36,679 nt of DNA from Flavobacteriaceae bacterium (GTDB taxonomy: Bacteria > Bacteroidota > Bacteroidia > Flavobacteriales > Flavobacteriaceae). The position numbers were made by a program, and so were the translations under genes. Shown here one piece after another: positions 1 to 36,679 of this stretch. Each line of letters starts with the position of its first letter. The stretch's first letter is position 1. Below the pieces are notes generated by a model, which searched no databases, had not been told where the DNA came from, and was given only the letters and a program-made list of their open reading frames with translations. The stretch is from assembly GCA_027081505.1 (NCBI GenBank), contig JALWKK010000095.1, positions 1 through 36,679 on the forward strand. The letters run 5' to 3'.

Positions 1-996
1 GGTTTTTGGAAACTGCTCCAATAATATTTTTAAAAAAACAGTAATCGGAATAGACATAATAAGTCCGGGAATTCCCCAAATAAATCCCCAAAGCATTAGC
101 ATAATAAGAATAGTTATGATATTTATTGAGAAAGATTTTCCCATAAAAATCGGTTCTAAAATTCCGCCAAACAACACTTGAACCAAGGTGATAGAAAGAA
201 TAAAAAAGAATAAAGTACTGCTTGGGTCTAACTCGACAAAAGCAAAAACGGTTAGTAAAATTACTGAAATAAAAGAACCTACCATTTGAATAAAATTAAT
301 TAAGAAGGCAAATAATCCCCAAAAAATGGGAAAGCTAACGTCAAAAAAATAACAGGCTAAACCAATTCCAATTCCTGTAAACAAACTCACGAAAAATTTT
401 ACTTTTATAAAGGTAATAAGCTCGTTCTCAACTTTCATAAATACTTTAATCGAAGCGTGTTTTTGCTTAAGGATAGTGCTGTTTAATACCTTTTGAAAAT
501 TTACAGATTCGGCTAACCACAAAATGGTAAAAAACATCGTCATTAAAATCATTGAAATAGTGTTTTTTAAGAAATCGAGAGTTGACCCAAAATTTTTAAT
601 CAAATTATTGTCCTTAAAATATTGTGCAATTGCCGTTTCTTTTCGGGATTCTTCGATATGAAAAATTTGTTCAAAACGCATTACTAATTTACTAATTTTA
701 ACTTCGGCTTTTTCAAGGAAACTATTTTTAGAAACGAGTATTTCTTTACTTGAGAGTTGTATAAGTTCGCTTGCAACAAATAAAGCTCCGAAAATTATTA
801 GTACAACCAATAAAATACTTAGTGCTTTAGGTATTTTTCTTTTACTCATCCATCGCATTAATGGTAGAAAAAGTAATGCGATAAACATTGAGAACACTAA
901 CGGAATAAATATAAATGATAATAGTTTTAACAAATAAAAAACCAACGGAATAACGATAATTAATAAAAGCGTATTGGTTGTTTTAATATTATTCAT
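1..996 (-). CDS. AI-2E family transporter (PerM-like permease), 3' end cut by window edge
   Basis: The minus-strand frame is open from an ATG at 996 to the window edge, giving 332 residues with no stop, so the C-terminus is missing. The protein begins with MNNIKTTNTLLLIIVIPLVF and is a run of hydrophobic segments: about four at the N-terminus, a polar stretch at roughly residues 90-130 rich in Lys/Glu, then about four more ending in a Gly/Ile/Pro-rich segment (GIPGLIMSIP). This two-block pattern with a central soluble region and the GxxxGIPGxIxxIP ending is characteristic of the AI-2E/PerM (UPF0118) family. Members export small molecules or ions, and the substrate cannot be told from sequence. 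It follows the DUF2490 gene after 62 bp on the same strand. A TAnnTTTG-type box (minus strand, 1058-1051) could give it its own promoter. The family assignment is confident, the function is not. Confidence 0.85.
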   Translation of the reverse strand, partial: MNNIKTTNTLLLIIVIPLVFYLLKLLSFIFIPLVFSMFIALLFLPLMRWMSKRKIPKALSILLVVLIIFGALFVASELIQLSSKEILVSKNSFLEKAEVKISKLVMRFEQIFHIEESRKETAIAQYFKDNNLIKNFGSTLDFLKNTISMILMTMFFTILWLAESVNFQKVLNSTILKQKHASIKVFMKVENELITFIKVKFFVSLFTGIGIGLACYFFDVSFPIFWGLFAFLINFIQMVGSFISVILLTVFAFVELDPSSTLFFFILSITLVQVLFGGILEPIFMGKSFSINIITILIMLMLWGFIWGIPGLIMSIPITVFLKILLEQFPKT

Positions 997-1058
997 AAGA
1001 AACGAGCAATGGTTATGTAAAATTGTTTTGGCAAATAAAACGCTTGCCTACAAATGTA

Positions 1059-1736
1059 TTACTCTGGTTTCTTTTTTTTTCTAAAATCGGTGTTAAAAAT
1101 AACAGCAAATTGTAGGTACCATTTTCCTGTATTTGAAACTTGTTGATGAAGCATACCGGTTTGTAACGAGGTGCTTTTGTTTATTTGGTAACCCAACGCT
1201 CCATAAAGTCTGTTTCGGTCAAAGAAAGAGCTTTTGTCGTTAATAAATATTTCATCATACAGTCCTATAAACCAAGTTTTTTCTTCTATTTTGGGTTTAT
1301 TTAATGGGATGAACAGCATTATCCTATACCTAAATCTATTTTTATATTCTTGATTTACCCACCGTTGTTCTGTACGGTAACGGTGTTCAAATTTTACTCT
1401 TCCTAAATGGTTGATAAGGATAAATTGTTGCCAAATACGATGTTCTTCACTTTCAGGTGCTTTAGGGATAGATTCATAGACATATGAAGGGATGTATGCA
1501 TAACCTGCTGTTACAAATGCTTTTTCAGAAAAATGATAGTTTAATCCTGTACGAAGTAACCATTGTTCGGTATTGTTAGGGAAGGTTGTATGGTTTCTAA
1601 ATTGTACTTCGGAATGAATACTTAGTTTGTTGCTTATTTTATTGGTTCCGAAGTACATTATCCAATTACCAATGTTATCTTGGGCATTGATAGTAATTGG
1701 TAAAAGGATAAATGTACAGAAGAGAATTTTTTTCAT
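1059..1736 (-). CDS. DUF2490 family outer-membrane/secreted protein
   Basis: This is a 225-residue protein when the start is put at MKKILFCTFILLPITINAQ, which is a clean signal peptide with a cleavage site after NAQ. A longer frame reaches 1763 but adds nine residues that overlap the upstream carbonic anhydrase gene, so I prefer 1736. The mature part is rich in alternating aromatic/polar residues and Arg/Tyr-rich strands (RFRYRIMLFIP, HRYRTEQRW) ending in a strand with Phe (LQFAVIFNTDF), as in DUF2490 proteins, which are thought to be beta-barrels of the outer membrane. The start lies 7 bp after the carbonic anhydrase stop, so the two are almost certainly co-transcribed. I infer an envelope role accompanying inorganic carbon uptake, perhaps a diffusion pore. 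No biochemical function is established for the family as far as I know. Confidence 0.8.
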   Translation of the reverse strand: MKKILFCTFILLPITINAQDNIGNWIMYFGTNKISNKLSIHSEVQFRNHTTFPNNTEQWLLRTGLNYHFSEKAFVTAGYAYIPSYVYESIPKAPESEEHRIWQQFILINHLGRVKFEHRYRTEQRWVNQEYKNRFRYRIMLFIPLNKPKIEEKTWFIGLYDEIFINDKSSFFDRNRLYGALGYQINKSTSLQTGMLHQQVSNTGKWYLQFAVIFNTDFRKKKKPE

Positions 1737-1743
1737 AATTAGG

Positions 1744-2370
1744 TTACCTGTTGGCTTCTTCAAAAAAGTCTACAGCTCCTGTAGAAACATCGTATATACC
1801 GCCTACTATTATAATCTCCCCGTTTTTTTCCATTTCGGACAGGATGGGGCTTTCGTTTCTAATTTGTTCAATAGAAAGGTTTACGTTTAATGTAGCTACT
1901 TCTTCTATTTGCATTTCGTTTAGTTCTTCTTGGTTTTTTGCAACTAAATCTACAGCAGGTTTTATTTTGTGTAGTAATGGGGTAATATTGCCCAGTTCAA
2001 CATGTTTGCAAGCAGATGTAACGGCACCGCATTTAGAGTGTCCCAGTACGACTACTATTTTGGATCCGGCAACTTTACACGCGTATTCCATAGATCCTAA
2101 TACATCTTCATTAATTATGTTTCCGGCTACACGAGAGCTAAAAACATCGCCGATGCCTTGGTCGAAAACCAACTCCACCGGAACTCGAGAGTCAATACAA
2201 CTGTGTATTACTGCAAATGGATATTGCCCTTTGCTGGTTTCTATAACTTGTTCTTTTAAATTGCGTTGTGCTTTTAAATTTTCTGTAAATCTTTTGTTGC
2301 CGTTTACTAAGATGGTAAAGGCATCTTGGGGTGAAATTTGGCTTTGTAGCTCTTTAGTTAATGTTTTCAT
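1744..2370 (-). CDS. Beta-carbonic anhydrase
   Basis: The 208-residue protein is of usual length for a bacterial beta-class enzyme, which interconverts CO2 and bicarbonate with a zinc ion. The zinc and catalytic residues are all visible: Cys58, Asp60 and Arg62 in the CxDSR motif, and His111 and Cys114 in HSKCGA. There is no signal peptide, so it acts in the cytoplasm. It is the second gene of a SulP permease, carbonic anhydrase, DUF2490 series. This placement suggests that bicarbonate brought in by the permease is its substrate or product. The 106-bp gap to the permease gene is long for a tight operon and contains two overlapping inverted repeats (2391-2454) that could form an RNA structure about 20 nt before the start codon. 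Assignment is certain at family level. Confidence 0.95.
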   Translation of the reverse strand: MKTLTKELQSQISPQDAFTILVNGNKRFTENLKAQRNLKEQVIETSKGQYPFAVIHSCIDSRVPVELVFDQGIGDVFSSRVAGNIINEDVLGSMEYACKVAGSKIVVVLGHSKCGAVTSACKHVELGNITPLLHKIKPAVDLVAKNQEELNEMQIEEVATLNVNLSIEQIRNESPILSEMEKNGEIIIVGGIYDVSTGAVDFFEEANR

Positions 2371-2390
2371 CTGTATAAAATATTTAATAA

Positions 2391-2454
2391 AGCGAAAGAT
2401 GGAATGCCCTTTTTAATCATCTTCGCTGGGTTTGTAAAATCATTAATGGGCATT
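2391..2454 (-). promoter_or_regulatory. Two overlapping inverted repeats in the SulP-carbonic anhydrase gap
   Basis: On the transcript strand, AATGCCC (2454-2448) can pair with GGGCATT (2409-2403), and AGCGAAGATG (2427-2418) can pair with a copy at 2401-2391 that has one extra base. The arms interleave, and a single base separates the last two arms. A connector this short makes simultaneous pairing strained, so the two stems may exclude each other. The element ends 20 nt before the carbonic anhydrase start codon. It could tune expression of carbonic anhydrase relative to the permease, or it may be chance in an AT-rich spacer. Confidence 0.4.
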
Positions 2455-2476
2455 TCATAATAAAATTTTAATTAAA

Positions 2477-4078
2477 TTATTTTTTGTTGTTATTTCCGTT
2501 TGCCAATTTAAATCTTGGTGAGGGTTGTTCTTGTTTATCACTGTAAAGATCTATTACTTCTACTTCAATATTTCGGTTTTCTGCACTTATAATAAAATCT
2601 TCAATTATTTCTACAACATCGTGATGAATGAATTTTGTGTTTGTTGCATCTATTGTGACATGTGTGTCGTTAGGAATTTGATCTAATGCTTTTAATATAG
2701 AGGCTTTATTTAGGAAAGTTACATCTTCGGAAAGTACAATTTTAATGTTGTCTTTTCCTTTTAAGTTTTCTTTCTGCATTTTAAAAGGTACTTTAAAGTT
2801 GTTTCTTAATATGATGAATATGGCTACAATCATTCCCATAAAAATTCCCATTAGTAAATCGGTAAAAACAATACCTAAAATGGTAACTACAAATGGTATA
2901 AATTGGCCTAAGCCTTCGCGGTACATTTTTTTAAATAATGCGGGTTTGGCCAGCTTATATCCTACAACAAGCAAGACAGCAGCCAAAACGCCAAGTGGAA
3001 TCATGTTTAGTACTTTAGGTATTACAATGATACTTGTAAGCAATAAAAAGCCGTGAATAATAGTCGATGCTTTTGTTTTTCCTCCTGATTGAATGTTTGC
3101 TGAACTTCGTACAATAACCTGTGTTAGCGGAAGTCCTCCGGCAAATCCGGAAATTAAATTTCCAACACCTTGCGCTTTTAATTCTCTATTTGTAGGGGTT
3201 ACTCGTTTTAAGGGATCCAATTTGTCTGTTGCTTCAACGCAGAGAAGTGTTTCTAAACTTGCTACTACCGCAATTACTATGGCTGTTATATATACATCTT
3301 TATTTGATAATGCCGAAAAATCCGGACGGGTAAAGTTTCCTATAAAGTTATCAAAACTCTCCGGAATAGGTACTTTTACCATATGTTCTGCACTTACGGC
3401 AAGGTTTGGAATTGTGGCAAAAACAATTACTAATATTATTCCTACGATAACGGCTACCAGCGGTCCTTGAATAATTTTTGTAAATGAGAATCTTTTAAAA
3501 AATGGAGTTTCCCAAAGTATTAGTATTAATAATGACAGTAAAGAAATGATCAAGACGCCGGGGCTTATATTGCTTAACATATGTATTAATTCGTCAAAGG
3601 TATTATGCCCATCGACTTGCTGAAATCTAAAATCTCCTTCGGGATCTTTGTCGTAACCAAAAACGTGAGGAATTTGTTTTAAAAATATTATTACCCCTAT
3701 TCCTGCCAACATACCGTGAATTACTGAAGATGGGAAAAAATAAGCAATGATTCCGGCTCGTGCAAATCCCATAACAATTTGAAGAATACCGGCAATCATT
3801 ACCGAAACCAAAAATATTTCAAAACCTCCCAGATCCGATATAGCATTTAAAACGATTACTGCTAATCCGGCTGCGGGACCACTTACGCCTAAAGGAGAGC
3901 CGCTTAATGCTCCAACAACAATACCTCCTACTATTCCGGCTATTAAACCTGAAAACAGCGGAGCTCCGGAGGCTAAAGCAATACCTAAACATAACGGTAA
4001 TGCCACTAAAAACACTACAATACTTGCCGGGATATCATGTTTTAAATTTTTTAGGGGATGTAATTTTTTTGCACTCAT
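2477..4078 (-). CDS. SulP family anion permease (probable bicarbonate transporter) with degenerate STAS domain
   Basis: The 533-residue membrane protein starts at MSAKKLHPLKNLKHDIPAS. An in-frame ATG 45 bp upstream lies inside the promoter region and is less likely. It has the SulP core: an N-terminal hydrophobic block with the LVALPLCLGIALASG segment, the GPAAG turn and about a dozen membrane segments up to residue 430, followed by a soluble C-terminal STAS-like domain. The usual Asp-x-Ser-Gly of STAS domains is replaced by IHHDVVE, so the regulatory serine is missing. SulP proteins carry sulfate, dicarboxylates or bicarbonate. The gene downstream is a beta-carbonic anhydrase, a pairing known for bicarbonate carriers, so bicarbonate is the best guess. 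It is the first gene of its unit and its promoter overlaps a dyad shared with the TetR-SulP operon. Confidence 0.92.
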   Translation of the reverse strand: MSAKKLHPLKNLKHDIPASIVVFLVALPLCLGIALASGAPLFSGLIAGIVGGIVVGALSGSPLGVSGPAAGLAVIVLNAISDLGGFEIFLVSVMIAGILQIVMGFARAGIIAYFFPSSVIHGMLAGIGVIIFLKQIPHVFGYDKDPEGDFRFQQVDGHNTFDELIHMLSNISPGVLIISLLSLLILILWETPFFKRFSFTKIIQGPLVAVIVGIILVIVFATIPNLAVSAEHMVKVPIPESFDNFIGNFTRPDFSALSNKDVYITAIVIAVVASLETLLCVEATDKLDPLKRVTPTNRELKAQGVGNLISGFAGGLPLTQVIVRSSANIQSGGKTKASTIIHGFLLLTSIIVIPKVLNMIPLGVLAAVLLVVGYKLAKPALFKKMYREGLGQFIPFVVTILGIVFTDLLMGIFMGMIVAIFIILRNNFKVPFKMQKENLKGKDNIKIVLSEDVTFLNKASILKALDQIPNDTHVTIDATNTKFIHHDVVEIIEDFIISAENRNIEVEVIDLYSDKQEQPSPRFKLANGNNNKK

Positions 4079-4120
4079 CTTGGTTTTTTTTATTTGTTTT
4101 TTCTTAAATCTTACAGACTG

Positions 4121-4162
4121 CAAATATAATAGTATTACTATCGTTTTCGCAAGTAAAACAAC
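4121..4162 (-). promoter_or_regulatory. Promoter with overlapping TetR-type operator for SulP/carbonic anhydrase unit
   Basis: The minus strand carries TATATTTG (4128-4121), matching the Bacteroidota -7 box TAnnTTTG, with a TTG (4152-4150) 21 bp upstream. The space between is filled by the perfect 13-bp dyad ATAGTATTACTAT (4129-4141). The box 4122-4162 matches 7218-7258 at 35 of 41 positions. A start of transcription near 4113 would leave a leader of about 35 nt. Binding by the neighbouring TetR protein is inferred, not shown. Confidence 0.7.
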
Positions 4163-4674
4163 AAAATTTTACAGGGATATTGTCAATAAATTGATAGTCA
4201 GTTTGTTAAAATACTTGTTGTAGCTTATATGTTAAGTTGATTTACCATTTTTTGATACTACCTATTCAGGGTTTACCAGAGGTAATAAAATGAAACCGAA
4301 CTAAATATAATACCGAATACGAATTTAACCCGAAAAATTCGTGGAATTTTTAAACGACTATGTACTGCCAACAAATTTGTGCGTTTTGAAAGCACCCAAA
4401 TTTGGGGCATTTCTAAGTCGGGGTTTCCCGCATTTTCCCCTTTATCTATAGCATATTCATATAATTCACTCAGTTTTTATATGAATAATGCGGGTTATTA
4501 TAATTTAATTTCAAGTTCTCTCATTAAACTATTTTCATTCTGTAACGGCATTAACCAATCCAAAATATAAAATAGTTTTGGACTATTTTATATTAAGAAT
4601 AGGTATGATTTATAAGGTGCAGTTAAATTAAATTCGGGAGTCTAACAGTAAATACATTTTGTAGTATTATTAGG
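4163..4674. other. Palindrome-rich spacer between the two SulP units
   Basis: These 0.5 kb hold no gene I trust, but they are dense in inverted repeats. CGAATTT/AAATTCG lies at 4320-4326 and 4335-4341, and the palindrome CCCAAATTTGGG lies near 4395-4406. A bipartite hairpin pairs CCCGCATT (4427-4434) with AATGCGGG (4487-4494), and inside it ATTCATATAA (4455-4464) with TTATATGAAT (4477-4486). A 13-bp stem pairs 4564-4576 with 4582-4594. A 63-codon plus-strand frame at 4379-4570 runs across these structures, has no convincing start site and looks like noncoding DNA. The segment may be a remnant of a mobile element or a dispersed repeat. The last hairpin, 80 bp after the SulP stop, may end that transcript. 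Confidence 0.5.
4564..4594 (-). terminator. 13-bp perfect hairpin downstream of the TetR-SulP operon
   Basis: AATATAAAATAGT (4564-4576) and its exact complement (4582-4594) are separated by a 5-nt loop. The hairpin sits about 80 bp beyond the SulP stop codon on the minus strand. There is no strong T-run, and CCAAAA/TTTTGG (4560-4565, 4576-4581) offers an alternative pairing, so termination is a guess from position. Confidence 0.35.
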
Positions 4675-6516
4675 TTAGGTGCTAATTTTCAAATTTTTAC
4701 TAATCCAATTAATACAATCATCAAACGAGTTAAAAATTTGATCTTCATTAACCAAATCAGGAATGATATTAATTTTTTCCAACAAATATCTAGGTTGTTT
4801 GAGAATATTCACCAGAAGTATTTTTTTGTTTTGTTGTGCTAACTCTATCAGCGCATCTTCAAGCGCGTATAATCCGGACTGATCAATATATTGCATACGT
4901 CCCATTCTTATAATAACAACAGATGCTTCATCAGGGATTTGCTTTATTAATTGTTGAAAATCACTTGTTGAGCCGAAAAACAAGGGGCCTTTAATGTGTT
5001 TAATAAAAATTTTTCGTTTTAATTCATCGGGTAAATTTGCTTCATCTTCCCAAGCTTCTTCTTCGATTAAAGATTTTACATCTGAATGTTTTGTTGTTAA
5101 ATCGCCAATTTTTTTCATAAACATTAAAGAGGCTATTATTAAACCTACACCAACTGCATAAACCAAATTCCAAACAGACGAAAGTACCAAAACGATAAGC
5201 ATAATAGCTACTTCTGTTCGGGGTAAGTAAGGAATGGATTTTAATCCTTTATAATCCATTACGCCTATACCTACGGTTATTAAAATACCTGCTAGTACTG
5301 CGGCCGGTATTTTTGATGCAACAGGACCAAATGCTAACAAAATAAGGAGCAGTAGAACACTGGCAATCATGCCGGAAAGTTTTGTTTTTCCTCCGGCATT
5401 AATGTTTACTACGGTTCTTATTGTTGCTCCGGCACCCGGTATTCCTCCGAAAATGGCACCTATGCTATTTCCTATTCCTTGTCCTATGAGTTCTTTATTG
5501 GGTTTGTGTCTGGTTTTGGTCATGTTGTCTGCCACTACAGAGGTTAATAAGGAGTCTATTGCTCCGAGAAGTGCTAATGTAACCGCCGTGAAAATAAAAG
5601 GAGAGATGTTTCCAAAACTAAAGTCGGTAAAGATGGATAGGTTTGGTACGGGTAGTCCGCTGGGTATCTCTTCAATGGGTCTATAATTTAGCTTAAACAC
5701 AACGGCTATTAAAGACATTACCAGTAAAGCTACTAGTGTGCTGGGGATTTTAGTGGTAATTTTTTTAAAACCATAAATTATAAAAATAGTTCCCAGAGCC
5801 AGTAATAGCTCTAACCAATTAATATTTTGTAAAGCTCTCGGGAGTACTTTAATTGCGCCTATAACTCCGGATGCTTCTTTTCCGGCAAGAGTTTTTGATT
5901 CTTTAAGGATTTTTTCTTGAGTTATGTGTTTTGCTTTGTTAATGGTTTCTTTAAAATCTTCGATATCTAAAATATCTTCACCTACTTCTTTTTTTAGTAT
6001 ATTACTTAAAATTATTTCTTTGGCTTGTGGTTTAAATTGATTTACGTATGCCATATCTTCTTTAGGGTAATATCCGATAGAAGGAAGTATTTGTGTAACT
6101 AAAATAATAATGCCAATGGCTGTCATAAAACCGGAAACTACAGGATAAGGTATATATTTTATATATTTTCCCAGCCCTATAAAACCAAAAGCTATTTGCA
6201 TTATTCCGGCTAACAAAAAAACGGTTAATATTGCCGGTAATGCTTTTGAAACATCTCCTTCAAATGTTGCGATAATTCCGGTTATAACCAGCATACTCAC
6301 AGCGGTCATAGGTGCTGTTGGTCCTGAAATTTGAGTATTTGTTCCGCCAAATAGTGCTGCAAAGAAACCAACAAAAATAGCACCATATAATCCGGCACTA
6401 GGACCTAATCCGGAACTTACACCAAATGCTAAAGCTAAAGGTAAGGCTACAATTCCTGCAGTAATACCTCCAAATAAATCGTTCTTAAAGTATTTGAAGT
6501 TGAATAAGTTTTTCAT
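4675..6516 (-). CDS. SulP family anion permease with intact STAS domain
   Basis: The 613-residue protein starts MKNLFNFKYFKNDLFGG and has the SulP N-terminus (GITAGIVALPLALAFGVSSG), the ISGPTAP turn near residue 65 and about twelve membrane segments. A polar, Lys/Glu-rich insertion of about 55 residues sits near residues 165-220, longer than in the other permease of this window. The STAS domain covers roughly 513-605 and contains YIDQSGLYAL, with Asp545 and Ser547 in the position that is phosphorylated in many STAS proteins. The gene begins 15 bp after the TetR-type gene and shares its operator-controlled promoter. The substrate is probably bicarbonate or another small anion, judging from the shared control with the SulP/carbonic anhydrase unit, but sulfate or a dicarboxylate cannot be excluded. 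Confidence 0.92.
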   Translation of the reverse strand: MKNLFNFKYFKNDLFGGITAGIVALPLALAFGVSSGLGPSAGLYGAIFVGFFAALFGGTNTQISGPTAPMTAVSMLVITGIIATFEGDVSKALPAILTVFLLAGIMQIAFGFIGLGKYIKYIPYPVVSGFMTAIGIIILVTQILPSIGYYPKEDMAYVNQFKPQAKEIILSNILKKEVGEDILDIEDFKETINKAKHITQEKILKESKTLAGKEASGVIGAIKVLPRALQNINWLELLLALGTIFIIYGFKKITTKIPSTLVALLVMSLIAVVFKLNYRPIEEIPSGLPVPNLSIFTDFSFGNISPFIFTAVTLALLGAIDSLLTSVVADNMTKTRHKPNKELIGQGIGNSIGAIFGGIPGAGATIRTVVNINAGGKTKLSGMIASVLLLLILLAFGPVASKIPAAVLAGILITVGIGVMDYKGLKSIPYLPRTEVAIMLIVLVLSSVWNLVYAVGVGLIIASLMFMKKIGDLTTKHSDVKSLIEEEAWEDEANLPDELKRKIFIKHIKGPLFFGSTSDFQQLIKQIPDEASVVIIRMGRMQYIDQSGLYALEDALIELAQQNKKILLVNILKQPRYLLEKINIIPDLVNEDQIFNSFDDCINWISKNLKIST

Positions 6517-6531
6517 AGTGGTTTGTTATGA

Positions 6532-7197
6532 CTATTTTAAAAAATTAAAAACTAATTGTTTGTAAAAAGAAGTAATAGAACTTTTATCACTAACATCGGT
6601 TAACGAAGAGATGTGTTCAGAAAAGTATTTTTGTTGGTGAGAACCTTCAATTACAGTAGATATTAACATTCTGGGATACTTAAAATCAGGTTTTATTTCT
6701 AGCACCATACCGCTTACACGTTGTACTACTTTTTCATATGCCTTAAAGCAACCCCTGCTATTTTCTTCATCTACTTTATTGGTATGAAATACTTTTATAG
6801 ATTCTGAAAAAATAATTTCACTTAACAAGACTTCATTTATATAGCTAAAATTATTATCAACTAATACGGGTTTGGTAAGTAGGTCGATTGCTATTTCTAA
6901 TCTTTTTTCGGCAGAGGACACATTGGTGGTTGCTAGAACTAATCGATACTCCATCCAAGACCAATACCAACTGGTTAAGTAAACAAGTAAATTATGTTTG
7001 CTTTTAAAATACCTGTAAATAGAGCTTTCCGGTGATTGTATGGCGTTGCCTAATTTTTTAAAAGTAAAATCTTCAAACCCCATTTGGCTTATCATCTCTA
7101 TACTTTTAGAGAGGATGGTTTTGCCAAGATTTGAAGAATCAGGGTTTTTTGAATATAATTCGGGACTTACTTCTATTTTTATTTCAAGAGAATCCAT
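6532..7197 (-). CDS. TetR/AcrR family transcriptional regulator
   Basis: The 221-residue protein has a TetR-type helix-turn-helix near residues 24-72, recognisable from the spacing around TILSKSIEMISQMGFEDFT, FKKLGNAI and SSIYRYFKSKHNLLVYL. The remaining 150 residues are a helical ligand/dimer domain with no recognisable pocket signature. Its own start lies only about 14 bp from a 41-bp dyad (7211-7251), so it should repress itself. The SulP gene follows after 15 bp in the same direction, and a near-copy of the box stands in front of the SulP-carbonic anhydrase unit. The regulator is therefore likely to respond to a signal tied to inorganic carbon or pH. The ligand is unknown. Confidence 0.88.
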   Translation of the reverse strand: MDSLEIKIEVSPELYSKNPDSSNLGKTILSKSIEMISQMGFEDFTFKKLGNAIQSPESSIYRYFKSKHNLLVYLTSWYWSWMEYRLVLATTNVSSAEKRLEIAIDLLTKPVLVDNNFSYINEVLLSEIIFSESIKVFHTNKVDEENSRGCFKAYEKVVQRVSGMVLEIKPDFKYPRMLISTVIEGSHQQKYFSEHISSLTDVSDKSSITSFYKQLVFNFLK

Positions 7198-7210
7198 AAA
7201 ATTCGATTAA

Positions 7211-7258
7211 CGCTTGTAAATATAATAGTAATACTATTGTAATCGCAAGCGAAACAAC
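7211..7258 (-). promoter_or_regulatory. Promoter with extended TetR-type operator for the tetR-SulP operon
   Basis: A dyad is centred on 7231. The core AATAGTA-A-TACTATT (7224-7238) is perfect, and the outer arms CGCTTG (7211-7216) and CAAGCG (7246-7251) are also perfect, for 41 bp in all. The minus strand reads TATATTTA at 7224-7217, a near match to the TAnnTTTG -7 box, so a bound dimer would cover the promoter. The leader would be only about 10-15 nt. The match to 4122-4162 is 35 of 41. Confidence 0.7.
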
Positions 7259-7399
7259 TTTTTTTTCAATAATTTTATAAACATCTATAAATCAAACCTC
7301 TGCGCAAAAAAAGATAGTTGTAGTTTGATAAATATTTTATAAGTCGCTTTATTTTTCAATTTTAAAAGCTAACAAAATTTTAGATTAAGTAATCTTTTC

Positions 7400-7417
7400 A
7401 TAACATTAAGTTAACAT
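7400..7417 (+). promoter_or_regulatory. Candidate Pho box upstream of the phosphate porin
   Basis: Two 7-bp direct repeats, ATAACAT (7400-7406) and TTAACAT (7411-7417), are spaced 11 bp apart. This is the period of PhoB/PhoP binding sites, and the word resembles the TTAACA half-site of the Bacillus PhoP family. They stand about 50 bp before the porin start codon. The assignment rests on spacing and on the phosphate genes downstream. Confidence 0.4.
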
Positions 7418-7464
7418 TGGAATTGTTTTTTTGTTGCGACAAAAACTAATAACGATTTTTTATA

Positions 7465-8661
7465 ATGAAAAAATATCTTTTTCTTGTAGTATTAACTGTG
7501 GGTATGTCTGTTAATTCACAAGATATTGTTAAGACTAAGTTTGGTAAAGGACTAATTAATGTTATTGCAAAAGACAGCTCTTTTAGTTTAAAGTTTGATA
7601 CCAGATTTCAATTTCTCTCAACAAACCGGTGGGATAACAATGGTTCAAATTACGGTAAGCCATTATCCGATATTTTGATAAGAAGAGCAAGATTAAAGTT
7701 TGGTGGTTTTGCTTATACTCCAAAGCTTAAATATAAAATTGAGCTTGGTTTAAGCAACAGAGATGTTTCGGGAGCTTCTGTTTATACTTCCAATGCTCCG
7801 CGTTATATTTTGGATGCAGTAGTCAAATGGAATTTTTACAAAAATTTCGTGCTATGGGCTGGACAAACTAAGTTACCCGGTAACAGAGAGCGTGTTATAT
7901 CGTCTGCAAACCTTCAAATGGTAGATCGATCGTTGCTAAATAAAAAATTTAATATCGACCGAGATGTGGGTTTTCAAATTTGGCATCATTTTAAAATTAA
8001 TGATAAATTTTTGGTTAGAGAAGTATTTGCTTTTTCGCAAGGAGAAGGCAGAAATGTTACTTCCGGAAATTTGGGAGGGCATCAATACACCGGACGAATA
8101 GAAATGCTGCCGTTTGGTAATTTTTCCGGCAAAGGGGATTATAGCGGTGGAGATTTAAAGCGAGAAAGCACACCTAAGTTTTCATTGGGTATTACTTATG
8201 ATTATAACAATAATGCTGTTAAAACCCGAAGCAATATGGGAAATTATATGGAAAATGATGAAGGATTTTATCAAACAAACATTACTACCTTTTTTATTGA
8301 TGCTATGTTTAAGTACAAAGGGTTTTCTTTTATGGGCGAATTTGCTTCAAGAGAAGCAGAGGATCCGCTGGCAAAAAACTCAGACGGAACATTAACAGGA
8401 GATGTTGTTGAGGTAGGGAAATCGTTAAATCTGCAATCGGGGTATAATTTTAAAAATAATTGGGAAATTTCGGGGCGTTTTACAACAATCGATTGGGATA
8501 AAGCCATAATACTAAAAGATGTAACCAACCAATATACCTTAGGAATTTCTAAATATATTGTAGGACATAAATTAAAGGTTCAAAGTGATATTAGTTATAC
8601 TACGGAAGGAGGAAATGCTTCCGGAATTTTATACAGATTACAATTTGAAATTCAATTTTAA
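7465..8661 (+). CDS. Phosphate-selective porin O/P family outer-membrane protein
   Basis: This 398-residue protein starts MKKYLFLVVLTVGMSVNSQ, a signal peptide with cleavage after NSQ. It continues with porin-like strands: FDTRFQFLSTNRW, LIRRARLKFGGF, YKIELGLSNRD, FVLWAGQTKLPGNRERV, KFNIDRDVGFQIWHHF, and a C-terminal strand LYRLQFEIQF ending in Phe. The RRARLKFGG and GQTKLPGNRER segments are typical of the OprO/OprP (porin_O_P) family, whose members form outer-membrane channels for phosphate or polyphosphate. The length fits. A Pit-type phosphate permease follows after 73 bp, and a candidate Pho box lies upstream, so the pair probably forms a two-membrane phosphate uptake route. Family members can also accept other anions, so specificity is inferred from the neighbour. 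Confidence 0.88.
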   Translation: MKKYLFLVVLTVGMSVNSQDIVKTKFGKGLINVIAKDSSFSLKFDTRFQFLSTNRWDNNGSNYGKPLSDILIRRARLKFGGFAYTPKLKYKIELGLSNRDVSGASVYTSNAPRYILDAVVKWNFYKNFVLWAGQTKLPGNRERVISSANLQMVDRSLLNKKFNIDRDVGFQIWHHFKINDKFLVREVFAFSQGEGRNVTSGNLGGHQYTGRIEMLPFGNFSGKGDYSGGDLKRESTPKFSLGITYDYNNNAVKTRSNMGNYMENDEGFYQTNITTFFIDAMFKYKGFSFMGEFASREAEDPLAKNSDGTLTGDVVEVGKSLNLQSGYNFKNNWEISGRFTTIDWDKAIILKDVTNQYTLGISKYIVGHKLKVQSDISYTTEGGNASGILYRLQFEIQF

Positions 8662-8691
8662 AAACATAACGATTTCGTAACAAACAATTAA

Positions 8692-8715
8692 AAAACAAAA
8701 CTTAAGTTTGTTTTA
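8692..8715 (+). promoter_or_regulatory. Intercistronic hairpin between porin and Pit permease genes
   Basis: AACAAAACTT and AAGTTTGTT can pair around CTTAAG with one bulged A, followed by T residues. It lies in the 73-bp gap and could stabilise the porin message or attenuate into the permease gene. The structure is AT-rich and weak. Confidence 0.3.
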
Positions 8716-8734
8716 GTAAAAAATGAATTAAACT

Positions 8735-10975
8735 ATGGATAATATTTATATTTTAATGATTGTTGCTTTAGCAATTTTGGCTATAGCCGATTTAGTTGTA
8801 GGAGTTAGTAACGATGCCGTAAACTTCTTAAATTCTGCTTTTGGCACAAAAGCAATTTCTTTTAAAACTATATTGGTAGTTGCAAGCATCGGTGTAGCAG
8901 TTGGAGCACTCACTTCCAGCGGAATGATGGAAGTTGCTAGAAAAGGTATTTTTAATCCGGGCGAATTTTATTTTAACGAAATTATGATAATTTTTATGGC
9001 GGTGATGATTACCGATATTCTACTGTTAGACTTTTTCAATACGTTAGGAATGCCTACATCGACAACTGTTTCGATTGTGTTTGAATTACTTGGAGCAGCC
9101 GTTGCAATGTCACTCATTAAAATAAGCGCTTCAAACGGAAGTCTTTTTGATTTAACAAACTATATAAATACAGAAAAAGCTTCATTAATTATCTTTGGGA
9201 TTTTGTTATCTGTAATTGTGGCGTTCTCGGTAGGCGCTATTATTCAGTACATATCCAGATCATTACTGTCTTTTAGATTTGAAGAAAAACCCAAATGGGT
9301 AGCAGCCCTTTTTGGAGGTATTGCCGCAACTGCCATTACGTATTTTATTCTTTTAAAAGGATTAAAAGGAGCCGGGTTTGTGCCTGGTGATTTTAAAAAT
9401 TGGGTGATGGCAAATACACTTACTATTGTTGGGGTGAGTTTTGTTTTTTGGATATTATTTTCGAGTTTGCTTACTTACGTATTTAAGGTTAACGTCTATA
9501 AATTTATTATTATAATAGGTACATTTGCTATTGCATTGGCTTTTGCAGGAAATGATTTGGTTAATTTTATAGGCGTACCCATAGGCGCCTGGCAAGCCTA
9601 CCAAAACTGGCAAGTATCCGGAGTTGCGGCAGATACATTCCGAATGACGGCAATGGCAAGTAAACAACACGCACCTACTTTATTATTATTGCTTGCCGGA
9701 GTTATTATGATAATCACATTATGGACATCAAAAAAAGCACGAGCAGTTTTAAAAACATCTATCGATTTATCCAGCCAAGACGACGTGAAAGAACGCTTTG
9801 AACCCAACTGGTTATCTCGGTCAATTGTGAGAGGATCTATACTTATTTCTAAATATATCGCAACAATTATACCTTTTAGTTTGCAAGAAAGAATCGATAA
9901 ACAATTCTTAATGCCGGCGACCATACAGACCAAAACCATTAACAACGAGAAACCTGCTTTTGATATGGTACGAGCGGCTGTTAATCTTATGGTGGCTAGT
10001 ATACTAATTTCTATTGCAACATCATATAAATTGCCACTATCAACAACCTATGTTACCTTCATGGTAGCAATGGGTACCTCACTGGCAGATAGAGCTTGGG
10101 GAAGCGAAAGTGCTGTATATCGAGTTGCAGGAGTTTTAAATGTAATAGGAGGTTGGTTTTTTACTGCTTTAAGTGCTTTTACAGCAGCCGGTATTATCGC
10201 TTATTTAATTTATTTGGGAGGTGCAGCTATGATTGCCGTATTGCTCTTGTTAGTCATTTTAATAGTAATAAGAAATTATATTAAGCATAAAAACAAGGGA
10301 AAATCCATAGACCCTTCTGCTCTTAAAAAAACAGAAAGCAAGACCGTACAAGGCATTATTCAGGAAAGTGCAACCCATATTTCGACTGTGGTTTCCAGAA
10401 CCAATAAAATATATACCAATATGCTTAAAGGTCTTGCTAAGCAAGATTTAAAAAGCCTTAAAAAAAGTAGAAAAGGAGTCGAAAAATTAAACAGCGAAAT
10501 TGATGAATTAAGAGATGATATATTTTATTTTATTAAAAATCTAGATGAAACCAGTGTGCGAGGGAGTAATTTTTATATTATTATTTTAAGCTACCTTCAA
10601 GATATGGCACAATCATTAGATTTTCTATCTAAAGCCAGTTATAAACACATTAATAATAATCATAAAAAATTACGTTTTAGTCAAATTAAAGACCTGCAAG
10701 AAATAGACCAATCATTGAGTGAGTTATTAAATGATATTGAAATTATATTTAAAAACAGAGAATTTGAAAAAATAGGAAATGTTTTGGTGCGTAAACAAAA
10801 AGCCTTCGATTATTTGGCAATGAAAATTGATAAACAAATTAATCGTACACGTACCGAAGAGTCTAGCCCTAAAAACACCACGCTTTATTTTAGCTTGTTA
10901 ATGGAAACCAAAGATTTAATTACTGCTATTATGAATTTAATGGAAGAGTATTATAATAGTTACAAGAAGAAGTAA
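8735..10975 (+). CDS. Inorganic phosphate transporter (Pit/PiT family) with C-terminal DUF47/PhoU-like domain
   Basis: The 746-residue protein is far longer than a simple Pit permease of about 500 residues. The first 510 residues carry the duplicated PiT signatures: VVGVSNDAVNFLNSA near residue 22, with the TSTTVSIVFELLGAAVA segment, and AGNDLVNFIGVPIGAW near 272, with the LPLSTTYVTFMVAMGTSLADRAWG segment. Membrane segments run to about residue 515. The remaining 230 residues are hydrophilic and helical (THISTVVSRTNKIYTNMLKGL, SEIDELRDDIFYFIKNLDET) and resemble DUF47/PhoU-like proteins, which are usually encoded separately beside pit genes. The permease probably imports phosphate by proton or sodium symport, with a built-in cytoplasmic regulatory domain. 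It is the second gene after the porin. Confidence 0.92.
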   Translation: MDNIYILMIVALAILAIADLVVGVSNDAVNFLNSAFGTKAISFKTILVVASIGVAVGALTSSGMMEVARKGIFNPGEFYFNEIMIIFMAVMITDILLLDFFNTLGMPTSTTVSIVFELLGAAVAMSLIKISASNGSLFDLTNYINTEKASLIIFGILLSVIVAFSVGAIIQYISRSLLSFRFEEKPKWVAALFGGIAATAITYFILLKGLKGAGFVPGDFKNWVMANTLTIVGVSFVFWILFSSLLTYVFKVNVYKFIIIIGTFAIALAFAGNDLVNFIGVPIGAWQAYQNWQVSGVAADTFRMTAMASKQHAPTLLLLLAGVIMIITLWTSKKARAVLKTSIDLSSQDDVKERFEPNWLSRSIVRGSILISKYIATIIPFSLQERIDKQFLMPATIQTKTINNEKPAFDMVRAAVNLMVASILISIATSYKLPLSTTYVTFMVAMGTSLADRAWGSESAVYRVAGVLNVIGGWFFTALSAFTAAGIIAYLIYLGGAAMIAVLLLLVILIVIRNYIKHKNKGKSIDPSALKKTESKTVQGIIQESATHISTVVSRTNKIYTNMLKGLAKQDLKSLKKSRKGVEKLNSEIDELRDDIFYFIKNLDETSVRGSNFYIIILSYLQDMAQSLDFLSKASYKHINNNHKKLRFSQIKDLQEIDQSLSELLNDIEIIFKNREFEKIGNVLVRKQKAFDYLAMKIDKQINRTRTEESSPKNTTLYFSLLMETKDLITAIMNLMEEYYNSYKKK

Positions 10976-11150
10976 TCTGTGTTTTTTCTTTTGCCTTTTT
11001 TTAAACTGTCTTATTTTTGGGGGATGTTACATTTCTTCTGATATATATATCCTGTTTAGTTGGGAGTTAAATAAGGAAAAATAGCAGCAATTTGACTATC
11101 AAAAGCCACATTTAGGGGTAAATCAAAGTTACTTTCTTAGAAGGAGTACA

Positions 11151-11894
11151 TTATTTTTTTTGACTTTCCATTGTGCGCTTAAGCTTATAATAAGCTCTTT
11201 TTGCGGCGCGTTCTTCGGCTTTCTTTTTTGAAGTGGCTCGGGCTTTAGCTACGGTTTGGTTTTCTAATTGAAGCTTAACGGCAAAATATTTCAGGCTTTC
11301 GTTTCCGGTGTCTTCGTAGACATGAAACTTAAATTCCCGTTTGTTTTTCTGACACCATTCAATAAAAAGACTTTTGTAACTAATTATTTTTCCTTCTAAT
11401 TTTTGAATGTCCACATAAGGTTTAATTACTCTTTTCTGAATAAATTTTTCACAATAAGAAAAGCCTCTATCCAGATAAATGGCACCAACCAATGCTTCAA
11501 AAAGATTTCCGTGAATGTTTTGCCCAAATTGGTTTGACGGCACCGAAGTTCGTACAAATTTTATTAAATTCAAGTCTCTTCCCAACTCGTTAAGGTGTTC
11601 TCTACTCACCACTTTCGAGCGCATTTTGGTGAGGTATCCTTCGTCTCCGGTAGGCACTTTTTTAAATAAATGTGCCGCAATTACCATTCCTAGAACGGCA
11701 TCGCCGAGAAATTCTAACCGTTCGTAACTAATGGTGTTTCCTTCACTGGTTTTTTTATTAAGCGATCGGTGGGTAAAGGCTTTTTGGTAAAAGGATAAAT
11801 TTTTTGGTGAAAAGGTTATAATTTTTTTAACAGCAGTATAAAACTCTCCGCCTTTTTCAGTTTTGGAGGAAAATATGTTTTTTAATAATGCCAT
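11151..11894 (-). CDS. rnc: Ribonuclease III
   Basis: This 247-residue protein has the RNase III signature YERLEFLGDAVL at residues 57-68 and the second acidic cluster FEALVGAIYLD at 132-142 (metal-binding Glu61, Asp65 and Glu133). A double-stranded RNA-binding domain runs from about 173 to 240, ending in the SKKKAEERAAKRAYYKL helix. It cuts double-stranded RNA in rRNA precursors and other transcripts in the cytoplasm. The start lies 9 bp after the fabF stop, and the acpP-fabF-rnc order is conserved in Flavobacteriia. The C-terminal tail is short and basic. The 175 bp between its end and the convergent pit gene show no clear terminator hairpin. Confidence 0.97.
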   Translation of the reverse strand: MALLKNIFSSKTEKGGEFYTAVKKIITFSPKNLSFYQKAFTHRSLNKKTSEGNTISYERLEFLGDAVLGMVIAAHLFKKVPTGDEGYLTKMRSKVVSREHLNELGRDLNLIKFVRTSVPSNQFGQNIHGNLFEALVGAIYLDRGFSYCEKFIQKRVIKPYVDIQKLEGKIISYKSLFIEWCQKNKREFKFHVYEDTGNESLKYFAVKLQLENQTVAKARATSKKKAEERAAKRAYYKLKRTMESQKK

Positions 11895-11903
11895 TAACAG
11901 GTT

Positions 11904-13160
11904 TTATTCCGGCTTGTGTTTTTTAAACAATATACAAGCATTGTGTCCACCAAACCCAAAAGTATTACTCATCGCATAGTTGATTTCACATTTTTGGGCT
12001 TTGTTAAGCGTTAAGTTTAAGGTAGGGTCTATGGTTTCATCTACCGTACTGTGGTTAATGGTAGGAGGTACCAAACTGTGTTGTATTGCCAAGATAGAAG
12101 CAATGGCTTCTACTGCTCCGGCGGCACCCAAAAGGTGACCGGTCATCGACTTTGTAGAATTTATGCAAATATCTTTTGTATGGGAGCCAAAAACCTTAAT
12201 AATGGCTTTTAGCTCGGCTACGTCTCCCAGAGGAGTTGCCGTACCGTGTGTGTTGATGTGGTCAATTTTATCGGGAGAAATTTTTGCGTCTTCCAGACAA
12301 TTTATCATAACTCTTTCAACACCTATACCTTCCGGATGTGGAGCGGTCATGTGATAGGCATCGCTTGACATTCCGCCACCTATAACTTCGGCATAAATTT
12401 TTGCGTCTCTTTTTTTGGCGTGTTCGTATTCTTCCAAAATAAGCGCACCCGACCCTTCGCCCAGGACAAAGCCGTCACGTGTAGCATCGAAAGGTCTCGA
12501 AGCGGTTTCGGGACTCTCGTTACGTGTAGATAATGCGTGCATAGCATTAAAACCGCCCATGCCTGCCTTGGTAACTGCAGCCTCACTACCTCCGGTTACA
12601 ATAATATCGCATTTTCCTAACCGAATGTAATTAAAAGCATCTATAATTGCGTTTGCCGCAGAGGCACAAGCAGAAACTGTTGCGTAATTAGGACCCATAA
12701 AACCGTATTTGATAGAAATATTACCGGGAGCAATATCGGCTATCATTTTAGGAATAAAGAAGGGGTTGAAACGAGGTGTTCCATCCCCTTCTGCAAAATT
12801 TATTACTTCGTTCTGAAAAGTTTCCAGCCCACCAATACCGGCTCCCCAAATAACACCAACTCTAAATTTATCTATAGTTTCAAGATTTAATTTGGAGTCT
12901 TCTATTGCTTCTTGCGAAGATACTAAAGCATACTGGGCAAAACGGTCAAGCTTTCGGGCTTCTTTTCGGTTAAAATAATCCAGCGGATTAAAATTTTTAA
13001 TCTCACAAGCGAATTTTGTTTTGAACTTTTCGGTATCAAAATAGGTAATAGGAGCGCAACCGCTTTTCCCGGTTTTTAATCCTTCCCAATACTCCGGAAT
13101 ATTGTTACCTATGGGTGTTAATGCACCCAGTCCTGTTACAACAACTCGCTTAAGTTCCAT
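11904..13160 (-). CDS. fabF: Beta-ketoacyl-ACP synthase II
   Basis: The protein has 418 residues, usual for KAS II. The catalytic triad is complete: Cys165 in VSACASAANAI, His305 in HINTHGTATPLGD and His342 in STKSMTGHLLGAAG, with Lys337 also in place. It condenses acyl-ACP with malonyl-ACP during fatty acid elongation in the cytoplasm. It lies between acpP (12 bp upstream) and rnc (9 bp downstream), so the carrier and the condensing enzyme are made from one transcript. Nothing in the sequence departs from the family. Confidence 0.98.
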   Translation of the reverse strand: MELKRVVVTGLGALTPIGNNIPEYWEGLKTGKSGCAPITYFDTEKFKTKFACEIKNFNPLDYFNRKEARKLDRFAQYALVSSQEAIEDSKLNLETIDKFRVGVIWGAGIGGLETFQNEVINFAEGDGTPRFNPFFIPKMIADIAPGNISIKYGFMGPNYATVSACASAANAIIDAFNYIRLGKCDIIVTGGSEAAVTKAGMGGFNAMHALSTRNESPETASRPFDATRDGFVLGEGSGALILEEYEHAKKRDAKIYAEVIGGGMSSDAYHMTAPHPEGIGVERVMINCLEDAKISPDKIDHINTHGTATPLGDVAELKAIIKVFGSHTKDICINSTKSMTGHLLGAAGAVEAIASILAIQHSLVPPTINHSTVDETIDPTLNLTLNKAQKCEINYAMSNTFGFGGHNACILFKKHKPE

Positions 13161-13172
13161 AAAGAAGTATTT

Positions 13173-13406
13173 TTATTTAGCTTCTTCAATATAAGAGATT
13201 GCTTGACCTACCGTAGCAATGTTTTCGGCTTGGTCGTCCGGAATTTGAATATCAAATTCTTTTTCAAATTCCATAATAAGCTCTACTGTGTCCAAGGAGT
13301 CTGCTCCCAAGTCGTTTGTGAAGCTGGCTTCGTTTACAACTTCGTTTTCGTCAACTCCTAATTTGTCTACGATAATAGCTTTTACTCTTGATGCAATGTC
13401 TGACAT
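13173..13406 (-). CDS. acpP: Acyl carrier protein
   Basis: The 77-residue acidic protein has the phosphopantetheine site Ser37 in [16 protein letters not shown], flanked by the four-helix pattern of ACP. It carries growing fatty acid chains as thioesters for FabF, encoded directly downstream, and for other synthases. It is the first gene of the acpP-fabF-rnc unit. A likely promoter, TATTTTTG on the minus strand at 13445-13438, lies about 30 bp before the start codon. The sequence is close to the family consensus. Confidence 0.98.
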
Positions 13407-13437
13407 AATTATTGTTTTTTAATTTAATTATAAGTGG

Positions 13438-13445
13438 CAAAAATA
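13438..13445 (-). promoter_or_regulatory. Probable -7 box of the acpP-fabF-rnc promoter
   Basis: The minus strand reads TATTTTTG, an exact fit to TAnnTTTG, and would start transcription about 25 bp before acpP. No clear -33 TTG is seen at the best distance; GTGTTT at 13466-13461 is the nearest match. Confidence 0.45.
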
Positions 13446-13777
13446 AAATTTTTTAATTTAAAACACTATTTTAAGTTTAAAATGTGCCTTTAAACTGATT
13501 TTTTTTGGTGAAGTTACTCCATTTTGCCTTACTTTTATTGTTTATTATTTTTAACTTCTCGAACAAATTTACAAATTTTATCAGATTCATCGTTGTTTTT
13601 GATTCATTTAATTGGTTTTTATTCTCAAACGAGAAATCTTTTTTATTAAAAACTTTGTTCAAAATATTGCCTTACAAGAAGGATGCCAAGATTTTTTTAA
13701 TTCATTCTTATTAATATTATCTTATTTGTATTTTATATCTTGCGAGCGAATAGCTGTAAACAAAACGAATTACTTCT
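13446..13777. other. Divergent spacer between acpP and purN
   Basis: About 330 bp of very AT-rich DNA separate the divergent genes. I see no recognisable riboswitch (no purine aptamer features), no tRNA and no convincing small gene; frames of 60-70 codons on both strands are low-complexity Asn/Lys/Phe or Leu/Phe strings. A small hairpin TTCTC-AAAC-GAGAA lies near 13622-13635. Promoters for purN are presumably in the last 80 bp, but no exact TAnnTTTG box stands out. Confidence 0.5.
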
Positions 13778-14353
13778 ATGAAACGTATCGTTATTTTTGC
13801 ATCCGGGAGTGGGACAAATGCTCAAAATATAGCTGAATATTTTAATAGTAGCCCAAAAGCTAGGGTGTCGATAATCCTTTCTAATAACAAAAACGCTTAC
13901 GTATTAGTTAGGGCTAAGAAACTAAATATTCCCACTGTATGTTTTACCAAAGAAGAATTACAAGGTTCTAATAAAGTTTTGGGAATTTTACAGAATGAAA
14001 ATCCGGATATTATTGTGTTAGCCGGATTTTTATTAAAGTTTCCGGAAAATATTATACGGCAATTTCCTGACAAAATTATTAACATTCATCCGGCTCTTCT
14101 TCCTAAATATGGGGGAAAAGGAATGTATGGTATGCGTGTGCATCAAGCTGTAATTGATAATCAAGAAAAAGAAACAGGCATTACTATTCATTATGTAAAT
14201 AAAGATTATGATAAGGGAGCGATTATTTTTCAGAAAAGTATCCTTGTTTCAAAAAAGGACACTCCCGAAAGTATTGCTCAAAAAGTACATGCGCTTGAGT
14301 ACGACCATTTTCCCAAAGTAATTGAAAAACTTTTAATGTCGGAAAAAGGATAA
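13778..14353 (+). CDS. purN: Phosphoribosylglycinamide formyltransferase
   Basis: This 191-residue protein has the N-terminal FASGSGTNAQNIAEYF loop that binds the substrate phosphate. The catalytic set is present: Asn102 and His104 in INIHPALLPKYGG and Asp145 in DYDKGAII. It transfers a formyl group from 10-formyltetrahydrofolate to GAR, the third step of purine synthesis, in the cytoplasm. The loop after LLPKY reads GGKGMYG rather than the PGLHTH of E. coli, which is a usual Bacteroidota variant. The gene is divergent from acpP and stands alone, with the nitroreductase gene starting 74 bp downstream. Confidence 0.97.
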   Translation: MKRIVIFASGSGTNAQNIAEYFNSSPKARVSIILSNNKNAYVLVRAKKLNIPTVCFTKEELQGSNKVLGILQNENPDIIVLAGFLLKFPENIIRQFPDKIINIHPALLPKYGGKGMYGMRVHQAVIDNQEKETGITIHYVNKDYDKGAIIFQKSILVSKKDTPESIAQKVHALEYDHFPKVIEKLLMSEKG

Positions 14354-14397
14354 AGGAGTTTGTTATTTTTGTTACAAAGCAATTTTTATTTTTATAG

Positions 14398-14405
14398 TAG
14401 TTTTG
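14398..14405 (+). promoter_or_regulatory. Possible -7 box for the nitroreductase gene
   Basis: TAGTTTTG fits TAnnTTTG and lies 22 bp before the start codon. A second match, TATTTTTG at 14364-14371, is further upstream. No matching -33 element is at the best distance for the nearer one, so the choice between them is open. Confidence 0.3.
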
Positions 14406-14427
14406 CTTCACTAAAAACAATTCGGGT

Positions 14428-14976
14428 ATGATTTTAAAAATTATTAAAAACCGGCGATCGGTCTATCCGCCACAATACAACGATACTCCGATAACCAGAG
14501 AAGATATTTATGATATTTTGGAAGCGGCAAACTATGCCCCAACGCATAAAAGAACTCAACCTTGGCGTTTTAAGATTATGCACAGCGAAACTTCTAAAAA
14601 AGCTTTTGGCGAAGCCCTTTCTGAAGCATATAAAGCATTTGCGCCTAAGTTTTCAAAAATTCAGTTTAAAAAAATAAAAGAAAAGCCCGTAAAGTCGGGT
14701 GCTGTAATAGCCGTTTGTATGAAACGCGACGAAAATGTAGCCTTGTGGGAAGAGCAAGCGGCAGTTGCTATGGCGGTACAAAATATGTGGTTACTTACTA
14801 CCGAAAAAGGTATCGGAGCTTACTGGGGGACACCACCTTTTGCCAACAAACTAAACAATTTTTTTAAGTTGGAAGAAACCGAAGTATGTTTGGGTTTTTT
14901 CTTTATGGGACATACGGACGAATTTCCGGAAGATTGGAACCGAAGACCTGTTGAAAAACTAACACAATGGCTTTAA
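14428..14976 (+). CDS. Nitroreductase family flavoprotein
   Basis: The 182-residue protein belongs to the FMN-dependent nitroreductase superfamily. The N-terminal IKNRRSVYPPQYNDTPITREDIYDILEAANYAPTHKRTQPWRF contains the Arg-Arg-Ser flavin-binding turn and the AxxAPTxxNxQPW-like segment, and the middle has AVAMAVQNMWLLTTEKGIGAYW, which also contacts FMN. The segment GFFFMGHTDEFPEDWNRRP near the end matches small single-domain members such as YdjA. These enzymes reduce nitro compounds or quinones with NAD(P)H, and the natural substrate here is unknown. It ends immediately next to the convergent DUF456 gene with no spacer, so the two 3' ends probably overlap as transcripts. Confidence 0.88.
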   Translation: MILKIIKNRRSVYPPQYNDTPITREDIYDILEAANYAPTHKRTQPWRFKIMHSETSKKAFGEALSEAYKAFAPKFSKIQFKKIKEKPVKSGAVIAVCMKRDENVALWEEQAAVAMAVQNMWLLTTEKGIGAYWGTPPFANKLNNFFKLEETEVCLGFFFMGHTDEFPEDWNRRPVEKLTQWL

Positions 14977-15477
14977 TTAAAACCATACACCCTTATATTC
15001 CCAAACTTTAATGATAAAGAGGATTAAATAAATTAGTGTTGCCATTAATTTCATAAAGGTTGATGCCAAAAAGCCGATGAATGAACCGAAAGCTGCCTTA
15101 AAAGCTTGATTGCCATCTTTTTTAGCAATTAATAATTCTCCCATTAACGCTCCTACAAATGGACCGATAATAATACCAAAAGGAACGGGAGCCAAAAACC
15201 CGACAACTAAACCTAAGACGGCACCCCACACACCCGCTTTACTACCTCCAAACTTTTTTGTGCCTATTGCAGGTACGATATAATCCATCACATAAATAAA
15301 AACGGCAATCACTAATGTAATTCCTAAAAACCACCAATCCGGCTTAATAGAAGGAGATAAATAAAGCATCAATAATCCTAACCAACTTATAGGTGTTCCG
15401 GGTAAAACCGGTAAAATACTTCCTACAATGCCCAAAAGCATCAATAAAAAACCGAGAATAAGAAAAAATATATCCAT
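14977..15477 (-). CDS. DUF456 family membrane protein
   Basis: The 166-residue protein is almost entirely hydrophobic, with about five membrane segments. It has the glycine-rich turns typical of DUF456: LLGIVGSILPVLPGTPISWLG near residue 16, FGGSKAGVWGAVLGLVVGFL near 77 and PFGIIIGPFVGALMGELL near 99. The family is widespread and its function is unknown. It starts about 180 bp from the divergent BlaI-type gene and is read in the opposite direction. I cannot suggest a role beyond an inner-membrane protein. Confidence 0.85.
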   Translation of the reverse strand: MDIFFLILGFLLMLLGIVGSILPVLPGTPISWLGLLMLYLSPSIKPDWWFLGITLVIAVFIYVMDYIVPAIGTKKFGGSKAGVWGAVLGLVVGFLAPVPFGIIIGPFVGALMGELLIAKKDGNQAFKAAFGSFIGFLASTFMKLMATLIYLILFIIKVWEYKGVWF

Positions 15478-15524
15478 AATTTCACACTATCTGTCTGTAA
15501 AATTAAAAAAAGTTACAAATTTTT

Positions 15525-15565
15525 AACTAAAAAATTAGTTTAAACTAAAAATTTAGTTATATTTG
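15525..15565 (+). promoter_or_regulatory. Tandem BlaI-type operators overlapping the promoter
   Basis: Two 16-bp dyads with the same half-site, AACTAA-AAAA-TTAGTT (15525-15540) and AACTAAA-AA-TTTAGTT (15543-15558), lie 18 bp apart. They run directly into TATATTTG (15558-15565), an exact TAnnTTTG box. The geometry is that of a BlaI/MecI operator-promoter and implies autorepression. The start codon is 90 bp further on. Confidence 0.65.
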
Positions 15566-15655
15566 AATTCTCTTAAAAAAGATTAAAACATTTTTTAAGA
15601 AAATATTCCAAATTTATTTTAAATCTGTGAAGTCTAATAAACAAAACATAAATAA

Positions 15656-16018
15656 ATGAAACAACTTACCAAAGCCGAAGAAGATATTATGCTTCAATTA
15701 TGGGAACTTGAAGAAGCAAATGTGAGTGCTATTATTGAAGAATTGCCTCACCCCAAACCTGCATACAATACTGTATCGACTATTGTTAGAATACTTGAAA
15801 GCAAAGGCTTCGTAGGATACAAAAAGCAAGGAAGAGGACATATTTATTTTCCGTTGGTAAGCAAAGAAGATTATAGTTATCAATCGTTGCAAAAACTAAA
15901 AGACGGTTATTTTAAAGGTTCTTTTAAAAGTATGGTGTCCTTTTTTGTAAACAGAAACGATATGACTATTAAGGAGTTGGAAGCAGTTTTAAAAGAAATT
16001 AATACCGAAAAACCATGA
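15656..16018 (+). CDS. BlaI/MecI/CopY family transcriptional repressor
   Basis: The 120-residue protein shows the BlaI winged helix: LTKAEEDIMLQLWELEEANVSAIIEELP, AYNTVSTIVRILESKGFVGYKKQGRGHIYFPLVSKEDY. The C-terminal third is the dimerisation helix, which in this family is cut by the partner protease to relieve repression. Its stop overlaps the start of the M56 peptidase gene by 4 bp (ATGA), as in BlaI-BlaR pairs. Tandem dyads in its promoter fit autoregulation. No beta-lactamase gene is in this window, so the pair probably senses something other than a beta-lactam. The start is the only sensible ATG. Confidence 0.94.
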   Translation: MKQLTKAEEDIMLQLWELEEANVSAIIEELPHPKPAYNTVSTIVRILESKGFVGYKKQGRGHIYFPLVSKEDYSYQSLQKLKDGYFKGSFKSMVSFFVNRNDMTIKELEAVLKEINTEKP

Positions 16019-17436
16019 TGCACTACAGTATTAAAATAGTTATCTTCCAGTTTGTCCTTTTATTGGGATACAAAATTTTTTTTAGAAAAGAGACCGTTTT
16101 TACTTTTAACAGAATTTATTTGTTGCTTGCTCCGGTAGTCGGCTTGGTGCTTCCATTTATTAAAATTCCGGCTTTACAAGTTAATTCCGCTTCATTGACC
16201 TCCTATTTGCTTCCCGAAGTGTGGATAGGAAATTCGCCAGTTTTAGTTGCCGAAACAGCAGATACAAGCTCGATCTATTTGTGGTTAACCGGAATTTGGA
16301 TTGCCGGAAGCCTTTTGAGTTTCGCCTTGTTTGTTATAAAATATAAAAGAATAATGAGGCTTAAAAAGAGTGGTCGTTTTCAAAAAATTGACACGCATCC
16401 CGTTATTGTTTTGCCAGACAGTAAAGATTCTTTTACTTTTTTAAACACCCTATTTATTGGCGGTGCGCTTTCGCAACCCGAAAAGCACATTATTATGCAA
16501 CACGAGTTGGTACACAAGCAACAAAAACACGGTTTGGATTTGTTGTACTTTGAAATGCTTCGGGTGTTTTTTTGGTTTAATCCGTTGATATATCTTTTTC
16601 AAAAAGAGCTAAAAATGCTTCATGAGTATATTGCAGATCATTATGTAATTAAACAAGCCGGCAAAAAAGAATATTACCAAAATTTACTTTCGCAAGTATT
16701 TTATACTTCCGAAATTTCATTCATCAATACATTTTTCAATTATTCATTAATCCGCCTGCCTTTTGGTTTTACAATCGCGATGATTAACACCGCTAAAAGT
16801 CAGGTCAAAAACAGAATCGTTATGTTACAAAAATCAAATCAAAAACCCAACAAGTTAAAGTATTTACTAATTTTCCCCATACTGGGAATGATGCTTTTTT
16901 ATGCCTCTTGTACACAAGAAAGTAAACCGGAAACCGACAGTGTGTCGGACAAGATTGCCGAATTAAAAACGGCTTTAGAAAACCAAACCGTTTCTGAAGA
17001 AGAAAAGAAACAACTTACGGAGTTGCTAAAAAATCTAAACTCGCCAACGCCTCCTTTTCCACCTACACCTTTTAATAAAAACGAAGTTCCTTTTTCTGCT
17101 ATCGACAAAGCACCGGTTTATCCCGGTTGCTCGGGAAGTAACGAAGAGTTAAAACGTTGTTTTTCAGAAAAGCTCAGTGCCTTTGTTAATGAAAACTTTG
17201 ATATTTCTCTTGCTAAGCGATTGAATGTAACCGGAAAACAGCGTATTACGGTAATTTTTAAAATAGATAAAGAAGGAAACATAACAAACGCAAAAGCACG
17301 CGCACCACATCCTGATTTGGCGGCACATGCCGTTTCAATCGTCGAATCGTTACCCAAACTGAAACCGGGCGAAAATGCCGGAAAAAAAGTAGGTGTACTG
17401 TATGCTTTGCCAATACTTTTTGATGTTAAAGAATAA
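16015..17436 (+). CDS. M56 (BlaR1-type) membrane metallopeptidase with C-terminal TonB-C-like domain
   Basis: The 473-residue protein begins with three membrane segments (residues 5-20, 34-50 and 88-109). A cytoplasmic zinc-protease domain follows with HELVH at 163-167 and the third ligand Glu204 in HEYIAD. A fourth membrane segment lies at about 283-299. The part beyond is periplasmic: a Glu/Lys-rich coiled linker (300-345), a Pro-rich stretch (343-352) and a TonB-C-like fold (about 364-470) with the motif PVYPGC...LKRCF. The penicillin-binding sensor domain of BlaR1 is absent and this domain takes its place. Cys372 and Cys382 may form a disulfide. It probably cleaves the adjacent BlaI-type repressor on receiving a periplasmic signal. 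Start at 16015 or 16018. Confidence 0.92.
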   Translation: MMHYSIKIVIFQFVLLLGYKIFFRKETVFTFNRIYLLLAPVVGLVLPFIKIPALQVNSASLTSYLLPEVWIGNSPVLVAETADTSSIYLWLTGIWIAGSLLSFALFVIKYKRIMRLKKSGRFQKIDTHPVIVLPDSKDSFTFLNTLFIGGALSQPEKHIIMQHELVHKQQKHGLDLLYFEMLRVFFWFNPLIYLFQKELKMLHEYIADHYVIKQAGKKEYYQNLLSQVFYTSEISFINTFFNYSLIRLPFGFTIAMINTAKSQVKNRIVMLQKSNQKPNKLKYLLIFPILGMMLFYASCTQESKPETDSVSDKIAELKTALENQTVSEEEKKQLTELLKNLNSPTPPFPPTPFNKNEVPFSAIDKAPVYPGCSGSNEELKRCFSEKLSAFVNENFDISLAKRLNVTGKQRITVIFKIDKEGNITNAKARAPHPDLAAHAVSIVESLPKLKPGENAGKKVGVLYALPILFDVKE

Positions 17437-18601
17437 ATTATTAATAATAGCACTGCTTATTTCTATCCTGTCTGAGGCGCAAGTTGTAGTTTCAGACAGG
17501 GTTAGTAGTAACAGGCAACTCAAAAAGGCAGACAGTCTTTTTGCCTTAGGCACTTATTCTCAAGCCATTTCTCTTTACAAAAATCTTCCCGAAAACGCCA
17601 CTGTTTTATATAAACTTGCTATGTGTTATGAATCTTCGGGGAATAATAAAGAGGCTTTAAAATACTATAAGGCAGCATTAAAAATCTCAAAAAATTCACT
17701 TTCAACGGCTTATCGATACGGAAAATTATTGATAAAATCCGCTCAATATAAAAAAGCAGACAGTCTGTTTTTAGAACTGGTAAATAAGCAACCAAAAAAC
17801 GCCAATTACGTTTATCATTTGGCTTTGGCAAAAGAAAAACAAAAAGATACGGTGGCATTATCGCTCTATAAAAGAGCCTATTTGTTAGATACTACTATGA
17901 TACATTCGGCTTATAAAACCGCGGTGTTACTGATTCAAAAAAAACAATTTAATCAAGCTGAAAAATACATAAATACCGGACTTTATAACGATAGTTTAAG
18001 CACACGGTTTTTAGCCCTAAAGGCTACCTTATTATATTACAACAAAAAGTATCACAAGGCAAAAGAGATTTATAAAAAACTGATTGCTTTAGGAAAAAAC
18101 AATGAAATTGTGTATGCAAATTTAGCCAAGACTTACATGAAAGTTTCGGATTATGAAAATGCCATCGAGCAGTATCTTATTTTGGTTAAAAATCATGATA
18201 GCGAAAACCCGAATTACCATCACAATCTGGGAATTTGTTATCGTGCCTTGCATTATTACGATAAAGCCGAAGAAGCATTTAATACTTCTGTTGCACTTAA
18301 CACTCCTTTTTTGGAAAATGATTATATGCGTCTTGCCGATTTATATAATGCTCAAAAACAATACAAAAAGCAATTGGAAATTTATAAAAAATTGCTGATG
18401 TTGAACCCCGAAAACGAGGAAGCTACTTACCGTCAATCCGTAGCGGCAGACAATTTTTTTAAAGATAAGAAAACGGTGTTGCAATATTATAACGGCTATC
18501 TAAAAAAACATTCTGAAAATGGAAAGTATAGCCGTTTGGTAAAACAAAGAATACGTGATATAAAAAAAGAGTTGCATTTTTTGGATACCGAGAAAAACTA
18601 A
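17423..18601 (+). CDS. Secreted tetratricopeptide-repeat protein
   Basis: Starting at 17423, the protein has 392 residues and a signal peptide (MLKNKLLIIALLISILSEAQ). An ATG 30 bp upstream would spoil that peptide. About ten TPR units follow, recognisable from repeats such as AKTYMKVSDYENAIEQYLILV, LGICYRALHYYDKAEEAFNTSVALN and LADLYNAQKQYKKQLEIYKKLL. The array fills the whole mature protein, so it is a binding scaffold in the periplasm or at the outer membrane. The start overlaps the end of the M56 gene by 14 bp, which ties it to the BlaI operon. Such TPR proteins are common third genes in BlaI-M56 loci of Bacteroidota, but their partner is not known to me. Confidence 0.9.
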   Translation: MLKNKLLIIALLISILSEAQVVVSDRVSSNRQLKKADSLFALGTYSQAISLYKNLPENATVLYKLAMCYESSGNNKEALKYYKAALKISKNSLSTAYRYGKLLIKSAQYKKADSLFLELVNKQPKNANYVYHLALAKEKQKDTVALSLYKRAYLLDTTMIHSAYKTAVLLIQKKQFNQAEKYINTGLYNDSLSTRFLALKATLLYYNKKYHKAKEIYKKLIALGKNNEIVYANLAKTYMKVSDYENAIEQYLILVKNHDSENPNYHHNLGICYRALHYYDKAEEAFNTSVALNTPFLENDYMRLADLYNAQKQYKKQLEIYKKLLMLNPENEEATYRQSVAADNFFKDKKTVLQYYNGYLKKHSENGKYSRLVKQRIRDIKKELHFLDTEKN

Positions 18602-18636
18602 TTTTTTATTCGCCTAAGTTTCACTACTTTTGGTTT

Positions 18637-19161
18637 ATGAAAAAAATAGTATTTTTAAGTTTCTGGTTGGTGTTAGCCGCATCTCTTTCTACTGTTGCGG
18701 CACAAGAAATAAATTGGCTAAAGATTCAAGATTTAGAAGCTGCTCAAAAACAAGCACATAGAAAAGTGTTAATCGATATTTATACCGATTGGTGTGGTTG
18801 GTGTAAACGTCTGGATGCTACTACCTTTAAAGACCCGAAAATTGTTGATTACCTCAACAAAAATTATTATTGTGTAAAACTGAACGGAGAGGACAAAAAT
18901 ACCATAACCTATCGAGGTGTAGAATTTAAATTTGTGCCTACCGGAAGACGCGGTTACCACCAACTTTCGTCCGGATTTCAAAAAGGACGACACAGCTATC
19001 CAACCTTAACCATATTAGATGAAAATCTGGACATTTTACAGATTTTTAGAGGATATAAAAAAGCCGAAGATTTATTGCCTATTCTTGTTTTTCTTTCTGA
19101 AGAAATATATAAAGAAAAAGAGTGGGACACGTTTATAACCGAGTTTAAAAATTCTAATTAA
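18637..19161 (+). CDS. Secreted thioredoxin-fold protein (CGWC)
   Basis: The 174-residue protein has a signal peptide (cleavage after VAAQ, about residue 23) and a thioredoxin domain with the active site YTDWCGWCKRLD (Cys53, Cys56) and the cis-proline Pro122 in HSYPTLTIL. The segment between them is longer than in thioredoxin, with a basic patch PTGRRGYHQLSSGFQKGRH. This pattern is closest to Thioredoxin_7/DUF255-like periplasmic proteins. It most likely reduces or forms disulfides in the periplasm. The genes either side encode proteins with a conserved Cys pair (the M56 tail and the following lipoprotein), which are plausible substrates. It starts 35 bp after the TPR gene and ends directly against the lipoprotein gene. 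Confidence 0.92.
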   Translation: MKKIVFLSFWLVLAASLSTVAAQEINWLKIQDLEAAQKQAHRKVLIDIYTDWCGWCKRLDATTFKDPKIVDYLNKNYYCVKLNGEDKNTITYRGVEFKFVPTGRRGYHQLSSGFQKGRHSYPTLTILDENLDILQIFRGYKKAEDLLPILVFLSEEIYKEKEWDTFITEFKNSN

Positions 19162-19656
19162 ATGATTGTGTGGAAGTATTCTCATTCCATAGCAACAATA
19201 GCATTTCTTTTTTTGCTTCAATCGTGTTCGTATTTTGAAACAAAAAAAATACCGTCGGAAACCTTTTTAGAAGAAGAGTTAAAAACCATTAACTGGAACG
19301 AAGTAGATACGTATCCCGTTTTTAAAAGGTGTGAAAATCTTTCGGAAAAGGAAAAGTTAAAATCGTGTTTTGTACAAACATTAACCACTACCATTTACCG
19401 GATTATTGCTTCCGAAAAAAATCCTGTTAATACAACGATTAATGACACGATTAAAGTACATTTTACCGTTTCAAAAAAAGCAAAATTAGAAATCAACCAA
19501 CTGGAAATAGATAGTCTAACGAAAGCACAACTACCAAAAATTGAGCGATTAATTTACCAAAGTATCGATTCGCTCCAACCCATTGCGCCGGCGTATAAAC
19601 GTGGAGTTCCGGTAAATACCGGTTTTGAATTACCTATTGTTATTGTTACAAATTAA
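19162..19656 (+). CDS. Lipoprotein with TonB-C-like domain and Cys pair
   Basis: This 164-residue protein has a lipobox LLQSC, with Cys22 as the lipidated residue. Its mature part matches the tail of the M56 protein in layout: TYPVFKRC...LKSCF (Cys57, Cys69) corresponds to PVYPGC...LKRCF there, followed by a short helix and strands such as IKVHFTVSKKAKLEINQLE. The domain resembles the C-terminus of flavobacterial TonB-like proteins but lacks their N-terminal membrane anchor. I infer a lipid-anchored relative of the sensor domain of the M56 protein, perhaps its decoy or ligand. The start codon directly follows the thioredoxin-like gene's stop. The last 11 bp overlap the convergent gene at 19646. 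Confidence 0.75.
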   Translation: MIVWKYSHSIATIAFLFLLQSCSYFETKKIPSETFLEEELKTINWNEVDTYPVFKRCENLSEKEKLKSCFVQTLTTTIYRIIASEKNPVNTTINDTIKVHFTVSKKAKLEINQLEIDSLTKAQLPKIERLIYQSIDSLQPIAPAYKRGVPVNTGFELPIVIVTN

Positions 19657-20524
19657 ATTTATATCCTATTGTGAAATCTATGGGAAATTCGCCATTACTA
19701 TCAACTCCCAAACCTACAATATCATTGTAACCAAAAGTAAGAAAACCGTTGCCCAGTGCGTAATCTATACCCAAACCAAAAAGTGCCACCGCTTGAAAAT
19801 CACTTCCTGTTTTTTTAATTGTTGAAACCGAATCGTCCGGATTAACAATATTTATTGTAGCCGAAGATGCCGTAAATGTGGCAAAACGTGTATTGATATA
19901 GGCGTCTAATTTTTCTTTTTTTATAAATTTAAACCGGTAGTTTAATGATAATTGCGATGCGTTATATTGGTAATCGCCACTTTCAAAACTCTGCCGAAAT
20001 TGCAACACCATACTGTGTCGTTTTAGTTTAACGTTTTCGATTAGTTCTAGCTCTGCTCCGAGAAGAGGAAGAATTTGGTTAGTAGGATTGGAAGTAAAAA
20101 CGGCATTAGAAACACCTGCAAAGGCACCTAACCTTAGTTCTAATTGGGAAGAAACCGGCTGTGAATCGCCTGTTTGTAAATGGTTATAGTTACTAACAAA
20201 CTGAGACAAACTCGATAGCGTTAATTTTACCTTATCTGTAGATAAATTACTTCCCGAAGCAAGCAAACGCAAAGTTTCTTTGTATTCTTCATTATAAGCT
20301 CCGTCGGATTTTGTGTTGGTTAACGGGTAATAGGTATCACCTTTTTTTATAAAATACAGATAATTTCCGTCTTGTGTTGTCCATAAAAGTGTTAAGGCAC
20401 CTTGATTTTGCGTTTTTAAAGAATAGGTCTTTCCGTTAATGGTGTGTTGTTCTTGTGCAGAAATAACAGAAAAAGCAGATACAATCCATAATAAAATTGA
20501 GAATAGGATGAATTTGAGTTTCAT
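19646..20524 (-). CDS. Secreted protein with probable C-terminal outer-membrane beta-barrel
   Basis: The 292-residue protein has a signal peptide ending in VISAQ. The first 110 mature residues form a soluble part with a repeated Thr/Tyr/Gly strand pattern (TINGKTYSLKTQNQGALTLLWTTQDGNYLYFIKKGDTYYPL). The second half alternates as a small barrel: QLELRLGAFAGVSNAVF, LPLLGAELELIEN, HSMVLQFRQSFES, QLSLNYRFKFI, AVALFGLGIDYALGNGFLTFGYNDIVG, and ends in FTIGYKFNL, a typical outer-membrane C-terminal strand. I do not recognise a named family; it resembles PorT-type or 'outer membrane beta-barrel' proteins of Bacteroidota. It converges with the lipoprotein gene (11 bp overlap). Upstream lies the 93-bp tandem array. 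Confidence 0.65.
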   Translation of the reverse strand: MKLKFILFSILLWIVSAFSVISAQEQHTINGKTYSLKTQNQGALTLLWTTQDGNYLYFIKKGDTYYPLTNTKSDGAYNEEYKETLRLLASGSNLSTDKVKLTLSSLSQFVSNYNHLQTGDSQPVSSQLELRLGAFAGVSNAVFTSNPTNQILPLLGAELELIENVKLKRHSMVLQFRQSFESGDYQYNASQLSLNYRFKFIKKEKLDAYINTRFATFTASSATINIVNPDDSVSTIKKTGSDFQAVALFGLGIDYALGNGFLTFGYNDIVGLGVDSNGEFPIDFTIGYKFNL

Positions 20525-20577
20525 AACAGTAAGTAGATTTAGAGTTGGCTAAAGATAAAAAATATTTTTTAGATTTT

Positions 20578-20954
20578 TAAAACATTAAGAAGTTAAGGAA
20601 AGTCAAGAAAACATAAAACTTAATGAAACGCCTTAATGGAACTTAATGTCTTAATGGTTCATTTTTATTTTAAAACATTAAGAAGTTAAGGAAAGTCAAG
20701 AAAACATAAAACTTAATGAAACGCCTTAATGGAACTTAATGTCTTAATGGTTCATTTTTATTTTAAAACATTAAGAAGTTAAGGAAAGTCAAGAAAACAT
20801 AAAACTTAATGAAACGCCTTAATGGAACTTAATGTCTTAATGGTTCATTTTTTTTAAAGCATTAAGAAGTTAAGTAAAGTTAAGAAAACATAAACCTTAA
20901 TGAAACACCTTAATGGAGCTTAATGTCTTAATGGTTCAAAATGCCTTAATGGTA
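20578..20954. repeat. Tandem array of 93-bp units (about four copies)
   Basis: Copies begin at 20578, 20671, 20764 and 20855. The first two are identical over 93 bp and the third differs only by a 2-bp loss in a T-run. The fourth has several substitutions and is followed by a short partial copy. Each unit contains four CTTAATG words and an inverted repeat, ACATTAAG (20582-20589) with CTTAATGT (20642-20649), plus TTAAGG/CCTTAA (20593-20598, 20631-20636), so each can fold into a hairpin. No frame reads through. The array fills the 507-bp spacer between divergent genes, leaving about 50-80 bp at each side for promoters. Confidence 0.9.
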
Positions 20955-21031
20955 TTATTTCCCAAGTAAAGTTTAGTCAAGAGGATAAAAAAAATTCCTA
21001 AAAAAGAGTGATATTTGACATAAAAATAGTT

Positions 21032-21604
21032 ATGAAAAAAGTATTGCTAATAGATAATTATGATTCATTCACATATAACTTGGTGCATTATATCGAAGCG
21101 GTGGGTGAATATCATGTCGATGTGTTTAGAAATGATGAAATAGAGCTTGAAGAAGTTGCATCGTACAATACTATTATTCTTTCTCCCGGACCGGGATTAC
21201 CTAAGGATTCCGGTATTTTACTACCACTCATTAAACAATATGCGCCTACCAAAAAAATATTAGGTGTTTGTCTGGGTATGCAAGCAATTTTTGAAGCTTA
21301 TGGAGGCTCGCTCACCAATTTGTCTTGTGTGTTTCATGGAGTTGCAACACCGGTATCTATCCTTCAACCCGAAGACCCTCTCTTTTTTAATCTACCCAAA
21401 TCTTTTAAAGTAGGAAGATATCATAGTTGGGTGGTAGACCCTAAAAAACTTCCAAAAGATTTTTACATAACTTCTACCGATGAAGAAGGAAATATTATGT
21501 CTATTTCACATAAAACCCATCGCGTTTACGGCGTTCAATTTCATCCCGAATCTGTTTTAACACAATACGGAAAAAAAATTATCACCAATTTTTTGACCTG
21601 TTAA
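21032..21604 (+). CDS. pabA: Glutamine amidotransferase subunit of aminodeoxychorismate or anthranilate synthase
   Basis: The 190-residue protein starts at MKKVLLIDNYDSFTYNLV; eight further codons upstream are read in some frames but do not match the family. It is a class I glutaminase with the nucleophile Cys80 in LGVCLGMQAI and His171/Glu173 in VQFHPES, plus the oxyanion segment SPGPGLPKDSG. It supplies ammonia for the amination of chorismate, giving p-aminobenzoate (folate) or anthranilate (tryptophan). No chorismate-binding partner and no other trp gene is in view, so I favour PabA. The two are hard to tell apart, and the subunit can serve both. The gene stands alone between the tandem array and a convergent glycosyltransferase. 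Confidence 0.88.
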   Translation: MKKVLLIDNYDSFTYNLVHYIEAVGEYHVDVFRNDEIELEEVASYNTIILSPGPGLPKDSGILLPLIKQYAPTKKILGVCLGMQAIFEAYGGSLTNLSCVFHGVATPVSILQPEDPLFFNLPKSFKVGRYHSWVVDPKKLPKDFYITSTDEEGNIMSISHKTHRVYGVQFHPESVLTQYGKKIITNFLTC

Positions 21605-21614
21605 TAGTTAAATT

Positions 21615-22730
21615 TTAAGAATACGTCCTTCCTTTCCAAACATACTTTTTCTCCAAACTTTTAAAAATTATATAGACTATAATAAAGGGGTAAATAACAA
21701 ACGAACCAAAGTACGACAAACCGGAAGGTTTCATCCTTAAAAACAAACAACTTTTCTGTATGTAAACATAATCTATAAATAACTTAACAACTATAAAACA
21801 AAGAAAAAACCAACTAAAATTAGGTTTTAAAAAACAATATATAATACCGGCAGGAACATAAAAATTAACAAAAAAAAGTAAGATTCCCAACCATTTTGCA
21901 AAACTATTTTTTTGCGCAGACGTTTTAGAAGCCCAGCGCACTCGTTGATTAATTAAAGCCGCCCAAGTTAAAACCGGTTTTGTTGTAACCACCGTGTCTA
22001 TAGATTTTACATAAGACACCTGCTTAGGGTATTTCTTTTTTATTTTTTCCAACAAAAAAATATCATCGCCACTTGCTATATGCTCATTTCCCATAAAACC
22101 GTTTACCGTAGTAAAGGCTTCTTTTTTATAACCCAGATTAGCTCCGTTACATAAAATAGGTTTTTGCAATCCGAAAGCTCCAACGGTTGTGGTTTGTAAA
22201 CTGCAAGTATCCCATTGTTGAAAAGCATTAAGAAAGTTTTCATTTTTATTAAATCGTACGCCTCCCGAAATAAAAACGGGCTGGTGTTCAACAATAAAAT
22301 CATTGTAGGCTATGAGCCAATTTTTTGGTAAGGTACAATCGGCATCGGTGGTAAGTATCCAATCGTGTTTTGCATTTTTTATACCTAATGTAATAGCATC
22401 TTTTTTAGGTGAACCGGAAGTTCTTTTGTTTTTTAAAACGGAAAATTTAAAGGAAGGTTTATAGTCTTCAATAATGTTTGCCGAAAGATCTTGGCTATCA
22501 TCGTCTATAAAAATAACTTCAAATAACGCACTATGATAATTAATATTAGAAAGAGAGTTTAACAAATCCGGAAGGTTTTCGGCTTCATTTCTAAACGGAA
22601 TAATTATACTAAAAGCAATCTTGGGTTTATTCGATTTTAGACCATATTGAGAAACTTTATTATATCCGGTCAACAGCCATACCAAAGCAGAAACATAACT
22701 TACCAATAATATAACTCCAATTAGCGTCAT
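21615..22730 (-). CDS. Membrane-anchored family 2 glycosyltransferase
   Basis: This 371-residue protein has an N-terminal membrane segment (residues 2-21) and a GT-A domain with SIIIPFRNEAENL, IDDDSQD (Asp76-78), TTDADCTLP (the metal-binding Asp at 129 and 131) and QRVRW, the signature of processive GT2 enzymes. Three membrane segments lie in the C-terminal 110 residues. It should transfer sugars from a nucleotide donor to a lipid or polymer at the inner membrane. Its start overlaps the stop of the upstream membrane protein gene by 4 bp, so the two work together, perhaps on an envelope glycolipid. The acceptor is unknown. Confidence 0.9.
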   Translation of the reverse strand: MTLIGVILLVSYVSALVWLLTGYNKVSQYGLKSNKPKIAFSIIIPFRNEAENLPDLLNSLSNINYHSALFEVIFIDDDSQDLSANIIEDYKPSFKFSVLKNKRTSGSPKKDAITLGIKNAKHDWILTTDADCTLPKNWLIAYNDFIVEHQPVFISGGVRFNKNENFLNAFQQWDTCSLQTTTVGAFGLQKPILCNGANLGYKKEAFTTVNGFMGNEHIASGDDIFLLEKIKKKYPKQVSYVKSIDTVVTTKPVLTWAALINQRVRWASKTSAQKNSFAKWLGILLFFVNFYVPAGIIYCFLKPNFSWFFLCFIVVKLFIDYVYIQKSCLFLRMKPSGLSYFGSFVIYPFIIVYIIFKSLEKKYVWKGRTYS

Positions 22731-23680
22731 TTTTTTAAAGGTTGGTAGGTAAACATAAAATAACTTCCTATCATTGCCGGAAGCACAAAATTAAAAAACC
22801 ACATAGTTAATACAGCAACAGCTACTTCGGTTTCCGGAATTCCGGCTAAACCAAACAAAAAAATTGCCACACCGCCTCTTATTACAACGTCTAATATAAA
22901 AAAAGACGGAATAACAGACACCAATAAGTAGGTGGTAAAAATAATAGGTATTGCTTCCAATAAAGAAATTGGAACATCATAAAACCGTAATACAATATAA
23001 AACATACAGCTAAAAATAATGTACCTTACAAACGAATAACCAATGGTCTTTATCCATATTGCTTTAGAAAAAGAGTTAACTTTATTAAAAATTACTTTTA
23101 CAGAGAGTCCTTTAAAAATGAGTTGCTTTTTTCTAAAAACAAATGAAAAAATTATGAGAAGAAATAAAATTAAAAAAAACCAAAACAGGTGATTTTTATT
23201 AATGATAAGTATGAATTTTTGACTCATAATTATCACCCCTATAAGTCCAAAAAACACTGTTACCACCATTTGTGAGATGCCGGAAAAAAAGGTTAACAAC
23301 AACACTTCTTTTCTTTTTTTATGCTTAAAAAAAAATGCTTTAGCTCCGTATTCGCCAATTCGATTGGGTGTGGCAAGTGATACCGTAAGAGCATAAAGGC
23401 TTTGTTTGGCAGCTTCAGAAAAAGAAATGGGCTTTACTGTTTGTACGAGTGTTTTCCATTTTAAAATTTCAAAAAACCAATTTAAAGAGGTAAAAAACAA
23501 CAAAACAATCAACCAAATAATGATTTGATAACAGGGTTTGTTAATTAAAAACAGCGCATGTTTAAATGAAACCGAACTACCTACAATTTTATGATAAACA
23601 AACCAACCGGTAGCACATAAAATAATAATTTTTACTACTACCCACAAATATTGTCTAACTTTGTCCGGTGTTTTTTTCAT
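22727..23680 (-). CDS. UPF0104/LPG synthase-type transmembrane (flippase-like) protein
   Basis: The start is best placed at 23680 (MKKTPDKVRQYLWVVVKI, 317 residues). An ATG at 23716 would add 12 residues running to the edge of the divergent ruvC gene. The protein has about eight membrane segments with the family marks LYALTVSLATPNRIGEYGAKAFFF, corresponding to the PxRxGE motif, and SLLEAIPIIFTTYLLVSVIPSFFILDVVIRGG. These are the hallmarks of the lysylphosphatidylglycerol synthetase transmembrane (UPF0104/COG0392) family, many of which are thought to translocate lipids. There is no aminoacyltransferase domain. Coupling with the GT2 gene (4-bp overlap) suggests handling of a glycolipid precursor. 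Confidence 0.85.
   Translation of the reverse strand: MKKTPDKVRQYLWVVVKIIILCATGWFVYHKIVGSSVSFKHALFLINKPCYQIIIWLIVLLFFTSLNWFFEILKWKTLVQTVKPISFSEAAKQSLYALTVSLATPNRIGEYGAKAFFFKHKKRKEVLLLTFFSGISQMVVTVFFGLIGVIIMSQKFILIINKNHLFWFFLILFLLIIFSFVFRKKQLIFKGLSVKVIFNKVNSFSKAIWIKTIGYSFVRYIIFSCMFYIVLRFYDVPISLLEAIPIIFTTYLLVSVIPSFFILDVVIRGGVAIFLFGLAGIPETEVAVAVLTMWFFNFVLPAMIGSYFMFTYQPLKK
23656..23663 (+). promoter_or_regulatory. Likely -7 box of the ruvC promoter
   Basis: TAACTTTG fits TAnnTTTG and lies 54 bp before the ruvC ATG. It falls inside the first codons of the divergent UPF0104 gene, so the two transcripts would overlap at their 5' ends. No TTG stands at the best -33 distance. Confidence 0.35.
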
Positions 23681-23717
23681 AAAAAGCGAAAATAACGAAC
23701 TTAAGGCGGAAGGCATT

Positions 23718-24275
23718 ATGAATACCGAAAAAATTATTTTAGGAATTGATCCGGGAACAACTATTATGGGTTTTGGACTTATTAAAGTAGTGAGAAAAAA
23801 AATGGAATTCTTATTGCTTAATGAGCTTCAATTATCAAAATACGATGATCATTATGTGCGATTAAAATACATTTTTGAGCGAACCCTTCAACTTATCGAT
23901 TCACATCATCCCGACGAAATTGCCGTCGAATCGCCTTTTTTCGGTAAAAACGTACAATCTATGTTAAAGTTAGGTCGTGCACAAGGCGTTGCAATGGCTG
24001 CGGGTTTGTCGCGTCAAATACCAATCACCGAATATTCGCCAAAAAAAATTAAAATGGCAATAACCGGAAACGGAAACGCCAGCAAAGAACAAGTTGCTAA
24101 AATGTTGCAGAGCTTATTAGACTTAAAAACCCTTCCGAAAAATTTAGATAGTACCGATGGACTTGCCGCTGCAGTTTGTCATTTTTACAATAGCGGTAAA
24201 ATTTCAACGGGAAAAAATTACACGGGATGGAGTGCATTTGTAAAACAAAATGAAGGAAGAATAGAGAAAAAATAG
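23718..24275 (+). CDS. ruvC: Crossover junction endodeoxyribonuclease RuvC
   Basis: With its start at MNTEKIILGIDPG the protein has 185 residues, normal for the family. The four acidic catalytic residues are visible: Asp11 (GIDPGT), Glu71 (IAVESPFF), Asp144 and Asp147 (LDSTDGLAAA). It resolves Holliday junctions made by RuvAB during recombination and repair. An upstream in-frame ATG at 23661 lies inside the divergent gene and adds residues absent from the family, so I reject it. It ends 3 bp before the convergent lipoprotein gene. No ruvA or ruvB is nearby, as is usual in this phylum. Confidence 0.97.
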   Translation: MNTEKIILGIDPGTTIMGFGLIKVVRKKMEFLLLNELQLSKYDDHYVRLKYIFERTLQLIDSHHPDEIAVESPFFGKNVQSMLKLGRAQGVAMAAGLSRQIPITEYSPKKIKMAITGNGNASKEQVAKMLQSLLDLKTLPKNLDSTDGLAAAVCHFYNSGKISTGKNYTGWSAFVKQNEGRIEKK

Positions 24276-24278
24276 CTA

Positions 24279-25079
24279 TTAATATCCTACATTAAACTGC
24301 CCGAATGTAACTTCATGATTCTCGGTAGTAAACGAAAAAGTACCTTTAATTAATTTAAACGAAGTATCATTTTCTACCACAACTGTAACGCCGCTTGTTG
24401 CTGTTTCGGAAAAATTCCCATCCGAAAGTGTTGCCGTAATTCCGTTTGAAGGAATTGAGTAGGTTCCTTCTAGTATATCATTGGGCAATGTTAATGTAAT
24501 GGTGTAGGTTGCTCCTGCTGCAACAATAGCAATGTTGTTACCTGTGTCTGTAGCACTTACTGTTATCGGAGAAAAGGAAACACCATCTATTTTCCCGATT
24601 ACAGTACCTGCATTTACAGGAATAGAAGGATCTACCCCAAAACCATAAGGAACCTCATAAAACAATCCTTGAGAAACCGTAAGCGTGTCTATTCCGGGTA
24701 AAATAAGTGTAAGATTAAAATTTCCCGTTAAGTTTTTAAAACTGGTGTCCCAAGAGGTTACGGTAATGGCACCTTCTCCGTCAGGAATGGTAGAATATAC
24801 ATTTCCGTTTTCATCTTCGTAAGAAGCCCAATTATCTGAACCTCCCCCAACCGGATACTCATTTGCTTGAGGATTTGTTATATGTAAGGTAAACTTTTGG
24901 TCGTTCGAAGTTCCTATTATTGTATAGCTGTTGTCTTGATGTTTGGTAGCAATAGTCGCATCGGCTTTATAAAAGTAGTCATCGATATTGGCTTGCAAAG
25001 ATGCGGTATTCGTTTCAACATTTTCACAAGAATAAAATATAGAAATAAAAAGAAACAAAATGGGGAAAATCTTTCTCAT
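24279..25079 (-). CDS. Lipoprotein of unknown function (DUF6252-like)
   Basis: The 266-residue protein has a lipoprotein signal, FYSC, with Cys18 lipidated. The mature part begins with a segment typical of flavobacterial lipoproteins that resemble DUF6252 (SLQANIDDYFYKADATIAT, YTIIGTSNDQKFTLHI). It then has a second, similar half (VNAGTVIGKIDGVSFSPITVSATDTGNNIAIVAAGATYTITLTLPNDILEGTYSI) ending in FKLIKGTFSFTT. Two copies of the same beta-rich fold seem to follow each other. It is probably anchored to the outer membrane. I cannot name a function, and no neighbour gives a clue: it lies between ruvC (3 bp, convergent) and rpsP (divergent). Confidence 0.6.
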   Translation of the reverse strand: MRKIFPILFLFISIFYSCENVETNTASLQANIDDYFYKADATIATKHQDNSYTIIGTSNDQKFTLHITNPQANEYPVGGGSDNWASYEDENGNVYSTIPDGEGAITVTSWDTSFKNLTGNFNLTLILPGIDTLTVSQGLFYEVPYGFGVDPSIPVNAGTVIGKIDGVSFSPITVSATDTGNNIAIVAAGATYTITLTLPNDILEGTYSIPSNGITATLSDGNFSETATSGVTVVVENDTSFKLIKGTFSFTTENHEVTFGQFNVGY

Positions 25080-25133
25080 AATTATAAAATCACAAATAGG
25101 TTGGCGACAAATGTAAAAAAAAATACCAAACTA

Positions 25134-25165
25134 TTGAACATTAGTTCAAAAATATAGTATCTTTG
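25134..25165 (+). promoter_or_regulatory. rpsP promoter with a 16-bp dyad
   Basis: TTG (25134-25136) and TATCTTTG (25158-25165) are 21 bp apart, a good match to the Bacteroidota TTG/TAnnTTTG promoter. The upstream element is part of the dyad TTGAAC-ATTA-GTTCAA (25134-25149), which could be a protein-binding site. Confidence 0.6.
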
Positions 25166-25169
25166 CCAG

Positions 25170-25210
25170 CTCAAAAATTATAAACATGAGGTCGGGTACC
25201 TCAAAAATTA
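25170..25210 (+). ncRNA. Candidate ribosomal protein S16 leader structure
   Basis: The leader holds the hairpin GAGGT-CGGGT-ACCTC (25188-25202), flanked by an 11-bp direct repeat CTCAAAAATTA (25170-25180 and 25200-25210). It ends just before the rpsP start codon. I recall that an S16 leader motif has been reported among candidate structured RNAs of Flavobacteria, but I cannot confirm that this is the same motif. Confidence 0.45.
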
Positions 25211-25218
25211 ATTAAATT

Positions 25219-25728
25219 ATGCCTGTTAGAATTAGATTACAAAGACACGGAAAAAAAGGAAAACCATTTTATTGGATTGTAGCAGCCGATGCCCGTGCAA
25301 AAAGAGACGGAAAATTTCTTGAAAAATTAGGAACCTACAACCCAAACGTAAACCCTGCCGAAATTAACATAAATGTAGATGGCGCAGTAAGGTGGTTGGA
25401 AAATGGCGCACAACCTTCAGACACTGCTCGGGCTATCCTTTCTTACAAAGGAGTATTGCTTAAAAAACACTTAAAAGGCGGTGTTAAAAAAGGTGCGTTA
25501 ACCGAAGAACAAGCCGAAGAAAAATTTCAAGCTTGGGTTGCCGAAAAAGAAAAAGCTGTTGAAATGAAACGCTCCAAACTTGCAGATGCTAAGGCAGCTA
25601 TCGAGGCAAAAGCATTAGAAGCCGAAAAAGCAATTAATAATGCACGTGTCGCCGAAGCAACTACCGAAGAAGCAGTCGAAGAAACTACCGAAGCCAAAGC
25701 TGAAGAAGCAACTAAAGAAGAAGAATAA
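25219..25728 (+). CDS. rpsP: 30S ribosomal protein S16 with C-terminal extension
   Basis: The first 80 residues are canonical S16 (MPVRIRLQRHGKKGKPFYWI, ADARAKRDGKFLEKLGTYNP, ARAILSYKGVLLKKHL). The remaining 80 or so are a Glu/Ala/Lys-rich tail ending in alternating TEEAVEETTEAKAEEATKEEE, absent from the E. coli protein of 82 residues but usual in Bacteroidota. The tail should be exposed on the 30S subunit. It heads a unit with rimM, whose start is 13 bp downstream, so a ribosomal protein is co-expressed with the factor that matures its subunit. The leader has a small hairpin that may mediate autoregulation. Confidence 0.97.
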   Translation: MPVRIRLQRHGKKGKPFYWIVAADARAKRDGKFLEKLGTYNPNVNPAEININVDGAVRWLENGAQPSDTARAILSYKGVLLKKHLKGGVKKGALTEEQAEEKFQAWVAEKEKAVEMKRSKLADAKAAIEAKALEAEKAINNARVAEATTEEAVEETTEAKAEEATKEEE

Positions 25729-25741
25729 AAATAAAATCACC

Positions 25742-26266
25742 ATGCAAAAGGAGAATTGTTTCTACTTGGGCAAAGTGGTGAAAAAATATAGTTTTAAAGG
25801 GGAACTGCTTATCAAATTGGATACAGACGACCCTGAAATTTACGAAAAAATGGAATCGGTTTTTGTTGAAATAAACAAGAACTTGATTCCGTTTTTTATT
25901 GAAAAAAGTGTTCTTCATAAATCTACACTGCTTCGTGTTAAGTTTGAAGATGTTTCTACAGATGAGGATGCAGATACCCTATTGGGATCCCATTTATACC
26001 TTCCGTTGGAATTATTACCCAAACTAACCGGAAATCAATTTTATTACCACGAAATTATCGGGTTTACCGTAATCGATTCCCGTTTTGGAGAAGTGGGAAC
26101 CATTTCCGGAGTAAACGATAGTACTGCTCAAGCCCTTTTTGAAATTGATAACAACGGAACACAAGTATTAATTCCTGTTTTAGATGATTTTATAAAAGAA
26201 GTAGATAGAAAAAATAAAACCATCCTGTTAGATACTCCCGAAGGATTAATAGAGTTATATCTATAA
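25742..26266 (+). CDS. rimM: Ribosome maturation factor RimM
   Basis: The 174-residue protein starts at MQKENCFYLGKVVKKYSFKGE; a longer in-frame stretch reaches back into rpsP and is not RimM-like. The N-terminal barrel is followed by a PRC-barrel (YYHEIIGFTVIDSRFGEVGTISGVNDSTAQALFEI and VLIPVLDDFIKEVDRKNKTILLDTPEGL). RimM binds ribosomal protein S19 and assists late 30S assembly. Spacing to rpsP is 13 bp and to the following methyltransferase gene 17 bp, so the three are one operon. Confidence 0.96.
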   Translation: MQKENCFYLGKVVKKYSFKGELLIKLDTDDPEIYEKMESVFVEINKNLIPFFIEKSVLHKSTLLRVKFEDVSTDEDADTLLGSHLYLPLELLPKLTGNQFYYHEIIGFTVIDSRFGEVGTISGVNDSTAQALFEIDNNGTQVLIPVLDDFIKEVDRKNKTILLDTPEGLIELYL

Positions 26267-26283
26267 ATTCCATTTCCAGGATT

Positions 26284-27000
26284 ATGGGAAAACCTTTTCA
26301 ATTTAAACAATTTACCGTTAAGCAAGATCGTTGCGCTATGAAGATTGGCACCGATGGAGTTTTACTCGGTGCTTGGACATCCTTAAAAGACAAACCCGAT
26401 ACCATTTTAGATATTGGAGCCGGAACCGGTGTAATAGCACTTCAAATGGCACAACGAAGCCAAGCCCAACTCATTGATGCGATTGAGATTGATGACGATG
26501 CCTATGAGCAATGTGTAGAAAATTTTGAAAACGCTCCTTGGAACGATAGATTATTCTGTTACCATGCGTCTCTCATTGAGTTTGCACAAGAATGGGATGA
26601 AGCATCTTATGACCTTATTGTTTCTAATCCGCCATTTTATTCTGATGCATACAAGCCTGAAAATCAGGCTCGAAAAACGGCTCGTTTTCAAGAGGCACTA
26701 CCATTCAATCATTTGTTGTATAGCGTTGCAAAGTTGTTGGATAAAGAAGGAAGCTATAGCACAATTATCCCTTATGCCGAAGAAGAAAAATTTATACAAA
26801 TTGCCTCTTCATATCAATTGTATATAAACCGAAAATGCCACGTAAAAGGAAACCCTAAATCGCCGGTTAAACGTTCGTTACTTCAATTTTCTTTTCAAGG
26901 AAAGATACCCGAAACCGAAAGACTAACGATAGAAATAGAAAGGCATAAATACACCGATGAATATAAAAAGTTAGTTGCCGATTTTTACTTAAAAATGTAG
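26284..27000 (+). CDS. trmN6: tRNA1(Val) (adenine(37)-N6)-methyltransferase
   Basis: The 238-residue protein is a class I SAM-dependent methyltransferase with the motif ILDIGAGTGVIALQMA (SAM site, about 41-57) and the adenine-N6 catalytic motif NPPFY at 115-119. The N-terminal FKQFTVKQDRCAMKIGTDGVLLGAW and the C-terminal RSLLQF are typical of the TrmN6/YfiC group, which methylates A37 of tRNA-Val. The alternative is a related HemK-type or RsmD-like enzyme, but the start is diagnostic for TrmN6. It starts 17 bp after rimM, forming a small translation-related operon with rpsP. Confidence 0.9.
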   Translation: MGKPFQFKQFTVKQDRCAMKIGTDGVLLGAWTSLKDKPDTILDIGAGTGVIALQMAQRSQAQLIDAIEIDDDAYEQCVENFENAPWNDRLFCYHASLIEFAQEWDEASYDLIVSNPPFYSDAYKPENQARKTARFQEALPFNHLLYSVAKLLDKEGSYSTIIPYAEEEKFIQIASSYQLYINRKCHVKGNPKSPVKRSLLQFSFQGKIPETERLTIEIERHKYTDEYKKLVADFYLKM

Positions 27001-27046
27001 GACAATCCCATTTCGATTTTTACATTTGTAATCTAAATTAAATTTT

Positions 27047-28225
27047 ATGAAACCCGACTTATTTGAAGCTCCCGATTATTATAATGTAGATGAGCTACTC
27101 ACCGAAGAACATAAATTAGTGCGCGATGCTGCCCGAGAATGGGTAAAACGAGAAGTTTCTCCCATTATTGAAGAATATGCACAACGCGCCGAATTTCCAA
27201 AACAAATTGTAAAAGGATTGGCTGAAATAGGTGCTTTTGGTCCTTACATACCCGTAGAATACGGTGGTGCAGGTCTTGACCAAATTTCCTATGGTTTAAT
27301 CATGCAAGAAATTGAACGCGGCGATAGCGGAGTACGTAGTACGGCAAGTGTACAATCTTCATTGGTTATGTATCCCATCTGGAAATACGGTAACGAAGAA
27401 CAACGTAAAAAATACTTACCCAAATTAGCCCGCGGCGAATACATAGGATGTTTTGGTCTTACCGAACCCGATTATGGTTCTAACCCCGCCGGAATGGTTA
27501 CCAATTTTAAAGACATGGGCGACCATTATTTACTTAATGGAGCCAAAATGTGGATAAGCAATGCTCCTTTTGCCGATGTGGCAGTGGTTTGGGCCAAAAA
27601 CGAAGAAGGTAGAATTTGGGGATTAATCGTAGAGCGTGGAATGGAAGGTTTCTCTACTCCCGAAACACACAACAAATGGTCGTTGCGAGCATCTGCAACA
27701 GGCGAATTAATATTTGATAATGTAAAAGTCCCTAAAGAGAATCTTTTACCTAATAAATCGGGACTTGGAGCTCCTTTGGGTTGCTTGGATTCTGCACGAT
27801 ACGGTATTGCTTGGGGAGCCATTGGAGCTGCAATGGATTGTTACGACACGGCTTTGCGTTACAGTAAAGAGCGTATTCAGTTCGGAAAACCTATTGGTGG
27901 TTTTCAGCTTCAACAAAAGAAACTTGCCGAAATGATTACCGAAATAACCAAAGCTCAGTTATTAACTTGGCGTTTGGGAGTGCTAAGAAATGAAGGTAAA
28001 GCTACCTCTGCTCAAATATCTATGGCAAAAAGAAATAATGTAGAAATGGCATTAAATATTGCCCACCAAGCCCGTCAAATGCTTGGAGGTATGGGAATCA
28101 CCGGAGAATATCCTATTATGCGACACGCTATGAACCTGGAAAGTGTTATTACTTACGAAGGCACACACGATATTCATTTGCTAATAACAGGATTAGATAT
28201 TACCGGACTCAATGCTTTTAAATAA
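27047..28225 (+). CDS. Glutaryl-CoA dehydrogenase-like acyl-CoA dehydrogenase
   Basis: The 392-residue flavoprotein has the acyl-CoA dehydrogenase fold: CFGLTEPDYGSNPAGMVT, AKMWISNAPFADVAVVWA for FAD, and the C-terminal catalytic base Glu371 in TYEGTHDIHLLITG. The N-terminal LLTEEHKLVRDAAREWVKREVSPIIEEYAQ and RSTASVQSSLVMYPI, with the Arg used by glutaryl-CoA dehydrogenases, point to this subgroup (GcdH), which converts glutaryl-CoA to crotonyl-CoA in lysine and tryptophan breakdown. No other degradation genes are near. It follows trmN6 after 46 bp and is closed by a strong terminator. A related short-chain acyl-CoA dehydrogenase is possible but less likely. Confidence 0.88.
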   Translation: MKPDLFEAPDYYNVDELLTEEHKLVRDAAREWVKREVSPIIEEYAQRAEFPKQIVKGLAEIGAFGPYIPVEYGGAGLDQISYGLIMQEIERGDSGVRSTASVQSSLVMYPIWKYGNEEQRKKYLPKLARGEYIGCFGLTEPDYGSNPAGMVTNFKDMGDHYLLNGAKMWISNAPFADVAVVWAKNEEGRIWGLIVERGMEGFSTPETHNKWSLRASATGELIFDNVKVPKENLLPNKSGLGAPLGCLDSARYGIAWGAIGAAMDCYDTALRYSKERIQFGKPIGGFQLQQKKLAEMITEITKAQLLTWRLGVLRNEGKATSAQISMAKRNNVEMALNIAHQARQMLGGMGITGEYPIMRHAMNLESVITYEGTHDIHLLITGLDITGLNAFK

Positions 28226-28248
28226 AGGATAAGTAATCTTAATAAACT

Positions 28249-28288
28249 AAAAAAACCTTTGACATTAGTTTTTGTCAAAGGTTTTTTT
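28249..28288. terminator. Symmetrical bidirectional terminator
   Basis: A perfect 16-bp stem pairs 28249-28264 with 28273-28288 around an 8-nt loop. It begins with seven A and ends with seven T around CCTTTGACA/TGTCAAAGG. The A-run and T-run serve both directions, so it can stop transcripts of the acyl-CoA dehydrogenase gene and of the convergent TM2 gene. Confidence 0.92.
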
Positions 28289-28310
28289 GAAAATAAATTT
28301 GAATTGAATT

Positions 28311-28655
28311 TTAGAACCAAGGTTTTTTTCCTACTTGATACGTTTGGTAGAACTCATCATCGGTTTTTGTAAGATAGATAATACCTTCAATGAAGCCTAC
28401 AATACTAGCTGCTCCACAAGTTACAAAGGTAATAACCAATTGTATAAGTCCTTCTTTGTTATAACCAAGATAAAACTTATGGATTCCAAATCCACCTAAT
28501 AATATCCCTAAAATTCCGGCCAGAACTTTTTTATTTTCGCCGCTGTTGGTTACTTCGTTCCAACCTTCTTTTATTTCATTAACCGTGTTTTTTGCTTCTT
28601 CTTTAAGATTTTCTATGGTTTCTTTTGGGTCGTTGTTGTTGTTTTCGTCACTCAT
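28311..28655 (-). CDS. TM2 domain-containing small membrane protein
   Basis: The 114-residue protein has a charged N-terminal segment (about residues 1-43, with Asn, Glu and Lys in an amphipathic helix) and a TM2 domain: two membrane segments in VLAGILGILLGGFGIHKFYLGY and GLIQLVITFVTCGAASIVGFIEGIIYL, linked by the conserved FYLG loop. The domain is widely found in small inner-membrane proteins; no activity is established. The N-terminal helix resembles YtxH/apolipoprotein-like tails. It converges with the acyl-CoA dehydrogenase gene and is separated by the terminator. About 190 bp upstream of it carry no gene I can see. Confidence 0.88.
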   Translation of the reverse strand: MSDENNNNDPKETIENLKEEAKNTVNEIKEGWNEVTNSGENKKVLAGILGILLGGFGIHKFYLGYNKEGLIQLVITFVTCGAASIVGFIEGIIYLTKTDDEFYQTYQVGKKPWF

Positions 28656-28845
28656 AATTGTAATAATTTTATATGTTGATACTGTAAAATTAGTGAAAAT
28701 TATAAAAATGCACTCTATTGGTTCCCTAAGTTCATTTTTTTTTCCTTCGGGGTCTAAAATCCATGAAAATTTACCGTAATCAAACTCTACCGTTTTCTTT
28801 AGTAATTTTTTAAAAAAAGCATTCGTATTCGGGTAACTCGTTTTT

Positions 28846-29784
28846 TTATGACTTGAAATTTTTAATAATTTTTGCTACTATTACTTGTGCTAATTTTTGT
28901 TTGCTTTCGACCGTCCAACCGGCAACATGCGGTGTTAATAAAACATTATTAAATTGTAGTAATTCTGAAAATTCTTCGGGTAGTCTCGAAGAAAAAAGCG
29001 ATTCAAACGAGCTTTTTTCGTATTCCATTACATCTAATCCGGCTCCTAATATTTTTCCGTTTTTAAGGGCTTCTACCAGATCTTTTGTTACTACACTTTT
29101 TCCTCTGGCGGTGTTAAACAACCAAAAGGGTTTTTTAAAACAACTAATAAACGCCTTGTTTACCATTTGGTGCGTAAGTGGTGTCCAAGGGGTGTGTAAA
29201 CTTAGCACATCTGTTTGTGCTTGCAACTCGTGTAACGATACTTGTTTTGCATTTTTGTCGCCTATATTTTCCTTTATATCATAGCAAATTACTTTCGTAT
29301 CAAATCCTTGTAGTTTTTTAGCGAATGCTTTTCCCATATTACCGTAGCCTATTATTCCTACGGTTTTACCATCGAGTTCTATTCCTCTGTTATCTTCCCG
29401 TTTCCAAAGCCCTTGTCTAACTTCCTTATCGGCTTTATTGAGTTTGTTAAACAAAGAAAGTATCATTCCCAATGTGTGTTCGCCTACGGCATTACGGTTT
29501 CCTTCGGGAGCAGAAATTAAGTAAATTCCTTTTTGTTTTGCATAGTCTGTATCAATGCTTTCCAGCCCGGCGCCTACACGAGCAATAAACTTAAGGTTTT
29601 TGGCTTTATTAATAAAGGATTTATCTATTTTAAACCTGCTTCGAATAACAATGCCATCATACTTTGAAATGATTTTCTCGATTTCTGATTTGGAAGCGGT
29701 GTAATTTTCATCATTTAAAAACCCGGCTTCCGCTAATTGTTGAAGCATAATAGGATGGTTTTTATCGAGATGAAGGATTTTCAT
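28846..29784 (-). CDS. D-2-hydroxyacid dehydrogenase (SerA-like)
   Basis: The 312-residue enzyme has the NAD-binding fingerprint GIIGYGNMG (144-152) and the catalytic residues Arg227 (FNTARGKSVV), an acidic pair near 254-256 (DVMEYE) and His286 (TPHVAGWT). Asp169 after the second strand (ICYDI) favours NAD over NADP. The size fits single-domain-pair members such as hydroxypyruvate or phosphoglycerate dehydrogenases without the C-terminal ACT domain. It could be a phosphoglycerate dehydrogenase for serine synthesis, but no serC is adjacent, so the substrate stays open. It is the last gene of the unit that runs from rsmA, 18 bp after a secreted protein gene. Confidence 0.88.
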   Translation of the reverse strand: MKILHLDKNHPIMLQQLAEAGFLNDENYTASKSEIEKIISKYDGIVIRSRFKIDKSFINKAKNLKFIARVGAGLESIDTDYAKQKGIYLISAPEGNRNAVGEHTLGMILSLFNKLNKADKEVRQGLWKREDNRGIELDGKTVGIIGYGNMGKAFAKKLQGFDTKVICYDIKENIGDKNAKQVSLHELQAQTDVLSLHTPWTPLTHQMVNKAFISCFKKPFWLFNTARGKSVVTKDLVEALKNGKILGAGLDVMEYEKSSFESLFSSRLPEEFSELLQFNNVLLTPHVAGWTVESKQKLAQVIVAKIIKNFKS

Positions 29785-29802
29785 AAAAGAATATTTTTTA
29801 TT

Positions 29803-30894
29803 CTAAAACTTACAATTACTCATTTTTTCTAAATCTTTTTTTATTATTTCCATATGATTTGTAAATCCTCTCACATCAATAAAACTCACGATACTATAAT
29901 CTTTAGGATTAATTCCTATTTTATAATAAAGTGCGATTGCTATAGGATGAGGTCCTTTTCCTGTTATTATTCCTTCAATAAATGGGAACCCTATTAAAAC
30001 ATCTTCATTGTTTAAAACCGCTTCGGCAATTCTTTTGGCAGATACTAATTTAAGACTGCCTTTTGTATAAAATTGCTGAGGATTATCTATAATTTTATTA
30101 TGTATAACAGCTTTTTGAATTAATAACTCTTTCCCACTAGATGCCGAACAATTTTTAATAGCTTCTTTGATGGCAAAATTTTTAAATTTGGTAACTTTAT
30201 TATTTTCAATTATTGAGTTTATGTGCCTTTGAACCATGTTTATAGAAACAAGAATGTTTTCAGGGCTAAATATTCTATCTACATTTTTTTCTTCAAGTAG
30301 CTCATCTATATATTTTTCTTTTTTATCATTACTTTTTCCATATTCAAAATTATAATTAGTATTAAAAAAAAAGTTTTGATAAACAGCTTTAAGATAGGTT
30401 CCGGTTGACATTTTTTTATTTGAAGCATTTGTATAAATAATCGTAGGAAACGTAACTTCATTACCTCTGGTATGCGATTTAAAATCTAATTTAGAATATC
30501 TGCCAAGAACAAAATCTAATAGGGCATAATCATCTAATTTTTTTTCTTTGTAGAGTTTGTCAAATTCAATTTCAGACATAAAAATAATCTCTTTGTTAAA
30601 TTTCCAATTCTCGGGAGTAATCACCTCCTTTATCATTTTGTTATAGTAATCGATAAACTCATATTGTTCTTCTAATTCTTCAATTAAACTATTTTTCTTT
30701 TTTTCTTTTTTAGTCTTTTCAATCTCTTTTTTTAAGTTTACTATTCTTTTAGCTTCTTTATCATACAATTTTACTATTACTTTTTCTTTATTGATTAGGT
30801 TTTTAAAAGCAGAGACCTTTCTGGCCATTTTTTGGGCTTGGGAATTTGGAATAATAAAAAGAAGTAATAGCGTTGTTAAAATAATTTTTCTCAT
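29803..30894 (-). CDS. Secreted protein of unknown function
   Basis: The 363-residue protein starts MRKIILTTLLLLFIIPNSQAQ, a signal peptide. Residues 45-75 are Lys/Glu-rich and look coiled-coil (RIVNLKKEIEKTKKEKKKNSLIEELEEQ). The rest is polar with no motif I recognise; the only two cysteines (in NCSASSG and the C-terminal NCKF) may pair. A segment VLIGFPFIEGIITGKGPHPIAIALYYKIGINPKDY suggests a globular core. It lies between the thioesterase gene (27 bp) and the dehydrogenase gene (18 bp), in the same direction, in a unit otherwise made of conserved housekeeping genes, and its codons look richer in A and T than those around it. It may be a later insertion into the operon. Function unknown. 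Confidence 0.7.
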   Translation of the reverse strand: MRKIILTTLLLLFIIPNSQAQKMARKVSAFKNLINKEKVIVKLYDKEAKRIVNLKKEIEKTKKEKKKNSLIEELEEQYEFIDYYNKMIKEVITPENWKFNKEIIFMSEIEFDKLYKEKKLDDYALLDFVLGRYSKLDFKSHTRGNEVTFPTIIYTNASNKKMSTGTYLKAVYQNFFFNTNYNFEYGKSNDKKEKYIDELLEEKNVDRIFSPENILVSINMVQRHINSIIENNKVTKFKNFAIKEAIKNCSASSGKELLIQKAVIHNKIIDNPQQFYTKGSLKLVSAKRIAEAVLNNEDVLIGFPFIEGIITGKGPHPIAIALYYKIGINPKDYSIVSFIDVRGFTNHMEIIKKDLEKMSNCKF

Positions 30895-30921
30895 TTTTAT
30901 GGTTTTTATGTCACTAATTTT

Positions 30922-31320
30922 TTAAACAGAAAACAAATTACGGATTTCTTCGGTAATTTTGGTAGGTTTTTTACTTTTTGTATGTAACAAACACCAAATA
31001 GTTTGGGCTTCTACCAGTAGTTTGTTGGTTTTAGCATTACTAATTTGGTAGTTGCGAAAACTTTTAACCCCTTCGCATTTTTGCACCCAAGTTTTTAGAG
31101 TTAGTTTCTGTCGTAAAAATGCAGGAGATTTATAAGAAATGGTGTGTTCTAAGACAACCCAAACATATTTTTGTCGTTGTTCGGGAGTAGTTTTGCTAAT
31201 CCAATGCGCTTTAGCGGCATCGAGACACCATTGCAAATAGATTAGGTTATTTACATGACCTAAATCGTCAATATGTTCGGATTGCACGGATATTTTTTTA
31301 ATAAAGGTATTGTTTTTCAA
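30922..31320 (-). CDS. Acyl-CoA thioesterase (4HBT hot-dog fold)
   Basis: The 132-residue protein has the 4-hydroxybenzoyl-CoA thioesterase signature HIDDLGHVNNLIYLQW, with the catalytic Asp (18 or 19) and His22, followed by the helix LDAAKAHWIS and the strands of one hot-dog fold. It hydrolyses acyl-CoA thioesters; chain preference is not readable. The start overlaps the mgtE stop by 4 bp (ATGA), so translation is coupled. The mixture of rsmA, mgtE and thioesterase has no obvious metabolic sense and probably reflects shared expression. Confidence 0.9.
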   Translation of the reverse strand: MKNNTFIKKISVQSEHIDDLGHVNNLIYLQWCLDAAKAHWISKTTPEQRQKYVWVVLEHTISYKSPAFLRQKLTLKTWVQKCEGVKSFRNYQISNAKTNKLLVEAQTIWCLLHTKSKKPTKITEEIRNLFSV

Positions 31321-32672
31321 AACCCTAAAATTAATTGTGAAATAGTAAAGAAAATAAATACTCCTATAATATCGTTGCTTGTGGTAATAAAAGGTCCTGT
31401 TGCGATAGCCGGGTCTATTCCTTTTTTATCAAGATAAATGGGAACAAATGTACCTATAAGTGAAGCTACAATAATTACGGATAACATAGAAATAGCAATG
31501 GCAAAACATACTTGAATGGAGTAGCCTAATAGTACTCCGTAGGTTAATACAATTATTCCCAAAGCAATACCGTTAAGCAAGTTAAGCCCAACTTCTTTGG
31601 CGAGTCTTTTTAACACGCTACCTTTAACAATTCCGTTTGCCAAGCCTTGTACAATGATGGCACTGGATTGAACCCCAACATTTCCGGCAACTGCGGCAAT
31701 TAACGGAACAAAGAAAAATAATTCGGGATGTGCTAATAAGGCACCGCCTTTACCAAAATCTTTTAATATATAGACGCTAAAGAAACTACCCAGCAGTCCG
31801 AGAAACAGCCAGGGTAAGCGGGCTTTAATCAAATCCCAAACGCTATCATCTGCTTCTACGTCGTCTGTAATACCTGCGGCCAATTGATAATCTTTTTCGG
31901 CTTCTTCTTTTATATAATCTACTATATCGTCTATTGTGATACGCCCAACCAAGACGCTGTTTTCATCTACTACGGGAATGGCTCCCAAATCGTATTTTTG
32001 CATTATACGAGCTACTTCTTCAATATCTGTATAAACGGTTACATAATCTACTTTTGGGATGTAAATGTCTTTTATTTTGGCTTTTTCGTCGGCTGTTAAA
32101 AGGTCTTTAAGTGAGAGTCTTCCCAGAAGTTTTCCTTCTTTATCTACTACATAAACCGAGTGTACGCGTGTAACATTTTTTGCTTGTCTTCGCATTTCTC
32201 TTACGCATCCGGCAACCGTCCAGGTGTCTTTTACTTTTACCAGTTCTTTTGCCATAAAACTACCTGCAGAATCTTCGGGATAGTTAAGTAGTTCGACAAT
32301 ATCCTCTGCGTGGTCTTTGTCTTCAATTTTCTTAATTACCTCTTTTTGAATATGTTCATCGAGTTCGGCTACTACATCGGCAGCATCATCGGTGTCCATC
32401 TCTTCAATTTCTTTGGCAATTTCTTTGGGCGAAAGTTGTTCTAAAATCTTTTCCCGGACATCTTCATCTACTTCCATTAGTGCTTCGGAAGTAATATCGC
32501 TTTCCAGTAATTTTATTAAATACGTCGCATCGTCGGGTTTTAACTCTTCTAGTATTTCGGCTATATCGGCGAAGTGAAGATCGTGCAAAAGAGTTTTTAT
32601 CCCTTTTCCGTCTTTTTTGGAAATGAGTTCTTCAACCTGTTGTAAAAAATCTTTTGTTAATTGAAACTGCAT
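31317..32672 (-). CDS. mgtE: Magnesium transporter MgtE
   Basis: The 451-residue protein has the full MgtE layout: an N-domain of acidic helical repeats ([50 protein letters not shown]), a tandem CBS region (about 130-250), a plug helix and five membrane segments from about residue 280. The channel signatures [23 protein letters not shown] and [18 protein letters not shown] are intact. The N and CBS domains bind Mg2+ and close the channel when it is plentiful, so control is likely to be mostly post-translational. The start overlaps the end of rsmA by 16 bp. Confidence 0.95.
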
Positions 32673-33451
32673 TGGTTTTCAATTTTTTTGGTCAAATTAA
32701 TAAACTGTTCGACCGATAGCTGTTCGGGACGAAGCCCAAAGATACTATCTTCTTTTAACTTATCGGGAAGATTTAAAGTTTTTAAACTATTTCTAAGTGT
32801 TTTTCGTCGTTGACCAAAAGCGGTTTTTACTACCTCAAAAAATAATTTTTCATCACACGGAAGAGAAAAATTCTCTTTTCTTTGTAGCCTGATAACTCCG
32901 CTATCTACTTTTGGAGGTGGATTAAAAACCGTTGGCGGTACGGTAAAAAGGTATTCTGCCTTGTAAAACGCTTGGGTTAAAACCGATAAAATACCGTAGG
33001 TTTTTCTTCCTTCTTTTTGGCAAATGCGTTGAGCGACTTCTTTCTGAAACATTCCGGTAAACTCGGGGATTCGATGGCGATTTTCTAGTGTTTTAAAAAC
33101 AATTTGTGTAGAAATGTTATACGGAAAATTGCCGGTTATGGCAAAAGGTTGGTTGGGAAAAATCAAATCCAAATTGTATTTTAAAAAATCGGCAGGAATG
33201 ATTTGAAGTAAGGAGGGGCTATAATGTTTTTCTAAATAGACAACCGATTCGTTATCGATTTCCATTACTGAAACACGTAAGTCTTTTTCTAAAATAAATT
33301 GAGTAAGCACACCCGTTCCGGGACCTATTTCCAGAACATTTTTATAGGAACTTAAGGTTAGGGTGTTTGCTATTTTTCGGGCAATATTTTTGTCTTTTAA
33401 AAAATGTTGACCAAGGTGTTTTTTTGGTTTTACAGAATGGAATTCTGACAT
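32657..33451 (-). CDS. rsmA: 16S rRNA (adenine(1518)-N6/adenine(1519)-N6)-dimethyltransferase
   Basis: The 264-residue protein has the RsmA/KsgA signatures: [11 protein letters not shown] at 10-20, the SAM loop EIGPGTG at 41-47, and the catalytic NFPY at 108-111 in place of the more usual NLPY. A helical C-terminal domain with [15 protein letters not shown] binds rRNA. It dimethylates two adenines in the 3' end of 16S rRNA during 30S maturation. It is the first gene of the series running to 28846. A terminator hairpin just upstream (33486-33522) separates it from odhB. Confidence 0.97.
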
Positions 33452-33485
33452 AATTTCTTATTTACTGTCTATAAAAATACAACAA

Positions 33486-33522
33486 AAGCCTTACAAATTA
33501 TTATTTTTAATCTGTAAGGCTT
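33486..33522 (-). terminator. Terminator downstream of odhB
   Basis: AAGCCTTACA (33486-33495) and TGTAAGGCTT (33513-33522) form a 10-bp stem with a 17-nt loop. Read on the minus strand, the stem is followed by TTGTTGTATTTTTATAG, a broken T-run. It lies about 25 bp beyond the odhB stop and 35 bp before rsmA. Confidence 0.7.
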
Positions 33523-33546
33523 AAAAAAGTGATTTATAAATAAGTT

Positions 33547-34758
33547 TTAAAGTTCCAGAGCTTTTTTAATATCACCGTTCATTAATAATTCTACCGGATT
33601 TTCAAGAGCTTCTTTTACAGCTACAAGAAACCCAACAGATTCGCGCCCGTCGATAATTCGGTGGTCATAAGACAAGGCAACATACATAACGGGTTTAATT
33701 TCAACTTTTCCGTTTATTGCCACAGGACGTTCTACAATATTGTGCATTCCGAGAATACCGCTTTGTGGTGGATTGATAATAGGAGTGGAGAGCATACTAC
33801 CAAAAACGCCTCCGTTAGAAATGGTAAAGGTTCCGCCGGTCATTTCATCTACCGTAATTTGTCCTTCTCTTGCACGTACTGCCAAACGCTTTACTTCGCT
33901 TTCTACACCTCTAAAACTTAGATTTTCTGCGTTTCTAATTACCGGCACCATTAATCCTTTGGGACCGGAAACGGCAATAGAAATATCTTTAAAGTCGTAG
34001 GTTATTTTATAATCTCCGTCTATCATCGAGTTTACATCCGGGTATAAATCTAATGCTCTTACTACTGCAAGAGTAAAAAACGACATAAAACCGAGGCTAA
34101 CACCGTGTTTTTCTTTAAAGGTTTCTTTATATTGTTTTCTAATGTCAAAAATGGGTTGCATATTTACCTCGTTAAACGTGGTAAGCATAGCTGTTTGGTT
34201 TTTTGCGGCTACTAATCGTTCGGCTACTTTACGTCGTAGCATAGATAGTTTTTTTCGAGTAGAAGTGCGTTTTCCTGTTCCCGGAGTTCCCATAGAAGGT
34301 GTTGCATTAAGCGCATCTGCTTTAGTGATTCTACCGTCTTTACCGGTTCCTATTATTTGAGAAACGTCCAATTTTTTTTCTTCAATAATTTTTCGTGCGG
34401 CAGGGGAAGGGGTTCCGGTTGCAAAATTTTGTTTTTCCTGTTCTTGTTTGGGTGCTTCTTTTTTTGGTTTTTCAGAATCGGGTTTGGTTGTTTCTTTTGT
34501 TGAAACACTTTCGGGTTTTTTTGCTTCGGTGTCGATAAGACAAACCACGTCACCCACGGCAACCACGTCGCCTTCTTCTGCTTTAAGTGTGATAACACCG
34601 CTTTCTTCAGCCGGTAATTCAAGTGTAGCTTTATCGCTATCTACTTCGGCAATGGGTTGGTCTTTTTCTACCCAATCGCCATCTTCTACCAGCCATTGTG
34701 CTATTTCTACTTCGGTGATGGACTCTCCCGGTGAGGGAATTTTCATTTCTAAAGCCAT
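33547..34758 (-). CDS. odhB: Dihydrolipoyllysine succinyltransferase (E2 of 2-oxoglutarate dehydrogenase)
   Basis: Starting at [18 protein letters not shown] the protein has 403 residues; a longer frame to 34806 has a start inside the sucA end and no lipoyl sequence, so I reject it. Residues 3-77 are a lipoyl domain with the lipoylated Lys43 in [14 protein letters not shown] Pro/Lys/Glu linker follows, then the E3-binding domain ([14 protein letters not shown], about 117-150) and the catalytic domain with His366 and Asp370 in [16 protein letters not shown]. It transfers succinyl groups to CoA in the citric acid cycle. It lies 25 bp after sucA, so E1 and E2 are co-made; E3 is not in the window. 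Confidence 0.97.
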
Positions 34759-34783
34759 ATCGTTATATTTTCTTTTCTTAGGT

Positions 34784-36679
34784 TTATGTTGGTGTATTAA
34801 ATACACTTTCTATTACTTTGTTGTGTCTTCTTTTTGAGCGTAATGCGCTTCCGGATGCGGGAGCAGAGTACAATCTTCTGCTACATACTCTAAAGTTTTT
34901 TGCTTCTTCCAAGTGTAATAATAAATATGAGTAAGCTCCCATATTTCTGGGTTCTTCTTGAGCCCATACCACATCGTTTGCGTTTGTGTATTTTTTTATA
35001 GTTGCTCTTATTTGGTCTTTCGGTAAAGGAAATAGTTGTTCAAGTCGTACTAATGCGACATCATCTCGTTTGAGTTCTTCTCTTTTTTCGAGTAAATCGT
35101 AATAAAATTTTCCCGAAACAAATACTAGTGATTTTACTTTTTCGGGTTTTACCGTAACATCATCTATAAGCATTTTAAAACTGCCGTTGGCAAATTCTTC
35201 TTTTGAAGAAATTACTTTGGGATGTCGTAGCAAGCTTTTCGGAGTAAAAACAATAAGCGGTTTACGGTAATTTACTTTCATTTGACGGCGTAAGATATGA
35301 TACATATTTGCCGGTGTGCTACAATTGGCAACAAACATATTATCTCTGGCGCAAAGTTGAAGGTAACGCTCGATGCGAGCCGAAGAATGCTCTGCACCTT
35401 GACCTTCGTACCCGTGAGGAAGAAGCATAACCAGACCGTTTTGCAATTTCCATTTATCTTCTGCCGCAGAAATGTATTGATCGAGCATGATTTGTGCTCC
35501 GTTGCTAAAATCTCCAAATTGTGCTTCCCAAATGGTGAGGGTTTTGGGGCTTGCCATTGCGTACCCATATTCAAAACCAACGACTCCATATTCAGACAGT
35601 AAAGAGTTATAAATATAAAATTTCCCTTTTTGATTTTTTAGTTTATTAAGTAAAATGATTTCTTCTTCGCTTTCTTCTACTTTGATAACAGCATGGCGAT
35701 GCGAAAAAGTTCCTCGTTCTACATCTTGCCCGCTAATTCTTACATCAAATCCTTCCTTAAGAAGTGTGCCGTAAGCCAGCATTTCGCCCATTGCCCAGTC
35801 TAATGAGTTGGTTTCAAAATACATTTTTTTACGTGCTTCAATAAGGCGAACAATTTTTCTGAGGAATTTCTTGCCTTGTGGAAGTTGAGTTACCGCTTCA
35901 GCTATTTTATCCAATTCTTTAATATCAAAAGAAGTGTCTATTTCTTGAAGCATTTTTTCTTTATTGGCATATTGGAATCCATCCCACTCGTCTTTCATTA
36001 TTTCGGTAATGACAGCATTGGATTGTTTGCGGGAATCTTCGAGGTTTTCTTCCAGTTTGTTTTTGTATTTTTCTTCTAACTGTTTGACAAAGTTCTTATC
36101 AATGACACCTTCTTTGATAAGTTTTTCGGCGTAGATATCACGTGTATTGGGATGTTTTGCAATTGCTTTGTAGAGTTTGGGTTGGGTAAATCGCGGTTCA
36201 TCTCCTTCGTTATGACCATATTTTCGGTAGCCTAATAAGTCAATAAACACATCTTTTCCAAATTCCATTCTAAAATCCAAGGCAAAAAACATAGCGTGTA
36301 CGACTGCTTCAACATCATCGGCATTAACGTGAAGTACCGGAGAGAGAGTTACTTTTCCTACATCGGTACAATAGGTAGAGGATCGAGCATCGAGATAGTT
36401 GGTAGTAAAGCCTATTTGATTATTAATCACGATATGAATGGTACCTCCGGTTTTATAACCGTCCAATTGGGCCATTTGTATTACTTCGTAAACAACACCT
36501 TGTCCGGCAATAGCGGCATCACCATGTACAACAATAGGAAGCACTTTTTTGGTGTCCGGTTGGTATTTTCTGTCTTGCTTTGCTCTGCTTATTCCTTCTA
36601 CCACAGCACCAACGGCTTCAAGGTGGGAAGGATTGGGAGCAATGTTAAGTTGGATGTCGTTTCCGTTATCGGTTACCCG
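34784..36679 (-). CDS. sucA: 2-oxoglutarate dehydrogenase E1 component, 5' end cut by window edge
   Basis: The frame is open to the window edge, so 631 residues are present and about 300 at the N-terminus are outside. The visible part begins [23 protein letters not shown], which is the E1 thiamine-binding region. It contains [31 protein letters not shown], the [17 protein letters not shown] loop and the C-terminal [21 protein letters not shown] segment. It decarboxylates 2-oxoglutarate with thiamine diphosphate and passes the succinyl group to the lipoyl domain of OdhB, encoded next. The apparent start at a GTG near 36604 is only an internal codon. The length and motifs leave little doubt. 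Confidence 0.97.

Follow-up and report, generated by a model that had tools for sequence, protein, structure and literature searches.

Related systems

BicA (NCBIfam NF050096, structure 6ki1) is a cyanobacterial SulP Na+/bicarbonate symporter, and the regulators of inorganic-carbon uptake in cyanobacteria, CcmR and CmpR, are LysR-type proteins of phototrophs. SulP genes that neighbour, or are fused to, β-carbonic anhydrase (CA) genes occur in other bacteria, and the TetR family includes the autoregulated efflux repressors TetR, QacR and AcrR. We know of no switch of inorganic-carbon uptake in heterotrophic marine Bacteroidetes.

The window (the whole 36,679-bp stretch of Flavobacteriaceae DNA that was analysed) carries a locus that can be compared with each of these. 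Its regulator would resemble CcmR and CmpR in controlling bicarbonate transporters, but it belongs to the TetR family, which is unrelated to theirs. A SulP gene stands beside a β-CA gene as in the pairs of other bacteria; unlike those, the pair is joined with a DUF2490 gene and lies under a conserved putative TetR operator that is common to an exporter. The regulator is like TetR, QacR and AcrR in its N-terminal helix-turn-helix domain, its all-helical fold, the palindrome in its own promoter and the exporter beside most of its relatives. It differs from them in that its cargo includes SulP-CA units, that the operator is also found at distant loci, and that its listed structural matches (QacR among them, at low similarity) are only 10–19% identical to it. 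Among the matches listed from the open-access literature, the opening parts of the abstracts hold no description of this regulon.

Genes of the two units

All of the genes concerned lie on the minus strand. The tetR gene (6532–7197) encodes a 221-amino-acid TetR-family regulator (Pfam TetR_N, PF00440, 29.9 bits, cut-off 24), and 15 bp after it, presumably in the same operon, is SulP2 (4675–6516), which encodes a BicA-like SulP permease with a STAS domain. The AlphaFold2 model of the regulator is all-helical (mean pLDDT 91) and Foldseek places regulators of the TetR type at the top of its matches (TM about 0.5–0.6, E 3e-4 and weaker); its NCBIfam matches are weak (FadR 21.7 bits, AcuR 18.7 bits) and its PDB matches generic. 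The second unit begins with SulP1 (2477–4078), the first gene after operator 1 (below), whose product is a SulP permease that lacks the substrate residues of BicA, and continues with the CA gene (1744–2370; Pfam Pro_CA, PF00484, 137 bits) and the gene for a DUF2490 protein (1059–1736), which has an apparent signal peptide by eye and is perhaps an outer-membrane protein. A gene for an AI-2E-family transporter (1–996), cut by the contig end, follows 62 bp after DUF2490 and is possibly the last gene of this unit. β-Carbonic anhydrases are marked by Cys-x-Asp-x-Arg and His-x2-Cys motifs; both are present in the window's CA when it is aligned to 2a5v, and inspection by eye found no obvious signal peptide in it.

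Predicted operators and promoters

The minus-strand boxes at 4122–4162 and 7218–7258 are identical at 35 of 41 bases, and each contains an exact ATAGTA-N-TACTAT dyad (4129–4141 and 7225–7237). Directly against each dyad is a -7 element, TATATTTG (4128–4121) and TATATTTA (7224–7217), respectively, and a TTG stands 21 bp ahead of that element at both sites (4152–4150 and 7248–7246), an arrangement that fits the consensus of Bacteroidetes-type promoters. The dyad occupies the promoter spacer both in predicted operator 1 (4121–4152, minus strand), ahead of SulP1-CA-DUF2490, and in predicted operator 2 (7217–7248, minus strand), ahead of tetR-SulP2. The initial annotation had reported the 35 of 41 identities, the centring of both boxes on the dyad between a TTG and a promoter box, and their position directly before minus-strand units, the second box being the promoter of tetR itself; our recount and the coordinates bear all of this out. 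It had also extended site 2 to a 41-bp dyad by means of CGCTTG/CAAGCG arms. These are present (7211–7216 and 7246–7251, the right arm overlapping the -33 TTG), but arms complementary at five or more of six positions occur at 2 of 49 operator-promoter sites (loci L112–L191), and the 41-bp dyad was discarded as a functional unit because its arms are not conserved.

The exact dyad occurs twice in the host assembly (2,120,988 bases, 78.8% complete), both times in the window, where a first-order Markov model trained on the window predicts 0.003 occurrences per window and 0.17 per assembly. Twelve one-mismatch dyads lie elsewhere in the assembly, ten of them inside reading frames; none of the twelve abuts a -7 element (TAnnTTTG/A), and they were rejected as further operator sites. 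Around two further host SulP genes, on contig C54, no operator with one mismatch or fewer was found, so the regulon does not take in every SulP gene of the genome.

It might be argued that what the two boxes share is for the most part a strong Bacteroidetes promoter, with chance accounting for the rest and no regulator site involved. The -33 and -7 elements inside the box do by themselves inflate the 35 of 41 match, and the motif falls to chance level once two mismatches are allowed: 3 matches in the window against 2.69 expected, and 200 per strand in the host assembly against 205 for the reversed pattern, a scan that we dropped as uninformative. This explanation is contradicted by the behaviour of the dyad in relatives, which makes it extremely improbable. 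Upstream of tetR the dyad bases are near-invariant (1.7–2.0 bits at all but one of the 13 positions, in regions preselected for at most one mismatch), and the motif follows the presence of tetR: among 199 genomes of the family the operator-promoter is found in 83 of the 128 that have tetR and in 1 of the 71 that do not (p about 1e-21), with three matches to a reversed control pattern in the same genomes.

Conservation of the operator with tetR

A named set of 80 tetR loci was scored by the best match within 150 bp upstream of the gene; two loci had too little upstream DNA, which left 78. The dyad is exact in 62 of these, has at most one mismatch in 71 and at most two in 76, the inexact sites being mostly one or two bases off, whereas 1 of 290 control genes from the same loci comes within one mismatch of it (Fisher p about 1e-66). 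In the family census (coordinates transcribed, and overlapping two-strand matches merged, by hand) the strict operator-promoter pattern is missing from 45 of the 128 tetR genomes. The 93 distinct family sites comprise 83 that adjoin tetR and ten away from it, of which five precede an ABC-HlyD-TolC exporter, three precede SulP1 or CA-DUF2490 (one being window site 1) and two are unrelated; gene labels in these comparisons come from blastp against a few seed proteins. Order-wide, in a sample that overlaps the family sample in some genomes, 54 of 56 sites are beside tetR or its usual partners (at L247–L249, at first counted as unrelated, tetR is on the opposite strand), and the reversed control has two matches in 395 genomes. 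The motif had been expected upstream of orthologues if the initial annotation was right, and upstream of the tetR relatives it is there; the proposal of one regulon of tetR, SulP2, SulP1, CA and DUF2490 gains from this conservation and from the finding that, in the host assembly, only the two copies ahead of these genes are placed in promoters. Judged by sequence conservation, the regulon behind the shared putative TetR operator is real, and the data support the assignment of the operator to this tetR, which itself lies under it.

Substrates of the permeases and a proposed mechanism

The substrate and Na+ residues of BicA are Thr69, Asp258, Thr262, Gly300, Ala301 and Thr302, as given in an excerpt of PMC13249358. 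SulP2 aligns with BicA (6ki1) over most of the membrane part and keeps all six of the residues named in that excerpt (residue states were read by hand from alignments, with the chain numbering shifted by one); a C-terminal STAS domain (PF01740, 46.5 bits) is also common to the two. Its best NCBIfam model is BicA, at 418 bits, which is below the equivalog cut-off of 880; it further differs from BicA in that it is not cyanobacterial and lies under a TetR-type regulator. SulP1 keeps none of the six residues of the excerpt (Asp258 is Glu), which makes bicarbonate a less likely substrate for it. A bicarbonate role had been suggested for this gene set; SulP2 indeed looks like a bicarbonate transporter by these residues, and the suggestion does not fit SulP1 as well. 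That both carry sulfate or another anion, with CA serving local pH and bicarbonate uptake not the function, would agree with the residues of SulP1 and with the sub-threshold score of SulP2, but the six residues and best model of SulP2, and the fact that CA usually comes after the SulP gene in tetR-linked loci, make it unlikely.

We consider it likely that a TetR repressor at two operators jointly holds down tetR-SulP2 and SulP1-CA-DUF2490, and that these probably serve bicarbonate uptake and CA function. The regulator would bind ATAGTA-N-TACTAT in its own promoter spacer, against the -7 element, and at the one further site, and would repress by standing in the way of RNA polymerase; once a small ligand released it, both units would rise together. 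SulP2 would then act as a Na+/bicarbonate symporter of the BicA kind. Together the two units would bring bicarbonate into the cell, interconvert it with CO2 and possibly let anions through the outer membrane, in the service of carboxylation reactions or pH balance. It counts against this account that no PEP carboxylase was found in the 79%-complete host assembly. The initial annotation spoke of a non-phototroph; a rhodopsin search of the same assembly gave no match, nor did its controls. In heterotrophic marine Bacteroidetes, bicarbonate is fixed by anaplerotic enzymes; an excerpt of PMC3587595 cites Polaribacter MED152 for this.

Exchange of cargo with an exporter

In most relatives an ABC-HlyD-TolC exporter would be what the regulator and operator control, either in place of the SulP and CA genes or in addition to them. 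This exporter is the commonest partner of the regulator across the family: of 128 tetR genes, 103 have it within 5 kb, and 16 have SulP1 within that distance. The regulator is accordingly not devoted to inorganic carbon across the family, and the dedicated inorganic-carbon or pH response first envisaged is too narrow a reading. The relatives' cassette has ABC, HlyD and OEP components, as type I secretion systems do. The one cassette tested (L099) is unlike them in falling below the type I secretion model cut-offs (ABC 170 of 693, HlyD 98 of 209 and TolC 22 of 225 bits), and it matches LssB from position 138 onward only, so that the N-terminal portion of the LssB model has no counterpart in it. 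The host assembly contains no close copy of the cassette (best 24% identity).

One genome (G026) has tetR with the exporter and, on a separate contig, the operator followed by a small peptide gene, SulP1, CA and SulP2, an arrangement that suggests control in trans. We looked in the window, between SulP2 and SulP1, for anything left of such a small peptide gene; the three minus-strand frames of 4101–4720 encode no such peptide. Most of the SulP1 copies examined lie outside the reach of the operator: among 139 SulP1 matches, the 30 with flanks have within 600 bp upstream an exact dyad in three cases (the window, L267 with a divergent tetR, and L274), one with a single mismatch in three, and none in 24. 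Of the nine exporters that lie apart from tetR in genomes possessing it, two (in G002 and G127) have no operator within one mismatch. Among culturable marine relatives, Patiriisocius marinus (L147) has both modules, and Kordia algicida (L125) and a Dokdonia strain (cf. L138) have one. A small membrane protein ending in PPPE is often encoded beside either module (the count of this peptide family includes some duplicate loci).

The regulator might instead serve in the first place to repress an exporter or a stress response, with a toxic or secreted compound as its ligand. The SulP and CA genes would then have come under it in some lineages for a different purpose, for example in connection with membrane or pH stress, rather than as an inorganic-carbon response. 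TetR regulators next to efflux pumps often sense the pump substrate, QacR is among the Foldseek matches, the exporter predominates near tetR, and the strict site is absent from all five tetR-less genomes that have the exporter. Set against this, the inorganic-carbon cargo appears repeatedly in separate branches, for instance at loci where tetR diverges from SulP1-CA with an exact site between them (L296, L297 and L300), and the tetR tree (147 rows mixing three samples that are not a random draw, built by a quick search that left 59 of its 144 inner branches open) requires at least 16 cargo switches, seven of them forced by well-supported branches, so there has been more than a single capture. 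We hold the exporter-first reading to be a serious one, though somewhat short of an even chance.

Joint control of tetR-SulP2 and SulP1-CA-DUF2490 remains our preferred account of the window. No cargo-specific residue was found in the regulators, and those of both cargo types share strongly conserved residues, ligand domain included; together with the repeated exchange of cargo this makes a shared signal plausible. We tentatively suggest, at less than even likelihood, a Flavobacteriales-wide TetR regulator in which one signal connected with inorganic carbon or with pH governs two exchangeable modules, SulP-CA-DUF2490 and the ABC-HlyD-TolC exporter, through the same 13-bp operator. Since the regulators of both modules share those residues, carbon/pH homeostasis and an export route would be parts of one physiological response, a connection that, if true, has not been recognised before. 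The control of inorganic-carbon uptake in these bacteria can now be tested, given a defined regulator, a defined operator of 13 bp and a short list of genes, and the tie to a conserved exporter is an unexpected clue to the signal.

Two operator-promoters in the window

The window is one entire contig (C95) of a 2.12 Mb host assembly that is 78.8% complete. Its minus strand carries the genes for a TetR-family regulator (tetR, 6532–7197) and the permease SulP2 (4675–6516), followed by SulP1 (2477–4078), a beta-carbonic anhydrase (CA, 1744–2370), a DUF2490 protein (1059–1736) and an AI-2E-family transporter truncated by the contig end (1–996). The initial annotation had proposed that similar operator boxes stand before the two units, and our analysis bears this out. 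The boxes are identical at 35 of 41 bases, and each holds an exact copy of the 13-bp dyad ATAGTA-N-TACTAT, at 4129–4141 (site 1, before SulP1-CA-DUF2490) and 7225–7237 (site 2, before tetR-SulP2); the whole host assembly has no further exact copy (0.17 expected). Both dyads occupy, as had been described, the 21-bp promoter spacer between a TTG and a TATATTTG/TATATTTA element (the Bacteroidetes -7 consensus is TAnnTTTG). Twelve one-mismatch dyads occur elsewhere in the assembly, 10 of them within reading frames, and none of the 12 (each inspected) abuts a -7 element.

Divergent from tetR, on the plus strand (7465–10975), are the genes of a Porin_O_P protein and of a PHO4-type transporter; with about 230 bp between the operator and the start of the porin gene, control of the porin by that site is doubtful. 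The closest named relatives of the window regulator, among the matches listed, are mostly from Flavobacteriaceae MAGs, and sequence and fold comparisons gave generic TetR matches only.

Pairing of regulator and operator

Using an alignment of 20 regulators as the query, we confirmed at least 573 relatives and obtained at least 80 named loci. Two of these loci have under 150 bp of upstream sequence and were dropped, which left 78. The expected conservation of the motif in relatives was found: the best dyad upstream of these 78 tetR genes is exact in 62, and has one mismatch in 9, two in 5 and four in 2, whereas the reversed pattern comes no closer than two mismatches anywhere in the same regions. 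Among 290 control genes of the same loci, one has a one-mismatch dyad and none an exact one. For the 71 regions whose dyad is exact or off by one base (a choice that itself favours dyad conservation), 12 of 13 dyad positions carry 1.7–2.0 bits and TATaTTTG follows directly; the other flanking bases carry about 0.1–1.2 bits, except for a T two bases before the dyad (1.4 bits).

We searched a family sample of 199 genomes from 198 genera for the operator-promoter pattern: 84 genomes have it, at 93 distinct sites in all, against three for the reversed pattern. By a threshold of E ≤1e-40, tetR is present in 128 of the 199, four genomes with merely weak HTH matches being left out. Sites occur in 83 of these 128 and in 1 of the 71 others (p about 1e-21); the sole site in a tetR-less genome (L073) lies inside a reading frame. 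An order-wide sample of 395 genomes, which partly overlaps the first, has 56 distinct sites in 54 genomes (reversed pattern, two); 54 of these sites lie next to tetR or to genes that commonly accompany it. Upstream conservation and co-occurrence with tetR across named loci, family and order make the predicted pairing well supported.

The placement, palindromic form and conservation of the sites are direct sequence observations. As the probable mechanism we infer a regulator dimer that lies in the spacer against the -7 element and would exclude RNA polymerase there, so that tetR would repress itself together with the second unit until a ligand releases the regulator from the DNA. Some promoters (L018, L019, L307) have a second, weaker dyad, ATAGTTAAACTAT, 21–22 bp upstream of the main one, which suggests that two dimers may bind there.

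Genes beside tetR and behind the operator

Of the 128 family tetR genes, 103 have an ABC exporter (ABC-HlyD-TolC cassette) and 16 have SulP1 at a distance of up to 5 kb; 117 have one or the other. Among the 11 loci with neither, those of genomes G003, G016, G020 and G088 have SulP2, accompanied by CA in the three with a complete flank. CA lies near tetR in G033 and G127, CA-DUF2490 in G134, and a broken SulP1 and then CA-DUF2490 in G099; in G032, G129 and G158 no exporter, SulP or CA/DUF2490 gene adjoins tetR in the stretches fetched. Ten operator sites are distant from tetR. Behind five is an exporter; the others precede small peptide-SulP1-CA-SulP2 (G026), SulP1-CA-DUF2490 (the host, G000; window site 1), DUF2490-CA (G171) and, in two cases (G174:C31, G113), unrelated genes.

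Nine exporters lie apart from tetR in genomes that possess it: six stand behind an exact dyad and one behind a dyad with one mismatch, and those of G002 and G127 have none within one mismatch. The strict site is absent from all five tetR-less genomes that have an exporter. No close exporter was found in the host assembly (best 24% identity; 78.8% complete), so that the host's known regulon, in this incomplete assembly, is the carbon-type unit (SulP, CA and DUF2490 genes) only.

The distribution of SulP1 argues against a bicarbonate regulon of general extent. SulP1 (E ≤1e-80) is present in 136 of the 199 family genomes, 107 of them with tetR, and only 16 copies are near tetR. Among 30 SulP1 loci with flanks (the best 30 of 139 matches), a dyad within 600 bp upstream is exact in 3, has one mismatch in 3 and is missing in 24. 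The host also has a tandem pair of SulP-like genes, of 571 and 577 aa, on contig C54 (L328:2103–5620); the surrounding 9 kb contain no operator, even with one mismatch allowed. Operator control of SulP1 is thus limited to some lineages, yet it is recurrent: exact sites lie between back-to-back tetR and SulP1-CA (L296, L297, L300), SulP2 (L301) or CA-DUF2490 (L302).

Several other features of these loci deserve mention. A gene of 252–254 aa repeatedly precedes SulP1 units, with or without an operator (L068, L269, L270, L285, L288, L313, L314), itself preceded, where the stretch is long enough, by one of about 590–600 aa, an order which we take to resemble the Bat aerotolerance operon. A family of proteins of about 100–115 aa adjoins tetR, SulP1 or ABC genes (L124–L158, L068–L103) and is found with both SulP1 and the exporter. 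Its members are hydrophobic at the N terminus and acidic in the middle, with PPPE/PPP in the C-terminal tail (PPP within the last 45 residues in 51 of 61 small reading frames there, some loci being duplicates), and have no Pfam (three tested) or NCBIfam (one tested) match. At L257:2064–4148 an operator is followed by two genes and then tetR-ABC-HlyD-TolC; by eye, we take the first product to be leucine-rich-repeat-like and the second, a membrane protein, to resemble TerC. At L096:10110–11634 an intact tetR adjoins a SulP1 that is split into several frames, and behind this SulP1 come a tetR fragment, CA and DUF2490; the arrangement reflects decay or an assembly error of that MAG. Some contigs labelled as Gammaproteobacteria (or its families), Rhodobacteraceae or Thermodesulfobacteriota MAGs (L116, L117, L118, L122, L129, L133, L166) also have this flavobacterial-type locus and are probably misbinned.

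Cargo exchange and the inorganic-carbon reading

Among 147 distinct regulators pooled from all samples (not a random draw), 67 have carbon-type cargo, 67 an exporter and 4 both, while for 9 neither type lies within reach. A quick tree requires at least 16 switches between the two cargoes, and its strongly supported branches force 7 changes of each label. The labels are clustered, the carbon group needing 20 changes vs 48.5 on shuffled labels, and the window regulator belongs to a group of 18 with strong support, 17 of which have carbon cargo. Identity is 95% or higher in each group at 27 positions, including, outside the HTH, Trp77, Tyr78, Trp79, Leu125, Glu132, Lys135, Asn146, Gly149, Tyr154 and His195, and at no position do the regulators of the two groups prefer different residues (≥70% each). 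Given these common residues and no group-specific preference, the simplest reading of the sequences is that both groups may respond to a common ligand.

The best NCBIfam model for SulP2 is BicA, the cyanobacterial Na+/bicarbonate symporter (418 bits, below the cut-off of 880), and its best solved relative is 6ki1. SulP2 keeps all six, and SulP1 none, of the bicarbonate and sodium residues of BicA listed in a review (PMC13249358). The window CA has beta-class residues. PEP carboxylase was not found in the 78.8%-complete host assembly. Any imported bicarbonate may serve carboxylation reactions or, just as possibly, pH balance.

The initial annotation was right about the regulon, and saw in it a dedicated inorganic-carbon response. 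Carbon-type cargo does recur, but the exporter is the commoner neighbour of tetR, and the proposed inorganic-carbon response is one face only of a broader regulon, apparently undescribed in the literature among the matches listed.
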